64,000 nt of DNA from Magnetococcales bacterium (GTDB taxonomy: Bacteria; Pseudomonadota; Magnetococcia; Magnetococcales; JADFWU01): NCBI GenBank assembly GCA_015234045.1, contig JADFWU010000001.1, positions 191,943 to 255,942 on the forward strand, written 5' to 3'. The position numbers and the translations under genes are program-made. Under the pieces are notes generated by a model. It worked only from the letters and a program-made list of their open reading frames with translations. It had not been told where the DNA came from and made no database searches. This document shows, in pieces, positions 1-64,000 of this stretch. Position 1 is the stretch's first letter; every line of letters begins with the position of its first letter.

Positions 1-2401
1 TGCCACGCTGCATATCTTGTTCTGATGAGAGCGAGGTAACAAGGATAATTGGCATATCCTGATAGGTGTCATTTTGACGGATTTTGGCAGTTAATGCCAG
101 TCCATCAAGATTGGGCATTTCGACATCTGAGACAACGGCATCAAAGGTTTGTTTGCCAAGTTTATTTAAAGCGTCCATGCCATCAACAGCGGTTACTACG
201 GTATAACCAGCGCTTTCCAGAATTCTCTTTTCCTGAGTTCGGGTGGTAATGGAGTCTTCAGCAAGCAGGATGGTTAACCGCTCTTGCTCATTTTGAGCCT
301 CACGCGCCAATGGATCAATCAGTGGTGTGCCTTGGCCTTTCTGAACTGTCTTGATCAGATCAGTTGGGTTGATCACCATACACACTTCACCAGTGCCAAG
401 AATTGTAGCTCCTGAGATGTTACGCACCCGTTTAAGCGTATGTCCATGTGGTTTGAGGACAATTTCCTGTTCATCCAGCAATTCGTCTACAAAAATACCG
501 AGCTTTTGGCCATTGGCTTGGACAATGATACAGGGCATGACCTGATCTTCAGTACTCATGTCCATGTCAGAATCCACAGTAGTGCTGGAAGGGAGTTCCA
601 ACAAGGCGGAAAGACGGGCTACAGAGACTGGATTGCCATGAAGATTGATTGTTTCCCGGCCTTCGATTGGAAACACTTCAGACAGGGCAATACGTTGAAC
701 TGAATGAACATAATCCAACGGAATGGCAAAGTGACGATCCGCAACAGAGACGATAAACACCGGTGTGGTGGCCAATGTGATGGGCAAACGGATGGTGAAA
801 TGTGATCCTTCACCAGGCGTTGATATAACGGTGATAACACCTTTGAGTTGTTCCACAGAAGAGCGCACAGCATCCATGCCGACACCGCGACCGGAAACAT
901 CAGTTACCATGGAAGTGGTGGAAAGACCTGAAGCAAAGATCAGATTGAACGCATCATTGTCGGACATTTCTTCCGCTTCTGCCTGCCCAATCAATTTTTT
1001 CTGAACTGCGGCTTGGCGGATAGCGTTGACATTCAATCCGCGTCCATCATCCATGATCTCAATGATTACATGGGTGGGTGTGCGCGAGGCTTTCATGGTC
1101 AGTGTGCCTTCTTCAGGCTTTCCCGCCGCCAAGCGCTCATCAGGGTTTTCCAATCCATGATGCACGCCATTGCGTACCATGTGCATTAATGGATTTTTCA
1201 TCTCTTCGATGATCAGCTTATCCGCTGTGGTGTCTCCGCCTTCAACCACAAGACGGGCTTTTTTGTTCAGTTGGCGGGCTAGATCGCGCACCGTACGCGG
1301 AAAAAGGTTGAACATGGTGGAAAGCGGTAGCAGGCGAAGATTGCGAATACCCTCTTCCAACTCTCTGGCTACCAGTTCAAGGCCAGTTTCATCGTCATAG
1401 ACATTGTGGCGTAGTAGGGTCAGTTGTTGACTGATCAGCTCAACGTGATCACGTAGCTCAGTAGAGAGAGTGAGTGTGTTCTGATTGGGATCGTTTGGGT
1501 TGAGCTCACGGCTCAACTCCTCGAATTTGATTAAGGTGTCTTCAACTTCGGTCAAACGGCGCTTGATGCGGGTTTTGACTACAGAAAGTTCACCAGCCTG
1601 ACTGAGCAACCAATCCAGTTTACGCGGATCAACTCGGATCGTGTCGATCTGAAAGTTTTTTGAATCTGGAGTTGGCGTTGCACTATTCGTAGCCGGTGAA
1701 GTAGCTGATTGTTCCGTTGGCTGTTCTACATGTGTTGAAACTGGTTCTGAAGGGTTTGGATCAATACGCTCTTTCGCAGGAGGCGCAACTGGTTGCGCTG
1801 GTTGCGCTGGCGCACTTACTGGCACGGAAACGGGTTCAGCTGGTACTTTTGTCGGTTTTGTTGTCTCAACGGCTGTTGGCGTAGGTGCTGGCACAGGTGT
1901 TGGCACAGGTGTTGGCACAGGTGTTGGCACAGGTGTTGGCACAGGTGTTGGCACAGGTGTTGGCACAGGTGCTGGCACAGGTGTTGGTTCAGGCACAGGC
2001 GCTGGTTCTTTCTGTCCACCTTCGACCGCTTCATCCTTCATACGAGCTAGAGCATCGAATACAGAAATATTAGCCGCTTTACCGGTAACTGCTTCATCAA
2101 CAAAGAGGCGAATATCATCCATACCCCGTGTCAGCCGATCAACCAGTTCAGGGGTGAAGGTGAGTGTCATCTTGGAGGCAGCACCAAGAATATCTTCAAA
2201 ATGATGGGCCAGGGTTTCAACATCTCCAACACCCAGCATGCGGGCGGAGCCTTTTAGACTGTGCGCCTCACGAAACAACTCTTTTAGCGTTGCCACGTCA
2301 TCGGGCTGCTGCTCCAGGTGGAGCAGACCATCATCCAGCTTTTGAAGATGTTCTTCACACTCCGCCTTAAACAGTTCTCGGAGTTCCAGATCCTCAATCA
2401 T
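1..2401 (-). CDS. cheA: Chemotaxis histidine kinase CheA with C-terminal receiver (partial)
   Basis: CheA takes signals from receptor/CheW arrays, autophosphorylates on its Hpt domain and passes phosphate to response regulators. The gene begins at an ATG (complement of 2399-2401) and runs off the window start, so the C-terminus is missing. An N-terminal Hpt domain carries the phospho-acceptor in REAHSLKG (His47). A long Pro/Thr/Val linker follows, encoded by 12-bp tandem repeats. Then come the dimerisation and ATPase domains ([13 protein letters not shown]-box, MDDGRGL and [11 protein letters not shown]-boxes), a CheW-like P5 domain, and a receiver ([16 protein letters not shown]). It is the last visible gene of the minus-strand chemosensory cluster, about 50 bp after a chemoreceptor gene. 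The fused receiver suggests a phosphate sink or internal feedback (inference). Confidence 0.95.
1890..1985 (-). repeat. 12-bp tandem repeats in the cheA linker
   Basis: Eight consecutive 12-bp units (plus-strand consensus ggcacaggtgtt, one unit ending gct) with a degenerate unit just before at 1878-1889. The unit is a multiple of three and encodes a Thr-Pro-Val-Pro period in the linker between the Hpt and dimerisation domains, so copy-number change would alter only linker length. Confidence 0.95.
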
Positions 2402-2451
2402 CCCGGCCTCTCAATTGGCTGATTCATGTGTTGATCAAATTTAAGATGCAA

Positions 2452-3897
2452 TCAGACCATATCCTTGAGCTTTTTCGCTGTGGCGTTGAGTGATTGAACG
2501 CCGCCTTTGACCTGGGTAATTCCTGCCGCACCCTCTTTGGTGCCAGCACTGATCAGTTTCATCGCACTGACCACTTGTTTGATGGCAACCGCTTGTTGAC
2601 GTACATTCATGGAGATCTGTTGAGAACTGTCAGAGGCGCTGTTCACCGAATCGGCTACATCATTAAATGTGTCAGACATTTTTTCAGCGAGAGCCATGCT
2701 GCTGGAAACTGTTTTTGTGCCTTCTTCGGTGACCATGACAGTGGTGTTGGTGGCTTTCTGAATTTGTGAAACCAAGCCATTGATTTTTTCAGCTGAGCGT
2801 TTGCTTTCATCAGCCAATTTACGAATCTCAACTGAAAGCACAGAGAATCCTTTGCCATGTTCACCAGCGCGAACCGCTTCTACAGCGGCATTCATAGCGA
2901 GCATTTTGGTCTCATTGGCAAAATCAGTGACCGTGTTGGTAATGTTGCCGATTTGTGATGTATGTTCACTGAGGCTGAGAATCTGCTTGGCGATGGCTTC
3001 AACACGCTCTTTGGTTTCATGCATTCCATCACGCATTTCATTGACTCTATCAACACCGTCATCCACTAAATTTAGAGCATGGCGCGCATTTTCAGCGGCG
3101 TTTTCAGATTGCTCTGCGGTTTGGCGTGAGGAAGCACCGAGTTCTTCCATGGTGGTGTTGGTCTCGCTCACCGAGCTGTTTTGTTGATTCGCTACCCGTT
3201 CCTGCTGTGTCACGGTGGCTGCAATTTCGTTCGATGAAGAAGAGATGGATGAAATCGCTTGATTCAGGGCATTGGTAATGGAGTGAGCAAAAAACCAACC
3301 GATCACTATGGCCAACATAACAACGGCACAGGTGATGATCAGAGATTTGTCACGTTGGTTTTGAGCGGCTGAATAGAAGCCATTGGCTTTATTAGACGCA
3401 AAATCGATAAAGGCACCGATTGTTTCATAAAGGCGATGAACATGTTGAGCGCCTTTTTGTTGCGTGATCAATGCCGCTTCTCGACGTTTGCCAGTCATCA
3501 TGAGATCAATCACCTCATCTCTGATAGGCTTCCAGGCGATAAACAGTGCGCGGGCTTTTTTTACCTGCTGTTTATCGCCCAGAAAACGGTCATTAATAAT
3601 ATCAAAATCTTCTAAAACCATTTGTTCAATGACATCCACAGTTTTTCGTGCTGCCTGGATTCCGGTATTGTCGTGCGCGAGGGCAACATCCTTCATGGAG
3701 CGATGCATCTTGGTAATATTTCCCTCAATGCGCAGGGCAGCCGTGCTGACGGTATAGGGATGGTTAAAGAGTTTCTCCGTTAACTCTGACAGCCGCCACA
3801 TTTCTGAAATGGAGAAAATACCCAACAAAAGAAGAAGGGAGATGATCAAGGCAAAACTGTATTTCAGGCGGATGTTAAGATTGAATCGGCCAAGCAT
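2452..3897 (-). CDS. Methyl-accepting chemotaxis protein, four-helix-bundle sensor, no clear HAMP
   Basis: A 481-residue transmembrane chemoreceptor that would control CheA through CheW. A membrane helix at about 13-33 is followed by a roughly 150-residue helical periplasmic region resembling a 4HB ligand-binding bundle, and a second membrane helix at about 187-208. The cytoplasmic part is a coiled-coil signalling domain whose hairpin tip reads ETKMLAMNAAVEAVRAGEHG, followed by a KGFSVLSVE segment. The coiled coil (SSISSSSNEIAATV) starts almost directly after the second membrane helix, with no room for a normal HAMP of about 50 residues. ATG start. It lies between the second receptor gene and cheA in the same operon-like run and shares its signalling domain with that receptor, suggesting duplication. 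Confidence 0.92.
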   Translation of the reverse strand: MLGRFNLNIRLKYSFALIISLLLLLGIFSISEMWRLSELTEKLFNHPYTVSTAALRIEGNITKMHRSMKDVALAHDNTGIQAARKTVDVIEQMVLEDFDIINDRFLGDKQQVKKARALFIAWKPIRDEVIDLMMTGKRREAALITQQKGAQHVHRLYETIGAFIDFASNKANGFYSAAQNQRDKSLIITCAVVMLAIVIGWFFAHSITNALNQAISSISSSSNEIAATVTQQERVANQQNSSVSETNTTMEELGASSRQTAEQSENAAENARHALNLVDDGVDRVNEMRDGMHETKERVEAIAKQILSLSEHTSQIGNITNTVTDFANETKMLAMNAAVEAVRAGEHGKGFSVLSVEIRKLADESKRSAEKINGLVSQIQKATNTTVMVTEEGTKTVSSSMALAEKMSDTFNDVADSVNSASDSSQQISMNVRQQAVAIKQVVSAMKLISAGTKEGAAGITQVKGGVQSLNATAKKLKDMV

Positions 3898-3945
3898 GGC
3901 ATTGTCTCCAGATGAATCACTAAGTTCAGATGTCAGGGCGTGTGA

Positions 3946-6090
3946 TTAAACCATTTTTCTTAGTTTTTGTACGGTTTCATTCAGGGTGTGTACACCGGAT
4001 TTTATCTCTTTCATACCGATTGCGGTCTCTTTGGCACCGGTGTTAAGCGATTTCATTGCTTCACCAACCTGATTGACAGCAACAGATTGTTGTTGCAGGT
4101 TCAGAGAAATCTGTTGTGCATTGTCGCCTGAATTATTCACCGCTTCCAAAACTTCATGGAACGTCTCAGCCATGTTGTCCATCAGGGCACGTCCGTGAGC
4201 AACGGTTTTTGTACCTTCTTCTGTAACCATAACCGTGGTGTGTGTGGTTTTCTGTATCTCTTCGATCAGGCTATTAATCTGAGCCGCAGATTTTTTACTC
4301 TCATCGGCTAATTTACGGGTTTCAACAGCTAAAACTGAAAATCCTTTACCATGTTCTCCGGCTCTAACAGCTTCAACAGCGGCATTCATGGCGAGCATTT
4401 TTGTTTCATTGGCAAAGTCAGTCACCATCCGTGTAATACCACGGATCTGATCTGTACGTTCGCTCAATTGCAAAATCTGGTTGGCGATATCATCAGTACG
4501 TTGTTGAATGCCATCCATATTTTCTAGCATCTCCGAGGCACGCATTGAGCCATGTTCGGCCAGTTCAATGGCTTTTTCAGAGTTGGATGCTGCGGAATTG
4601 GATTGCTCGGAAGAGAGTCGCGCTGATGTGCTTAACTCTTCCATGGTGGTATTGGTTTCATTGACTGATGTTGCTTGTTGAGAGGAGATGCGTTCCTGTT
4701 GGTTGATGGTGGCGGCAATTTCGGTAGATGAACTGGATATGACCGTAATGGCTTCTTTGATAGGACGACTGATTGAGCGACCAATCAACCATGCAACAGC
4801 ACTGATAATCACGATACAGATTAATCCAGCAACCCAAAGAGCCCAACGCAAATGATCAACAGCAGCATAGGCCTCTTGATGTTGCCAAGAGGTAATCATC
4901 GCCCAATTCATGCCAAGCAAGTTAACAGGTTTATGTGCCAGCAGTACTGTGTTGCCCAGATAATCCGTGGCTATTTTTTCAAGATCAGACGCACCTTGAA
5001 ATGTTTCAGTAATATGTTCATTACGATACGTAAGGTTTCCAATGGTGGTCTTGTGGCGTTTGATCCGATTTATGGCAGTGTCAGAAATGCCATGCGCTTT
5101 GAGTGCGGTGCTGAACGCTTCTGGTGATTGAATCATGGGTCTGGCATCACTACGGAATTTGTAATCCGGTCCAATGAGAAAGCTTTCACCTGTCTTGCCT
5201 AAGCCCACTTTTTCCCACTGACGACTATTGGTCATAATCGCGTTGATCTTTTCGATGGGTATCTGAAGAATTATGACACCGGAAATGTCGTTATTGTCGT
5301 GAATGGGAGAGGCAATAAACGCGCTGGAGGCGTTGTAGGAGGGTGCATAGCGTTCAAAATCTATCAAATGGACAGAGTTTTTCTGTTTGGATTCCAATGC
5401 CTGAATAAAGACTCTGCCAATATTAGCATCACTATAGGGTCCAGAAAACAGACTGGTAGCAAAATCAATTTCTTTGAACACTGAGTAGACCACGCGGCCA
5501 GCTTTGGCATCCACCAGAAATAGATCGTAGTAACCGAATTTTTCCAGATAAGCACGGAAAAAGGGGTGATAACGTGCATGTGCTTTATCGTAATCGTTAT
5601 TATAGGAGCCGGAATCCAGTTGCTGTTTACTTCCAATAGGATGGGTGTTGGCTGCAATGTAGTCATGTTGGAGAATCCGACTGGTTAGATCGGATGGCCA
5701 CCAAAGCTTGAGTGCATCAGAGCTTGCATCCAGCGTATTTTCCACTTGGTATTGATAGCGATTACGCAGGGCTTGATCATTGGTTTCCAGGTTGTTGTTG
5801 TACTGCTTGCCAGACTGTTGTTCAACGCGAAAAAAACCTTTGCTGAGATCATTAAGTGCAGTCAACGTATTTCTATCACGGGCCAGAATCTCTGTTTGAG
5901 CCCGGATTGAGGAAAAATAGTCTGTTAGTCGCTCGGTTTTACTCTCTTGAATAAATTCCAACTGAGCAAAAATAGAGTCACGCAAGCTGTCAGCACTTTG
6001 ATTTTGAGCATAGAGGCCAATAAACAAAAATGGTCCCAAGCCAAATATCCAAAACAGTGCGATCAATCTCGTAGAGAGAGGAAGTTTCAT
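3946..6090 (-). CDS. Methyl-accepting chemotaxis protein with large Cache-type sensor
   Basis: A 714-residue chemoreceptor. A membrane helix at about 7-29 precedes a periplasmic region of about 390 residues that looks like a double-Cache domain (features such as YDLFLVDAKAGRVVYSV, FIASPIHDNN and GKTGESFLIG). A second membrane helix lies near 425-447. The segment GRSISRPIKEAI resembles the first helix of a HAMP domain, but the signalling coiled coil (ISSSSTEIAATINQQE) follows at once, so HAMP appears truncated. The hairpin tip is the same as in the neighbouring receptor (MLAMNAAVEAVRAGEHGKG). ATG start with a GAGG-like site. It follows the double-CheW gene by 11 bp, so the two are probably co-transcribed. 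The ligand cannot be read from the sequence. Confidence 0.93.
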   Translation of the reverse strand: MKLPLSTRLIALFWIFGLGPFLFIGLYAQNQSADSLRDSIFAQLEFIQESKTERLTDYFSSIRAQTEILARDRNTLTALNDLSKGFFRVEQQSGKQYNNNLETNDQALRNRYQYQVENTLDASSDALKLWWPSDLTSRILQHDYIAANTHPIGSKQQLDSGSYNNDYDKAHARYHPFFRAYLEKFGYYDLFLVDAKAGRVVYSVFKEIDFATSLFSGPYSDANIGRVFIQALESKQKNSVHLIDFERYAPSYNASSAFIASPIHDNNDISGVIILQIPIEKINAIMTNSRQWEKVGLGKTGESFLIGPDYKFRSDARPMIQSPEAFSTALKAHGISDTAINRIKRHKTTIGNLTYRNEHITETFQGASDLEKIATDYLGNTVLLAHKPVNLLGMNWAMITSWQHQEAYAAVDHLRWALWVAGLICIVIISAVAWLIGRSISRPIKEAITVISSSSTEIAATINQQERISSQQATSVNETNTTMEELSTSARLSSEQSNSAASNSEKAIELAEHGSMRASEMLENMDGIQQRTDDIANQILQLSERTDQIRGITRMVTDFANETKMLAMNAAVEAVRAGEHGKGFSVLAVETRKLADESKKSAAQINSLIEEIQKTTHTTVMVTEEGTKTVAHGRALMDNMAETFHEVLEAVNNSGDNAQQISLNLQQQSVAVNQVGEAMKSLNTGAKETAIGMKEIKSGVHTLNETVQKLRKMV

Positions 6091-6101
6091 AATAGCTGCC
6101 C

Positions 6102-7187
6102 TTAAATCGTTTCGTTAACGACAAGATCACCACTGGTTAAAATGCGCTCCAGATCCAAAATACTGAGCATGCGATTTTCATAAGGTGCTGCGCCCAAAAG
6201 ATACTCCCTTTTTAACGCACCCAATGCAGCAGGAATAGGCGCGATATCATTCTCCTGAAGCTGAATAACATCAATAATATCATTTATTAAAACACCAAGA
6301 TGGATGTCTCCATGATTGAGTACTACCGCTTTGTTTGGTTGTTTTTCATCGGGTGCTTTTAAGTTCAAAAAGCTGGACATGTCAACCACGGTGAGGATAT
6401 CACCACGCAGGTTGATATCACCGATGATATGGCCGGGACAGCATGGCACAGGCGAGATGTTGCGTACTTGAGCAAACCCGCGTACCAGATTGAGGTCAAT
6501 GCCGAGAAATTCACCGTGAAGTGTGATTACGGCAAGGGATTTGAAAACAGTATCGCGTTCATCCTGATCGCCGGACAGTATCCGCATCAGCCGTTTGGCG
6601 CGTTGCTGTAGAATGGCGCGTTCTTCCTGTGTTGCCTCGGGATGAAAGCTACGCGGATCAGTCAGCGCATCCAGCTCCATAAGTTCATCGTCTGAGCTGG
6701 TATCACCATCACCATTGGAAAAATCATAAACAATAGGGGCCAACAGCAGATCACCGGTTGAAAGCAGCATGATCATCTGCTCTTCAATGCGGGCAACGCC
6801 TTTAATGAATTGTTGTTGGGTGAGACGACGGCTATCACCATCGGAAAATGTTGGTGCGTCATCAATATTCTCATGAGGTATTTCCATGACATCTTGAATA
6901 TCGGTGACGATAATGCCTAACTTTTCATTATCATTTCGAACAACGATGACCGCATCGGAGAGCTTATAGCTGTGCGGATGTCGGCCAAGGCGGATGTTGA
7001 GATCAAGAACCGGCACAACCTGACCGCGTAGATTGATCACACCGATAACATGGCTCGGTGCTTCTTCCATGGGTGTGATCTCTGGCAGACGGACAATCTC
7101 TTGGACATTATGGGCACTTACGCCATAATTTTTGTCCAGTAGATTAAATACCAGATAGGGATATGAGCTTGGTTGCACTGTTTCCAT
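6102..7187 (-). CDS. Double CheW-domain coupling protein
   Basis: A 361-residue cytoplasmic protein with two CheW-like domains, about 8-150 and 218-350, where ordinary CheW has one in about 160 residues. Each copy shows the CheW pattern: IGVINLRGQVVPVLDLNIRLG in the first and IGDINLRGDILTVVDMSSFL in the second. CheW couples receptors to the P5 domain of CheA; two tethered copies could bridge two partners (inference). ATG start. It sits 11 bp upstream of the Cache receptor gene and downstream of cheR in a co-directional run. A name such as cheV is not justified because there is no receiver domain. Confidence 0.93.
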   Translation of the reverse strand: METVQPSSYPYLVFNLLDKNYGVSAHNVQEIVRLPEITPMEEAPSHVIGVINLRGQVVPVLDLNIRLGRHPHSYKLSDAVIVVRNDNEKLGIIVTDIQDVMEIPHENIDDAPTFSDGDSRRLTQQQFIKGVARIEEQMIMLLSTGDLLLAPIVYDFSNGDGDTSSDDELMELDALTDPRSFHPEATQEERAILQQRAKRLMRILSGDQDERDTVFKSLAVITLHGEFLGIDLNLVRGFAQVRNISPVPCCPGHIIGDINLRGDILTVVDMSSFLNLKAPDEKQPNKAVVLNHGDIHLGVLINDIIDVIQLQENDIAPIPAALGALKREYLLGAAPYENRMLSILDLERILTSGDLVVNETI

Positions 7188-7309
7188 CTGCGTCCCTATT
7201 CTAATTGCTTATAAAAGGATATCAGCTTAAAGGATTACGGTAAGCATATATCATTAACACTTTCAAGGCACTATTGTAACGCTTTTTGTGGCGTATTTCT
7301 GAGTACTGA

Positions 7310-8908
7310 TTATCGTTCAAGTTGTTCTTTTAATTGATCACATAATACACTGACCGGCCATGCTTCATAGCCTGTTATTTTCGCATCCTTCGGCATTTTC
7401 AGAAGCAGTTCCAAGGCGGTTTCACGCATTTTGCGGGCATGTTTGTTCTTTGATTCATGTGCATAGATACCTGCTAATTCAAGATAGGCTGAGACATGAT
7501 CATGGGAGAGATAGATGGTTTTTTTCAATGCTTTTTTAGCGTGTTCCGGTTGGCCTTGCTCTTGAGCCAGTTGCGCCAGTAGAAAATGTGGTTCAGCCGA
7601 GAAACCATTTTCTTTGATCGCTTTTTGGCACGCTTGATCAGCATCATCCAGACGACCTAAATTCGCTAGAGCGCGTGCCAGGATAAGGTGTGCTTGAAAA
7701 GTGAGATCACCTTTGGCCAATGTGGAATCTTTAATCAATGCGTTCTGTATTGATTCAACCAGTTCAATGGATTTAGGGTAGGCACCATTCTGAAGTGCTT
7801 GTGCGGCTTCGGCTAAAAGTTGGTCCAGATCCGGTTTTGATTCTGAAACATTGGATCGACGTCTTGAAAAAGCGCTATGGCGGTGGCTTTGCGCTGAACT
7901 CAATGTGTCAGGCCGTTTTTTAAATCTGTTTCGGCTGTTTGTTTCAGTGGTTTTTGAGCGATCAATTCTGGTGGGTCTATCTTTGCGTGCTTGGCGTTCA
8001 GAGCGGGTTGTTGCACGGATTGTCAGTGAAGATGTATGTGATGTTGTTATGGATTTTGGTGACTTGATTACAGGGGGTTTAGGTTTGTGATAGACCAGCG
8101 ATTCAGGATAGAGACGTGCTTGAAGCCCAAATTGAGATTTGTTAGACACCTCAGCATGGCCGGTGAGAAAGTAACCACCCTGTGTCAGGCTTTCACCGAA
8201 CTTCTTCACCAACCCGTTGATGGTCTCTGCATCAAAATAGATAAATACATTTCGGCAAATGATTAAATCAAAATCATAAAGGTTGCTGCCAGATGCGGGA
8301 AACAGCTCTTTAATCAGATTCAGGTAACGAAACTCAACGGTCTGACGAATTGCATCATTAAGTTGATAATATTGACCTTTTTTTTCAAAAAAAGTGTCGA
8401 TAAAATAAGGTTCTACACGGCGAAAAGACCATTCGTTATAGGTGGCCTTTTTTGCAAAAGAGAGGGCTTGTTCATTGATGTCGCTGCCGAGGATGAAAAC
8501 CTGCCAGGCATCCCAGTCAGGTAGGATATCACGGAGGATCATGGCCAGTGAGTAGGGCTCTTCACCGGTGGAGCACCCAGCACTCCAGATGCGTAATTGT
8601 TTGGAATTTTGCCGCTGTTGGATCAGGTCCGGCAATAGCACATCGCGCAGCAGAGAGATTTGACCGGAATCTCGAAAGAAGTAACTTTCACCAGTGGTCA
8701 GTACTAAAACAAGCTGACGCCACTCTTCATTGGCTTGCAGCGTGTCACTATCAAGCAGTGTGAGATAGTGATCAAAAGTTTTGCATTTACATGTACGAGA
8801 ACGGGTTGCCAAGGTCTTTTCCAACAGGCCGGTGTCATGACTTGGTATGACAAGACCTGTATGGGTTTCAACGACCCGCCGGAATCTCTCGATTAAATCG
8901 TTTTCCAA
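7310..8908 (-). CDS. cheR: CheR-type chemoreceptor methyltransferase with C-terminal TPR-like tail
   Basis: Uses S-adenosylmethionine to methylate glutamates on chemoreceptors during adaptation. The N-terminal helical domain carries the CheR feature ESYFFRDSG near residue 75, the SAM-binding motif GCSTGEEPYSLAMIL lies near 110, and the late signature CRNVFIYFDAETING near 220. Residues from about 275 onward are an extension: a basic Ser/Thr/Arg-rich linker, then tetratricopeptide-like helical pairs (ARALANLGRLDDADQACQ, EPHFLLAQLAQEQGQPEHAK). The 532 residues are about twice the length of enteric CheR. The start is a TTG (complement of 8906-8908) preceded by AGGA at a fitting distance. TPR tails on CheR are known; here it probably targets the enzyme to partners. 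Confidence 0.93.
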   Translation of the reverse strand: MENDLIERFRRVVETHTGLVIPSHDTGLLEKTLATRSRTCKCKTFDHYLTLLDSDTLQANEEWRQLVLVLTTGESYFFRDSGQISLLRDVLLPDLIQQRQNSKQLRIWSAGCSTGEEPYSLAMILRDILPDWDAWQVFILGSDINEQALSFAKKATYNEWSFRRVEPYFIDTFFEKKGQYYQLNDAIRQTVEFRYLNLIKELFPASGSNLYDFDLIICRNVFIYFDAETINGLVKKFGESLTQGGYFLTGHAEVSNKSQFGLQARLYPESLVYHKPKPPVIKSPKSITTSHTSSLTIRATTRSERQARKDRPTRIDRSKTTETNSRNRFKKRPDTLSSAQSHRHSAFSRRRSNVSESKPDLDQLLAEAAQALQNGAYPKSIELVESIQNALIKDSTLAKGDLTFQAHLILARALANLGRLDDADQACQKAIKENGFSAEPHFLLAQLAQEQGQPEHAKKALKKTIYLSHDHVSAYLELAGIYAHESKNKHARKMRETALELLLKMPKDAKITGYEAWPVSVLCDQLKEQLER

Positions 8909-8926
8909 AGTAGTCGTCCTATGGTA

Positions 8927-9340
8927 TCACTCGGGAAGTTCACTGAGCGTCCAGTACATGTTGATGGTTTGTATGACATCAACAAACTGAACATAGTCTA
9001 CCGGTTTTACCATATATCCTGCTACACCTAGATTGAAACTTTTTACCCGGTCCATTTCATCTTTGGAGGTGGTAAGAATAATGACCGGTATGGTTTTTAA
9101 TGCATTATCCTGTTTGACCACTTCCAGAAACTCGATGCCGTTCATTCTGGGCATATTGATATCCAGCAGAACAATACACGGGCGTTCATTGTCGGGATTG
9201 CGGAGCCACGCCAGCGCCTCTTCACCATTTTTAGCGCGTTCAACGTTGTTGGTGACATGGACCTTTTTTAGAGATCGTTTCACCGTCATGGCATCAACTT
9301 GATCATCCTCAACCAGAAGGATTGGTTTTTGATTACGCAT
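8927..9340 (-). CDS. Single-domain response regulator, Rcp1-like
   Basis: A 137-residue stand-alone receiver with no output domain. It has the acidic pocket (LLVEDDQVD), the phospho-acceptor in VLLDINMPRMNG, a switch Thr in ILTTS and the Lys in VKPVD. The extended loop around the acceptor resembles the Rcp1 family that pairs with phytochrome-type kinases. It starts at an ATG and lies between the short histidine-kinase gene and cheR, so that kinase is the obvious phosphodonor candidate (inference from context). Confidence 0.9.
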   Translation of the reverse strand: MRNQKPILLVEDDQVDAMTVKRSLKKVHVTNNVERAKNGEEALAWLRNPDNERPCIVLLDINMPRMNGIEFLEVVKQDNALKTIPVIILTTSKDEMDRVKSFNLGVAGYMVKPVDYVQFVDVIQTINMYWTLSELPE

Positions 9341-9355
9341 CCGTTTTATCTCTCC

Positions 9356-10120
9356 TCAAGCGTCCACATGAACAGGCCAGGTAAAGTGAAACGTACAATT
9401 CAAACCTGGCTCAGATGTGACCCAGACAGTACCACTATGCAGTTGAACAATTTTTTTGACCAGGGTAAGACCCACGCCGGTGCTTTCATACTCATCTCGG
9501 GCTTGAAGCGTCTGAAAGATTTGGAAAACGGTCTCATGGTGTTTTGGATCAATCCCTGGCCCATTATCGCTGACGGTGAATGTCCATAGATTATCTTCTG
9601 GGCCAGCGCAGTGGATACTGATTTCGCCCACTTCTTTATCATTGAATTTTATCGCATTGGATAACAGATTTTGAAACAGTTGGTGAATGCGGGTTTTGTC
9701 ACCGGAAATTGTCGGTAAGTCGGTGGGATAGGTAATCTGATAGCGTTGAGGATCAGGAGCCAACAGGTCAATGACCTGTGGTAACAGTGTGTTTAAATTA
9801 ACCAAACTGCTCGCTTCGCAGACGCGACCCACCCGCGAATATTGTAGAATGCCGTCAATCAAGCCTTCCATCCGTTTGACCCGACTGCTTAACAGTTCCA
9901 ACTGTTCCTGGCCATCTTCATCGACCACATCAACGTAATCTTCAGTGATCCATTGCACCAGAGAGCTGATCGCACGCAGTGGTGCTTTGAGATCATGAGA
10001 AACGATATAGGCAAACTCTTTCAACGCCTGATTGGAGCGTTCCAACTCAGTGAGCAGTTTGTTCTGCTCTTCACGTGTTAAAGCACGGTCTGTTGGAAGG
10101 GTTTCAGAGGTATCACTCAT
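9356..10120 (-). CDS. Short soluble histidine kinase (HisKA-HATPase)
   Basis: A 254-residue kinase with no membrane segment or sensor domain. After a short coiled coil, the phospho-acceptor lies in FAYIVSHDLKAPLRAI near residue 43. The ATP-binding domain has an N-box in LFQNLLSNAIKFND, a G1 box in VSDNGPGID and a G2-like STGVGLTLVKKIV. The SHDLKAPLR type of H-box is typical of phytochrome-related kinases. The start codon overlaps the stop of the upstream CheB-hybrid gene by 4 bp (10117-10120), implying translational coupling. Its HK region closely resembles the kinase end of that protein, so it may have arisen from it by duplication. Lacking its own sensor, it probably receives input by protein contact. 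Confidence 0.9.
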   Translation of the reverse strand: MSDTSETLPTDRALTREEQNKLLTELERSNQALKEFAYIVSHDLKAPLRAISSLVQWITEDYVDVVDEDGQEQLELLSSRVKRMEGLIDGILQYSRVGRVCEASSLVNLNTLLPQVIDLLAPDPQRYQITYPTDLPTISGDKTRIHQLFQNLLSNAIKFNDKEVGEISIHCAGPEDNLWTFTVSDNGPGIDPKHHETVFQIFQTLQARDEYESTGVGLTLVKKIVQLHSGTVWVTSEPGLNCTFHFTWPVHVDA

Positions 10121-12609
10121 GCACTCTGCTCCTGTTGCTGTTCAAACCGTTTAGGTAGGGGATCGGGTTTCAGTGGCAAGGTAAAGGTAAAGGTCGATCC
10201 CTGGCCAAGTGTGCTGTTGACTTGTATTTTGCCTTGATATTGCATGATGATTTTTCGAGTAATCGCCAGGCCCATGCCGATGGTTTCTAAATCGTCACGG
10301 GGTTGGAGTGTTTGAAAAACTTGGAAAATCTTTTCAAAATAGCGCGAGTCAATGCCTGGTCCGGTATCACTGATCTGAAACTGATACCAATGATCACGCT
10401 GTTGCCAGTTGATGGTAACATGTCCTGTTGGTTGTTCCATGAAACGTATGGCATTGTCCAGCAGATGATGGAAAATCTGTTCAGCACGCCGTTCGTCAAA
10501 ATGAATGTTGGGTAAAGGGATTGGGATCTGGATATCAATCTGATCTGACGGTTCAATCTGCTTGATAATACGTTTGATCAGGCGGTTTAGATTGACATCA
10601 GTCAGTGTGTCATTGATCCGGGATACCTTGGTGTATTGCAGCAAGGCATCGATGAGATCATTGATGCGTGTGGCGCGTCGTGCCAATAACTCGACCATCT
10701 CCGTACCATCAGCGTCCAGTTGTTGACCGTAATCGGAAACAATCCAGTTGGCCAATGATCCGATGCTTCGAAAAGGGGCTTTGAGATCATGGGAAATAAT
10801 GTGGGCAAAGTCATCCAACTCGCTGTTGGCTTGTTCCAGCTCGGAAAGAAGTTTCTCCTGTCCGGCCTCGATGCGTACGCGCTCTTGAATCTCAGTCTCT
10901 AAGCGCTGGTTGAGTTGATCTCGATTCTGGACCTGTTCCACCAGTTTCATGTTGAGCATTTTGAGATCCAACTGCTGATCAGACAGCGTTTGATTTTGAT
11001 TCAAAGTGCGCTGGTAGGTGGCTAACAGTAGATTTAAGATCTGCCGTCGTGTAGAGGTGATCACATAAGTCTGGTCACCAAATGAAACTTCTAAACCGGG
11101 CGCATTGGCGGACTCTGCACTGTCAGCGGAATTGCTCTGTTTTAGGATCTCAGCAATATGGAGCAGAATATCCGCTTCCTGCCAGGGTTTGGTCAGATAG
11201 TTGTCTGCACCGGCATCCAAGCCTTTTAGAATCTCGCCAGGATTGGTCAATGCGGTGAGTAGAATGACCGGAATATGTTTGATTGCCGGGTCACTCTTGA
11301 TGGCCTGACACAGTTCAAAACCATCCATTCGCGGCATGGACACATCAGAAACGATCAGCTCAGGGTGTTCCTGATGGGTTTTTTCCAGCCCTTCCTGACC
11401 ATCTTTGGCTGTTGTAATACGATAGCCATTTTGTTGAAGGGTCTTTTTGAGTTTAAAAGCTTGGGTTGGACTGTCTTCAACAATGAGTAGGTGTGGGCCG
11501 TTGGTTTCCAGTTCGGGTGAGGGCGTACTCTCTGACAGTCCCGACAGGGTGATTAACGCTTTGCCAATATCAGCACCGGACAAAATATATCGTGCCGCAC
11601 CCAATTGCATGGCTTGACGCGGTAGATCAAAGGAGAGTGCGCTATCTCGACTTTGTACCAGTGTGACACCACCTGCTTGATAAATCGCCTGAAGACCGCG
11701 CAAACCATCCGTGCCTGCACCGGAGAGCAAAACACCCGCTACTGTTTCCCCTAAATGACGCGCAGCAGACTCCATTATACGGCTGATGGATGGGCGGCGA
11801 TTGTTGATGGGCGGGCTCTCATCCAGCCGCACACGGCCCCGATTATCCAAATAGATATGGTTATCAGCTGGTGGCAGATAGATGGCACCAGGTGCAGGGA
11901 CGGTATTATCTTCCAAAATATGAATTGGCATGCGTACATGCTGTGAGAGCCATCCAGCTAATTCGGGCATCAATTGGGCGGGTAGATGAACAATGCACAA
12001 AATCGGGGCTGGAAAGGTGGTGGACAGAGGAGCCAGAACCTCTTTGATAGCCTGTGGACCACCTAACGTTGCGCCAACAATGACCATATTCAGTGCGGGT
12101 GCTGGTTTGTCCGGTAACGGTGTTGGCCGATGCTGTAGATCGCTCTCCTTGGGGAGTGCCGCATGGTTGATACGTGCCAGAATACGAACCCGTTTGGCCA
12201 GTCTCTGGCGTTCATCCAGGTCACCTTGAAACAGATCGGAGAGCGGTGTTGGAAACAGATCAGCGGCACCGGCTTCCAGTAAGTGGAACAGATTACACTC
12301 TTCCTGATCCTTGCTGTTTACACTGTAAAGCAGAATGGGCAAGGCGCTTTTCTGTAGTATCTTACGGATAAAATGGTGTAGTTCCAGAACCGGATGATTG
12401 AGATTGGCACAGATCACCTGAACATTCAGATCATCCAGTTGGTTGATGCCATCTTGAGTCGATTTAGCGCTGCCAACCACGGTAATATCGGATTGAGATT
12501 CCAGATCGCGCCGAATCATGGTGAGTGCCAAGGGCGCACTTTCTAAAATGAATACCCGAATAGGCGTGGGCGTGGCGGGATGGATTCCTGAATCTGTATC
12601 AGCCATCAA
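10117..12609 (-). CDS. Pseudo-receiver / CheB-like / receiver / histidine kinase fusion
   Basis: An 830-residue cytoplasmic fusion. Residues 15-130 resemble the CheB receiver but lack its key residues: the phospho-acceptor Asp is Asn69 (VICANLNHP), the acidic pair is replaced (FILESA) and the switch Lys is Thr (LFPTPL). Residues about 173-355 are a CheB methylesterase-like domain. His208 (IVHLPAQ) and Asp301 (GAGTDGLRGL) are kept, but the nucleophile serine of GASTGG is Thr181 (GATLGG). A normal receiver follows (Asp422 in VSDVSMPRMDG), then a coiled coil, a phospho-acceptor His607 (IISHDLKAPFRSI) and an ATPase domain (ISDTGPGID). ATG start. It sits where cheB would be expected, yet probably lacks normal demethylase activity. 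It may act as a scaffold that senses receptor state for its kinase end (inference). Confidence 0.9.
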   Translation of the reverse strand: MMADTDSGIHPATPTPIRVFILESAPLALTMIRRDLESQSDITVVGSAKSTQDGINQLDDLNVQVICANLNHPVLELHHFIRKILQKSALPILLYSVNSKDQEECNLFHLLEAGAADLFPTPLSDLFQGDLDERQRLAKRVRILARINHAALPKESDLQHRPTPLPDKPAPALNMVIVGATLGGPQAIKEVLAPLSTTFPAPILCIVHLPAQLMPELAGWLSQHVRMPIHILEDNTVPAPGAIYLPPADNHIYLDNRGRVRLDESPPINNRRPSISRIMESAARHLGETVAGVLLSGAGTDGLRGLQAIYQAGGVTLVQSRDSALSFDLPRQAMQLGAARYILSGADIGKALITLSGLSESTPSPELETNGPHLLIVEDSPTQAFKLKKTLQQNGYRITTAKDGQEGLEKTHQEHPELIVSDVSMPRMDGFELCQAIKSDPAIKHIPVILLTALTNPGEILKGLDAGADNYLTKPWQEADILLHIAEILKQSNSADSAESANAPGLEVSFGDQTYVITSTRRQILNLLLATYQRTLNQNQTLSDQQLDLKMLNMKLVEQVQNRDQLNQRLETEIQERVRIEAGQEKLLSELEQANSELDDFAHIISHDLKAPFRSIGSLANWIVSDYGQQLDADGTEMVELLARRATRINDLIDALLQYTKVSRINDTLTDVNLNRLIKRIIKQIEPSDQIDIQIPIPLPNIHFDERRAEQIFHHLLDNAIRFMEQPTGHVTINWQQRDHWYQFQISDTGPGIDSRYFEKIFQVFQTLQPRDDLETIGMGLAITRKIIMQYQGKIQVNSTLGQGSTFTFTLPLKPDPLPKRFEQQQEQSA

Positions 12610-12627
12610 AGATCCTGTCTATTCTAA

Positions 12628-12786
12628 AGGACCACGGAAAAAATTCATCATCCCATTCACTGGTCTCTTGATCCGTCCACTGCGTTCCAGAAAGGGTTAC
12701 GTGCAATAAGCACGCGCCCCTTTCTGCGCCTTGCGGACGAATCAATATCCTGCGCGACTGGGATGATGAATTCTTTCCGTGGCCCT
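12628..12786. repeat. Family A inverted-repeat element, copy 1 (MITE-like)
   Basis: A 159-bp element bounded by 28-bp inverted ends (12628-12655 and 12759-12786, 26 of 28 positions matching). A second copy at 32916-33074 differs at about 4 of 159 positions. Further inverted pairs lie inside (a cagaaaggg/ccctttctg pair and a ttgatccgtcc/ggacgaatcaa pair), so the whole element can fold into one long hairpin. There is no room for a transposase gene. It lies in the intergenic gap between the CheB-hybrid gene and the CheY-like regulator gene. Confidence 0.9.
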
Positions 12787-12854
12787 AATTGCGCGAGCAC
12801 TTGTGTTCAGTGCAATGCCCCAGTGTTTAAACCGCATTCTGACCAGCTCAAAGA

Positions 12855-13256
12855 TCAGCTGAGTAAACCCAAGTTTTTCAGCTTGTCGGTCAGTGTGCCA
12901 TGATTCACTGGTTTGACCATGTAATCAGTTGCGCCATCGCGATAGTAGGCTTTTATCACATCCTTAGGTGAGTCGAGCGCGGTGACCATGATGATTTTTA
13001 CTTCTCCCGAGGGATGAATGCCAAGCTCTTTTTCCTTGGTGCGGATGGCGCTGACTGCTTTGTGACCATCCATCTCCGGCATCATGATATCCATAAGGAT
13101 TAAATTATAAGGTTCACCATCCGCATGGGCCATGACAAAGGCATCAACCGCTTCTTGACCATCCACAACCATATCACTACTGGCATTATGTTGACTCATC
13201 AGTTTTTGTAGCAACATGCGATTATTGAACTCATCATCAGCAATCAAGACTTTCAT
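12855..13256 (-). CDS. Single-domain CheY-like response regulator
   Basis: A 133-residue stand-alone receiver: acidic pocket VLIADDEFNNRM, phospho-acceptor in LILMDIMMPEMDG, switch Thr in IMVTALDS and Lys in MVKPVNHG. No DNA-binding or enzymatic output domain. The ATG at 13254-13256 is preferred over an in-frame GTG 18 bp upstream because a G-rich run just before it can serve as ribosome-binding site. It probably shuttles phosphate from one of the kinases of the cluster to an unknown target. It is separated from the CheB-hybrid gene by a family A element and from the upstream kinase gene by a family B element. Confidence 0.9.
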   Translation of the reverse strand: MKVLIADDEFNNRMLLQKLMSQHNASSDMVVDGQEAVDAFVMAHADGEPYNLILMDIMMPEMDGHKAVSAIRTKEKELGIHPSGEVKIIMVTALDSPKDVIKAYYRDGATDYMVKPVNHGTLTDKLKNLGLLS

Positions 13257-13291
13257 ATTCCCCCCCCCTAACACAGGTCACTATAGTAGTA

Positions 13292-13396
13292 GTTTCGTCT
13301 AAAATATGAACAGTCAGCCGTTCCAGCCCTGGTGATGTTTTTGCTCTGATGATCTGCTTCGCATATCAAAAGCGGCGCAAAAACATCACCAGGGCT
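13292..13396. repeat. Family B repeat, copy 1, with 20-bp perfect hairpin
   Basis: Starts with a block of about 45 bp shared with 34222-34274 and 60028-60072 (core gaacagtcagccgttccagc). In this copy the block runs into a perfect inverted repeat: 20 bp at 13325-13344 pairing with 13377-13396 around a 32-nt loop. It lies between the CheY-like gene and the large hybrid kinase gene. It could attenuate read-through between them, but there is no clear T-run for a standard terminator. Confidence 0.8.
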
Positions 13397-13483
13397 TCCA
13401 CTCAAGTTGTAATTCATTGTCTAATTTCGGATCGAAATCACTATATCTGAACAAATTACTCTACCATCGGTATCTCTGTCTGG

Positions 13484-16400
13484 CTACAACTCTGATAACC
13501 GTTCTTCAAGGATTTCCAGGTGTTTATTAGCTTTGACCATATCCTCTTTACGGGCTGCGAGAATAAAATGAAAAGCGGATTGCCTGATTGTGCTGATACC
13601 TTGGGATTCTGCTACTCGTTTCATTTTTTGACCAAGGGCTTCAACGCGTTCGGGTTCATTGGCGGTCAGTGCTTCTTTTAACACGGTAAGCAACTCAAAC
13701 ATAATCATTTTGAACTGCTCGGTATCTGGACAATTTGACGCACTTTTAGCCGCTTTTTTGGCCATCAGTGCTTGAGCGCGTTTACGCATGGTTTCTTTGT
13801 CTGGTCGATTGGGGCGGCGGGTTTGGTTGCGCTTGTCCATCACCCGTTCCAGCTCTCCCAACAATGTTTTGGCATGATAGGGCTTGGTGACAAAGCCATC
13901 CATGCCCACTGCTTTGGCTTGTTCTCGGTGATCATCCAAAGCGTGGGCTGTTGTGGCGATTACTGGAATACGGGTGTTGAAACGCGGTGCCCGGTGATTG
14001 CGGATTTTCTGTGTGGTTTCAAATCCATTCATGTCGCCAATGAGTTTGAGATCCATCAGGACTACGTCAAATCGCTCGGTCTCCAGTATGGTAAGAGCCA
14101 GGGAACCGGAATCTGCAATCACCGCATTACAGCCGTGGCGCTTGAGAATCTCCATGGTGGTACGTTGACTGCCGGGATCATCTTCTACCAGGAGAATTCG
14201 CCAGTCGCGTTTTTTTGCAGCCTTTTGGATGCCTGTATTGTGTTCGATTGGCGTAAATATGCGCTGTAGTTCTTCCCGTTTAACCGGTTTAATTAAACAA
14301 CGGGCGTTCACATCTTTAGCAAGAGCGATATCATCTTTACGGTGGTTGGCTTTGAGCATCAGTCCGATGGGACCGCTAAAATTGATTTTATTTCTCAGCG
14401 TGCCAGCCAGTTCAAAACCACCGATATCCGGCATTCGGCTGTCGAGAATGACCGCATCAAATGGGCGACCAAGATTCTGAGCATTTTGGATCAGCTCCAG
14501 ACCATTGAGGCCGTTTGCTGTTGTTTCCACTTGGGCACCGAAACCGGTGAAAATTTCTTGAATAATGGTCCGGTTGATCTTGCTGCTGTCCATAACCAAA
14601 ATAGTGCGTTTTGACCAGCTGTTGTCCTGTATTTCAGTAAGAGGGCGCTTGAGGGTTTTGACCTGACTGGTAAAGGTAAATGTACTGCCTTTATGTTCTT
14701 CACTCTTAACCCGAATCTCTCCACCCATGAGTGCGACAAGGCGTTGAGAGATTGCCAGTCCCAAACCCGTTCCACCATGCTTGCGCGTGGTACTGCCATC
14801 CACTTGAGTAAAATTATCGAAAATTGCGCTGACGCGATGGGCTGGGATACCAATTCCAGTATCAATAATTGAAATAATCAGTTCGGTATCTCTGTTTTCA
14901 GACAGTTTATACTGAACATCCAGGATGATTTCGCCCTCTTCGGTGAACTTGATGGCATTGTTGAGTAAGTTAACGACTACCTGTCTCAAACGGGCCGGAT
15001 CGCCGCGCACCTGTTCTGGAATAAAGGGGTCAACTCGGCAGTAGATACCAAGTCCCTTACGATGGGCCTGAATGGCCAACGCTTCGCTGGCCTTTTCAAA
15101 TAGACCGCGTGGATTGAATGTGATCGACTCCAGTTCCAGTTTTCCGGCTTCGATTTTGGAAAAATCCAGAATGCCGTTAAGCAGAGAAAGCAGAGACTCT
15201 GCCGACTCCAAAACAATGGATAGAAATTTATTCTGTTCTGGATTCAGTGATGTCTGAAGGGTGAGTTCGGTCATGCCGATAATGGCGTTCATCGGCGTGC
15301 GGATTTCGTGGCTCATGTTGGCAAGAAAGTCGCTTTTGGCACGGCTGGCAGATTCGGCCAGCTCTTTTGCTTGCTTCAGATCCGCTTCCATTTGTGTTCG
15401 CTGGATAATACCAGCCAGTGTATCTGCAATGGAAATCAGGAACGATACTTCTTCAGGATTGCTTTTTGTGCCTTGTCTGACATAGAGATTCAAGATGCCA
15501 AACAGCTGTTGATCAGAATCAATGGGCACAATATATTGACCGTGATCGTTGATGTCGGTCTGTTCTGAATCTGCAATCGGAATATAGCAACCATTATCTT
15601 TTTGAACATGGCCGGTATAGATTAACTCACGGGTTTGAGCGGCTTTTCCGCACAAACAATGCCCAAAGGATATGTTGTGGCACGCTTTGGTGATTGTAGG
15701 CACCATGCCTCTATGGGCGTACATGGTCAGCGTATCACTGTTTTCCTGATCTACCAGAAATATAGAGCCTCGTTTCTCCAATGCTAACCATGAAATGGAA
15801 AGAATATGGTTGAGAATGCGGTCCAGTTGGTCATGCAGGTCGATGGACTCTAAAGAGACTTGCAGCACTTTGCTGATGGTACGTTGAATATCGTGATTGC
15901 GTCGAACGCGCTCCTCAATGGCTTTTTGTTCGGTAATGTTACGTAACACGCCCATGGAGCCGATACGCTCGCCAGAACCACTTTTCAACGGTGAGGCTGA
16001 GAGAAAGCTTATGAATGTGGTGCCATCCAGGCGGCGATTGGTCACTTCACCAGAAAAGGCATTATCCAGATCCAGGGCATGGGTTATGGCGTGATATTGA
16101 TCGGATTGAGCGTAAAGTAGTGAGAGTGGTTGACCGATCATCTCACTCCGGCTACAGGAAAAATTGTCCTGAGCGGCTTTGTTGAACTCTATGATATTGT
16201 GTTGCTGATCCACACCGATGATCATGTCCAGGGAGCTGTCTACCAGTCTTTGAGCGTACTCTCTGGCATTGCCGAGATTTTCCATGGCCTGTTTGTGGCG
16301 AACCGCTTTTTTTACCACCACTGGTAACAGTTGCAGATAGTTGCGATCATGGTCTTTGATCATATAGTCAAAGGCACCGGCCTTCATGGCTTGAACCGCG

Positions 16401-16666
16401 ACTTCTTCGTCACCACCACCGGTAACAACGATGGTTGGAATCAGGCCAACAGCGTCAAAGATGTCCAGAGCCGTACCATCACCGAGTCGAAAATCAGCAA
16501 TGATCACGTCAAAATCGTTTTGTCCCAGGGCTTCACGTGCGGAAGAGAGCGAACCGGCAATGGTAAACAGGTAGGGCAGCTTCTCACGCCGTACCAGACG
16601 CTTGAAGGCCATTTGATCCACCGTGTCATCTTCCACCAAAAGCAGTTTATACTTGGCTTCAGTCAT
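13484..16666 (-). CDS. Hybrid histidine kinase: REC-PAS-GAF-HisKA-HATPase-REC-REC
   Basis: A 1060-residue cytoplasmic kinase without membrane helices. In order: an N-terminal receiver ([22 protein letters not shown]; about 5-125), a PAS domain (about 135-255), a GAF domain (about 275-430, with the cysteine-bearing FGHCLCGKA), a HisKA domain with [15 protein letters not shown], and an ATPase domain ([20 protein letters not shown]). A receiver with an incomplete acidic pocket (LVMDSSKIN, but [11 protein letters not shown]) and a full receiver ([18 protein letters not shown]) follow. The last 100 or so residues are helical and could be a degenerate Hpt, but no clear phospho-acceptor motif is seen. 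ATG start. It is first in the co-directional chemosensory run and could be a cytosolic input to it. Confidence 0.93.
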
Positions 16667-16815
16667 CGAGAAATATGTGACTCCCGGATGGAGGGTGAAT
16701 GATAGGGATCAACAGGCTTTTGTATTGGTGGTACTATAAAGTATAACATCTGTACAGATTTTTCATCTGCTCTGTGTGTTTAGGGTCGCGGAAAAAATAG
16801 ACAGGATACATCATT
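16667..16815. promoter_or_regulatory. Divergent intergenic region with a family A-like end
   Basis: A 149-bp gap between the divergent hybrid-kinase and cysM starts, so it should hold promoters for both. At about 16782-16796 it has the segment agggtcgcggaaaaaat, resembling a family A terminus (agggccacggaaaaaat) but without a matching second end. AGGA at 16801-16804 is a plausible cysM ribosome-binding site. No confident -35/-10 pair was picked. Confidence 0.4.
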
Positions 16816-17706
16816 ATGGCAACACTGGAAGCCACCATTGGCATCTCACCACTTGTTCGGCTTAACAAGCTGGACGCACCGTATAAAAATGTTCGGATCA
16901 TGGCCAAACTGGAAGGGAGTAATCCCGGCGGTTCGGTAAAGGACCGTGCAGCACTGGGTATGTTCATGGGTGCTGAAGCCCGTGGTGAACTGACACCGGG
17001 TACACGTATTATCGAACCCACCAGCGGTAATACCGGTATTGCTCTGGCAATGATCGCAGCTCGACGGGGCTATGATCTGACGCTGGTGATGCCGGAGAGT
17101 ATGAGCCTGGAACGCCGTTCTACCATGACCGCCTATGGTGCGGATATCGCGTTGACACCTGCTGAAGCCAGTATGGAGGGCGCAATTGATCTGGCGCGGC
17201 AGATGGTTGAAGCGGGTGAGGGGATCATGTTTGATCAATTCTCCAATGCAGATAACTGGAAAGCCCATTACCGCACCACTGGCCCTGAAATTTGGGAAGA
17301 TACCGGCGGCCGTGTAACCCATTTTGTCAGCGCCATGGGTACGACTGGCACGATCATGGGTGTGTCGCGTGCATTGAAAGAGCGCAATTCCACTATTGAA
17401 ATCGTTGGTGTTCAACCGGAAGAAGGCTCGCAAATCCCAGGTATTCGCCGCTGGCCGGTGGCGTATCTCCCCAAGATATTTGATCCCAAACGGGTAGATC
17501 AGGTATGGGATGTGTCCGAAGAAGCAGCGCGAGAAATGACCCATCGTCTGGCCAAGGAAGAGGGGGTCTTTGCGGGTATGTCTTCGGGTGGTGCAGTGGC
17601 CGTGGCTGAAGGGTTGGCCAGTGAGTTGGAAGAGCCAGGTATGATCGTGGTCATCCTGCCTGATCGTGGTGACCGATATCTTTCTACAGATCTGTTTACA
17701 GGCTGA
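16816..17706 (+). CDS. cysM: Cysteine synthase B
   Basis: A 296-residue PLP-dependent beta-replacement enzyme that makes cysteine from O-acetylserine and sulfide or thiosulfate. The PLP lysine lies in NPGGSVKDRAA (about residue 42), the substrate loop in EPTSGNTGIALA, and the phosphate-binding glycine loop in GTTGTIMGVS. The length and the motif GVQPEEGSQIPGIRRWP fit the CysM subgroup rather than the longer CysK. ATG start with an upstream AGGA. The gene is alone on its strand between two kinase genes, followed by a small gene 148 bp downstream. No other cysteine-biosynthesis gene is nearby. Confidence 0.93.
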   Translation: MATLEATIGISPLVRLNKLDAPYKNVRIMAKLEGSNPGGSVKDRAALGMFMGAEARGELTPGTRIIEPTSGNTGIALAMIAARRGYDLTLVMPESMSLERRSTMTAYGADIALTPAEASMEGAIDLARQMVEAGEGIMFDQFSNADNWKAHYRTTGPEIWEDTGGRVTHFVSAMGTTGTIMGVSRALKERNSTIEIVGVQPEEGSQIPGIRRWPVAYLPKIFDPKRVDQVWDVSEEAAREMTHRLAKEEGVFAGMSSGGAVAVAEGLASELEEPGMIVVILPDRGDRYLSTDLFTG

Positions 17707-17854
17707 TAGTCAGCGCGCATGATACGCTTTGAAGTGTACGAAAATACAGACCTATTTGGCTGCAATTGATAGATCATTGCTTGAATCCATGGTTTATCAG
17801 TGGTAAAGAGAACGGTCTGAATATTTTCAATAATCATGTTGGGGAGGAAATAAC

Positions 17855-18094
17855 ATGGGTAAGAAAGTAAAAATTAAAGACAAGGCCATGCGTCAGAAAT
17901 ACGGCGGGAAAAAGATGAAAGCCGCTGTGATGGAAGATATGGCACGTCAAGAAGAAGTTGCACGTTTACAAGCGCTTGCCGCAGCTGGTGCTGAAGTAAT
18001 CAGCGAGCTTGGTGAAGGCGCAGCTGAAGCAGTTGATGCTGTGGAAGATGCCGCTGAAGCCGTTGAAGAAGTTGCAGAAAAAGCCGCTGAATAA
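17855..18094 (+). CDS. Small Ala/Glu-rich protein of unknown function
   Basis: A 79-residue protein. The first 25 residues are strongly basic (MGKKVKIKDKAMRQKYGGKK); the rest is acidic, Ala/Glu/Val-rich and predicted helical, with repeated AEAVDAVEDAAEAVEE-like steps. That makes a polarised, amphipathic molecule. A strong ribosome-binding site (GGGGAGGAAATAAC) sits just before the ATG, which makes real translation likely. No family recognised. It lies 148 bp after cysM and converges with the BvgS-like kinase gene. It might bind nucleic acid with its basic end or form a coiled coil, but neither is shown. Confidence 0.7.
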   Translation: MGKKVKIKDKAMRQKYGGKKMKAAVMEDMARQEEVARLQALAAAGAEVISELGEGAAEAVDAVEDAAEAVEEVAEKAAE

Positions 18095-18120
18095 GTTTTC
18101 TGAGCGCTTTTAGAAGAATC

Positions 18121-18166
18121 AATCAGCTACGGTATTCATGGTTCACGATGGCTGCCGTGGCTGATT
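18121..18166. terminator. Hairpin between convergent genes
   Basis: A 12-bp inverted repeat with one G-T wobble (18121-18132 with 18155-18166) and a 22-nt loop between two convergent genes. No good T-run on either side, so it is a candidate bidirectional terminator only. Confidence 0.4.
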
Positions 18167-18178
18167 CGTCCCGCTTTA

Positions 18179-21100
18179 TTATCCTGTTTTTTCAGTAGTC
18201 ATTTTTTGCAGAAACCGCAACAATTCCCGTTTTTTAATAGGTTTGGTCAAATGATCATTACAGCCTGCTGCAAGGCTGTGTTTTTTGGCATCTGAAAAGG
18301 CATGGGCTGAAAGGGCGTAGATTGGGGTTGGTTTGAGTCCTTGTTGGGTTTCCCATGTGCGAATTTCACGGGTAGCGGCGTATCCATCCATATTGGGCAT
18401 CTGTACATCCATGAATACAAGGTCAAAACTGTTTTTCTTGAATAGTTCAACCGCAATGCGCCCATCTTGAGCAATGGTCAGTTGGTGTGGTGCGGTTTTC
18501 AGGTAGGCCTGAATCAGCATGGCGTTATCTTCGGAATCCTCTGCCATGAGAATAGTCAAAGCGGCCTTGTCTGTTTTAATAGACTGGGATGAAGAGGTGT
18601 TATTGTCTTGGATAATCGGTGGTTTGATTGTTTTCAGAGGTAATTCAATCTGGAATGAACTGCCTTGTCCTTCTGTACTATCCGCCCAGATATAGCCGTT
18701 CATTTTTTCTACAATCCGGCGACAAATTGCCAATCCAAGACCAGTGCCGCCATATTGGCGCGAAATAGTGGTATCCACCTGAGTGAAGGGTTTGAAAATG
18801 GCTTCCAGTTTATCCGCTGGGATGCCTATACCGGTATCTACAACAGAGATAATGAGTGTTTCTATTTTAGGGCTGTCCAGTTGGATGGTGACATGGCCTT
18901 TATCTGTAAACTTCAGGGCATTGCCGGTTAAATTAATCAGAAGCTGACGCAGGCGGGCAGGGTCTCCACCAATCCATTGTGGCACATTGGCATTGATCAG
19001 GGTATTTAGATGAATGCCTTTATCTATCGCAGGTTGGGTGAAAATATGTGCGACATCCTCAATAAGCGTACGGGTCTCTATTGGACTCTGTTCCAGAATA
19101 ATTTCGCCAGCCTCAATTTTGGATAGATCCAGAATATCATTGATCAAGGTTAACAGGACTTCACCAGAGCTGTTAGCGACATTGATAAAGTGTTGCTTCT
19201 CACTGTCGTGTTCGTTCTCACTTAGAAGCTCAATCATGCCGAGTAACACATTCATGGGTGTACGGATTTCATGACTCATGGTGGCGAGAAATTCGGTTTT
19301 TGCCTTGTTGGCTTGTTCAGCCTCTTCTTTGGCTATACGAAGTGCATTTTCCATCTGTTTGCGTTCCGTGATATCACGCAATACGCCAACTGCATTCCAC
19401 TGACCATCCAGACGCATGGCACCGATATTCATCTCAACAGGAAAAGTTCTGCCATCCTGATGACGGGCATTAAGCTCCAGAAAATGTCCAAAGGCTTCAC
19501 CATCACCTGTTTCTTGAAATAGAGTGAGTCCTTGAATGGCTTTTTGTCGGTAAGCGTCAGCCATGAAAAAATCATCGGTATAGATCTCTCTACCAATCGC
19601 TTCATCACGACTCCAGCCAAACATCTGTTCTGCCGCTCGGTTCCAAAAAGAGATACGGCCCAAAGCGTCCAGATGGATAATGGCATCACGGGCTGCATGT
19701 GCCATGCTGCGCAGGCGAATTTCTGCTGCTTCACGTTGGCGGATCTGTTTGCGAAGTGTGGCACTCCAAGCCAAAGCAACCACCAAAATCAGCGAAAATA
19801 TAGAAATGGTCCAGGCGAGCAAAGTGTAATCAATCCGGGTCCCAATCTGAATTTTTGCCCAGTTTTGCATGATTTTGGTGCGTTCATCACTGGGAAGAAG
19901 CGCAAAGGCTTTATCCATAATGGAGACCAATAGGGCGTTGGATGGTCGGGTCAATAAATAGATGCCTAAGCGCTGTTGTAGTAAACCAGAGATTTTCAGC
20001 GATTCATCACCATCACTGATCAGCTTCTGACGACACACTGGCGCCAGATCCACAAATGCAAAGGCGCGTCCCTTTTTGACAAGTTTCAGTCCGGTTTCCA
20101 TGTCTGGAACCAGAAGGATTTGCTCATCGGGCAGATGTTCCGAAAGAAGCTTCCTTGCCTCAGGCCGGACAACAGTGACGATTTTATTACCTATATGATC
20201 AAGAGATTCTACATAACTGACCGAGTCTCTGGTGACGATGGCTAAAGGGACTTGAACCAAAGGTTGGGTCGTGATGAAGGATTTATTCTGTCGGGTATCT
20301 TCCAGTTTCAGGATAAAATCAAGCTGACCAAACAGAAGGGATTTGCTGGATGGTTCACCTTCTGAATTGGGTTCCAAAGAGAGTTCCACATGCAGTGCTG
20401 TTGCCGCTTTGTTTAATAGCTCACCAATGATGCCATGGAGTTGATTATTCTCATGAATGGATAGCATGGCGATGGATGGTGCACTAAATCTCAAGATAGG
20501 ATGATTTTTCAGCCATCGTTTTTCATTCGGCATCAGCGGAACGTTGTAACTGCCAGATTGATTGGGTAAGGAGACCCATTTTTTTTGCAAATCTGCCAGT
20601 TCTTGTACAGAAACGGCATTCAAGCCTTTTTGAATGATTTGTCCCAATAATGGCCAGTCGTTACGAGCCGCAAAGTGCATCTCACCAGCGGTCAGACGAC
20701 CATCCAGTGTGGTTTCTCCGGCAATACTCAAACCGTGAATCATGCCTTTGCGGATTGCATAGGTGATGGAGCCAAGCGTGCCGAGATAGGCATCCGCTTG
20801 ACCATAGGCGACAGCACGCAACCCCTGAGAGGTGTTTTCGGTTTCCAGTACCGTGATCTCAGGGAAATGTTTTTTTGCTTCCTGGGTGTCAGCATACCCT
20901 TTGACACCAGCCAGGGTTTTTCCTTTAAGATCTGTAATGGTGTGAATGGATGTCTCCTCCTTGCGGACGATCAGAATATGCGGTGTGTCCACATAGGACG
21001 TTGTAAAATCCAGAAACTGAAGGCGATCCTCATTTTTCCATATTGCAGGGAACAGATCTATTTTGCGTTCCTGACCCATGGTCAGCAGAGTATTCCAGGT

Positions 21101-21394
21101 ATGACCGTTGATAAAATTGAGGGTCAACCCTGTTTTGAGCGCGGCCAGACTGATCAACTCAATGGAATATCCTTTTGGAATGCCCTCTTCAGCAAAATCA
21201 TAGGGTGGCCAGTCGGTTTCATTAGCCACACGAATAATGGGATTTTGTGCAATCCAGGCTTGCTCTTGATCGGTCAGAAAAACGGAGGGAGTGGTATGAG
21301 AATCTGGGTTGGCAAAAGCAGGACGGACAGCAACAGAAAAGGCCGTTAATACACAAAAAATAAAGACAATTTGGAAAGTGCCAGATAACCGCAT
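18179..21394 (-). CDS. BvgS-like hybrid sensor kinase with two periplasmic solute-binding domains
   Basis: A 1071-residue inner-membrane kinase. A signal sequence (about 1-28) leads into two tandem family-3 solute-binding-like modules in the periplasm (about 45-270 and 285-525; PPYDFAEEGIPKGYSIEL in the first), a membrane helix near 535-555, a PAS domain, HisKA ([15 protein letters not shown]), HATPase ([20 protein letters not shown]) and a C-terminal receiver (LMAEDSEDN, FMDVQMPNMDG). The ATG at 21392-21394 is chosen over an in-frame TTG four codons upstream because GAGG lies about 7 nt before it. This Venus-flytrap layout senses small molecules in the BvgS family; the ligand is unknown. No regulator gene is adjacent. 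Confidence 0.93.
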   Translation of the reverse strand: MRLSGTFQIVFIFCVLTAFSVAVRPAFANPDSHTTPSVFLTDQEQAWIAQNPIIRVANETDWPPYDFAEEGIPKGYSIELISLAALKTGLTLNFINGHTWNTLLTMGQERKIDLFPAIWKNEDRLQFLDFTTSYVDTPHILIVRKEETSIHTITDLKGKTLAGVKGYADTQEAKKHFPEITVLETENTSQGLRAVAYGQADAYLGTLGSITYAIRKGMIHGLSIAGETTLDGRLTAGEMHFAARNDWPLLGQIIQKGLNAVSVQELADLQKKWVSLPNQSGSYNVPLMPNEKRWLKNHPILRFSAPSIAMLSIHENNQLHGIIGELLNKAATALHVELSLEPNSEGEPSSKSLLFGQLDFILKLEDTRQNKSFITTQPLVQVPLAIVTRDSVSYVESLDHIGNKIVTVVRPEARKLLSEHLPDEQILLVPDMETGLKLVKKGRAFAFVDLAPVCRQKLISDGDESLKISGLLQQRLGIYLLTRPSNALLVSIMDKAFALLPSDERTKIMQNWAKIQIGTRIDYTLLAWTISIFSLILVVALAWSATLRKQIRQREAAEIRLRSMAHAARDAIIHLDALGRISFWNRAAEQMFGWSRDEAIGREIYTDDFFMADAYRQKAIQGLTLFQETGDGEAFGHFLELNARHQDGRTFPVEMNIGAMRLDGQWNAVGVLRDITERKQMENALRIAKEEAEQANKAKTEFLATMSHEIRTPMNVLLGMIELLSENEHDSEKQHFINVANSSGEVLLTLINDILDLSKIEAGEIILEQSPIETRTLIEDVAHIFTQPAIDKGIHLNTLINANVPQWIGGDPARLRQLLINLTGNALKFTDKGHVTIQLDSPKIETLIISVVDTGIGIPADKLEAIFKPFTQVDTTISRQYGGTGLGLAICRRIVEKMNGYIWADSTEGQGSSFQIELPLKTIKPPIIQDNNTSSSQSIKTDKAALTILMAEDSEDNAMLIQAYLKTAPHQLTIAQDGRIAVELFKKNSFDLVFMDVQMPNMDGYAATREIRTWETQQGLKPTPIYALSAHAFSDAKKHSLAAGCNDHLTKPIKKRELLRFLQKMTTEKTG

Positions 21395-21477
21395 GTATAA
21401 CCTCAATGCACTGCGATATCAATCGATAAATCAAGCTTATGCTTTATTTGCCGACATGTCCATATGTTGGACATTAT

Positions 21478-22911
21478 TTACTGTCTAAGCAGCTGATATA
21501 CCGCCTGTTCCAAAACAGACAAACCAGCCCGTGCATCGGCCATATGGGTTAGTTCGCTGTTGTGATGACTGACTCCACCAGCTTCACTGGCCACGAAAAC
21601 CAGTCCACGATTGGAGACTGAAGGCACTTGAACATCATGTCCTGCACCTGAGGCCATTTTAACTACCGGAATGGATAATTGATTTGCTGATTCAATGAGT
21701 AGATTGGCAATTTCAGGTGTTGTCTGTGCGGGTTCAGTGCGGCTTATGATCTGCCAGTGGGCGTGACTGTTGTAGTGCTTTAGTATTTGATTTCCGGTTG
21801 TTTGGATCTCATTTAGTCCAGTATTGAGGATTTCAGAATCGCCGCCTCGGATATCCAGTTGCAGGTGGCATGAATCATTGATCATAAATTGTGGCCATTG
21901 GATGTCAGAAGCGTCTGGTAAACTGGTGATAAATTGCGCTGCTGCCACAATTTGATCAATTCCATCGCGCATGTGCATGGGTTGTGAACCGGTGTGAAAC
22001 GTATGTGGACCTGAGAGAATCAGTTCAAGGCCATTTCGTTGTATGGTGCTTTGAACCTGTTTTTGTGCTGCAATTGCTTGAGCCTCGTTTCGACAGCGGA
22101 GTAGGGTTTGATCTCTGCCAATATTGGGTGGTTTGTCAATGGGTGTGAATGTGGCACGGAATGGACGTTGTTGATGGTCCAAACCTAGGGCAATCCTATG
22201 GACAGCCAAAATAAGTTCTGCAATTACCTTAATTGGCAGTGCAGAACAGTGAATCTGTAGCCGAATTGCACCGGCAATGCGTTGTGTAACCACGCCTATG
22301 GGGGGTCTGCCATGGGAAACGGTTTGGCGGTGATGGGATAGAATAGGCCCTTGTTCGATATGCATCTCCAGTAGGGTATGGCAATTCCCTCTCTCAACAG
22401 GGGAAGGGGCAGGGCCTGAACGTTTAATAACCGATTGATAAAGAGAATTTCTTTGTGAATCGTGAAACTGTTTTGTCTCCTGTATGGAAAGCTTTCCCGC
22501 TGCGCCTTTGGAACCGATACAGGAGATTTTAAATCGTGAAGACTCTTCGCCACGCCAGGCAATGATTCTCAGTGGACGAGTAAGCAATTTGTCCAACTGA
22601 ATGATGGATTGAAGGACCGCAACACCTGCCGCAACGCCCAGTACACCATCATAAACACCACCGTTTGTAACGCTATCTAAATGGGAGCCAATCGCAACAA
22701 CGGCTGTCTGTTTAGTTGTGCCCTTTGGGTAGAATGTGCCGTAGGTATTGCCCCAGACATCTATCTGTTCAGGTATGCCCAAGGCGTTGAGCTGTCGGAT
22801 AAAGCAATGGTGCGCGGTGTCTTCCTGGCTACTGTAGGCGAGGCAGTTTCGTCCAGCTTTGGTGTTGCCGATGTTGGCTAATTGATAGAAAAGTCTTTTA
22901 AAATCAGTCAT
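21478..22911 (-). CDS. M20-type Zn amidohydrolase (hydantoinase/carbamoylase family)
   Basis: A 477-residue cytosolic metal-dependent amidase resembling N-carbamoyl-L-amino-acid hydrolases and allantoate amidohydrolases. Metal-binding positions of the family are visible: GSHLDSV (His), GGVYDGVLGV (bridging Asp), RGEESSRF (Glu pair), LEMHIEQGP (His) and the late GGVSHHNSE (His). The usual length is about 410 residues; extra sequence lies around residues 165-180 and in the lid region. Inner stretches such as QTVSHGRPPIGVVTQRIAGA match the family's substrate lid. The substrate is uncertain: ureido acid, allantoate or another amide. The gene is divergent from the antiporter gene and has no purine- or pyrimidine-degradation neighbours. 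Confidence 0.85.
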   Translation of the reverse strand: MTDFKRLFYQLANIGNTKAGRNCLAYSSQEDTAHHCFIRQLNALGIPEQIDVWGNTYGTFYPKGTTKQTAVVAIGSHLDSVTNGGVYDGVLGVAAGVAVLQSIIQLDKLLTRPLRIIAWRGEESSRFKISCIGSKGAAGKLSIQETKQFHDSQRNSLYQSVIKRSGPAPSPVERGNCHTLLEMHIEQGPILSHHRQTVSHGRPPIGVVTQRIAGAIRLQIHCSALPIKVIAELILAVHRIALGLDHQQRPFRATFTPIDKPPNIGRDQTLLRCRNEAQAIAAQKQVQSTIQRNGLELILSGPHTFHTGSQPMHMRDGIDQIVAAAQFITSLPDASDIQWPQFMINDSCHLQLDIRGGDSEILNTGLNEIQTTGNQILKHYNSHAHWQIISRTEPAQTTPEIANLLIESANQLSIPVVKMASGAGHDVQVPSVSNRGLVFVASEAGGVSHHNSELTHMADARAGLSVLEQAVYQLLRQ

Positions 22912-23038
22912 AGGTTTGTGGGTTACCTTGAATTGAGCGGTTTTGCCCTGTCTGCTGGGTAGGCATCAGCCGTATAGTAACGGGAAAACGTTTGTTAAGG
23001 GATGCTTAAAAATTGGCAATGAGGTTGGTTTATTATTC

Positions 23039-24862
23039 ATGTCACCTTTGATTCTCACTCCTGATTCTGCGCTTCTGTTAAGTCTGAGTATCTGTGCGTT
23101 TGCTGGTATCGTGGTGCATATCGTTGCGGACCACTTTCGTCAGCCTGCTATTGGACCTCTGTTGTTGGTGGGGCTTGTGTTGGGTCCGTCCGGCTTTGGT
23201 GTTATTCATCCTGATGCGATTGATCCGGTTTTTAAGCCATTTCTCTCGGTGCTGGTGGCTCTGATTCTATTTGAGGGCGGATTGACACTGAATGCATCCC
23301 GCTGGCATTCGATAGCACCGGAGATTCGTGGTTTGCTCTCCATAGGTGTGTTTGTGGCCTGGTTGGGTTCGGCGGGGTTGGTTTTTGTATTGTTTGACCT
23401 GCCCGTGGTGCATGCGTTGTTGGCAGGTAGTTTGGTCATTGTCAGTGGTCCCACCGTTGTCCGACCCATGTTACGCCGTATCCGTTTGAAGCCGCCGTTA
23501 CCGCAAATTTTACAGTGGGAATCTGTTCTTATTGATCCTGTTGGTGTCTTCCTGACTTTGCTCTGTTTTGACTGGTTGGTGACTCAAGGGGATGGATGGG
23601 CGCATGTGGGCACCTTTCTGGCACGTTTTTCCATTGGGCTGATTGCTGGCTTGGTGGGCGGTCTGGTGATGAGTCGTATCCTGAAATCACCCAAATTGCC
23701 TGATCATATGGTCAATATGCTGGTTATTGCCTGTATGATGCTGGTCTATAGTCTGTGCGAAGCAATGGCCGCTGAATCGGGCTTGATGGCGGTTGTTATG
23801 GCTGGTCTGGTCATCAGCATTCAAGCGGGTGAGCGGATGCGGCGGTTGGTATACTTTAAGCGTCAGATCACGCCGCTATTGATCTCTTTGCTGTTTGTCC
23901 TGCTGGCAACCAAACTGGAGTTAAGCAAAATCGGAGAATTGGGCCAAAATGGCCTGTTTGCTGTGCTGGGTGTGATGTTTGTCGTGCGTCCGGTTTCCGT
24001 ATTTATCGGTACGTTTTTCTCTGACACACTGGGCTGGAAAGAAAAAACAGCCTTGGCTTGGGTGGCTCCTAAAGGCATTGTTGCTGCGGCGATGTCGATG
24101 CTGCTCTCTCTGGAACTCGGGCAGGATTATCCGGTATTGGGTGATTTTCTGGTGGCGTTTACTTATGCCATCATTTTGAGCACGATTTTGGTGCAGAGTC
24201 TGACAGCTGGGGTGTTGGCCCGTTGGTTGGGTGTTGGCCGTAGTGATCCGGGCTGTTGGCTGGTGGTGGGTGGTAATCCCTTTGCCCGTGCTGTGGCTCG
24301 TGCGTTGAAATCTTCAGGAAATATGGTGATTCTACTGGATCACCGTATTCAGCGGATTGGACAAGCCAGAAAGGAAGGATTGTCTGCTATTCACTCGGAT
24401 ATCTTTAATCTGCGTTTGTTGGATGATCCGGCTTTGGTGAATGTGGAGCAGGTTATCTGCTTGACTGAGAATGATATTTTGAATCAGTTGGCCTGCCGGC
24501 ATCTTTTGGCTTTAGTAGGGTGTAACTGTGTTTACCGATTAACAACGACACAAGAAACCGCTCTGAATATCAAAAAAAGGGACAAACAGACCTACTGTGA
24601 TAGTTTTGGTATCCCTATTTGGCCTCAGTTGGGAAAAGTGCGGCCTCATTTTAAGAAATTATCCCATGGCTCAGAGCAGGTAATATCCAGTTTTGAGCTT
24701 GAAGATATTCTTGCAGATGAAAGGACGCTGCCGTTGTTTCAAATACGGCATAATATGGCGCAGGTGTTGACCTCTTGTGAGCCGCCGTCTGATATGTCTG
24801 AGGGAATTGTAGCTTTGGTGAGCAGCAACGGGAAATCGGTAGCTGGTGTAGATGTGAAATAA
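23039..24862 (+). CDS. CPA-type cation/proton antiporter with C-terminal nucleotide-binding domain
   Basis: A 607-residue inner-membrane antiporter. About a dozen hydrophobic segments fill residues 1-395, including LVLGPSGFGVIHP, LILFEGGLTLN and LVIVSGPTVVRPMLRR, typical of CPA1/CPA2 Na+/H+ or K+/H+ exchangers. From about residue 400 a soluble TrkA-N/RCK-like domain begins (WLVVGGNPFARAVARAL, DHRIQRIGQARKEG), which in relatives binds NAD(H) or nucleotides and gates transport. The ATG at 23039 is preferred to one 96 bp upstream: the extra 32 residues are polar and atypical, the first membrane helix begins right after 23039, and GAGG lies about 14 nt upstream. Ion specificity cannot be read. 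Confidence 0.87.
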   Translation: MSPLILTPDSALLLSLSICAFAGIVVHIVADHFRQPAIGPLLLVGLVLGPSGFGVIHPDAIDPVFKPFLSVLVALILFEGGLTLNASRWHSIAPEIRGLLSIGVFVAWLGSAGLVFVLFDLPVVHALLAGSLVIVSGPTVVRPMLRRIRLKPPLPQILQWESVLIDPVGVFLTLLCFDWLVTQGDGWAHVGTFLARFSIGLIAGLVGGLVMSRILKSPKLPDHMVNMLVIACMMLVYSLCEAMAAESGLMAVVMAGLVISIQAGERMRRLVYFKRQITPLLISLLFVLLATKLELSKIGELGQNGLFAVLGVMFVVRPVSVFIGTFFSDTLGWKEKTALAWVAPKGIVAAAMSMLLSLELGQDYPVLGDFLVAFTYAIILSTILVQSLTAGVLARWLGVGRSDPGCWLVVGGNPFARAVARALKSSGNMVILLDHRIQRIGQARKEGLSAIHSDIFNLRLLDDPALVNVEQVICLTENDILNQLACRHLLALVGCNCVYRLTTTQETALNIKKRDKQTYCDSFGIPIWPQLGKVRPHFKKLSHGSEQVISSFELEDILADERTLPLFQIRHNMAQVLTSCEPPSDMSEGIVALVSSNGKSVAGVDVK

Positions 24863-24864
24863 AA

Positions 24865-24890
24865 AAGGGTGGCGGTTTCCTACCACCCTT
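24865..24890. terminator. Bidirectional terminator between convergent genes
   Basis: Inverted repeat aagggtgg (24865-24872) and ccaccctt (24883-24890) with a 10-nt loop and A/T-rich flanks, directly after the antiporter stop and before the stop of the convergent DHH gene. It could serve both. Confidence 0.7.
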
Positions 24891-24917
24891 ATTTCATCTT
24901 ATCAGTACGTAATCGTA

Positions 24918-26459
24918 CTAATACTCAGTTTCAGCTTCCACCTCAATCTCACGCTCATTCAAAAAGCCCTTAATCTGCTCCATGACCGCCGAAAAGTGGG
25001 CCGAGACAAATTTAATCGCACCCGCCATCTCATGACCACCACCATCCACATTGGCTTCAGGCAACGCTTTTTGCAAACGGTCAATAATGGTCTGAACCGG
25101 CAGAATAGGCTGATTAGCCCGAACAATAACCATATCCGACAAGCAACCTAAAGAAAGCACCGGCTGATTATCATTCTCACGGGTTACAGTGTCGTGGATC
25201 AAACCAATAACTCGGCCTGGATTGGGATAGGTGAATCGTAAGGTGTATTTTTCCAGATCAATATGGGCCAGAGTAACGCCTTTGATCTTTTGAGTACGCA
25301 GGTAGGGCAGGGTGCTTTGCAGTTGCGTATCTTCACCCTCTTTGACCAATTCATTGATAGAGGTCACCAGTTGTTCATTGGTGTACAGCTCTTCAAACAA
25401 CCCTTTGCCCGGCTGATGACGCATGTGATAGGCGGTAAAATCAATGGCAATACCGATTTTACCCAGCTCTTCACGACTTTTGCCGGTTCTTTCAATATAG
25501 GCATCGGTCTCTGGAATTCTACATCGGTCACTGATGCCGGCTACAGCTGGGATCAGTTTATTTTCAAAGTCTTCACAGATAAATCGGGCGATCTCATAAC
25601 TGAGCATTCCAGCACAGGTCTGACTGTCCAAGCCGAACATGTATGGATTAACATGATCCAGAAGATACGGACATACCGATGTTTTACCATTTTCCAATTG
25701 AACCGGATTATGATGGTCAATAACAATCACATCCTTGCCCATGGCATGCATGGTTTTCATGCCGAAAACATCTTCAGGCGTTGAACCATTGTCCAGAATC
25801 AGGATCAATGGACTGCCTTGATCAAAGTTCTCAAACCGTTTGGCTTGGACAATATCCCGAAATACGTCAGCTACTTCGTAAAATGGGGCTTTGGAAGGTG
25901 AACGATAGAGAGCATACTCCGGTTTAATGCCAATTTTTACCATCAACATGCGAATGGCAGACTCCATGGCAATACCGGAGTTAATGCCATCGGAATCGTT
26001 GTGATGCCGGATCAACACCGGTTGATTATTAAATATTGCCTTACGAATACGTGCAGCGATTCGTACCATCACAGTACGCATTTTATCTAAGCGGTCTGAA
26101 GAGATGGAAAAATCAGTGCGAACAGGTTGAGATTTTTGTTCAACAATGGTGTCGAAATCCAATTCTGACGGCGTAATATTCCGAATTTCAATCTGCATGC
26201 GACCGGCACGTGCATTGACATCACCGGACAGACGGACCACATCACCGGCCTTATAGTCGGAATCCCGTGTTACCGCATCAAAATTGCCGCTGCCATCACT
26301 GATCTGAAAAATAACCGGTCCTGGCTTGACCTTGCGGACAATTTTGACATCCCCTTCAAAAAAATCACCAGCTTTCAGGCCAATAAGAGCGTTCTTCTTT
26401 GGGCCTTGTTTGTACTCTCTACGGGGTCGGGATGGTCTGCTTGAGTGTGGCTTTGTCAC
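24918..26459 (-). CDS. DHH-family phosphoesterase (RecJ-like) with N-terminal OB-like domain
   Basis: A 513-residue protein expected to cleave phosphodiester bonds in single-stranded nucleic acid or small nucleotides using two metal ions. After a basic start (HSSRPSRPRREYKQG), residues about 28-110 look like an OB-fold (GDFFEGDVKIVRKVKPGPVI). The DHH domain has RHHNDSDGINSG (motif I), ILILDNGS (motif II) and VIVIDHHNPV (motif III). The DHHA1 end carries VDGGGHEMAGA. The OB-then-DHH order with the HNDSDG motif resembles archaeal RecJ/GAN-like nucleases more than bacterial RecJ, whose OB domain is C-terminal. The start codon is GTG at 26457-26459. The gene lies 26 bp after the coiled-coil protein gene and is probably co-transcribed with it. 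Confidence 0.85.
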   Translation of the reverse strand: MTKPHSSRPSRPRREYKQGPKKNALIGLKAGDFFEGDVKIVRKVKPGPVIFQISDGSGNFDAVTRDSDYKAGDVVRLSGDVNARAGRMQIEIRNITPSELDFDTIVEQKSQPVRTDFSISSDRLDKMRTVMVRIAARIRKAIFNNQPVLIRHHNDSDGINSGIAMESAIRMLMVKIGIKPEYALYRSPSKAPFYEVADVFRDIVQAKRFENFDQGSPLILILDNGSTPEDVFGMKTMHAMGKDVIVIDHHNPVQLENGKTSVCPYLLDHVNPYMFGLDSQTCAGMLSYEIARFICEDFENKLIPAVAGISDRCRIPETDAYIERTGKSREELGKIGIAIDFTAYHMRHQPGKGLFEELYTNEQLVTSINELVKEGEDTQLQSTLPYLRTQKIKGVTLAHIDLEKYTLRFTYPNPGRVIGLIHDTVTRENDNQPVLSLGCLSDMVIVRANQPILPVQTIIDRLQKALPEANVDGGGHEMAGAIKFVSAHFSAVMEQIKGFLNEREIEVEAETEY

Positions 26460-26485
26460 TGTGTATTCCTTATCTTTACAATTAT

Positions 26486-27181
26486 TTATTCTGTATTTGA
26501 TTCAAGGACAATTGTCCCTGGTTCAATCACAATGGTTTGATGCGTTTGAGGTTGTTCACTATTTTCAAGTGCTTCTTGGAGTTGGTCAACTTTCTGTTGT
26601 TGGCGTTTAATTTTCCGGTTCAGTATCTCAATGGCATCTAAGGCATGGATGGACAATTGGGTTTTGAGTTGTTTCTGTTGTTTTTGCAATGCTTCAATCT
26701 CGGAGGCGACACTTTTTTGTGTGGCTTGTTTTACATCAATTTCAGATCGAACGCTTTGTGCTACCTTACGATAGCTGGATGTGTCTACCTGAAGTGAGTC
26801 GAGAAAGCGCACTTTTTCCGCATCAAATAGTTTTTTGCGGTATTTAAGCGCTTTTTTGACCACTTTGTTGGCCCGATCAGCAAGCGTTTTTTCTGCCTGT
26901 TCAAGGGCTGTAATTTGTTTTTGTACCTTTTTTTGAGCCTTTTTCAATGCGGACTTGGCCTGCTTGATTCCTTTAACATGATCGACTTGATTATAGAGCT
27001 CTTTTGCTGACATTGGTTCCTGGTAGGCAGGAATGTCCTTTGATTGATCAAGCAGCATTTGATCAAACTGTTGATCAGGATCAGTAAGCTCTATCTGGAC
27101 AAAGACCGGACCTTCTTCCACATCATCCAAATCAGCACTGTGATCATCATGTGGGTTTGATTGGGTATGATCATGTGTCAT
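26486..27181 (-). CDS. Coiled-coil protein of unknown function
   Basis: A 231-residue soluble protein. An acidic, His-rich start (MTHDHTQSNPHDDHSADLDD) is followed by long uninterrupted coiled coils rich in Lys, Gln and Ala (about 65-215, e.g. KQAKSALKKAQKKVQKQITA). No enzymatic motif or membrane segment is seen and no family is recognised. The ATG has an upstream AGGAAC. It is just upstream of the DHH phosphoesterase gene on the same strand, so it may be a partner of that nuclease (guilt by association only). Confidence 0.7.
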   Translation of the reverse strand: MTHDHTQSNPHDDHSADLDDVEEGPVFVQIELTDPDQQFDQMLLDQSKDIPAYQEPMSAKELYNQVDHVKGIKQAKSALKKAQKKVQKQITALEQAEKTLADRANKVVKKALKYRKKLFDAEKVRFLDSLQVDTSSYRKVAQSVRSEIDVKQATQKSVASEIEALQKQQKQLKTQLSIHALDAIEILNRKIKRQQQKVDQLQEALENSEQPQTHQTIVIEPGTIVLESNTE

Positions 27182-27500
27182 GGCAGAAAGTTCCTGATAA
27201 TTCGTGGTTGGGCTGAAGATTGGTTAAAATAATCTGATATTTGATAGCCTGAAAGCCATTATGATCTGCCTAATTGCCTGAGTGCCACGGAAAAAATAGA
27301 GCACGCCTGTTAAATTCATTGATTATTTTGCAGAATTGCATGTTTTATTTTTATTAGGTGATAAAGAGCAACAATTGATCGACAAATTGTGTCATGATGA
27401 TGAGGAGTGTCAAAGCTTGATATATTGTTGGATGAGTCATGTTGGTTTTTTCGATACCTATGGCACAATCAGTTTATGATTTTCAGACTTTGAGCGAATA
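27182..27500. other. Intergenic region with a solitary family A-like end
   Basis: A 319-bp gap between divergent genes (coiled-coil protein and PocR kinase); promoters for both should lie here. At about 27284-27297 it contains gccacggaaaaaat, which matches the terminus of the family A elements, without a second end. The rest is AT-rich and shows no gene. Confidence 0.45.
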
Positions 27501-29975
27501 ATGACACTATCTTTTGCCGATCTCATAAATTTGGATAAGGTTCAATCTCTCATTGAATCCAGTAATAAAATTACTGGTGCGCCGATTGGTATCTTGGATC
27601 TTGATGGAAATATCCTGGTTGGTGCAGGTTGGCAAAGGCTCTGTATGCAGTTTCACCGAGTCCATCCCGAGACATGTTCGCGTTGTCAACAGAGTGACCA
27701 TTATATCCTTGAAAGAGTACATGCTGCGCCTGATAAGGGGTATGTTGCCAATCATTGTGGTAATGGGCTTTGGGATGTTGGTATTCCCATTGTGGTGTCT
27801 GATACACATGTGGCGACCTGCTTTTTGGGTCAATTTTTTTATGAGGATGAGCAGCCTGATCAGGCCTTTTTTGTTGAACAGGCTGAGCAGTTTGGTTTTG
27901 ATGAGCAGGATTATCTTGCGGCGCTTGATAAAGTGCCGGTATTTTCGCGCAATAAAGTCGGCGAACTCATAGAGTACATAAAAGAGCTGGTCACTTTGAT
28001 CTCTTTCATTAGCCTTCAGAGCTATCAGGTAGAGCAGGAGATCACCGCACGCTTGAAAAAACAGAATCTTTTCTCAAAAACAATAATCCAAAGTCTACCG
28101 GGTCTATTTTATCTGTTTGACCAAGATATGAAATTGATTCAGTGGAATGAAAACTTTGCCAAAGCAGCCGGATATCCAGTTCAAGAACTGTATGGAAAGC
28201 ATCCATTGGTATTTATCGCGCCTTCTGAACATGAACATATTACCGTCAAGATTCAAGAAGTGTTTGCCAAAGGGTATGCGGCTATAGAATCGGTATTTCT
28301 GACAAAAGAGGGGCAGGAAGTGCCTTTCTACTTCACTGGTGTTCGCTTTGATGTGGATGGAAAATCCCATCTCATGGGTTCTGGTGTGGATATCGCAGAA
28401 CGTATTCGCGCTGAACAAGCATTGAAGCAGAGTGAAGCACGGTTGAAAGCCATTATTGATAACACGCCTGCTGTGGTATTCCTCAAGGATCTGGAAGGGC
28501 GTTTTATGCTGGTAAATCCACGCTGGGAAAGCATGGTTGGTTTCACAGAGCAAGAGGTGATAGGCAAAACAGTTTTTGAAATATTTCCAGATTCATACGC
28601 TCAGAAGCTTCATGAGAATGATCAAAAAGTTGTCAGGAGTGGTGTCTTACATCAATTTGAAGATGAAATATTTGCAAATGGTATGGTACGCGCGTTTATC
28701 AGTTCCAAATTTATAATTACTGATGAACATGGCCAACCATATGCGCTGTGTGGCATGGCTGAAGATATTACTGAACGCAAAAAACTTGAAGAGGAAAACG
28801 AGCGTGCTTTGATGCGTGCCGAAGCCGCAAACCGTGCAAAAAGTACCTTTTTAGCCACCATGTCACACGAAATCCGCACGCCTTTAAATGCGATTCTCGG
28901 CATGGGTGAGTTGTTGCTGGAAACCGAGTTGACCGAAACGCAGACTTGGTGTGCTAATACTTTGAGCCGCTCAGGCAAAACTCTTCTATCATTGATAAAC
29001 GATATTCTTGATCTATCCAAAATTGAGGCAGGTCAGTTTACGCTGGAGAATACCACCTTAAACCTTCATAAATTGATCGCCGAAATAGTAGGCTTGTTTG
29101 AACTAACTGTCCTGGATAAGGGGCTAATACTTGATTTAAAAATAGAGCGTTCTGTACCACACCATGTGAATGGAGATCCAATACGAATACGTCAGGTTCT
29201 TATGAATCTCATAGGCAATGGCGTTAAGTTTACAGTGAAAGGGAGTGTCAACGTTCACGTGACTCAAGGAGAGGGCGAGCGTATCCAGTTTACAGTAAAG
29301 GATACTGGTCCGGGTATTCCACTCGAGAAACAAGAAGAGATTTTCCAACCGTTTACTCAAGCAGATTCTTCTACAACCAGAAAATATGGTGGTACTGGTC
29401 TGGGGCTGACCATATGTAGACGTATCGTTGAATTGATGGGCGGTACGATTGCTCTTGAAAGCAAGCTTGATCAAGGAAGTGCATTCTCTTTTTCAGTACC
29501 CCTTCCTGCCGTAAGAAGCAATAAGGAAACGGTGTTATACAGCGTTTCTAATGTCGAACACGTTGATCTTTTGGAAGAGCCGATTGAAGAAAATATTTCA
29601 AAACTGCGTATTCTCCTTGTGGATGATGCAGAAGATAACCGATTGCTCATCCAAGCATTTTTAAAAAAAATGCCACATCATATCGTAATGGCCGTCAATG
29701 GCGCAGAAGCGGTTGCCAGATTTAAAGAAGATGTGTTCGACCTAATCTTGATGGACATTCAAATGCCAATCATGGATGGCTATGAAGCCACCCGACGCAT
29801 TCGCCTATGGGAGCAAGAGACACACCGTGATCCAACCACGATTATTGCTTTAACCGCCCATGCCATGGTCGAAGAGTCTCAACAGATCATGGCATCTGGT
29901 TGTAATGTACACCTTACCAAACCTATCGGAAAAAAGAGGCTTATCAAAGCAATTAATAAGATATCAAGAAGATGA
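27501..29975 (+). CDS. PocR-PAS-PAS hybrid histidine kinase
   Basis: An 824-residue soluble kinase. Residues about 1-165 match the PocR sensory domain: a pair of cysteines in [10 protein letters not shown], then [18 protein letters not shown] and [12 protein letters not shown] domains follow at about 190-305 and 315-430. Next come HisKA ([15 protein letters not shown]), HATPase ([20 protein letters not shown]) and a C-terminal receiver ([20 protein letters not shown]) very similar to that of the BvgS-like kinase in this window. PocR domains are thought to bind small molecules such as hydrocarbon derivatives. ATG start. The end abuts the DUF3050 gene, which could be its regulated or co-operating partner. 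Confidence 0.92.
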
Positions 29976-30019
29976 AAATATTAGACAGTACACGAAAGTA
30001 TCAGGATAGGAGGTTTTTG

Positions 30020-30808
30020 ATGAGTCGTACCGTTTCCCTAAACTCTATCATACCGTTGCGTGAACAATTGACTCAACATCCCGTTTACGGTGCTGTAAGA
30101 TCTATCACGGATTTACGCCTGTTTATGGAACATCATATTTTTTCGGTATGGGACTTTATGTCTTTGCTGAAATTTTTGCAGGGGAATTTGGCACCATCAA
30201 GCCAGCCTTGGGCACCAACGGGTAACCCTGCTGTTCGGCGTTTCGTCAACGATATTGTCTTGGAGGAAGAAACAGATTTGGGTTTACCTGATTCAGACGG
30301 TAATCCCACATACGCGAGTCACTTTGAGTTGTACGCTCAGGCGATGAGAGAGATAGGAGCTGATCCTGAACCTGCCAACACCTTAGCGACTGGAGCCAGT
30401 AAGTTTGGTTTCAAGGATGCCTTGGAGAATGCTGGTGATGATATTCCAGTGGCATCACGGGATTTTATGTGTTCCACCTTTGATTTTATCGCCAGTAGTA
30501 AATCACATGTCGTTGCTGCGGCTTTTGCGCTGGGTCGGGAACATGTCATTCCCTCAATGTTTCGATCTCTTCTTCGGGATATGGAGATTTCTCAAGATCA
30601 GGCCCCGTCATTCCATTACTACTTGGAGCGGCACATTCATTTGGATGAGGACCACCATGGGCCGCTGTCACTTTTGATGTTGAACGAGCTATGTGGTGGG
30701 AACGAAAAGAAAATAGCCGAGGCAGAAACGGCTTCGTGCTTGGCATTGCAGGCTCGTATCAAGTTTTGGGATGGTGTACTAATTGCGCTGGAAGCGCGTC
30801 CGGTCTGA
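30020..30808 (+). CDS. DUF3050 family protein, possible heme-oxygenase-like metalloenzyme
   Basis: A 262-residue soluble protein resembling DUF3050. Conserved-looking acidic and His positions occur in helical context: LRLFMEHHIFSVWDFM, GREHVIPSMF and LERHIHLDEDHHGPL. That pattern fits the heme-oxygenase-like diiron fold in which related proteins oxidise small substrates, but the reaction here is unknown. An in-frame ATG at 29972 overlaps the kinase gene; the ATG at 30020 is preferred because AGGAGG lies 7 nt before it and the family-like sequence begins there. Tight linkage to the PocR kinase gene suggests one transcript. Confidence 0.8.
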   Translation: MSRTVSLNSIIPLREQLTQHPVYGAVRSITDLRLFMEHHIFSVWDFMSLLKFLQGNLAPSSQPWAPTGNPAVRRFVNDIVLEEETDLGLPDSDGNPTYASHFELYAQAMREIGADPEPANTLATGASKFGFKDALENAGDDIPVASRDFMCSTFDFIASSKSHVVAAAFALGREHVIPSMFRSLLRDMEISQDQAPSFHYYLERHIHLDEDHHGPLSLLMLNELCGGNEKKIAEAETASCLALQARIKFWDGVLIALEARPV

Positions 30809-30995
30809 TCGGTTTTTGATGGGGTGGGCTGTACCGGGAAAGGCTATGTATCTAGGTTCAAAATTTATAAGAAAGATCCACACTCCATAGCCGTTCCAAT
30901 TTGTTGGTGTCAGCGGTGACAGTTGGAAATAGGGGTGCCATCCACGCCACTCTGTAGCTTTTACAAGATTATCATGATGTCCGTATAGAGAATTT

Positions 30996-31532
30996 ATGGT
31001 CAGAGCTCAAATCTATGTGGCACATTATAATGAATTGAATGGTTGTTCCACTTCTCAATATGAAAGTGTATATATGGAATTTCGAGTTGGTGTTGAGGAA
31101 ATAAAAAAGCGTAATAGAAATTTAGTGTTGGGAGGAGTGTTCGCTGGGATTCTCGTTTTGATTACCTGGATGGGCCATCAACGAAGCAGTGAGCAGTACA
31201 ATGCTACGCTTCTGTTTTCGGTGTTAGTCTTTGTGGTCCTAGCTACGGTGATAAATCTCATTGGCCATGTTCGCTACCTTAAAAGGATAAGAAACCATGT
31301 CTTAATGGTTCAAAAAGGTGTCATTATTTTTAGAACCGGAAAAAATGACACCCAGTTGAAAGTGACAGATATTCAAAGCCTTCAACAGCAAAAACGCTGG
31401 CGAGAAGGGCCTTCCATCCTATTGAGATTAAAAAACAAACGAATCATTCGGCTTGTCGGCTATGAGAATTTGGGCACCCTTGAAAACCAGATTCGCAGTC
31501 AAATGGAATCTGTAGAATCACAGGCGGAGTGA
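30996..31532 (+). CDS. Small two-helix membrane protein, unknown
   Basis: Up to 178 residues. Two membrane helices (about 47-65 and 75-97: LVLGGVFAGILVLITWMG and LLFSVLVFVVLATVINLIG) are followed by a basic cytosolic domain of about 80 residues with a PH-like feel (VQKGVIIFRTG, RLKNKRIIRLVGYEN). The start is uncertain: the ATG at 31074 (MEFRVGVEEIKKRN) would remove 26 poorly protein-like residues, and neither start has a strong ribosome-binding site. No family recognised. It stands alone between the DUF3050 gene and the convergent rpn-like gene. Confidence 0.6.
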   Translation: MVRAQIYVAHYNELNGCSTSQYESVYMEFRVGVEEIKKRNRNLVLGGVFAGILVLITWMGHQRSSEQYNATLLFSVLVFVVLATVINLIGHVRYLKRIRNHVLMVQKGVIIFRTGKNDTQLKVTDIQSLQQQKRWREGPSILLRLKNKRIIRLVGYENLGTLENQIRSQMESVESQAE

Positions 31533-31604
31533 GTACCATTGTGATATTTGGTTAGACAACCTGTTTCCTATGAAATTACTGTCGTTCAGGATGCCATTAA
31601 GCGG

Positions 31605-32624
31605 TTATCCAAACACTTCTGCCAAGGTCTGGGCCTCTATTGCCTGATCACTCCACAGCTCTAAAGTGGTTTGATCTGCACTATTGACCTTTTCTGGAAC
31701 CCAGTCAGGCAGCGGGCCAAAACGGTGGTTTAGAAATCGAAGAAGGAAATAGGCTCCTCCCTCTAAGCGACCTTCTTGCCGACCTTCTTGCCGACCTTCT
31801 TGCCGACCTTCTTGCCGACCTTCTTGCCGACCTTCTTGCCGACCTTCTTGCAAACCTTCTTGCTTCCACTGTTGTGTCCACTCTTGGACTGTTTCAGCCA
31901 ACATAGCATCTACCTCCTGCAAATTATTCAACTCTGGAACTATTTGTCCTGGCACTTTCCTTGGTAGTAAAACTCGGCCAAGCATTATTGTGAAAGCGCG
32001 GCGAAGACTTAACTGTTCAGGGGATTTTAACCATTCGATCAAATGCACCAGAACCTTTCTAATTTCCTCTGGGCTCTGACTTTTTTCCAAGCGGAACAGT
32101 GCTGCTACCAGATTACGCATTGAAGCCAATTCAGAGATGCCATAACGGATTTCATCAATAAGAAGGTAGCGCATGTTTGGCCGATATTGGTCAATGCCTC
32201 CTGGAACATCCATGATCAGTTCAGCAATGTTGTGTACCGCTGTCCACTTCGGTTTGCCATTGTATAGGACAACTGGTAGTACAGCTGGTAACTTCGCTCC
32301 TTTTCTGATTTGACCGGATTTGATCAAATCTTGATACAATAACATTACGTAAGCTGTCATTCGTACAGCCATGAATTGATCTACCGAAGATTGAAACTCA
32401 ATGAGTGCATAAATGTAGATCCATTCTTTTGCCCAACGGATTCTCCAAATGATGTCGTCTTCACGATCTCGGAGATCATCCGTAACAAAACTTCCGCTGA
32501 CCTTCTCCAGCGTGCTGAAATCCAACTGTGTGACCCATTCTTCCCGAACGAAACCCTGCAATAGGTCTTTGACCATTTCCGGGTGGCTGAAGATCTGTTT
32601 ATAACTATGATCGTGGTCTGCCAT
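31605..32624 (-). CDS. Rpn/YhgA-like recombination-promoting nuclease
   Basis: A 339-residue protein of the Rpn (transposase_31, PF04754-like) family, PD-(D/E)XK-type DNases that raise recombination and were once called putative transposases. Recognisable parts are HDHSYKQIFSHPEMVKDLLQ at the start, a core with DREDDIIWRIRW and the ALIEFQS (E-x-Q) motif, and a helical second half. Near residues 255-288 the protein has about seven EGRQ repeats encoded by 12-bp tandem units, a common feature of Rpn proteins. ATG start. Two inverted-repeat elements (families C and A) lie immediately upstream, but the gene itself has no flanking inverted ends, so it is not part of an insertion sequence. Confidence 0.88.
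   Translation of the reverse strand: MADHDHSYKQIFSHPEMVKDLLQGFVREEWVTQLDFSTLEKVSGSFVTDDLRDREDDIIWRIRWAKEWIYIYALIEFQSSVDQFMAVRMTAYVMLLYQDLIKSGQIRKGAKLPAVLPVVLYNGKPKWTAVHNIAELIMDVPGGIDQYRPNMRYLLIDEIRYGISELASMRNLVAALFRLEKSQSPEEIRKVLVHLIEWLKSPEQLSLRRAFTIMLGRVLLPRKVPGQIVPELNNLQEVDAMLAETVQEWTQQWKQEGLQEGRQEGRQEGRQEGRQEGRQEGRQEGRLEGGAYFLLRFLNHRFGPLPDWVPEKVNSADQTTLELWSDQAIEAQTLAEVFG
31768..31863 (-). repeat. 12-bp tandem repeats in the rpn-like gene
   Basis: Seven perfect units of cgaccttcttgc (31768-31851) and one near-perfect unit (31852-31863). In the gene they encode an EGRQ period. Being in frame, unit gain or loss changes the length of a charged helix or linker without breaking the protein. Confidence 0.95.
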
Positions 32625-32657
32625 GGTTTGGTTTCATTCAATCCGATAAAAATAGGA

Positions 32658-32797
32658 GTTACGCAATTGAAAGAATTTTGTACCCATCATTTCTGTGGAA
32701 GCAGGAATCCAGTTTAGTGCTCTGCCCTCTGGATTCCCACTTTTGCGGGAATGATGGTACACGCTTTGATGTCTGTTTCAACCGGCAACTGCGTAAC
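32658..32797. repeat. Family C inverted-repeat element, copy 1
   Basis: A 140-bp element with ends gttacgcaattg (32658-32669) and caactgcgtaac (32786-32797). An internal ggaatccag/ctggattcc pair forms a hairpin. The right arm, from about acgctttgatg to the end, is nearly identical to the family C copy at 51330-51435. It lies upstream of the rpn-like gene, in the same intergenic gap as a family A element. Confidence 0.8.
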
Positions 32798-32915
32798 GCT
32801 TAAAAAATATAAAATACGTTTCTATTGTCTGAAAATCATGATTTTTAGGCAAGTAAAATCGGTAATTCGGAATTTGATGCACCATCCCAGAGTCATCACC
32901 ACTTTTTGACTTTTT

Positions 32916-33074
32916 AGGGCCACGGAAAAAATTCATCATCCCATTCACTGGTCTCTTGATCCGTCCACTGAGTTCCAGAAAGGGTTACGTGCAATAAGCA
33001 CGCGCCCCTTTCTGCGCCTTGCGGACGAATCAATATCCTGCGCGACTGGGATGATTAATTTTTTCCGTGGCCCT
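32916..33074. repeat. Family A inverted-repeat element, copy 2 (MITE-like)
   Basis: A 159-bp element with 28-bp inverted ends at 32916-32943 and 33047-33074. It is about 97 percent identical to the copy at 12628-12786, with one difference in the interior and the other three in the ends. It sits between the rpn-like and GNAT genes, ending about 10 bp from the GNAT stop codon. Its folded transcript could act as a terminator-like structure for the GNAT gene. Confidence 0.9.
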
Positions 33075-33083
33075 TATAGTTGA

Positions 33084-34118
33084 TCAGACAGCGGTGAAAA
33101 AGTTCTTTAACGATGCTGAGAACTGATAAAATATTCCTTTGGGTTCATGTCTGAATACGCAACCCAGGGTCCAGCGCTCTCGACGATCAGACATCCACTC
33201 CTTTTTGTAGGCATCATTGCCGTATAGATAATCAATTTCTTCGACTTTATCAACATCAATCACATGTTCCATCAAGTACCGGGTTAAAATGGAACCTGGT
33301 GAATAACATTTCCAGGTCTCATCGTAGGCGAGTCTGAATATGCTGGCTTTTTTATGTACAACAAACCAAATTTGCGCAGCGGCTGGCTGTTCGTCAATGT
33401 AGAGAATAGCCAAGCGTAACCATCCTTGTTTGGATAGATGATTTACCAGACCTTCAACGAACTCTTCAAGATTGGGTTCAAATGCCTTCCAACTGGCCTG
33501 ATGGATGAGAAGGTAGTCCGCTACAGCGTGTTGAAGATCCTCATTGGTATAAAGGCGAATATGGGCGCTATGTTCACGCTCAAGCTTGCGGAATTTGCGC
33601 GTGATGGTATTGCGGACCTGTCCGGGACGCGCGGCCATATATGTTTTAAATGACACGCCTTCCAATCGTTTAAACCAGCTATAAGAGTGAAAGCGTCGAT
33701 AACACTCAAATCCAGCAGATTCCATAGCCCGTTGCAGAAGGAGTATAGTCTTGTCGTGCTCATCAAAAGGATACAATTGCAGGCCTTGAATCGGCAATTG
33801 GCGTAGTCCTTGTGCTAAACAATCAAGTGTTTTTTTCTGTGCATTGTCAGTAATTAAGAGGGTGAAAAGAGTTGTATAGTGACTCCTCAAAGCGTACCAG
33901 TTTTTGCTGGATTGTTGCATGAGAGGCAGGATGGCAAGTACACTTTCTCCTTCAATCACACAAGCGAGCCGCATCAGCTGATTATCTTCAAGTGAATTGG
34001 CTACCAGATTCTCAAACCAGGGACGTGAGAAAAAAACGCTCTCTTTCTCGCCCTTCTCAAAAAGTACTTTGGCGCTTTTGGGAAGTTGATTCCAGTCGGT
34101 ATAACATACAAATTTCAT
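33084..34118 (-). CDS. GNAT/FemAB-like acyltransferase (BioF2-like)
   Basis: A 344-residue soluble protein with the double-GNAT appearance of the BioF2-like (Acetyltransf_6) family, which overlaps the FemAB aminoacyltransferases. Indicators are VRNTITRKFRKLEREHSAHI in the middle, LAILYIDEQPAAAQIWFVVHKKA (central strands) and the acceptor-site-like CYSPGSILTRYLMEHVID. Such enzymes transfer an acyl or aminoacyl group, often in polysaccharide or lipid modification; the substrate is unknown here. ATG start. It has no polysaccharide genes nearby and is flanked by a family A element downstream and a family B fragment upstream. Confidence 0.78.
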   Translation of the reverse strand: MKFVCYTDWNQLPKSAKVLFEKGEKESVFFSRPWFENLVANSLEDNQLMRLACVIEGESVLAILPLMQQSSKNWYALRSHYTTLFTLLITDNAQKKTLDCLAQGLRQLPIQGLQLYPFDEHDKTILLLQRAMESAGFECYRRFHSYSWFKRLEGVSFKTYMAARPGQVRNTITRKFRKLEREHSAHIRLYTNEDLQHAVADYLLIHQASWKAFEPNLEEFVEGLVNHLSKQGWLRLAILYIDEQPAAAQIWFVVHKKASIFRLAYDETWKCYSPGSILTRYLMEHVIDVDKVEEIDYLYGNDAYKKEWMSDRRERWTLGCVFRHEPKGIFYQFSASLKNFFTAV

Positions 34119-34440
34119 CTGACAGGTTGCCCTTCATTAAAAATTCAGTGCCTATCCGACCCAAAATCAAGAGGTATCCGACCTGAAAAGTCACGCATGC
34201 ATGGCGAATATAACTGTTTAGTATAGTGGTCTTGTCTAAAACCTGAACAACGGCCAGCCGTTCCAGCCTTGGTATGGCACTATTTTAATGGTCTTAGGAT
34301 GTTCCCTATAAGAATTTTATGTAATATTATTATTTTTTTCTTAGGTTGAGATGTATGGTAAGTTGTTCTGGTTGTTTTTTTAACAAGTGTTTATGATATG
34401 AGTGTGGTATTGCTTCGTGTTGTGGTGGACTGTATTAGGA
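34119..34440. other. Intergenic region with family B fragment
   Basis: A 322-bp AT-rich gap with no plausible gene. Its only recognisable content is a family B block at 34222-34274. The rest contains poly-T/A stretches and should include the GNAT promoter. Confidence 0.5.
34222..34274. repeat. Family B repeat, copy 2 (short)
   Basis: Matches the common block of the copies at 13292 and 60028 (tatagt..., tctaaaa..., cagccgttccagcc) with several differences and without the long hairpin of the first copy; it looks decayed or truncated. Confidence 0.65.
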
Positions 34441-34854
34441 TCAATCTTTATTTTTTCTCTGGTAATAGGCTTTGTCGGGAATAACATGGCGCACGCCACC
34501 TTGTGGCTTTGGATTGTCGCCGAAGCGCCTGGGGATGAGGTGAACGTGAACATGGCGTATGCTTTGTCCGGCAGCCTTACCACAGTTAACACCAACATTG
34601 AAGCCATCAATGCTGTCATCTTCGGCCATCAAAGTAGCACGTCGTTGATGTAACAGCGCTTCGATGGCTTCTCGTTCTTCACGAGTCAAGTCAAAGTAAT
34701 CGGCAACATGGCGGTGAGGTATGGCCAAACAATGGCCGTTACTGACCGGGTTTGAATCTGCCCAAAGCATGGCATGTTCATTTTCTGACAAAAGCCATTC
34801 GGCTTTGACCGATGGACGACAAAACAGGCAGGGATTATTAGGATCGTTACTCAT
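34441..34854 (-). CDS. HIT-family nucleotide hydrolase/transferase
   Basis: A 137-residue soluble protein of the histidine-triad superfamily, acting on nucleoside phosphoramidates or dinucleotides. The triad lies in SIRHVHVHLIPRR near residue 100. Two cysteines in PCLFCRP near residue 10 would be half of a zinc site seen in some HIT proteins, and GHCLAIPHRHVADYFDL is the typical middle motif. ATG start. It is downstream of tRNA-Ala and uppP on the same strand. The exact substrate class (HINT- or Fhit/Ap4A-like) is not certain. Confidence 0.9.
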   Translation of the reverse strand: MSNDPNNPCLFCRPSVKAEWLLSENEHAMLWADSNPVSNGHCLAIPHRHVADYFDLTREEREAIEALLHQRRATLMAEDDSIDGFNVGVNCGKAAGQSIRHVHVHLIPRRFGDNPKPQGGVRHVIPDKAYYQRKNKD

Positions 34855-34887
34855 TGTTAGTCAATTTTCTAACTGATTGATTTTATA

Positions 34888-34963
34888 TGGTGGAGCCGGG
34901 GGGAATCGAACCCCCGACCTTTGCATTGCGAACGCAACGCTCTCCCATCTGAGCTACGGCCCC
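34888..34963 (-). tRNA. tRNA-Ala (anticodon CGC)
   Basis: A 76-nt cloverleaf on the minus strand with an encoded CCA end (plus-strand tgg at 34888-34890). The acceptor stem GGGGCCG pairs with CGGCTCC (one G-U), the D-arm is GCTC...GAGC, the anticodon stem TTGCG/TGCAA holds loop TTCGCAA with anticodon CGC, and the T-arm is GGGGG-TTCGATT-CCCCC. The anticodon reads GCG alanine codons. It lies between uppP and the HIT gene, same direction. Confidence 0.95.
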
Positions 34964-34998
34964 ATCATTGAAGAGTTCGCATTATGTACACATCATCA

Positions 34999-35805
34999 TC
35001 AGAGTACAAGGGCAAAGATGAGGCCGCCGAGTAGGAGTCGATAGACAACAAAAACCGTCATGGTTTGCCGGCGTAGCCAGGACATGAGCCAGTGGATGAC
35101 GATATAAGCGGATAGGGCGGAAACCACTAAGCCGATACTCATGCCGATCCATCCATCTGTGGTTAGGTTGGCTTCCAGGAGATCTTTGAAATCCAGGCCT
35201 GCGGCGATAAATCCTACTGGTACAGCCATCAAAAATGAAAAACGGGCTGCGGCTTCACGGTCCAATCCGGCAAACAAGGCAGCGGTCATGGTGACGCCAC
35301 TGCGGGATGTGCCGGGAATCAAGGCCAACGCTTGGGCACAGCCGATGAATAGCACATCTTTCCAGGTGATGCTTTCCATAATCCGGTTTCGTGATCCGCG
35401 TTGGTCAGACCACCAGAGCAGTAGACCAAATAGAATGGAGGTAACACCAATAACCAGGGGATCGCGCGCCAATGTAGCGACTTCTGTCTTAAATGTCAGA
35501 CCCGCCAGACCAACCGGCACAGTCGCCCAACCAAGTGCCCAGGCAATCCGCGCATCTTCGTTATCTTTCAGCGAACGTTGCGAGATTGAGCGAAACAGAC
35601 CGTTTAATAGTCGAATGATGTCCCTGCGAAAATAAAAAACCACCGCCAAAAGGGTGCCCGTGTTGGCGGCGATGTCAAACATCAAGCCCTGATCGCTCCA
35701 GCCAAACAGGTAAGGCGCTAAAACCAAATGTCCTGACGAACTGATCGGCAGAAACTCAGTAATGCCTTGAATCAAGGCCAGAATGACTGCGTTGGTCCAT
35801 TCCAT
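34999..35805 (-). CDS. uppP: Undecaprenyl-diphosphatase UppP (BacA)
   Basis: A 268-residue inner-membrane phosphatase that recycles undecaprenyl pyrophosphate, the carrier lipid for cell-wall and envelope polysaccharides; extra copies give bacitracin resistance. The two family motifs are clear: ALIQGITEFLPISSSGHLVL near residue 10 and LIPGTSRSGVTMTAALFAG near 160. Seven or eight hydrophobic helices span the length, which is normal for the family. ATG start. It is followed by tRNA-Ala and preceded by truA, all on the minus strand, 54 bp from the truA stop. Confidence 0.96.
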   Translation of the reverse strand: MEWTNAVILALIQGITEFLPISSSGHLVLAPYLFGWSDQGLMFDIAANTGTLLAVVFYFRRDIIRLLNGLFRSISQRSLKDNEDARIAWALGWATVPVGLAGLTFKTEVATLARDPLVIGVTSILFGLLLWWSDQRGSRNRIMESITWKDVLFIGCAQALALIPGTSRSGVTMTAALFAGLDREAAARFSFLMAVPVGFIAAGLDFKDLLEANLTTDGWIGMSIGLVVSALSAYIVIHWLMSWLRRQTMTVFVVYRLLLGGLIFALVL

Positions 35806-35859
35806 GATGTGTCTACCAGTTGAATTTTATCCTACAGAAATCAAATGCGCTTCAGATAT

Positions 35860-36651
35860 CTATGGAGAATAGCCATCCAGCACTTTGATCAAATAGAGTC
35901 CATGAGCCGGGGCCGTTGGGCCTGCAAGCTCTCTGTCTCGACCTTTTAATACCGCTTCCATCTGCTCAACTGGCCAACGTTTTTGACCAACCATGACCAA
36001 AGATCCAACAATGTTACGCACCATATGATGTAAAAACGCATTGGCACCAATCGTGATGGTTAACTCATTACCACTACGGACAAGTTCCAGTTTTTGCATC
36101 ACTTTGATGGGCGTTTTGGCCTGACAGGAAGAGGCACGAAAAGCGGAAAAATCATGTTTTCCAAGCAGTGTCTTTAGCGCTTCGGACATGGCACCATCAT
36201 CCAACCGCTCTGGACCAAGATGCCAGAGTCGATTACGCTCAAGCGGGCAGGGTACCGGTGCGTCACTGAGTCGATAGTGATACTCCCGAAAAAAAGCCGT
36301 GTAGCGGGCGTTGTATTCCGCAGGCACCTGTTGAACATCCAATACACTCATTGTTCGCGGAGTGGTGGCGTTCAACGCTTTCAGGAATGTCTTAACCGGT
36401 CGTGGTCGGTTGGTCTGAAAATGAGCAAGCTGACCCGTTGCATGGACACCTGAATCAGTGCGCCCAGCTCCCATGATGGTGACAGGGTGTTTACAGAGAC
36501 GCTCAAGCGCACTCTCCAACGCACCCTGAACCGTGGGCAGTTTCGGTTGATACTGCCAGCCAGCAAAGGCTCCGCCATCGTAAGCAACCAGGAGACGATA
36601 GCGTACTATCGTCTCCTGAGGATCATCAGCCCAATCAGGCTTTGGTCTCAC
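35860..36651 (-). CDS. truA: tRNA pseudouridine(38-40) synthase TruA
   Basis: A 263-residue enzyme that converts uridines 38-40 in the anticodon arm of tRNAs to pseudouridine. Motifs are RYRLLVAYDGGAFAGWQ, the catalytic Asp in GAGRTDSGVHATGQ (near residue 60), the tail of the active site in YRLSDAPVPC and FLHHMVRNIVGSLV. The start is a GTG at 36649-36651 that overlaps the rnfH stop by 4 bp, so the two are translationally coupled. Just inside the gene, codons 11-20 are covered by a perfect 13-bp hairpin (see the separate entry), which is unusual so close to a start codon. Confidence 0.95.
   Translation of the reverse strand: MRPKPDWADDPQETIVRYRLLVAYDGGAFAGWQYQPKLPTVQGALESALERLCKHPVTIMGAGRTDSGVHATGQLAHFQTNRPRPVKTFLKALNATTPRTMSVLDVQQVPAEYNARYTAFFREYHYRLSDAPVPCPLERNRLWHLGPERLDDGAMSEALKTLLGKHDFSAFRASSCQAKTPIKVMQKLELVRSGNELTITIGANAFLHHMVRNIVGSLVMVGQKRWPVEQMEAVLKGRDRELAGPTAPAHGLYLIKVLDGYSP
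36589..36618. repeat. Perfect 13-bp hairpin in the 5' end of truA
   Basis: An inverted repeat of 13 bp (36589-36601 with 36606-36618) around the 4-nt loop cgta, inside codons of truA 34-63 bp after its GTG start. On the truA mRNA it would be a stable stem-loop near the ribosome-binding region. Confidence 0.85.
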
Positions 36652-37217
36652 TCGCCTTCGGCCGCGGCTTTTTTCAGGCCAGCGGCTTTTTTAGCCTTGG
36701 CGGCAGCGACTTTGGCTTTCATGGCGGCCATGCGTTTGGCTTTCTCATCGTCTGCCGAACCGGTATCCTCTGCTGGAACATTACCCGCAGCAGCGGCTTT
36801 TTTAGCCTTGGCAGCAGCGACTTTGGCCTTCATAGCTGCAATGCGCTTGGCTTTTTCATCATCGCCACCGGCAGCGGCATCACCATTGCCCTCTTTGGCA
36901 GCTTTGGCTTTTGCCGCAGCAGCTCGGGCTTTGGCAGCAGCCGGACCGGCACCCGCTTTACGCGGTGGACGTTTCTTTTTGACCGGTTTACCTTTGGCAG
37001 GGCGGTAGATTTCTACACGGTCTCCTTCCTCCAGCACTTGATCAAGCTTGGCCAGTTTGCCATAAATACCAACTTTGTTGGTTGCGAGATCGATTTGAGA
37101 AAATTTGTCCAGAACACCGGATCGTTTAATCGCTTCTTCAGTTGTGGTTCCATCAGGAACATCAAACTCAAGAAGTATCTGACGACTAGGCTCTGCATAG
37201 GTGACGGCTACTTGCAT
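36648..37217 (-). CDS. rnfH: RnfH-family beta-grasp protein with Ala/Lys-rich tail
   Basis: A 189-residue protein. The first about 84 residues are a complete RnfH (UPF0125) ubiquitin-like domain: VAVTYAEPSRQILLEFDVPDG, IDLATNKVGIYGKLAKLDQVL and GDRVEIYRPAKGKP. Normal RnfH ends there. Here about 105 more residues follow, basic and rich in Ala and Lys, with a two-fold internal repeat of DDEKAKR(I/M)AAMKAKVAAAKAKKAA. Such tails resemble histone H1-like or AlgP tails and may bind nucleic acid or ribosomes (inference). ATG start. It overlaps the truA start by 4 bp. RnfH function is not firmly known; in many genomes it neighbours RnfH/RatA-type genes, which are absent here. Confidence 0.88.
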   Translation of the reverse strand: MQVAVTYAEPSRQILLEFDVPDGTTTEEAIKRSGVLDKFSQIDLATNKVGIYGKLAKLDQVLEEGDRVEIYRPAKGKPVKKKRPPRKAGAGPAAAKARAAAAKAKAAKEGNGDAAAGGDDEKAKRIAAMKAKVAAAKAKKAAAAGNVPAEDTGSADDEKAKRMAAMKAKVAAAKAKKAAGLKKAAAEGE

Positions 37218-37405
37218 GAAGCGGTCTCCAAACTGGTTTGTTTACCCTGAATTCCGTTAAGATGATTAGGATTCGCACGCAGGATGCCGTAATTTCGGTT
37301 TCCTTTCAACCGGCAATCCCAGTATCTTATACTATATTTGCGAATCATCCAGCTCCGCGACCATTGTGGAAGCGGTCCGTCCAATCCGGGAGGGATGGGA
37401 GAAAT
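37218..37405. promoter_or_regulatory. Divergent promoter region rnfH / parA-like
   Basis: 188 bp between the divergent rnfH and parA-like starts; it must hold both promoters. The plus strand reads open for the whole stretch, but a ribosome-binding site (GGGAG/GGGAGA) only precedes the ATG at 37406. No confident -35/-10 pair was identified. Confidence 0.35.
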
Positions 37406-38158
37406 ATGAAAATTTATGCAGTTTACAATCTCAAAGGTGGCGTGGGCAAAACCACTACAGCGGTCAATCTGGCCTACCTTTCCGCCATGGATGGAGCGCG
37501 CACACTGATTTGGGATTTAGATCCTCAAGGCGGTACGAGCTACTATCTATGTGTCAAACCTGCGATCAAAGGCGGTAGTAAGTCTTTGGTCAAGAAAAAG
37601 ACAGATATCACCTCGTATCTGCGTATGACCGGTTATCCGAACCTGGACATGTTGCCTTCGGATATCTCCAACCGGGAAATGGATCATCAGTTGCGTAAGC
37701 AGAAAACACCGGATGAGGCCCTTGAAAAACGGGTCAAACCGTTACGTGGTATGTATGACACGCTTATCCTGGATTGTCCGCCAGACCTTTCTATGGTTGC
37801 GGAAAACGTGTTCCAAATGGCGCATGTGCTGTTGGTGCCACTGATTCCAACCACCTTGTCACTGCGGGCTTATAATCGTCTGGTGCGTTTTCTGGTTAAG
37901 CGGCGCAGTAATAAGCGATTGAAAGTTCTGCCATTTTTTAATCAAGTCAACCTGAATAAGCCGATCCATCAGGTGGTGACTAAAAACGTCCGGGCCAAAC
38001 ATCCGATCTTCCTACAGGAAGCGGTGATGGACTCCAATGTGATCGAAGCTATGGGTGTGAAACGTGCGCCAGTCTTTACTTTTGCTGATAAATCCAATGA
38101 AGCGGAAGTGTTCCGCAGACTTTGGGCAGAAGTGAAGGAACGTAGCCAGCATGGTTGA
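37406..38158 (+). CDS. Orphan ParA/MinD-family ATPase
   Basis: A 250-residue P-loop ATPase with the deviant Walker A NLKGGVGKTTTAVNLA (near residue 9), switch-like DLDPQGGTSYYL and Walker B LILDCPPDLSM. ParA-family ATPases bind DNA or membranes and move or position cargo. The start at 37406 is chosen because the conserved sequence begins there with a Shine-Dalgarno-like GGGAG upstream; an ATG 168 bp earlier adds a non-conserved leader. There is no parB gene or parS-like repeat in the neighbourhood, so this is an orphan, not chromosome segregation. It heads a co-directional run of two single-pass proteins and a lipoprotein. Confidence 0.9.
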   Translation: MKIYAVYNLKGGVGKTTTAVNLAYLSAMDGARTLIWDLDPQGGTSYYLCVKPAIKGGSKSLVKKKTDITSYLRMTGYPNLDMLPSDISNREMDHQLRKQKTPDEALEKRVKPLRGMYDTLILDCPPDLSMVAENVFQMAHVLLVPLIPTTLSLRAYNRLVRFLVKRRSNKRLKVLPFFNQVNLNKPIHQVVTKNVRAKHPIFLQEAVMDSNVIEAMGVKRAPVFTFADKSNEAEVFRRLWAEVKERSQHG

Positions 38159-38252
38159 TTGAGTATTCCGACTCACCGAATCCGTTTGGTGAGTCGGAAT
38201 AGCACCTCATTTCCGTTCATAACACCATTGCCCTGTGGTTGGAGAGTCTGAC

Positions 38253-39170
38253 ATGAAAGATGATCTGCCAGCATTCCAGCCCGAATCTGAGCCTGTGGAA
38301 GCGTCTGAGTCAGAGATTGACGTTGAGCCTATACCAGAGTCTAAGCGTGAGATAGAGCCTGAGAAAAGCAGCCAACGTGCGCTCATTGGGCCATTGATTG
38401 CCTTGGTCAGTGTTCTAATTCTAGTGGCTGTGGTGTGGAAAAAAACAGTCAATCCAACGGTAGAGTGGATGGAGCGGGACACCATTGTCTTCAATCGGCT
38501 CCACTTCAACCGTTATTTGGTCTATGGCAATGCGTTCGAAAAATCAGCGGGTCTGCTGCGTCTGGGTAAATCAGAGCTGTTCTCACGTCAAATCATTCTG
38601 CATGTCCAAGGCCGTGCCAATATTGCTTTTAAAACCAGTCAACTCCACCGAGATGGTAAACGTGCCATTTATGCGCCTGATAAGCAGGATGATGGCTTTG
38701 CCTTTGATCTTCAGGTGGATATTGATACCGATGATATCCGCATTGTCGATGAATTAAAGCCCAGGCCGGTGAATAGCCGCGAGGCTGCTGTTGCGGGTGG
38801 TGTTCTGGCTCTGGCTGGTGGATTTGCAGGTGCTCAGGCAGGGGATGCCATTGCCTCTGTGATACCGGGCGGTTTTTTTAATCTGCAAGGTCACGTTGCT
38901 CGATTGGTCGGATTGGCAGGTGGTGCGGGCGTTGGGTTTGGTGTGGGTTATGGTTTGGCCAAGGATGTTCAATTGGCCGAGCAGGTGAGTCAAACTGAGC
39001 TTGAGACGGTCAAAGGTCAAGCAGCGGTTTTTATCACTGGTGCTTTGAGACGACAGTCTTTTGTTCAGCAGCAATCTGAAAAACGTTTCCGACAGTTTCT
39101 GATTGAAAAATTTCGTCAAAGTGGGGTGAAGATTACTTCAGTCCGCGTTGATCAAGAGGTGGGATCATGA
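38253..39170 (+). CDS. Single-pass membrane protein with glycine-zipper-like region
   Basis: A 305-residue protein not recognised as a known family. An acidic, low-complexity cytosolic part (Pro/Glu/Ser, about 1-45) precedes a membrane helix at about 49-67 (IGPLIALVSVLILVAVVW). The following domain includes FNRLHFNRYLVYGNAFEKS and RANIAFKTSQLHRDG. Two Gly/Ala-rich, zipper-like hydrophobic segments follow (about 190-250, e.g. AGGVLALAGGFAGAQAGD and LAGGAGVGFGVGYGLA) that could insert in or contact membranes. Then a basic helical tail. The ATG at 38253 has GGAG upstream; an in-frame ATG 18 bp earlier is possible. The stop overlaps the next start by 4 bp (ATGA). Confidence 0.7.
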   Translation: MKDDLPAFQPESEPVEASESEIDVEPIPESKREIEPEKSSQRALIGPLIALVSVLILVAVVWKKTVNPTVEWMERDTIVFNRLHFNRYLVYGNAFEKSAGLLRLGKSELFSRQIILHVQGRANIAFKTSQLHRDGKRAIYAPDKQDDGFAFDLQVDIDTDDIRIVDELKPRPVNSREAAVAGGVLALAGGFAGAQAGDAIASVIPGGFFNLQGHVARLVGLAGGAGVGFGVGYGLAKDVQLAEQVSQTELETVKGQAAVFITGALRRQSFVQQQSEKRFRQFLIEKFRQSGVKITSVRVDQEVGS

Positions 39171-40579
39171 ACCGCCTTATGGAAATTATTAAAACAGTGA
39201 TGGCGGACTATGGACGCTGGTTATTTATCGCTGCGCTTGCGCTGTTGGCCGCGCTGGGCTTCTCCATTTGGGATAACTTTCGTTCGCATACCACACCAAC
39301 CACTGTTCATGTAACAGCCATAGAAAACGCAGAAGATCTGATCAGTGCCAGCTATTCCAGCGATTTTTATTTTAGACTGAGCCGATATGAGAGCGGTAAA
39401 TTAAAAGCGGCTTATTCAGCATTGGTGCCTTTACGTGCCAATATTGGATTGGATTTGGGCACACTGGATTATCAAAATCACCATGCTCCGGCACCGGCTG
39501 TACTGGATACAGAAATCGACTGGTCAAACCTGTTGGTTTTTCAAGATGACGAAGGTCGAAGTCTGGAAGAGATCATCCAAGGATTGATGCGCTATTCAGA
39601 AATCAATATCCGTACTGTTGCGTTGTCTGACCCTTATTTTATCAATGGAATTTCAGATAGAACCGCCCAACTTCTCACCGATTTTCTAGGGCAGTCCTAT
39701 ACCGTAGAATCGGTGGATGTTGATAGCCATTTTGCAGTGGAAAAGACCGCTGTTGATCACGTGAGCATCAAGCGGTTTATATCGGATGATTTTCCAGAAT
39801 TAGAGCTGCAAGAGTCTGCCACTCAGCAACAGTGGAACCCGAATCTCAAACTGTGGCGATTTCAGGGCGATAATCAGATACAGCTTCAGTATCTTAGTAA
39901 AGTATCTCAGACTGATATGGACCGTTTTTTTGCCAGCATGGAAGCGGATGCCTTGGAGTTGGATGAACCGGTGGTTTTGATCCGACTCTATAAGAGTTTG
40001 GGTGATCGTAAGCGACTGTTTGTTATGCTGCGTGAAGAAAAAAACAAAGTATCTGCCTTTCATATGGATGCCAATGGTCATATCTATCTTTTGCAGATGG
40101 TGACCAAACATCGCAAAGCATTGATGAATTCTTTGCCATATTTTCTGAGCATGGTTCACGGTTTGGCATTCAGTTCTGAAGAGATGGATAACCGTTATGC
40201 GGATCAGACACAGACGAAGAATAAGCGCTACCAACAGGCTGTTGTATTGTTGAATGAAATTAATGAAATAAAACAGGATCTGATGGAAGAGGGTGAAGAG
40301 GATTTGATGCCGGTTCTTGAACGGTTGTATCTCACCAAAGAGCCGATTAATTTGGATCAATCAGTAGAATGGGATCAACGCTTTTATCAATTGCGTGATA
40401 GGTATGATCAATTCCCAGATGCCGCTTTGATTGATCTTTTGACAAAAAAACGTGATGATCATCTCATGTTGGCAGAAGGGCTCGACCAGTGTGATGTGGC
40501 AGCTTTAAAGCGTTGTACATTTGACATGGAAGCCCGAGTTTGTTTTGCCAAACTGGCTAAAGGAGAGTGTGGTCCATGA
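39167..40579 (+). CDS. Single-pass membrane-anchored protein, unknown
   Basis: A 470-residue protein of no family I recognise. One membrane helix (about 17-35, WLFIAALALLAALGFSIW) near the N-terminus leaves a large soluble domain, presumably periplasmic. Its middle resembles a mixed alpha/beta fold (LVFQDDEGRSLEEIIQGL); the last part is charged and helical, ending with several cysteines (LDQCDVAALKRCTFD, ARVCFAKLAKGEC) suited to disulfides. Its start overlaps the stop of the previous gene and its stop overlaps the start of a lipoprotein gene, so three genes are translationally coupled. Confidence 0.72.
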   Translation: MNRLMEIIKTVMADYGRWLFIAALALLAALGFSIWDNFRSHTTPTTVHVTAIENAEDLISASYSSDFYFRLSRYESGKLKAAYSALVPLRANIGLDLGTLDYQNHHAPAPAVLDTEIDWSNLLVFQDDEGRSLEEIIQGLMRYSEINIRTVALSDPYFINGISDRTAQLLTDFLGQSYTVESVDVDSHFAVEKTAVDHVSIKRFISDDFPELELQESATQQQWNPNLKLWRFQGDNQIQLQYLSKVSQTDMDRFFASMEADALELDEPVVLIRLYKSLGDRKRLFVMLREEKNKVSAFHMDANGHIYLLQMVTKHRKALMNSLPYFLSMVHGLAFSSEEMDNRYADQTQTKNKRYQQAVVLLNEINEIKQDLMEEGEEDLMPVLERLYLTKEPINLDQSVEWDQRFYQLRDRYDQFPDAALIDLLTKKRDDHLMLAEGLDQCDVAALKRCTFDMEARVCFAKLAKGECGP

Positions 40580-40695
40580 AGTGTGCTTGGTCTTATGTTG
40601 TGATAATTGCGTTAATGGTGGCATCGCTTACCGGTTGCTGGAGTGAGGAAAGCAGTGAAGAGGAAACAGTACTGGAGCGGGTATTAGATCGATAA
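40576..40695 (+). CDS. Tiny lipoprotein
   Basis: A 39-residue peptide. A basic start, hydrophobic stretch and lipobox (MKCAWSYVVIIALMVASLTGC) would be cleaved before Cys21, leaving an acidic 19-residue mature lipopeptide (CWSEESSEEETVLERVLDR). The ATG overlaps the upstream stop by 4 bp (ATGA), supporting real translation. Small lipopeptides of this kind often act as entry or pilot accessories; the role here is unknown. Confidence 0.72.
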   Translation: MKCAWSYVVIIALMVASLTGCWSEESSEEETVLERVLDR

Positions 40696-40721
40696 TTCCT
40701 GATGGTGTCGTTGATTATTTT

Positions 40722-43700
40722 TTAAAGCCCATTAGCGGGTGTTTGTTCAGCCTTTTGAAAGTCATTTACACTGAGAAAATTTTCGAAATCAGCGCTGGAG
40801 AGTGGTTTGCTGAAGTAATATCCCTGAACCTCACCGCATTGATGGTCCTTGAGAAATCCAAGTTGTTCTTCCGTTTCCACGCCTTCAGCAATCACGCCGA
40901 GGCTCAATGCTTTGGCCATTGAGATAATGGAATTTACAATCGCTGCATCATCGGAATCAATGGCCAGATCTCGCACAAACGATTGATCGATTTTCAGCGA
41001 ATGGAGCGGGAATTTCTTTAAATAGCTCAGAGAAGAGTAGCCTGTACCAAAGTCATCAATGGAGATATGGATTCCGATATCACGCAGTTTTTCAATAACT
41101 GCAATGGCATCATTGGGATCTTCCATCACCACGCTTTCAGTGATTTCAAGTTCAAGCATGGCCGTTGGCAAGCCGGTTTCATCCAAGGTTTCCATGATCA
41201 TATCCAATAATTTGGGATCCTGGAACTGTTTGGACGACAGATTAACGGCAACGCGTAGCGGTTTATATCCTTGATTATGCCATGTTTTAGCCTGTTGGCA
41301 GGCAGTTTTTAAGATCCATTCACCCATGGGAATGATCATACCCGTTTCTTCAGCCAATGGGATAAAATCTGCTGGTGAGATCATGCCGCGTTTAGGATGT
41401 ATCCAACGAATGAGCGCTTCCATACCAATGACACGACTGCTTGATAGAGAAATTTTTGGTTGATAGAAGACCAGAAACTCTTGTCGTTCAATTGCGCGTC
41501 TCAGATCAGCTTCCAGTGAGAGTCTGAGTTCGTTGCTTGCGTTCATTTCTTTGGTATAGAAACGGTAAGTGCCACGGCCAGCTTCTTTGGCTTGATACAT
41601 GGCCAAATCAGCGTTTTTGGTCATTGTTTCGAAGTTTGTTCCATCATCAGGGAAGAGTGAAATCCCGATGCTTGCACCGATAAATACTTCATGACCATCA
41701 ATGTCAAAGGGGCGTTGCAGGGCTTTAATAATGCCCATGGCAATTGAGCCGATCTCATCCACATTGCCCGAGTGTGGCAGTATGACTGTAAATTCATCAC
41801 CGCCCAGACGGCTGACCGTATCACTGTGACGGAGTTTTTGTTGGGTGCGTTCGGCAACCCGTATCAACAGTCTATCGCCTGAATCATGACCGAGAGTGTC
41901 ATTGACATATTTAAATCTATCCAGATCGATAAAGAACAGGCCAACGGTGTTTTTGTTACGATTGGCAAGTTCAATTTCATGTTCCAAACGATCACGAAAC
42001 AGCGCTCGGTTGGGCAGTTTTGTGAGCGGATCATAAAAAGCCAGTTGCTCTAATTTTTCTTCAGTGGATTTCTGTCGGCTAATATCCATGAAGATGCCTA
42101 CATAGTGACCAACTTTTCCTGATTTATTTTTAATGGCATTGATAGTTAGCCATTTGGGAAATACTTCACCATCTTTGCGCCGATCCCAAATTTCACCTTC
42201 CCAGAAGTTGTTTTGCTTTAGATCGGTCCACATTTTACTGTAAAATTCAGAGTCATGCCGACCAGATTGTGTGATGGATGGGGATTGTCCAATGGCTTCA
42301 TCCCGACTGAAACCGGTGATCTTTTCATAAGCTGGATTGATGTCAGTGATGATGCCTTTTATATCGGTAATGACGATGGCTTCACTGGCATTTTCAATGA
42401 CCATTTTGGAGAGCATCAGGTTTTCTTCTGTCTGACGAATCTCTGTAATGTCCTGAATGGTTCCGCGCATAAAGGTAGGTTGGCCATCATCATCACGGCT
42501 GACTTCACCACGCTCCAATACCAAACGTTCAGTGCCATCCGGTTGAATAATGCGATGCTCAACCTGATAGGGCATATCAGGATTTGTTAGAGCATTGTTT
42601 ACAGCTTCTTCTACCAAATGGCGATCGTCAGGGTGGATATATGTCAATAAGCTCTCATAAGAGGGTTGATGCTGCTGTGGTTCTAGTCCAAAAATGCGGT
42701 AGATTTCATCTGACCATGTCAGTGTGTTGCCAGCAATATTCCAATCCCAATTGCCTAATTTAGCAATACTTTGGGCTTTGGACAGGCTATCTCTACTGTT
42801 TTCAAGCGCTGTTGTCAGTTCATTGCGCTGTATTTCATATTTATTGGCATGGATGATATTGGCCATCGTGGTAATCAACGGTTTGAGAAGATCAATTAAG
42901 GGGGTGTTGTAACCCTCTGGTCGGTTGGCAAAACCGAGCAGACCAATCACCTCATCCGCTTGGGAAATAGGTAGACCCAGGAAGGCATTGATTGGAGGAT
43001 GATCCTCATCGGCATGTGTGCCATTGGTCGCATCATTGAGAATGAACGGTTGGTCAGTTTGTAAGGTCGTTTCAATCAGGGTGTCCAGCTGTGTAAATGT
43101 CTGACCACTTTGTTCATGCATTTGGAAGAGACTACGGCTTAGAGAATCTCTTGAAACATCTGTGATGGCCAGCATGTTCAGCTTGATTTTTTGCCCTGTA
43201 CCTACAATTGTTTCACCGATCAGACCAAATTCGCTGTTAGTCAGGCTGAGCATTTCATTGAGTAATTGATCAAATACCTGATGTGGATTTGTGCTGCGAA
43301 TATATTGAGACTGAGCCTGATGGATAGCAGAGAGTAGGGTATTTGTTTGGCGTCGGGCTTCTTCACTCTTCTTTCTGGTTGTGATTTCATTGGATAGAGA
43401 CGTGTTTGCTTTTTGTAATTGCGCGGTACGACGAATGACGCGCGACTCCATATCCTTTTGAAAGGTTTGGAGTTTATCTGCCATTACATTAAAGCTTGCT
43501 GCCAGACTTCCCACTTCATCGCCTGATACAATTTCAGCCCTTTGGCTCATGTCGCCAGAAGCAATTTTGGCAGTAACATGGTTAAGATTATCCAGGGGAA
43601 CGATAATGGAACGTCCCAGGATAATTCCCGTTATCACGACCATGCCAAGAATAGCGGCAAGAATCACAATGCCCCAGTTGTTCAATGCGATGACATTGGC

Positions 43701-44627
43701 CATGGCTTCGTTGGCATCGACTTTCACAACCATACCCATACGTGCCAGAGCAACATAGCGCCAAGCGGCGAGCACTACTGTGCCGCGATAGTCGTGGGAA
43801 AGATTTTGATCTCTTTCTCCTTGAAGAGCGAGACGGATGGGGGCGGCAAAAGTGTCATCATCCACTTTGTTGGTTTTTTTAATCTTGGATAGATCTGAAA
43901 ACTTTAAAGGAAACAGGAAGGTGATTTCATCACCAGAATCCGTGGCAACAACGGTTTCTCCGGTATTGCCAAGACCGGTTTGATCGGTGACGACATTTTG
44001 AAAATGTTTATTGTTTATTTGTAAAACCAACGCGCCTACAACCTGCTTGTTATCTATCACAGGCGTTGCAATATAAGCTGCTGATTCTTTGGATGGTGTG
44101 TGGAAGCGATAGCCGGAAAAGCTGGTTTCACGGTGTGTTATTGAATGATTAACAACGCTGGCCAATTCAGAATCACCAGATGGTACACTTTGGATATTGG
44201 AAGTACTATATTCTTCCTGTTTGATAGTGAAAACGATCTCACCATCGGCAGAAATCAGGAGCAGATCATAGTAGTTACCATGCGTTGTATAGTGTTCATA
44301 ATAGCTTCTTTGCTGTTTGGTTAGAAGATTATACTCTTCGGATCTTGATCCATGAAGTTGATGTAATTTGATGAATTTTTTCAGATCACTTAACGTTCTT
44401 GGTGATTGGCTCAGTAGCAGAGCATCTTTTTGGCGTTCGCGGATGAAGTCTTCAATTTGAACTACTTTTTTGTCAGCCACATGAGCCAGGCTTTGCAATA
44501 CCATTTCCTGCAAAGAGGCATCATACTGTTGAATCATCCAGCTACCCAACAGCAGGATTGGCAACAGGGTAAGCGCAATAAGCACGCTAAGCAGACGGGT
44601 TCTAATTGAAGAAAACAGACGGACCAT
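40722..44627 (-). CDS. Cache-HAMP-GAF-PAS-PAS-GGDEF-EAL c-di-GMP enzyme
   Basis: A 1301-residue membrane protein likely to both make and degrade c-di-GMP. In order: membrane helix (about 11-31), periplasmic double-Cache-like sensor (to about 320), second membrane helix (WGIVILAAILGMVVITGI), HAMP (about 340-395), GAF (about 430-600), two PAS domains (about 625-865), GGDEF and EAL. The cyclase site is intact (SRLGGDEFTVIL) with the inhibitory RHSD motif five residues upstream. The phosphodiesterase residues are also intact: GMEALIRW, VNLSSKQF, ELEITESV, IDDFGTGYSSL and IAEGVETEEQ. ATG start. Alone on its strand, 72 bp upstream of the methyltransferase stop codon. Confidence 0.95.
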   Translation of the reverse strand: MVRLFSSIRTRLLSVLIALTLLPILLLGSWMIQQYDASLQEMVLQSLAHVADKKVVQIEDFIRERQKDALLLSQSPRTLSDLKKFIKLHQLHGSRSEEYNLLTKQQRSYYEHYTTHGNYYDLLLISADGEIVFTIKQEEYSTSNIQSVPSGDSELASVVNHSITHRETSFSGYRFHTPSKESAAYIATPVIDNKQVVGALVLQINNKHFQNVVTDQTGLGNTGETVVATDSGDEITFLFPLKFSDLSKIKKTNKVDDDTFAAPIRLALQGERDQNLSHDYRGTVVLAAWRYVALARMGMVVKVDANEAMANVIALNNWGIVILAAILGMVVITGIILGRSIIVPLDNLNHVTAKIASGDMSQRAEIVSGDEVGSLAASFNVMADKLQTFQKDMESRVIRRTAQLQKANTSLSNEITTRKKSEEARRQTNTLLSAIHQAQSQYIRSTNPHQVFDQLLNEMLSLTNSEFGLIGETIVGTGQKIKLNMLAITDVSRDSLSRSLFQMHEQSGQTFTQLDTLIETTLQTDQPFILNDATNGTHADEDHPPINAFLGLPISQADEVIGLLGFANRPEGYNTPLIDLLKPLITTMANIIHANKYEIQRNELTTALENSRDSLSKAQSIAKLGNWDWNIAGNTLTWSDEIYRIFGLEPQQHQPSYESLLTYIHPDDRHLVEEAVNNALTNPDMPYQVEHRIIQPDGTERLVLERGEVSRDDDGQPTFMRGTIQDITEIRQTEENLMLSKMVIENASEAIVITDIKGIITDINPAYEKITGFSRDEAIGQSPSITQSGRHDSEFYSKMWTDLKQNNFWEGEIWDRRKDGEVFPKWLTINAIKNKSGKVGHYVGIFMDISRQKSTEEKLEQLAFYDPLTKLPNRALFRDRLEHEIELANRNKNTVGLFFIDLDRFKYVNDTLGHDSGDRLLIRVAERTQQKLRHSDTVSRLGGDEFTVILPHSGNVDEIGSIAMGIIKALQRPFDIDGHEVFIGASIGISLFPDDGTNFETMTKNADLAMYQAKEAGRGTYRFYTKEMNASNELRLSLEADLRRAIERQEFLVFYQPKISLSSSRVIGMEALIRWIHPKRGMISPADFIPLAEETGMIIPMGEWILKTACQQAKTWHNQGYKPLRVAVNLSSKQFQDPKLLDMIMETLDETGLPTAMLELEITESVVMEDPNDAIAVIEKLRDIGIHISIDDFGTGYSSLSYLKKFPLHSLKIDQSFVRDLAIDSDDAAIVNSIISMAKALSLGVIAEGVETEEQLGFLKDHQCGEVQGYYFSKPLSSADFENFLSVNDFQKAEQTPANGL

Positions 44628-44699
44628 AAGTGATAATACTCCAACTAAATCATTTCATTGTGCATTTATTGAAAATTATCTCCAAGGCCCTAATATTCC

Positions 44700-45794
44700 C
44701 TAACAACATCCACCAGAGCTAGAGCTATTTATCTCTTCATTGCCTTTATCGTTGTCACTGTTTGGAGATACAGAGTTTGCTGCACCATTGCAACCGCAAT
44801 CAAACGGCCCAAAATGGGTTTGTGTATCACCCATAACCGTGAAATGTGGGCTGTATCGGCTCTTCTGGAGCATTGCGGCGGTGTTGCCGCAAACCAGTTG
44901 AGGCTTGCCTGAGAGAAAGCGTGTACCACTGTCTAAATCAAAATAGTGTAGCGATTGGGGCAGGGTGCCTTTGTAAGTGGCAATCTGGCCATAATCTTCA
45001 CACCGATCTTCAAGACTGTCGATTTTAAACGCCCGGATGGTTTTTGAAAAAAAATCAACCATACCGATTTTCTCATAAACCTTGGGATCATCCAGGGTAA
45101 TTGGTTTACTGGAAACAACACGGTAATCCAACAGACCCACTTTTTCCATCAAGCGGCGAAAATCGTCGATATAGAGTGCGCCTGACAGGCATTCACCGAG
45201 TAATATGGGATCGTTGTGGAGTGCTTCAGGTACACGGCGAGCAGTGAAAACATCGGAAAAATAGAGTTCACCGCCGGGCTTGAGAATCCGATGAATTTCG
45301 GAGAACACCGCCTCTTTATTGCCGGAAAGATTCAAGACACAATTGGATGTAATGACATCCACACTGTTGTCAGCGATATCCAGAGCCTTCAGGTCTTCGA
45401 TCTGTCCCAGACGGAAGTCAATATTGGTTCGATCAAAGCCAAAGCGGGACATCTGTTCATCCCGATATTTAAGAGCGACATTGAGTTGCTCCGGTGTCAT
45501 GTCCACACCGATTACCTGACCATTCTGGCCCACCAGTTTTGCCATGATATAGGCATCACGACCGGTTCCACAGCCCAAATCAACCACTGTGCAACCCTCT
45601 AGCAGTGGTGGAATGGGCGAGCCGCAACCATAGAATTTGCTGACAATTTCATCAGCAATCAAAGGCGCGACTTCTTTTGCGGAGTCTGGCAGCGCTTCAG
45701 CACTGCAACAGGAGCTGGTTTTTAGATCCTGGGATGAGCTGAGTGTTTGGCCGTAGTAAGTTTGCACAGATTGGACAATGGGAATGGTCTTCAT
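44700..45794 (-). CDS. ArsM-like arsenite S-adenosylmethionine methyltransferase
   Basis: A 364-residue SAM-dependent methyltransferase of the arsenite-methylase type. SAM motif I is VVDLGCGTGRDAY. The cysteines expected for ArsM are in matching places: SSCCSAEAL near residue 28, ITSNCVLNLSG near 150 and LLGECLSGALY near 203. The C-terminus is cysteine-rich (FDCGCNG and a final GGCC), possibly for metalloid capture. In ArsM, As(III) is bound by cysteines and methylated to volatile products. No arsR or arsenite pump is close by, so the substrate is not proven; another thiophilic acceptor is possible. ATG start. Confidence 0.82.
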   Translation of the reverse strand: MKTIPIVQSVQTYYGQTLSSSQDLKTSSCCSAEALPDSAKEVAPLIADEIVSKFYGCGSPIPPLLEGCTVVDLGCGTGRDAYIMAKLVGQNGQVIGVDMTPEQLNVALKYRDEQMSRFGFDRTNIDFRLGQIEDLKALDIADNSVDVITSNCVLNLSGNKEAVFSEIHRILKPGGELYFSDVFTARRVPEALHNDPILLGECLSGALYIDDFRRLMEKVGLLDYRVVSSKPITLDDPKVYEKIGMVDFFSKTIRAFKIDSLEDRCEDYGQIATYKGTLPQSLHYFDLDSGTRFLSGKPQLVCGNTAAMLQKSRYSPHFTVMGDTQTHFGPFDCGCNGAANSVSPNSDNDKGNEEINSSSSGGCC

Positions 45795-45806
45795 ATTCTT
45801 TGCCTA

Positions 45807-45986
45807 TTATTTAGCGGTATTTTTTTTCTGATTGGTTTGTTGTACTTTATTTTTCTTTGGGTTGCTTTGCTCGGAAAAGGAGCGAAATTGGGGGTGTGGT
45901 TCAGTCACACCAGGACCAAGTTTGTGAACTTGACCACGGCGTGCGCGTTCTTCAGGGGTATCGAAAAGTTTCTTAAGCAGAGACAT
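45807..45986 (-). CDS. Small basic protein, unknown
   Basis: A 59-residue protein starting at the ATG complementing 45984-45986, which has GGAG a few bases upstream; the longer in-frame reading from 46043 has no ribosome-binding site. Sequence MSLLKKLFDTPEERARRGQV is followed by a polar, Lys/Gln/Asn-rich tail with no hydrophobic segment. No family recognised. It lies 12 bp upstream of the ArsM-like gene, so the two are probably co-transcribed. Confidence 0.55.
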   Translation of the reverse strand: MSLLKKLFDTPEERARRGQVHKLGPGVTEPHPQFRSFSEQSNPKKNKVQQTNQKKNTAK

Positions 45987-46073
45987 GGTAACTCCAAACG
46001 CATTTTCAGGAAAAAGGCAGTAGCCTTTCCCTATGAGTGTCACTATCAGTGCATGCTAGGTAGGTTGGGTACA

Positions 46074-47186
46074 CTAGCCAGGTTGGACAACATTTTTTCT
46101 GATGAAATCCAGATCGCGGTGTAGTCTATGCCATTTGGTCATCGGTGTAATCATGAGCAGGACCAATCCATTGGTTAAAAATGACTCTTTAACAGTTTGT
46201 GCCAATCTCATTCGACTTGTACTAAATCGTATCAACGCTTCATCACTCAGTTGATGTTGTCCATCCACACTTCTGGCCGCCTGTAAGTCGGGCTTAAGAA
46301 AGCTGGGACGCATGTCACGATCACTATGCCAGAAATGGCTATATGCGTCTTGTTTGATCAACAGATTTTTAATTTTGGACGCTTCCAATCCTTCGAAGAG
46401 ATAGGCAATGATTTCATCTTTGATACGCAATAGTGGCTGGTTATCTTGTGAATAAATAAGAGAATTGAGCAACCAGTGTACCCCATGACCCAACTCATGG
46501 CGCACGGTATTGCGTTGTTCATCGGAATTATTTTCAAGCACACAAAGATTGACCAGTATAATGGAGCCCGCCATATCTGGAAATTTGGATATGGGGCGAC
46601 CATCTATCAACGCAGCATGTGACACGCCTATATTTTGTTTGGTTACAGCTTCAAAATCTTCTTTACGATCAAAAAATATGACCAGATGTCCCCATTGAAA
46701 AGAGAGTTTTGGTGTCCCTTTAATCTGTTTTGGATCTAAATCATACATCTTGGAAAGCAATAGCGTAGGATTGGTTCCATAGTGTTGCAGAACCTTGGCA
46801 ATTTCATTGGCCGTTCGGCAATAGTAGTAAACGATCTTTAGGGTCATATAATTTTGAATGATTGTGAACTGCTCTGGTTTGTTGATAAGATCGAATAAAA
46901 AAGATTTGAAATCAATTTGTTGTCCGTTGTCAAACAATGCTTTGCTGAGGTGAAGGGCGCGTTTTGGCAATGCGGAAAGCCGAATCAATTGCCGGTAATG
47001 ACCGCGTTTGATTTTTGCACATTTGTTGCGCCGGGAAGATCGTGAATTGTCTGGCAAATCATTTGGATCTATACTCCTATTGAGAAAGTCGATCAGCTTA
47101 GTGCCAGAGTGTTGTACAACCCCCTGAATCCAATCTGATTCTTTCGCAGGCAGATCCTGAATTAATGTATGAAAAGGGCTATCCAA
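46074..47186 (-). CDS. Unassigned protein with HExxH zinc-protease motif
   Basis: A 370-residue soluble protein with no family I can name. Its middle carries VRHELGHGVHW (near residue 230), the HExxH zinc signature, and about 30 residues later RIKDEIIAYLFEG, where a Glu could be the third ligand as in gluzincins. The N-terminal half is helical and basic. The start is a TTG at 47184-47186 (next Met lies well inside). Two features are odd: no signal peptide and no propeptide, suggesting an intracellular peptidase. It is divergent from the Spo0M-like gene with a 65-bp gap, so joint regulation is possible. Confidence 0.7.
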   Translation of the reverse strand: MDSPFHTLIQDLPAKESDWIQGVVQHSGTKLIDFLNRSIDPNDLPDNSRSSRRNKCAKIKRGHYRQLIRLSALPKRALHLSKALFDNGQQIDFKSFLFDLINKPEQFTIIQNYMTLKIVYYYCRTANEIAKVLQHYGTNPTLLLSKMYDLDPKQIKGTPKLSFQWGHLVIFFDRKEDFEAVTKQNIGVSHAALIDGRPISKFPDMAGSIILVNLCVLENNSDEQRNTVRHELGHGVHWLLNSLIYSQDNQPLLRIKDEIIAYLFEGLEASKIKNLLIKQDAYSHFWHSDRDMRPSFLKPDLQAARSVDGQHQLSDEALIRFSTSRMRLAQTVKESFLTNGLVLLMITPMTKWHRLHRDLDFIRKNVVQPG

Positions 47187-47251
47187 TTGGGTTTACTCAC
47201 ATCTGTTCACAAAGTGGCAGGGATGTGCATCAATAAATAGGGATAAAGTTT

Positions 47252-47716
47252 ATGGGACTTTGGGACAGTTTGAAAGCGGTTTCTAATCTTGTAACGGGTG
47301 GCGGAGCCAAAGTCACGCTTGAAGTGATCGCACCTTCTGTTCGTGAACCGATTCAAGTCACCATTCGTGCAGAGGTGGGAGACTCTGATTTAAATGTACG
47401 CCGGGTCTATCTGATGGTCCGGGCCGAAGAGGATGTGGAAATACCCGATGTGCCCATGGCTGATGAAGATGGTACAATCATTCGGCAGGAGCTTGAGCGG
47501 GAAACAGAAACCTGTCGTTTGTCTTTTGATATTGCTGGTGAAATAGAGCTGCCTGCTGGATCAAGCCATGAATGGCAGGCTCAAATCGAACTGCCAGTTA
47601 ATGCACAACCCACTTATAAAGGTCGGTATGCCGAGCATGAGTGGAAATTTTTTGCCGGATTGGATACCTTTGGTAACGATCCTGATTCCGGTTGGATGGA
47701 AATTATTATCCAATAA
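47252..47716 (+). CDS. Arrestin/Spo0M-like beta-sandwich protein
   Basis: A 154-residue soluble protein, probably all beta. It starts MGLWDSLKAVSNLVTGGGAK and has alternating hydrophobic strands (VTLEVIAPSV, PIQVTIRAEVG, VRRVYLMVRAEED), the appearance of the Spo0M/arrestin-like fold. Function unknown; relatives act as protein-interaction modules. An AGGGA element lies ahead of its ATG. It is about 110 bp upstream of the MBL-hemerythrin fusion gene on the same strand and could form a unit with it. Confidence 0.65.
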   Translation: MGLWDSLKAVSNLVTGGGAKVTLEVIAPSVREPIQVTIRAEVGDSDLNVRRVYLMVRAEEDVEIPDVPMADEDGTIIRQELERETETCRLSFDIAGEIELPAGSSHEWQAQIELPVNAQPTYKGRYAEHEWKFFAGLDTFGNDPDSGWMEIIIQ

Positions 47717-47829
47717 CGGTTTTTTCGTTTAGGTTGGATAGAAAACACAGGCTGTCAGAAGGGTGGGATGAGTTGGTATAGAGGTAGGTCGATTTTCAGG
47801 GTAGAGTCTGTTCGTCAGATGAGGGCAGC

Positions 47830-50454
47830 ATGAAAAAAATCAAAAAAATAAAAATATCCAATGGTCTGTTCTGGGTAGAGATTCCAGAGGTACAACTCTA
47901 TATCCAGTGCGGATGCCCGGCTGATAGTGTTAAGCACTTGATGAAACGTGGTATTATTGTTGACCAGGAAAAAGGCGGTGCAACCTGTGAAACAGGGCCA
48001 AATGCCATTGTACTGTCCGATATGATGATCCAAAACGGTAGTTTTGCCAATCTGGCAGAGTTTCCGGTGCTGCAAATGTTTTACCGCCAGGGCATGATTA
48101 TTCCCAATCATCCCAATAATAGCGGCGATAATCCCATTCTGATCGGTCTGCGCGAGCAGGTGGAAGCGCAGATGCGTTACATCTTTCGCGGAAATTATGG
48201 CCTGACCTCAAAAGAGGAGATGCTGGCCGCTGGCGTACCACCCGATCAAGTGGATGAGCAAATGCGTATGAAATTGCGCTTTGCTTTTGGCAATATCCGT
48301 GCTTCTGAAGCCCTTCTTGATCATAGATTCGTTGATTCTGACCCTGTAGAAGTGCGTGATGGTGTAGTAATTCAACGTCTTAGAGTGAATTTGTTCAGAA
48401 TAACCTACGGTTCTGAACATGTGGATGTCGATCTCAATCTCTCATACTCTGCCAACTATCAGGCACCCTATCCGCTCAGTTTCCATAGTATCAGACGCGA
48501 ATATTTCGGTATCATCCATTCAGGTGACGGTGATGGATGGGATATCAATCGGCCCTCCATGGCCAGTATCCTGATGTTTCAAGGCAAGATTTATTTGATT
48601 GATGCGGGTCCAAATATCATGGCCAGTTTGTCTGCACTGGGTATCGGTATTAATGAGATAGAAGGGCTGTTTCATACCCATGCGCATGATGACCATTTTG
48701 CTGGTATTCCAACTCTAATCCGGGCTGGGCACCGTATCAAATATTATGCAACACCGCCTGTACGTGCCTCTGTAGCTAAAAAACTGGCTGCGCTGCTGAC
48801 CATGCCTGAAGAAGATTTTGGTGAATACTTTGAAGTGCATGATCTGGAATACGATGTTTGGAATAATATCGAAAGCCTGGATGTGATGCCGTTGTTCTCA
48901 CCCCATCCGGTAGAGACATCGATTTTTCATTTTCGTACGATCTGGCAAAATGGGTACAGCAGTTACGCCCATTACGCCGATATCGTTGATTTGGATGTGC
49001 TGGATGGTATGGCTGGGCCTTCTGAAGAGAATGGTATTACCGCTACCTTGGTTGCCAAGGTCAAGGCCGATTATGCCAAGCCTGCACAGATCAAAAAACT
49101 GGATATTGGCGGTGGAATGATCCACGGAAAAGCGGAAGATTTCCGCCATGACCGTTCAGAAAAAATGATTCTGGCACATACGGCACTGGAGTTGACCGAC
49201 CAGGAGAAGGAGATTGGTTCCGGTGCGCCTTTCGGCACTGTTGATGTACTGATCCCAACCCTTCAGGAGTATGTCTGGAAATATGCTTATGAGTTTTTGG
49301 AATCCTACTTTCCAAACGCACCTATCGACCAAATCCGTATTCTGCTAAATAATGAAGTGGTTACGTTCAATCCAGAAAGTATTATACTCAAATCAGGTAA
49401 TATCAATGATGATATCTTTCTGATTCTTACCGGTAGTGTTGAGATGATCAATGCCAATTCCGGTATGCGTGACATGATGTCAGCTGGTGTCTTAGTGGGT
49501 GATATCTCCGCGCTGAACAATGAGCCATCATCAAGAACCTATCGGGCTGCTAGCTTTGTTCAGGCACTACGCATGCCCTGTAGTGTCTATATGTACTTTA
49601 TCAAAACCAATGGACTATATGATGAGGTGGAGCGGTTACAGGTTAAGCGCTCCTTTCTGCAACGCACCTTCTTGTTGGGTGGTGCACTCTCCTATACTAC
49701 ACAAAATCAAATAGCCCGCCGTATGCAAGAGATCACTGTTAAAGCAGGTGAGAAGCTGGAGCATGAAAACCAGCCTGATCTGTTTGTGATCATTGATGGT
49801 GAAATGGAACGGGCTCTGGGTGATGATATCCTGGAGATTCTCGGACCTACCGATGTGTTTGGTGAAGAGTTGGCGGTATTCGATACGCCACCGCTGTTTG
49901 AAACGCGTGCTTCAGTGAATACGCGTATCTATTCCATTGCTGGTGAATCAGTACGTGATATTCCATTGATTCGTTGGAAATTGTTCGAGATTTTTGAACG
50001 TCGTCGTCGCCGTGTGTTGGAAGTGGGTGAAGGCGGACAGGTGCCTTTGATATGGCGTGCTGAATACCATGTTCATATCAATGAAATGGATCAGCAACAC
50101 CAGGAACTGTTCCGGTTGGGTAAAGATGTTCTTGATCTGATTGACTCTCAGACCGGTGGAGAACCTCTGAAACACGCATTCTGCCAATTAATCAAGTATA
50201 CACACTTCCATTTTGATGATGAAATCAGCTTGTTACGCAGGCGTGATTACCCAGAACTGGCAGCTCATGAAAGACAGCATCACGTGCTGTTAAATCAAAT
50301 AGAAGAATTGAAAGAAAAAATGGTTGCTCAGGATTATGTTATTTCTGAAAATTGCGATTTTATAGAATTTTTCAAGAAGTGGCTTGTTGATCATATTCTT
50401 TCAGAAGATCGTAAATATGGCACATTCTTTCGGGTGTCTGGTTGGGGTATGTAG
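47830..50454 (+). CDS. MBL-fold / cNMP-binding / cNMP-binding / hemerythrin fusion protein
   Basis: An 874-residue soluble fusion. After about 200 N-terminal residues of unclear fold comes a metallo-beta-lactamase domain with HTHAHDDHFAG (residues 282-292), and likely later ligands in FSPHPVETS (His359) and KLDIGGGMIHG (Asp425, His432). Two cyclic-nucleotide-binding-like domains follow at about 500-590 and 632-715 (LKSGNINDDIFLILTGSVEM; VFGEELAVFD). The C-terminus is a hemerythrin (about 740-870) with all seven diiron ligands visible: His757, His794, Glu798, His813, His817, His855, Asp860. The MBL part suggests a flavodiiron-like or hydrolytic activity; the hemerythrin would bind O2 and the middle a nucleotide. 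ATG with GAGGG upstream. Confidence 0.9.
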   Translation: MKKIKKIKISNGLFWVEIPEVQLYIQCGCPADSVKHLMKRGIIVDQEKGGATCETGPNAIVLSDMMIQNGSFANLAEFPVLQMFYRQGMIIPNHPNNSGDNPILIGLREQVEAQMRYIFRGNYGLTSKEEMLAAGVPPDQVDEQMRMKLRFAFGNIRASEALLDHRFVDSDPVEVRDGVVIQRLRVNLFRITYGSEHVDVDLNLSYSANYQAPYPLSFHSIRREYFGIIHSGDGDGWDINRPSMASILMFQGKIYLIDAGPNIMASLSALGIGINEIEGLFHTHAHDDHFAGIPTLIRAGHRIKYYATPPVRASVAKKLAALLTMPEEDFGEYFEVHDLEYDVWNNIESLDVMPLFSPHPVETSIFHFRTIWQNGYSSYAHYADIVDLDVLDGMAGPSEENGITATLVAKVKADYAKPAQIKKLDIGGGMIHGKAEDFRHDRSEKMILAHTALELTDQEKEIGSGAPFGTVDVLIPTLQEYVWKYAYEFLESYFPNAPIDQIRILLNNEVVTFNPESIILKSGNINDDIFLILTGSVEMINANSGMRDMMSAGVLVGDISALNNEPSSRTYRAASFVQALRMPCSVYMYFIKTNGLYDEVERLQVKRSFLQRTFLLGGALSYTTQNQIARRMQEITVKAGEKLEHENQPDLFVIIDGEMERALGDDILEILGPTDVFGEELAVFDTPPLFETRASVNTRIYSIAGESVRDIPLIRWKLFEIFERRRRRVLEVGEGGQVPLIWRAEYHVHINEMDQQHQELFRLGKDVLDLIDSQTGGEPLKHAFCQLIKYTHFHFDDEISLLRRRDYPELAAHERQHHVLLNQIEELKEKMVAQDYVISENCDFIEFFKKWLVDHILSEDRKYGTFFRVSGWGM

Positions 50455-50480
50455 AGATACCTCCACCGGACGATACCAAC

Positions 50481-50512
50481 AAAAAAGCCGACCTCATAGG
50501 GTCGGCTTTTTT
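50481..50512. terminator. Strong bidirectional terminator
   Basis: A perfect 13-bp stem (50481-50493 with 50500-50512; core aaaaaagccgacc) with a 6-nt loop, A-run on the left and T-run on the right. It lies between the convergent MBL-hemerythrin and sco genes and would terminate in both directions. Confidence 0.92.
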
Positions 50513-50536
50513 GTCTGATTTCGGATCGAAATCACG
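50510..50536. repeat. Family D palindromic motif, copy 2
   Basis: The segment around atttcggatcgaaat (near 50519-50533), flanked by ttgtct and cac, also occurs at about 13417-13441 with a single difference. Function unknown; only two copies seen. Confidence 0.5.
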
Positions 50537-50544
50537 ATACTATG

Positions 50545-51225
50545 TTATTTCAATGACGCGTAATATTTCTGAACTTCACGGATCTCAGCAAACAAAGAGT
50601 CCATACTCATCCTGTCTGGATAGATCATGCCGACAAACCGACCATCAGGATCAATCAGATAAAAAGCGGAAGTGTGATTTACCACATAGTCGCCATGCTC
50701 ATCTTTATCACCGATTATATAGCCAGCACCAACGGGTTTAGCCAGCTTGTCAACGGCATCCTGTGACGGGCCGGTAACACCGACAAAATCTGGGTTGAAA
50801 TAGCCGATATACTCTTTGAGGACATCAGCTGTATCACGTAATGGATCTACAGAGACAAATACTGCCCGTGTTGTCTTGGCAATAGGATCGTCAACCTCAC
50901 CTAATCGGGTAAAAAGCTCGGCCATTTTACCTAACGCCAATGGACAGACATCCGGGCAATGGGTATAGCCAAAAAAGGTAATATTCCATTGTCCTTTCAA
51001 ATTATCTTGAGTGAATGGCTGGCCAGCCTGATCAATCAGATCAAAATCCGGCACCACTTTTGGAGAGTCCAATAAAAGCGCCTTCAAAGCTTCAGGGGCT
51101 TTTTGCGTGGGTTGGTTCAAATTGAAATAGTTCAGGCCGATACTGAGTGCTGCAAAGAAAAGGGAGGCACCTATGAAGATGATGGCTACCTGTTTCATTG
51201 AAATGCCATTTTCAGTGTTTGACAT
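50545..51225 (-). CDS. SCO1/SenC-type copper chaperone
   Basis: A 226-residue membrane-anchored periplasmic thioredoxin-fold protein that loads copper into the CuA site of cytochrome oxidase. One N-terminal helix (IIFIGASLFFAALSIGL) anchors it. The copper ligands are CPDVC in GYTHCPDVCPLALG and the His in VVNHTSAFYLID. ATG start. It is the last gene of the minus-strand oxidase cluster, downstream of ctaB. It is one of two SCO homologs in this cluster; the other (55701-56522) lies between subunit III and subunit II genes. Confidence 0.94.
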   Translation of the reverse strand: MSNTENGISMKQVAIIFIGASLFFAALSIGLNYFNLNQPTQKAPEALKALLLDSPKVVPDFDLIDQAGQPFTQDNLKGQWNITFFGYTHCPDVCPLALGKMAELFTRLGEVDDPIAKTTRAVFVSVDPLRDTADVLKEYIGYFNPDFVGVTGPSQDAVDKLAKPVGAGYIIGDKDEHGDYVVNHTSAFYLIDPDGRFVGMIYPDRMSMDSLFAEIREVQKYYASLK

Positions 51226-51329
51226 AGTGATAGGTCTTTATGAAAGCAGTGATTTGACATGTATAGAATCAGATTCCATGGTTTATTTCTGATTCTGGAC
51301 TCAAGTGTAATTTATTTTCAATCTACACT

Positions 51330-51435
51330 GTTAGGCGTTACGCAGTTGAATGAACGTGTACCCGTTTCCCGCAGAAGCGGGAATGACGCTCTACGCTTTG
51401 ATGCCTGTTCAACCGGCAATTGCGTAACGTCTAAC
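51330..51435. repeat. Family C inverted-repeat element, copy 2
   Basis: A 106-bp element with 19-bp inverted ends (51330-51348 and 51417-51435, 17 of 19 matching). The interior holds a tcccgc/gcggga hairpin and an arm (acgctttgatg...) shared with the copy at 32658-32797. It lies between the sco and ctaB genes. Confidence 0.8.
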
Positions 51436-51475
51436 TGTTAACAGCAAGAGCGTGCAGAAAAAAAAGAGTGTCAAC

Positions 51476-52363
51476 TCAAAACAGGTAATTCAAAAAGTCT
51501 TCAGGGGTTTGGGCATCAATAACAAGGAATAGAAATAGGATTCCGAGATAACGCATCGAACCGATGAAGTTTTTCCAGGCTTCTTGTCGGGTAGGTGTCT
51601 GAACCATCTTCCAGTTACCAGCTAACAGAAGAACGCCAGCGATTAGCGCACCAATACCGTATATCACCCCAAGCTCGCCCAGATACCAAGGCACCAGTGA
51701 CGATCCGACCAATAAAATACTATTGACCAAAACCCAGTTGGCTGCCCGTTGTTCACCGACAACGACAGGAAGCATAGGCACGCCTACCTTGCGATACTCC
51801 TCTTTAAGGAAAATCGCCAAAGCCCAGAAATGAGAGGGTGTCCAAAGGAACAGTACCACAGCCAGCAACAACGGCAGAACACACAACTCAGGGCAAACAG
51901 AAGCCGCACCAGCCAACACGGCAAAGCTACCAGCCGCACCGCCAATGATGATATTTACCCAGTGCCGACGCTTCAGCCAAACCGTATAGACGATGCCATA
52001 GACAAAGGCACCCAAGAACAGGTGCAGTCCAACGATAGGATTGAAATACCAACTGGCTATACCGACACCCGTTATAATCAATCCACCAGCCAGCCACAGC
52101 GCGTTATAAGGATTGCCCATCTCCTTGGTCGCCAATGGGCGGGTGGAAGTGCGCTCCATTTTGCGATCAATATCACGATCATAGAAGTGATTGAAAACCG
52201 CACTGCTGGCAGAACCCAGCATCATCACCAAAATCAACATAGCAATGTGCGCCAAGCTGACCTGTTCAGCCATGGCCAGATAAGAGACCAAAGCTGTTAA
52301 CGTGATCATGCCGCCGATACGCAGCTTGAGCAGTTCGATATAGCGTTTTGCTGTCATAGCCAT
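51476..52363 (-). CDS. ctaB: Protoheme IX farnesyltransferase (CtaB/CyoE)
   Basis: A 295-residue multi-pass UbiA-family prenyltransferase that makes heme O from heme B and farnesyl diphosphate for aa3- or bo3-type oxidases. About nine hydrophobic helices and the prenyl-diphosphate/metal motif NHFYDRDIDRKMERTSTRPL (near residue 60) are clear, and WTPSHFWALAIFLKEEY is characteristic. ATG start; a second in-frame ATG lies two codons later. It follows the DUF420 gene by 12 bp and is separated from sco by a family C element. No ctaA-type heme A synthase is present in this window, so that step must be encoded elsewhere. Confidence 0.95.
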   Translation of the reverse strand: MAMTAKRYIELLKLRIGGMITLTALVSYLAMAEQVSLAHIAMLILVMMLGSASSAVFNHFYDRDIDRKMERTSTRPLATKEMGNPYNALWLAGGLIITGVGIASWYFNPIVGLHLFLGAFVYGIVYTVWLKRRHWVNIIIGGAAGSFAVLAGAASVCPELCVLPLLLAVVLFLWTPSHFWALAIFLKEEYRKVGVPMLPVVVGEQRAANWVLVNSILLVGSSLVPWYLGELGVIYGIGALIAGVLLLAGNWKMVQTPTRQEAWKNFIGSMRYLGILFLFLVIDAQTPEDFLNYLF

Positions 52364-52375
52364 GCCGAACGATTC

Positions 52376-52855
52376 CTAACTTGATGTATAGATGTGAAAG
52401 GCCATCCAGTAGACCACCACACCTGTAACAGAGACATACAGCCAGATAAAGGCCGTTTTATAGGCGATTCGCCGGTGTGCTTCAAGCTGTGTTGATCCAT
52501 CACCACCTGAACGTTCAAGTCGAATCCCTTTCCAGGCTCTAAGAACGGTCATGATGATCATGACGAGGGCAATGGCTGCAAACAACACATGAGAGATTAA
52601 AATGGTGAAGTAGATGGCGCGTACCTCGCCAACACCGGCAAATTCAACATGCCCAACATAGGCATGATATACCAGATAAGAAGCAAGGAAAATCGACGAA
52701 GTGATCAATGCTAAGATCATCGCCATAATATGTCCACTGCGATTATTACGTCGAATACGACCCACGCCTAATAGAATGAACAGGGTCGAAAGGACGTTCA
52801 AAGCCGCTTGTAGATGAGGGAGATAGCCAATGAATTCAGGCTGATGTTCAAACAT
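52376..52855 (-). CDS. DUF420 membrane protein, oxidase-associated
   Basis: A 159-residue protein with four hydrophobic helices, typical of DUF420. Family-like features are HLQAALNVLSTLFILLG and SYLVYHAYVGHVEF, and the His-bearing ISHVLFAAIALVMI. Homologs cluster with caa3/aa3 oxidase genes and CtaM-type members help oxidase assembly; a direct role here is inference. ATG start. It sits 6 bp downstream of the small membrane protein gene and 12 bp upstream of ctaB in the oxidase run. Confidence 0.85.
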   Translation of the reverse strand: MFEHQPEFIGYLPHLQAALNVLSTLFILLGVGRIRRNNRSGHIMAMILALITSSIFLASYLVYHAYVGHVEFAGVGEVRAIYFTILISHVLFAAIALVMIIMTVLRAWKGIRLERSGGDGSTQLEAHRRIAYKTAFIWLYVSVTGVVVYWMAFHIYTSS

Positions 52856-52861
52856 AATGGA

Positions 52862-53023
52862 TCAGGCTCCGAAGTGGAATACCTTGAAGAATAAAGAGGC
52901 GTACATAAAGACAGCCAAGCCAATCAGTACAATGGCGAAGATGAATTTGCCTTTATTATTTGATTTCGGCGCACTCTCCGAAGAGGGTGTCGTAGAGACA
53001 TTGGATTCCTGATTCTCAGCCAT
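52862..53023 (-). CDS. Small single-pass membrane protein in the oxidase cluster
   Basis: A 53-residue protein: a polar start (MAENQESNVSTTPSSESAPK) then one membrane helix (FIFAIVLIGLAVFMYASLFF). The ATG complementing 53021-53023 has GGAG upstream; the longer open reading frame from 53254 has an implausible leader that crosses the intergenic gap after ctaD. It lies just downstream of the ctaD terminator and just upstream of DUF420. Its size and position suggest an oxidase accessory or assembly subunit (inference); no family recognised. Confidence 0.7.
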   Translation of the reverse strand: MAENQESNVSTTPSSESAPKSNNKGKFIFAIVLIGLAVFMYASLFFKVFHFGA

Positions 53024-53277
53024 GTGTGACTCCAAAGAAGAATAGCCCGATTGACAAATTCCTACTATACGCGCTTTGTCTGTCCAGGGCACTAGACAGG
53101 CTCTAAGAAATATCAAATAGCTAAAAAAATCAAGGGCTGGTGAAACAATATTCGTATAAATGGTGCCGTATTCAGATAATGAAATTCTATAAAAGAATAA
53201 AATACAAAACGGATGCTGTTTATCAATGAAACAGTAATGGGTCGTGATGCACACTATTTTGAGCGATTAAGGCAAAA

Positions 53278-53310
53278 AAAAAGCGGGGAAACAAAGTCCC
53301 CCCGCTTTTT
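53278..53310 (-). terminator. Rho-independent terminator after ctaD
   Basis: An 11-bp GC-rich stem (53278-53288, 53300-53310; core aaaaagcgggg) with an 11-nt loop and T-run in the minus-strand direction, directly downstream of the ctaD stop. It would partly separate subunits III/II/I from the accessory genes, which must then have their own promoter or partial read-through. Confidence 0.88.
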
Positions 53311-53326
53311 AAATTCAACATACGAC

Positions 53327-54928
53327 TTAGCGTTTATCGTAGTTGTAAGGTGTCCAGTCAGCTGTCAACTCAACATCCTTGGGGAAGTTACCCGGACCAG
53401 GAGGTGAGGGGCAGTGAGTCCATTCCAGGGAGGCAGAATTCCAGGGATTCTCAGGGGCTTTCTCGCCGCCGATTGCACTGAAGAGCCAGTTCAGAATGGT
53501 AATTGCCATACCAACTGCAACGATCACAGCACCATAGAAGGCAATTTGATGATATCCCTCAAATTGAGGAAACATCTGGTAGTCCCAGTAACGACGGGGC
53601 ATGCCCTGGATGCCGATGATGAACAGTGGCCAGAAGGTCACGTTCACACCAACAAAGTTGATCAAGAAGCCAAGTTTACCCATTTTTTCATTCGGCATAC
53701 GACCACTGATTTTTGGGAACCAGTAGTAGACACCAGAAAAGATTGCGAAGGTCGCAAAGATGGCCATCACATAGTGGAAATGGGCATGTACAAAGGCAGT
53801 CTCACTCAGATGCACAGTCATGGAGGTCATGGCGAGCGGAATACCGGTCAAACCACCAATCAGTACCAGGAAGAGACAGGAACCAGCATACAACATGGCT
53901 GTGTTGTATGTGATGGCACCGCGATAGAGCGTGCCCCACATGGACATAACCATCAGGCCAACTGGTACGGAGATCAGCAAGGTGGAAACCATCTGACCAA
54001 CACGAATCCAGTCGGGCATGCCGGCAACGTAAAGATGGTGAACCCAAACTTCACCAGCCAGCAGGGTAATACCCCAGACACCGCCATAAACGCAGGCTTT
54101 ATAGTTAAAGATACGGTTCTTAGCCATGCCAGCGATAACCTCAAAGAGGACACCCATGGCAGGCAGGAAGATAACGTACACGGCAGGATGTGAATAGAAC
54201 CAGAACAGATTCTGATACAACAACACATCACCGCCAGCAGCGGGATCAAAGAAGTGCGTACCCAGATACTTGTCGAACAGCAGCATGGTTACGGCAGCAG
54301 CCAGAACCGGGATGAAGATCAGCTGGATGACAAAGGCCGCTACGGTTGTCCATACGAACACGTTGAGCTGGTTCCAGCCCATTCCGGGTGCGCGCATGTA
54401 AACCACAGTGACAAGGAAGTTGACCGCACCCAGGATCGACGAGAACCCCAACAGATGGACAGTGAACACATAAAAGGATGTGTTGGCACTGGTCATAACC
54501 GAGTAGGGTGGATAGCCGGTCCACATGATGTCCGGGGTGTCCGGGATCACAAAACCTGCCAGCGCAAGTACGATGGCCACAAAGAAGAGCCAGACGCTGA
54601 AGGCGTTGATCCGAGGAAAGGCCACGTCATTGGCCCCGATCATCAACGGGATAAAGTAGTTGGCAAAGTAGCCGGTCAACCCTGGAATCAAAAATGCCAG
54701 GATCATGGCAGCACCGTGAAAGTACAGCCAAGTGTTATAGGTGTCGCCGCCGGTGAAGGCGTCGCCAACCAGGTTTGGTCCCAATTGGGACTGTTCAATA
54801 CGAATCAAAAGGGCCATGGTGCCGGCCACAGCGAAAGCGGCTAAAGAGCCGACGAGGTACATTACCCCGATTCGCTTATGGTCGGTCGTAAAGACCCACT
54901 CTTTCCAAGATGATTGTGCTGCGCTCAT
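53327..54928 (-). CDS. ctaD: Cytochrome c oxidase subunit I (aa3 type)
   Basis: A 533-residue twelve-helix subunit that reduces O2 at the heme-copper site. Key motifs are WLYFHGAAMIL (low-spin heme ligand), WFYSHPAVYVIFLP (CuB His plus cross-linked Tyr), VWVHHLYVAG (CuB His pair) and HAHFHYVMAIF (heme ligands). The ATG at 54926-54928 is preferred over an in-frame TTG nine bases upstream (weak leader MGI, purine-rich GGGA site ahead of the ATG). It follows subunit II by 29 bp; a strong terminator follows it. Confidence 0.96.
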   Translation of the reverse strand: MSAAQSSWKEWVFTTDHKRIGVMYLVGSLAAFAVAGTMALLIRIEQSQLGPNLVGDAFTGGDTYNTWLYFHGAAMILAFLIPGLTGYFANYFIPLMIGANDVAFPRINAFSVWLFFVAIVLALAGFVIPDTPDIMWTGYPPYSVMTSANTSFYVFTVHLLGFSSILGAVNFLVTVVYMRAPGMGWNQLNVFVWTTVAAFVIQLIFIPVLAAAVTMLLFDKYLGTHFFDPAAGGDVLLYQNLFWFYSHPAVYVIFLPAMGVLFEVIAGMAKNRIFNYKACVYGGVWGITLLAGEVWVHHLYVAGMPDWIRVGQMVSTLLISVPVGLMVMSMWGTLYRGAITYNTAMLYAGSCLFLVLIGGLTGIPLAMTSMTVHLSETAFVHAHFHYVMAIFATFAIFSGVYYWFPKISGRMPNEKMGKLGFLINFVGVNVTFWPLFIIGIQGMPRRYWDYQMFPQFEGYHQIAFYGAVIVAVGMAITILNWLFSAIGGEKAPENPWNSASLEWTHCPSPPGPGNFPKDVELTADWTPYNYDKR

Positions 54929-54957
54929 AATTCCCAATCCTCTATTAAAATGGCGAA

Positions 54958-55680
54958 TCAGGCCTCAGATTCCATTTTTTTGACCCAGGCTTCATACTGT
55001 GCTGGAGGCACGGCTTTGACTGGAGCATACATATAAGAGTGACGTGTTCCACAGAACTCAACACAGGTCACCCAGCTCTCTTTGGCTTCAACAGGGTTGA
55101 ACCAGATATAGGTGATACGGCCTGGCATCACGTCTTCTTTAACCCGGTAGGTGGCCATGCCGAATGAGTGGATAACATCGATGGATTCCATGCGAAGCAC
55201 AACAGGTGTGCCAACGGGAACCACGAGTCCACTACCTTCTTTGGAGTCAACGTCATAGGTTGAGATGATGCCGTTCTCATATTCAAATTCCCAGTTCCAC
55301 ATGGAACCGGTCACTTTGACTTCCATGGCATTTTCAGGAACAGTCCGGTAGGTGTTCCAGAGTGTCCATCCCTTGGCAGCCATGAAGAAGTCATCGGCCA
55401 TGAAGATCGTTGCAGGAATCAAAGCCCAGGCCAAAGCCTGTGCGCGGGACAATTTAGGTCCACGACCTACTTGGTCCGGGCTGGTAGCACGGTACTTGAA
55501 CAGCATGATTAAAGCGGCGATGCCGAAAATGGCACCGATTACTACCAAGTCCCAGAGTACTTTATTCCAAAGCACGTCCCAGTCTGCGGCGGGGTTGGGC
55601 AGCCCGCCCTCAGACGCAACGGCACCGGTCGCCATCAATGCGATAGCAATACCGGTCAGTGCCGAAAGTCTCCCTTTCAT
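54958..55680 (-). CDS. ctaC: Cytochrome c oxidase subunit II
   Basis: A 240-residue subunit that takes electrons from cytochrome c through the binuclear CuA centre. A cleavable signal (MKGRLSALTGIAIALMATGA) and two membrane helices (about 30-55 and 70-95) precede the periplasmic cupredoxin domain. CuA ligands are His in DVIHSFGM and the CVEFCGTRHSYM motif. The start is the ATG at 55678-55680, because AGGAGG lies 9 nt ahead of it; the ATG at 55687-55689 directly touches that site. No cytochrome c domain is fused, so a soluble donor is expected. Confidence 0.95.
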   Translation of the reverse strand: MKGRLSALTGIAIALMATGAVASEGGLPNPAADWDVLWNKVLWDLVVIGAIFGIAALIMLFKYRATSPDQVGRGPKLSRAQALAWALIPATIFMADDFFMAAKGWTLWNTYRTVPENAMEVKVTGSMWNWEFEYENGIISTYDVDSKEGSGLVVPVGTPVVLRMESIDVIHSFGMATYRVKEDVMPGRITYIWFNPVEAKESWVTCVEFCGTRHSYMYAPVKAVPPAQYEAWVKKMESEA

Positions 55681-55700
55681 GATTGACATCCTCCTTCTAC

Positions 55701-56522
55701 CTAACTTTTACGAAATTTACGAAAATAGACTAAGGAACCAACTAAAATCGAAACACCCAGGATAAACGACCCGGCCCCGACAAAAAGGGGGATGTTATAG
55801 GTGTAACGGCCTTCTTTGTAGTTGTAACTGTAACAAATGCTTACTGCCAGTTCGATGACCTGGCTAGGCCGGAATTTTCCCTGATGAGCATCCAGTATGG
55901 CCAGTTCCATGTCCGTTTGATCGTTGGTTAATGCGTACAGATAGCGAACAACCCGACCTTCAGGAGAGAGAAAAATGTATACATTGGGATGAAAAAATGT
56001 CTGATCCTGAGCACTCCAGAAGTATTTAAAGCCGACACTCTTCGTGAGTGCTTCCATTACCTCTGGATCTTTAATCAGGCCCAGTTTCCACCCCTTCTTC
56101 AACTTCTCTGAAAGTGCCAGTTCCTGCTGGAAATTGGCCATTGTGTCAACCGTGTCTTCCTTGTCGAAAGAGAGGGTAAGAACGCGGTAATCTTTGCCAA
56201 TTTCGGTACGCTCAATGTCCTCAAGCATCTCCTTGAGCACACTGTTAACTGCTGAACAACTGCCATCACAGGTATAGTAGGAAAAAACCAGAATGGTCGG
56301 CTCGCCCTGAAAATCCCGGAATGTAAACGCTTTTCCGTCTACATCGAGCATTTCCAGATCAGGGCTGATTTTCACCCCCATGAACTTCTTATCATCAATC
56401 TTGAAGATGTTGGGATCAATGTCAGAGTCCGGGTTGCGAAAATAACGACCCTCCACCACGACCGGCAAGGTGATTCCCAGGAGAATCAGGATGATGCCGA
56501 TAATGGTGTTAGGTCGATACAT
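55701..56522 (-). CDS. SCO-like copper chaperone with extra C-terminal membrane helix
   Basis: A 273-residue thioredoxin-fold protein. An N-terminal helix (IIGIILILLGITLPVVV) anchors it, copper-type ligands lie in YYTCDGSCSAVN (C-x3-C) and the His in FFHPNVYIFLS. A second membrane helix at the C-terminus (FVGAGSFILGVSILVGSLVYF) makes it longer and topologically different from SCO1. Unlike the classic CPDVC form, the motif is CDGSC. ATG start. It lies between subunit III and II genes in the oxidase operon. It may deliver copper to a site other than CuA, for example CuB (inference). Confidence 0.88.
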   Translation of the reverse strand: MYRPNTIIGIILILLGITLPVVVEGRYFRNPDSDIDPNIFKIDDKKFMGVKISPDLEMLDVDGKAFTFRDFQGEPTILVFSYYTCDGSCSAVNSVLKEMLEDIERTEIGKDYRVLTLSFDKEDTVDTMANFQQELALSEKLKKGWKLGLIKDPEVMEALTKSVGFKYFWSAQDQTFFHPNVYIFLSPEGRVVRYLYALTNDQTDMELAILDAHQGKFRPSQVIELAVSICYSYNYKEGRYTYNIPLFVGAGSFILGVSILVGSLVYFRKFRKS

Positions 56523-56584
56523 GATTCCACAATTCCTTGATGATGCCGCTCAATTAAGCAGTTAACAAAACTACGTTACGTGCT

Positions 56585-57343
56585 CTACCAGAAATAGATC
56601 TGGGAGGCGACGAAAAACCACACCACGTCAACAAAGTGCCAGTAGACACCGACTGAAGCTGTGAGTGTGTGATTGCTTCTACCCTTAAATGCGGGGATAA
56701 GAACCGCAAGAAAGCTGCCCAAACCAACAAGCACATGCGAAGCGTGGAAACCAGTGATGGTATAGAACGCTGTGCTGAATGCATTGGCGGATGGACCGAA
56801 ACCAATATGAAGCAGATGTTGATATTCGTAGACAGTCAGACCCAGGAAGATGGTGCCGAGGATCAGAGTGATGATCAACCATTTACGGAAGCCCGCCATA
56901 TCACCCGCTTCATCTTTCATTTCAGCGACATGATAGGTGATGGACGATCCGACCAGGAAGAAGGTCATGATTACAGGAATGAGCAAATTCAGCTCTGGCG
57001 TACCTTCTGGCGGCCAATTTCCACCTTGGGAAAGACGCATGGTCCAGTAAGCGGTAAACAGCCCCAGGAAGATGAAGATCTCAGAAACGATAAAGATCGG
57101 CAGTGCCGTAGCAGCCAGACCAGCAACCAATGGTTTCTGGGTCAAGCCCTCATGTACCCAACGGGCGATTCCGGCCAGGAGTATAGGTGTGCCCAGGCCA
57201 GTAAAGAGGATTGTCAGCATAGTGTCTTCATAGACGAAATATGCCGAAAATCCGAGAGGTACGAGAAGGAAGGTACCGATGACAACGGCTGTCGGTGCCC
57301 AACTCCACTCCCAGTGATGCTCATGTCCAGCGGCTGTACTCAT
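56585..57343 (-). CDS. ctaE: Cytochrome c oxidase subunit III
   Basis: A 252-residue seven-helix subunit that stabilises subunit I. Motifs are ALPIFIVSEIFIFLGLFTAYW and TITGFHASHVLVGLGSF, and the conserved end VGVYWHFVDVVWFFV. ATG start. First gene of the visible oxidase run, which is in the order III, SCO-like, II, I; the more usual order in many bacteria is II, I, assembly, III. It is divergent from the MORN-protein gene across a 739-bp gap. Confidence 0.95.
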   Translation of the reverse strand: MSTAAGHEHHWEWSWAPTAVVIGTFLLVPLGFSAYFVYEDTMLTILFTGLGTPILLAGIARWVHEGLTQKPLVAGLAATALPIFIVSEIFIFLGLFTAYWTMRLSQGGNWPPEGTPELNLLIPVIMTFFLVGSSITYHVAEMKDEAGDMAGFRKWLIITLILGTIFLGLTVYEYQHLLHIGFGPSANAFSTAFYTITGFHASHVLVGLGSFLAVLIPAFKGRSNHTLTASVGVYWHFVDVVWFFVASQIYFW

Positions 57344-58082
57344 TGTTGGTCTCTCCTCAGTGGAATAGTGAGGTATTTCACTTATAAAAAAGTGTAAATA
57401 GGAATAGCCTATTTACGTAACATCCGTGTGGACGGCCTGTCAATAAATAAAACCTGTGCAGCCCAAATAACCATGACCCGTAAAAAATCATGCCAAAACA
57501 ATGTACTGTGATCATGACGAAAATGCTAAAAAAATAAGCATTTCAAACAAGGTGTTAGCGCTTTGTCATAACAATAAACGACCATTCTACACCTTAGAAC
57601 GCAGCCTCACCGTGTGAGACACTGTGCAATACGGTGAAATGAACCTTTGAATCTAAAAAGTGTCGTATCGGCAGTTAATTGAAATTCTTAAATAAAAAAA
57701 ACTATCCCGACCATAAAAAAACAGCGTTTCGGAGCGCATCACTCCTAAAACTGCCCAAACATGCTGCATTCTAACGCGCCTTCCAACCAAACACCAGGAA
57801 GCAAGCACCTTTTTTACGGTATTTGACATAATAGCTGTGTGGCATTTGCCGCACTTTGAGTGGTCGTAACGTGCAACAGGTTAATTTTTCGTTGGTTATA
57901 TGTATTTATCAGCCCATTGGAAAAAATTATTCACTCTGTTAATGAATTTTTTTTTCAAACTTGGTAGGGTGTTTCCTCATTCAAAATCCACAAATCAATA
58001 CGTTGATCTATTTAGCGATTAACAAAAGATAACCTGGTTTCAAATGTAACGCCTATCTTACAGCTAAGGAAATGTGATCCTC
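57344..58082. other. Long AT-rich divergent intergenic region
   Basis: A 739-bp gap between ctaE and the MORN-protein gene. It should hold the oxidase-operon promoter and the promoter of the MORN gene. A weak AT-rich inverted repeat lies at about 57918-57955. No gene longer than a short open frame and no tRNA or sRNA that can be supported is seen; no promoter pair was confidently identified. Confidence 0.45.
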
Positions 58083-59987
58083 ATGTCTGAACACGGAACG
58101 CCCTGTATTCATTGTGGTGCTGATCTTCAGAAAGATCCCAATCTGATTCCAGAGGAGGGTGAGCGGGTGCGCTGTGATGCCTGCAACAGGCGATTTACCT
58201 TGTTGCCATCCAAAGACCGCTTGAAGGCGCGCTATTCTGATTCGGTTGGTACCTATATTTTACATAGAAAGAATGCCAAAAATCTAGCCAATCTTTCCTT
58301 TGATCTGGAGCGTATTGAGCAGCTCCATCAGTTTTTGCAAAACAGTTCACGATCAATTAACACAGCATCCAGTGTGGATATCCAGGCATTTCTGTCGGAT
58401 TGTTCAAAGAAATATGGTGCTGTGCGTGTTGAAGGTATACGGGCAACCATTGCAGAGTTCTATCAAGTGTTGGTGCATGAGTCGCTGATTGATCAATCAC
58501 CTCTTGATGATTTGAACCTACAGAAACCGTCTTGGGAAAACATCAATAACCTTTCCGATGTGGCACAGCACTTCATTTCTCATAAGAGCCAGACCCAATT
58601 CACCGGTGGTTTGTCGTTTGATTTGAAACGGATTCAAGCGCTTGAACAGTTTTTAGACAGTCGTGATAAAGGGCTTCAATCGGTCACAGAACATGATCTG
58701 ATAGAGTTTTTTGCCGAGGTGGATCATGCTTTTACAACACCAGAGGCAAGAGGATTCAGAGTAACCTTTTCGGAGTTGTTTGATGTGCTGGTTCAAGACG
58801 GCATGATTGTATCTTCGCCGATGGATAGCCTGGAGGACGCTCAGTGGCAACAGTTGCAACATTTTGCCGGACAGATGAAGGATCCTAAGAATCAACTTGA
58901 ACAGACGGATAATAATCCTGATTCCGGTATATCTACCAAAAAGATATTCAGAATAGTCCTTGGTTTAGGTGTCGTCGCGCTGGTTGGTGTGTTTGTCAGT
59001 CAGATAATGCTGACGGAACCGAAACAGACACCATCTCATAAACCCACTTTGATGGGGGGTAGTTGGGAAGATCTGCCCGATCAGAAATCAGAGGCACAGA
59101 CAGATAGGATAAGTTCTGGTTTGACCGAGGAGGAGCTGTTGGCGCTCAGTCTAGAGCTGGAACGTCAGGTTGAAGAAGAGCTTCACGCTAAACTGCAACA
59201 ACAGGATCAGCAGCAGCTTATCAACAGAGCGCGGGATCATATCCGCTTGCAACTCATGGAAGGGCGTATTATTGCCGCACAAACGGTAGCGGCACAGCAG
59301 AAGGATATTCAACAAAGGGCGCAGCAGGTCCAACAAGATCAGCAAAAGGTGGATCGCAGTGATGCGGCATTGAAGCAAGCGGTTTCTGTCCAGCCAAAGG
59401 AGCAAGATCCTAACTGCATTCAAGGCGATTGTCGAAATGGCACTGGTGAATATCTCTATACCGATGGAAATCGCTATGCTGGGCAGTGGAAGGATGGTAA
59501 ACGGCACGGTCATGGTGTATTGCACTATGCCAATGGAAATCGCTACACCGGAACATGGGCAGAGGATGAAAAACAGGGGCGTGGCTCCATGTATCTTGCC
59601 TTGACCGAATTAAAAGAAAAGGTGCGAAAGCAGCGTGAGGCTATTGCTGTTGCACGGGCCAAAGCAAAGCAAGAGCGTGAAGAGCAACGTGCCAAAGAGT
59701 TGAAGCGTCAGAAGGTGTTGGAAGAGAAATTACGTTCTGGCGAAACAGGGTGTGTGGATGGTGATTGTGAGAATGGAGAAGGTCTCACTATTTACTCTTC
59801 AGGTGATCGGTATGCGGGACAGTATAAAGATAAAAAACGCCATGGTGTGGGCACCTACTATTTCAGTACCGGTGTCCGGTATACCGGTGGTTGGCGCAAT
59901 GGAAAGAAGCATGGTAGTGGTGTGGTTGTCTATCCTAATGGTCGCAAGGAGCAAGGGGTTTGGGAGATGGATCAACGAGTGGGATAA
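58083..59987 (+). CDS. Zinc-ribbon protein with duplicated helical module and MORN repeats
   Basis: A 634-residue protein. At the N-terminus two Cys pairs (CIHCGADL and VRCDACNRRF) form a zinc ribbon. Two similar 80-residue helical modules follow (about 65-150 and 175-260; shared LSFDL-RI--L--FL pattern), a likely internal duplication. A membrane helix lies near 295-315 (IFRIVLGLGVVALVGVFV), then a long Gln/Glu-rich coiled coil. Two groups of MORN repeats follow, at about 445-500 and 555-630 (e.g. GNRYAGQWKDGKRHGHG, GVRYTGGWRNGKKHGSG). MORN repeats usually contact membranes or proteins. ATG at 58083 with AAGGAA upstream; a GTG nine bases earlier is too close to that site. Function unknown. 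Confidence 0.8.
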   Translation: MSEHGTPCIHCGADLQKDPNLIPEEGERVRCDACNRRFTLLPSKDRLKARYSDSVGTYILHRKNAKNLANLSFDLERIEQLHQFLQNSSRSINTASSVDIQAFLSDCSKKYGAVRVEGIRATIAEFYQVLVHESLIDQSPLDDLNLQKPSWENINNLSDVAQHFISHKSQTQFTGGLSFDLKRIQALEQFLDSRDKGLQSVTEHDLIEFFAEVDHAFTTPEARGFRVTFSELFDVLVQDGMIVSSPMDSLEDAQWQQLQHFAGQMKDPKNQLEQTDNNPDSGISTKKIFRIVLGLGVVALVGVFVSQIMLTEPKQTPSHKPTLMGGSWEDLPDQKSEAQTDRISSGLTEEELLALSLELERQVEEELHAKLQQQDQQQLINRARDHIRLQLMEGRIIAAQTVAAQQKDIQQRAQQVQQDQQKVDRSDAALKQAVSVQPKEQDPNCIQGDCRNGTGEYLYTDGNRYAGQWKDGKRHGHGVLHYANGNRYTGTWAEDEKQGRGSMYLALTELKEKVRKQREAIAVARAKAKQEREEQRAKELKRQKVLEEKLRSGETGCVDGDCENGEGLTIYSSGDRYAGQYKDKKRHGVGTYYFSTGVRYTGGWRNGKKHGSGVVVYPNGRKEQGVWEMDQRVG

Positions 59988-60027
59988 TTGTACGGTTATC
60001 TATGGTGTCTGTAACCGGGTAGGGTTT

Positions 60028-60087
60028 TATAGTTCTTTCGCCTAAAATTTGAACAGTCAGCCGTTCCAGCCCTTTTTTCGTGGCCCT
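60028..60087. repeat. Family B fragment joined to a family A end
   Basis: The family B block (60028-60072, ending ccgttccagccc) continues directly into ttttttcgtggccct (60073-60087), which matches a family A terminus. The compound is in the convergent gap between the MORN-protein gene and the hybrid kinase gene. Confidence 0.65.
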
Positions 60088-60100
60088 AAGTCCGAATATT

Positions 60101-62749
60101 TCAAGAATCTCTTTGATGGAGTGGGTCGGGATTCATGGTATGTTCGGGTTGTCTTGTTTGGTCGGCCAAATTTTTAGCAACAGACTGAATAAGTTCATGG
60201 GATGTTATGGGTTTTTTCAAGCTGTCTTGTATGCCCAGTTGAACCATTTTTTTATGGTCTGCGTCACCGATATGGCCTGAACAGAGTAAGATGGTTATCT
60301 CTGGATTATGTATTCTCAGTTGTTCGGCGAGTTGAAATCCAGACATGTTCGGCATGGAAAGATCGGTAATGACCAGATTAAAATGGACCGGATCTTCAAT
60401 AAATACCTGTAACGCCTCCTGTGGGTCAGTGAAAGTGGAAACGTTATAGCCTGCTTTGTTCAGAAAATGTTGCCCGGTTCTAATCAATGCTGTCTCATCA
60501 TCTACCAACATTATATGGGTCGGTGTGCTGGGTGTTGGTCGATTTAATCTTGGTTCGTTATTATTTTTTGTTGACGATGTGTGGTCTGAAATAGGGAAAA
60601 GCAATGTAAATGTTGTTCCCTTGCCGAGTTGGCTTTTGACACCGATATGTCCGCTATTTTCCGTGACAATACCATGCACTACAGAGAGTCCCAAACCTGT
60701 TCCATGGCCATGTGGTTTCGTGGTAAAAAAAGGATCGAAAATTCGGTCAATATGCTCAGGTGCAATGCCTGAACCAGTATCAGATACCTCAAGCAGGGCG
60801 TACTCTCCTGGTGTTAATTCCTTGGCGCTTTGAAACTGCTGCGTTGGCAGGGGTGTTTTAGATAGTCGAACAGCGAGCAACCCCTCTTTGTCAGCCATGG
60901 CCTGAGAGGCGTTGGTACATAAGTTGATCAGTATTTGATGAATTTGTACCGGTGCTGCATGAATCTGTACAGGCTCTGTTTGGATATCCACATTGACAAC
61001 AATGGATGCAGGCAGAGTTGCCCGCATGAATTGGGTGATTTCCTTTATCAATGGTGTCAGGCTGATAATCTCTTTCTGATGATCTGCGCTTCGGCTGAAA
61101 GACAGGAGTTGAGAAACAAGATCCCGTCCACGACCAGCGGCTTTGATGATCTCGCTCAGGTTTTGATTGTTTTGATTTTCTTCCAGTTCAGCCAGTTCTG
61201 CATAACCGATGATGATACCAAGAATATTGTTGAAATCATGGGCGATACCACCGGAAAGTGTACCAATCGCTTCCATTTTTTGTGCGTGGCGCAATTGATT
61301 TTCAATCTCTTTACGCGCGGTAATGTCTGTGGCAATTGTGCCAATTGCAAATAGGGTGTTCTGATCATCCAACAATGGAAAAGTATTGCACAGGTAGATG
61401 CGAATACCATCATTTAGATCAATATATTCTTCAGTTTGTTTTGGTTTCCCTTCTTTTAACACTGATTGATGATGGCGATCAAAGGCAGTATTAATGATTG
61501 TATGGTGTGTATCATGCTGAGATTGCTGAAATAGTGGAGCACTTTGTGCATTGGTCAGTAACAATTTTCCCTCTGGATTCCGTATGAAAATAGCTGAATC
61601 GGCATTATCGATAATTGCCTGAAGTCGGTTTTCCATGATACGTCGATCCGCTTCGGCTTGAACCTGTGTCGTGATGTCAATACCCACACTCCATGAAGCC
61701 CAACCAGGGATCGGACAGGTTTGAGAGATATTTGACCAGGAGATCACCCGTTTTTGGTTCTGTTTCGTTCGGATATGCCAGCGCCAATGGCGGTAGTTAT
61801 TGCCACGCAGTTGCCATTGAGCAATCATCTTTTCTCGATAGACTGGGTCAGGGTAGAGTTTTTCTAATGCATTGGTATTATTGACGATTTCATCCGCAGA
61901 ATAGCCGGAAACCCGTTCACACTCATGATTCCATATGACGATATTTCCTTGATCATCAAATGCTTCCAAAAGGATAGGCATGTTTTGTAGAATCGTGCGT
62001 AGATTGGCCTCAGCTTGTTTTTGTTTGTTCATTGCCAAAGCCAATTGGCGCAATACACTGCTCACCGTGTTGGATATGATTCCTAACTCATCATTTTCGT
62101 GATTGGCAGGTGGTTGGATCTGGTTTTTGTCAGGATGGTCAGGATCAACAGAAGATAATTGGCGAACCAGTTGGGCCAGCGGTAGGGTCAGTGCATGATG
62201 AAACAGTGTGGCGATCAATAGGGCAAGAAATAAGTTTCTCAGGATGCCACCCAGAATAATCCAGCTACTTCGGGCGATAAAATCTTGAACAGCGCGGTAG
62301 TTATCCAGATCAATAATGATCTGTCCGACCGTTTCACCTTTGTGGAACAGATCGGAGGAAAGTGATGTCTCATCAAAAATCACCAGCGAAACCAGCCAGT
62401 CCAACTGGCCGCTGGATACTGTTTTTTCCTCATGGGTCATCAGCGATCCGAAATTATCTAAAAATCGGACAGATTGAATAAAATCAAAACGTAACAATCC
62501 TTGGGCAACCCGTTTAGCCATGGTAACGTCAAGATTGTAAGCGGCTTGTTCAGCAGAGTCGCGCACGACATCCAATGCTTCTTCAAGTCGTTGGTGTAGA
62601 CGGTTTTGTTCCGTTAGAAGATCCAGAGTAACCTGTACACCACTGATAAAAAGTCCAATAAAGAGGGCTGCCAATACAGCAAGGCGGGTCTGACGAAAGG
62701 CCAAACGATGGATCGGTGGTGGGGTCAGACTATTGCTCACTCCTCCCAT
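60101..62749 (-). CDS. Membrane hybrid histidine kinase with two PAS domains and receiver
   Basis: An 882-residue inner-membrane kinase. A membrane helix (about 20-40), a periplasmic part (to about 175), a second helix (IILGGILRNLFLALLIATLF), HAMP-like region, two PAS domains (about 265-500), a HisKA domain of the GGIAHDFNNILGIIIGYAEL type, HATPase (VSDTGSGIAP, GTGLGLSVVHGIV) and a C-terminal receiver (MLVDDETAL, ITDLSMPNMSG). The AHDFNN H-box is of the NtrB-like class common in hybrid kinases. The ATG at 62747-62749 (GGA upstream) is preferred over a TTG 45 bp upstream without a ribosome-binding site; the exact start is not firm. Signal unknown; no regulator neighbour. Confidence 0.9.
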   Translation of the reverse strand: MGGVSNSLTPPPIHRLAFRQTRLAVLAALFIGLFISGVQVTLDLLTEQNRLHQRLEEALDVVRDSAEQAAYNLDVTMAKRVAQGLLRFDFIQSVRFLDNFGSLMTHEEKTVSSGQLDWLVSLVIFDETSLSSDLFHKGETVGQIIIDLDNYRAVQDFIARSSWIILGGILRNLFLALLIATLFHHALTLPLAQLVRQLSSVDPDHPDKNQIQPPANHENDELGIISNTVSSVLRQLALAMNKQKQAEANLRTILQNMPILLEAFDDQGNIVIWNHECERVSGYSADEIVNNTNALEKLYPDPVYREKMIAQWQLRGNNYRHWRWHIRTKQNQKRVISWSNISQTCPIPGWASWSVGIDITTQVQAEADRRIMENRLQAIIDNADSAIFIRNPEGKLLLTNAQSAPLFQQSQHDTHHTIINTAFDRHHQSVLKEGKPKQTEEYIDLNDGIRIYLCNTFPLLDDQNTLFAIGTIATDITARKEIENQLRHAQKMEAIGTLSGGIAHDFNNILGIIIGYAELAELEENQNNQNLSEIIKAAGRGRDLVSQLLSFSRSADHQKEIISLTPLIKEITQFMRATLPASIVVNVDIQTEPVQIHAAPVQIHQILINLCTNASQAMADKEGLLAVRLSKTPLPTQQFQSAKELTPGEYALLEVSDTGSGIAPEHIDRIFDPFFTTKPHGHGTGLGLSVVHGIVTENSGHIGVKSQLGKGTTFTLLFPISDHTSSTKNNNEPRLNRPTPSTPTHIMLVDDETALIRTGQHFLNKAGYNVSTFTDPQEALQVFIEDPVHFNLVITDLSMPNMSGFQLAEQLRIHNPEITILLCSGHIGDADHKKMVQLGIQDSLKKPITSHELIQSVAKNLADQTRQPEHTMNPDPLHQRDS

Positions 62750-63021
62750 ATTATTATTCCAAGCGTCTGTGAAAAACAGACCCCTGGCCCCCAATTATGG
62801 ATCAAAACGAATTCTTAATATTTATATGGAACGTATTATAATAAATAAAAGTTTGTATTTTCAATATTTTAAAATACAATAATCCATGCTGAACTTCTTG
62901 AAAAAGAGTACCACTTCTGGCAATATAAAGACACTATTATCTAGCTTTGGGGGTTGTGGTGGGTAACAGCTCAAGCGATATCAGACAATCTGATAGGAAA
63001 TGCAGTCATTCGATTGCTTTT
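62750..63021. promoter_or_regulatory. Divergent gap between hybrid kinase and FecR-domain gene
   Basis: 272 bp of AT-rich sequence between divergent starts, expected to contain both promoters. No inverted repeats or operators were convincingly recognised. Confidence 0.35.
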
Positions 63022-64000
63022 ATGACGGTTTTTCATAAGCGGTTAGCATCGGTATTGGCTGCCTTCTTACTGTTTTTCAGTGTTTTTTTGGCCGAGGATG
63101 TGTCTTCGGCTGTGCTCGGTTATGGTCAGCTCAAGGCGGTAATCGGCAGTGTTACCGTTACACCGGCAAAAGGTGGGCCGCCGCGAATCGGTAAAGTAGG
63201 CATGGCCGTTGCGCGTGGCGATCTGCTCGTCACCAGTGCGACTGGCAAAACCATTATCGCACTTTCCGATGGTTCTGAAATGAAGCTGGGTGCGGCAACG
63301 CGCATGCATCTAAAAGGGACTGCCGATGCAAAACCCGGCACCCTCGGCGTTAATCTGCTCAGTGGTGTATTGCGTGCTTCGGTAACCAAGAAGGGGCCAA
63401 AAGGGCTGTTTACTGTGGCAACGCGGGGTGCTACTGCCAGTATTCGGGGCACCGATTTTATGGTGGAGGTGCGTAAGGAGTCGAGCTTCTTCTATATGAA
63501 CGAAGGAGCCATTGATGTGGATGGCTCAGGCAAGCAGGTGCGTTTGGAAGGGCAGCGTATGACCGCTAATGTGGTGGGACGTACACCGCTGTTGCCGGTC
63601 TCTTTGGACGATAATCCAACCCTGAAAACAGCGCGTGACACACTGCGTGGTTTTACCCAGACCGATATTCCGGCTGATATTGCCAAACTCAAGCATCATA
63701 AAGAGGTTCTGGCACGTTGGCATATCAGTTATGCCAGCCTGTTGATGGATGAAGGGCGACACTATGAGGCGGAAACCACTCTGCTGATTGCTCGGGATCT
63801 TTCCAAGTTGGATAAGGTTCAAAGTGAGATTTATAGCCTGATTGCCAATATCCATGCCCGTTTTCTCAATGATCCGCAGGGCGCGTTAACGCGGTTTGAA
63901 GAGATTATTGACAACTATCCGCAAACCCAATTCTATCAGCCAGCACTGTTCAATGCCTATCTGCTCGCCCAGGAGTTGGGCATGCTTGATAAATCCAAAC
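63022..64000 (+). CDS. FecR-domain protein with TPR-like tail (partial)
   Basis: The beginning of an exported protein that runs off the window end (about 326 codons visible). A hydrophobic signal segment (SVLAAFLLFFSVFLAEDVSSA) is followed by a FecR-type domain: VIGSVTVTPAKGG, ARGDLLVTSATGKTIIALSDGSEMKL-like strands and the signature FTVATRGATASIRGTDF. Further on, helical pairs with tetratricopeptide character begin (SLLMDEGRHYEAETTLLIA). FecR domains bind peptidoglycan or act in periplasmic signalling; without a linked sigma factor this is not a classic FecIR system. The ATG at 63022 is the best start, but no clear ribosome-binding site precedes it. Confidence 0.85.
   Translation, partial: MTVFHKRLASVLAAFLLFFSVFLAEDVSSAVLGYGQLKAVIGSVTVTPAKGGPPRIGKVGMAVARGDLLVTSATGKTIIALSDGSEMKLGAATRMHLKGTADAKPGTLGVNLLSGVLRASVTKKGPKGLFTVATRGATASIRGTDFMVEVRKESSFFYMNEGAIDVDGSGKQVRLEGQRMTANVVGRTPLLPVSLDDNPTLKTARDTLRGFTQTDIPADIAKLKHHKEVLARWHISYASLLMDEGRHYEAETTLLIARDLSKLDKVQSEIYSLIANIHARFLNDPQGALTRFEEIIDNYPQTQFYQPALFNAYLLAQELGMLDKSK

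Follow-up and report, generated by a model that had tools for sequence, protein, structure and literature searches.

We examined a 64,000-nucleotide stretch of a Magnetococcales contig (C29; the whole stretch is hereafter called the window), which begins inside a chemosensory operon that runs past the window edge. The genes of this operon follow a conserved order: a hybrid kinase, a small receiver protein, a CheB-kinase fusion, a stand-alone kinase (HK254), an Rcp-type regulator (RECrcp), CheR-TPR, a double CheW, MCP, CheA-REC, CheB, and REC-HK. The cluster combines CheR-TPR with multidomain response regulators, which are marks of ACF-type pathways (PMC3447774), and its MCPs terminate without a pentapeptide. 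The fusion, a pseudo-CheB hybrid kinase, occupies an open reading frame at 10117-12609 on the minus strand. Two adjacent starts are available to it, a TTG giving 830 aa and an ATG (12606) giving 829 aa; the ribosome-binding site is better placed for the ATG, which is preceded by an AGGA motif. Residue numbers in the text count from the TTG, and 1 is to be subtracted for the ATG start.

Features of the operon within the window
Feature	Position	Strand	Remarks
CheA-REC; runs ~80 bp beyond the window edge	2..2401	-	
MCP1	2452..3897	-	Pfam
MCP2	3946..6090	-	Pfam
Double CheW	6102..7187	-	Pfam
CheR-TPR methyltransferase	7310..8908	-	Pfam
RECrcp, Rcp-type single-domain response regulator	8927..9340	-	
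HK254, stand-alone HisKA-HATPase kinase; 4-bp overlap between its start and the fusion stop	9356..10120	-	
Pseudo-CheB hybrid kinase gene (REC1*-CheB*-REC2-coil-HisKA-HATPase)	10117..12606	-	829 aa from ATG
HATPase_c of the fusion	10168..10497	-	Pfam
HisKA of the fusion, with His607	10624..10818	-	Pfam, alignment
REC2 of the fusion, intact receiver (Asp422)	11155..11487	-	Pfam, alignment
CheB-like domain of the fusion; nucleophile Ser replaced by Thr181 (12067-12069), His208 and Asp301 retained	11554..12084	-	Pfam, alignment
REC1 of the fusion, degenerate receiver; Asn69 (12403-12405) replaces the Asp, and Thr the switch Lys	12217..12564	-	alignment, model
Small receiver protein of the conserved block	12855..13274	-	Pfam
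REC-PAS-GAF-HK-REC hybrid kinase of the conserved block	13484..16666	-	Pfam

Two minor features accompany these genes. A palindromic MITE-like element of ~162 bp (12628-12786) separates the fusion start from the small receiver gene; its 31-nt arms are 90% complementary, it folds at -108 kcal/mol (z -12.7), and it has dozens of matches in the genome, several of them 94-98% identical, including another at ~32916-33077. In cheA, a short tandem repeat (~1816-2050) encodes a long Val-Pro-Thr-Pro linker of repetitive sequence that follows the Hpt domain.

From its N terminus, the fusion consists of a degenerate receiver (REC1), a CheB domain, an intact receiver (REC2), a coiled coil, HisKA, and HATPase. 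Pfam matched CheB_methylest at residues 176-352 (151 bits against a cut-off of 24), REC at 375-485, HisKA at 598-662, and HATPase at 705-814, and the N-terminal receiver was evident from alignment and from a structural model. Pfam and alignment together bear out the first-pass annotation, made from the letters of the window, in placing the HisKA His607, an HATPase_c domain, and an intact receiver with Asp422 in a single chain, which makes the protein a hybrid histidine kinase. Pfam found no CheR match in the fusion, so it is not a CheB/CheR fusion; nor did it find a PAS domain, and its match for the kinase was HisKA.

That annotation had also read a threonine at the site of the CheB nucleophile and an otherwise complete catalytic triad, and both observations stood. 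In a phmmer comparison with the PDB and in a MAFFT alignment with 30 other CheB-domain proteins, Thr181 (codon ACG) fell on the serine of GASTGG in 1a2o, the equivalent of Ser164, which is the nucleophile of Salmonella CheB; a serine of the fusion aligned at this site was looked for in both and none was found. The alignment also showed that the catalytic His208 and Asp301 are retained. In REC1, the phospho-acceptor Asp is Asn69 and the switch Lys is Thr, as had been noted, and the conserved Ser/Thr is still Ser; the acidic pair, which had been counted as lost, is Glu-Ser and keeps one acidic residue. The fusion fell below both NCBIfam cut-offs for CheB (258 vs 342 and 258 vs 293). Judged by the residue at its nucleophile site, the fusion falls outside the catalytic CheB enzymes, and the esterase function of its CheB domain has probably been lost.

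The altered domain had been proposed to hold the CheB position in place of a demethylase, alongside an intact CheR. This part of the reading did not survive a look past the window edge, where a canonical cheB starts ~80 bp outside the window, its start overlapping the end of cheA, and is followed by a 561-aa REC-HK gene (G000:C29:189102-191863). The encoded CheB (353 aa) has GASTGG and the receiver Asp and lies above both NCBIfam cut-offs (352 vs 342 and 328 vs 293). Genome-wide, we found eight CheB domains, seven of which have Ser/His/Asp, the fusion being the sole exception; a genome lacking CheB is thereby ruled out. Among the seven are CheB/CheR fusion proteins (L005, L008), which resemble our fusion in carrying a CheB domain within a multidomain chain, but differ from it in having a CheR-like part in that chain and an intact Ser/His/Asp. 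The operons of relatives likewise carry a canonical CheB. Because a canonical CheB is encoded beside cheA, demethylation need not be missing and there is no imbalance of a CheR without CheB. Its sequence and setting make the fusion an additional, altered CheB alongside a normal one, and it more likely adds a signaling branch to the receptor array than replaces the enzyme.

The fusion is present, in a conserved gene order, in 14 of the 48 Magnetococcales genomes sampled. With profile A1, thirteen members scored 450-530 bits, whereas stand-alone CheBs of the order reached at most 370; the fourteenth member (G039) is divided between two contig ends. Outside Magnetococcales, no fusion was found among ~350 other genomes of the phylum, where scores did not exceed 334 bits, and hits from cyanobacteria, Nitrospinota, and Nitrospirota proved to be stand-alone CheBs with GASTGG. 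Thr at the nucleophile site occurs only here; 11 members have Gly, one (G002) has Asp and has also lost the catalytic His, and one (G009) has Ser. Serine was kept in 1 of 13 fusions vs 67 of 67 distinct non-fusion CheB domains, a difference not attributable to chance. His208 is conserved in 12 of 13 fusions and Asp301 in all 13. The surrounding pocket has changed family-wide: T182 is mostly Leu, Q207 mostly Val, and M298 mostly Thr, G328 has become Asp or Glu, and M329 has become Leu. The replaced positions are nearly invariant in canonical CheB, and the structural Gly and Pro stay in the fusions. A one-base error in sequencing or alignment at codon 181 (ACG vs TCG) was also considered, and is irrelevant to the family finding given the changes in REC1 and the pocket and the Gly/Asp orthologues. 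The fusions form one clade (100/100) in which the Ser-retaining G009 member branches first (100/95), so that the loss of the nucleophile appears to have followed the fusion; the tree was rooted at the midpoint and has long end branches, and the deep placement of the clade among CheBs is not supported in it.

We then considered whether the nucleophile-less domain is still maintained. Its dN/dS was ~0.06-0.30, about that of the kinase part and on average somewhat higher than that of the canonical CheB catalytic domain (0.10-0.18), values that apply to one genus, the best sampled, with synonymous sites near saturation in several pairs. Identity among the fusions was 25-34% in REC1, 30-46% in CheB*, 58-66% in REC2, and 50-58% in the kinase. 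An AlphaFold model of REC1-CheB*, a check that the first-pass annotation had called for, reached a pLDDT of 87 and matched whole CheB structures (VIA Z of 37.7 to 6ymz, 36.5 to 1a2o, and 29.5 to 3sft); the full-length model (pLDDT 58) was set aside. The model and the Pfam score agree that the fold of the CheB catalytic domain is retained. Compared with canonical CheB (PF01339; Salmonella, 1a2o), the fusion shares both domain folds, the His and Asp of the triad, and the structural glycines, but it has no Ser nucleophile, an altered pocket, a receiver without a phospho-acceptor, an attached receiver-kinase, and scores below the NCBIfam cut-offs. Overall, the domain looks inert yet not decaying. 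Because orthologues carry Gly or Asp and other pocket residues have changed while fold and selection are kept, Thr181 is more likely the product of drift at a site no longer in use than a substitute nucleophile.

The neighbors of the fusion travel with its kinase. Operon order is conserved across families: a single contig carries all of it in this genome and in G002, and G011 and G026 have it nearly complete; in G009 the cheA contig stops inside cheA. The genomes with orthologues of HK254 (at least 257 bits) and of RECrcp were precisely the 13 whose fusion bears a kinase, a count that includes two (G034, G044) in which the gene runs off the contig and the kinase is expected by context; 0 of the 35 other genomes had them. 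The remaining fusion, in G018, is a CheB*-REC-coil protein of 587 aa (L075:15948-17708) that has lost the kinase domain; HK254 and RECrcp orthologues are absent from that genome, and no REC-HK gene was found beside its fusion. Part of this co-occurrence may reflect inheritance of one gene block, and its Fisher value takes no account of phylogeny. The fusion shares 47% identity with the operon's REC-HK across its REC2-linker (199 residues) and 43% with HK254 across its kinase, and the HK254 orthologue of G009 keeps a REC-linker N terminus (496 aa, L070:2281-3768), which suggests that HK254 is a trimmed REC-HK. Taken together, these similarities make the fusion look like a mosaic of relatives of its neighbors. 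RECrcp matched the Rcp-type regulators of phytochrome kinases (RcpA, RcpB, Rcp1; 1k68, 1k66, 1jlk) over nearly its whole length and, like them, lies beside a HisKA kinase; unlike them, it belongs to a chemosensory operon with no phytochrome adjacent.

A similar set of parts has been described in Rhodospirillum centenum, where the CheA-REC protein CheA3 passes phosphate to a receiver of the hybrid kinase CheS3, and CheY3 receives phosphate from CheS3 only (PMC3868531). As in the Che3 cluster, the operon encodes a hybrid kinase together with CheA-REC, CheB, CheR, CheW, MCP, and a stand-alone regulator, and this second hybrid kinase has two receivers, one degenerate and one intact, ahead of the kinase. 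However, CheS3 is a REC-REC-PAS-HWE kinase without CheB, whereas the fusion has a pseudo-CheB after its degenerate receiver and a HisKA kinase, with neither PAS nor an HWE-class kinase by Pfam; its regulator is Rcp-like, unlike that of the CheS3 system. By analogy, the fusion may act like CheS3 within its che operon.

Because the ingredients of the CheS3 system occur in the operon and a pseudo-CheB is attached to the kinase, we favor, with a little better than even confidence, a docked second kinase: a paralogue of CheB, joined to a receiver-kinase, that lost its esterase activity, was kept for docking beside the canonical CheB, and drives RECrcp. The pseudo-CheB part would dock on the MCP/CheW/CheA-REC array, and docking would escape phosphorylation control by CheA because the acceptor of REC1 is lost. 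CheA-REC would then phosphorylate Asp422 of REC2, as CheA3 does CheS3, and the coiled coil would set the activity of HisKA/HATPase. The fusion kinase and HK254 would in turn phosphorylate the adjacent Rcp-type regulator, a step supported by their exact co-occurrence. Docking by a dead CheB is possible according to published measurements, in which the S164A variant matched active CheB in its affinity for the receptor body, although the binding is weak (~200 to 850 μM without the pentapeptide; PMC8609364). This weak affinity, with operon MCPs that have no pentapeptide, counts against docking, and the conservation of His208 and Asp301, neither of which docking alone would require, counts against docking as the only role. 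Furthermore, the kinase-less protein of G018 implies that the pseudo-CheB-REC module must have its own role there. The first-pass annotation had envisaged a receptor-sensing scaffold that feeds a phosphorelay rather than a demethylase. The probable loss of esterase function, the fold kept under purifying selection, and the link to kinase and regulator agree with such a scaffold, and docking is plausible from the S164A binding; the replacement of CheB does not hold, and sensing fits poorly with the finding that CheB, active or S164A, did not significantly favor either the substrate or the product form of the receptor (PMC8609364).

The main rival to the docked kinase, which we consider unlikely, is a competitive brake, in which the dead CheB occupies receptor sites or the regulator-docking site of CheA and shields the receptors from canonical CheB, with REC2, plus the kinase where present, tuning the shielding. 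The published binding of dead CheB to the receptor body, the canonical CheB in the same operon, and the retention of CheB*-REC in G018 without any kinase are all consistent with it, but it leaves the joint retention of the kinase domain, HK254, and RECrcp in 13 genomes unexplained, and the weak affinity would demand much protein. Such shielding could also be an additional role alongside docking.

A less probable alternative, to which we give little credence, is that CheB* prefers one modification state of the MCPs and relays that state to the attached kinase. The pseudoenzyme would then read the methylation state of the array into a second kinase and an Rcp-type regulator, giving two outputs, CheA activity and adaptation state. 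The fold and the triad His/Asp conserved under selection, and the direct fusion to a receiver-kinase, are what such a reader would have; the lack of form preference in canonical CheB argues against it. It is more doubtful still that Thr181 is a working nucleophile in a domain that remains an esterase, perhaps with a different rate or substrate, and is controlled by the attached kinase. Threonine carries a hydroxyl, His208 and Asp301 are kept, and the earliest-branching family member has Ser/His/Asp; however, 12 orthologues have Gly or Asp at the site, the pocket motifs are altered, the NCBIfam cut-offs are missed, and a canonical CheB is present. Finally, that the CheB part is a functionless, eroding leftover of a recent fusion, as the faster divergence of REC1 and CheB* than of REC2 and the kinase might indicate, is very hard to reconcile with the low dN/dS of the dead domain, with open frames and fold retained across several families, and with its retention in G018 without the kinase.

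To our knowledge, chemosensory adaptation enzymes have nearly always been treated as catalysts, and we found no description of a nucleophile-less CheB family in the literature searched, which included few subscription papers. In this lineage, the operon encodes a normal CheB as well as a second, inert-looking one whose fold is kept under selection with a kinase attached. If the docking model is true, it would show how an adaptation enzyme, put to use as an adaptor, can give a chemosensory array a further output. The family would then also offer a natural series for assigning roles to its parts: G009 has Ser, the others have Gly, Thr, or Asp, and G018 has lost the kinase. Another duplication was observed in this operon type: G003, which is without the fusion, has two tandem canonical-looking cheB genes after cheA (L087:7620-9825).
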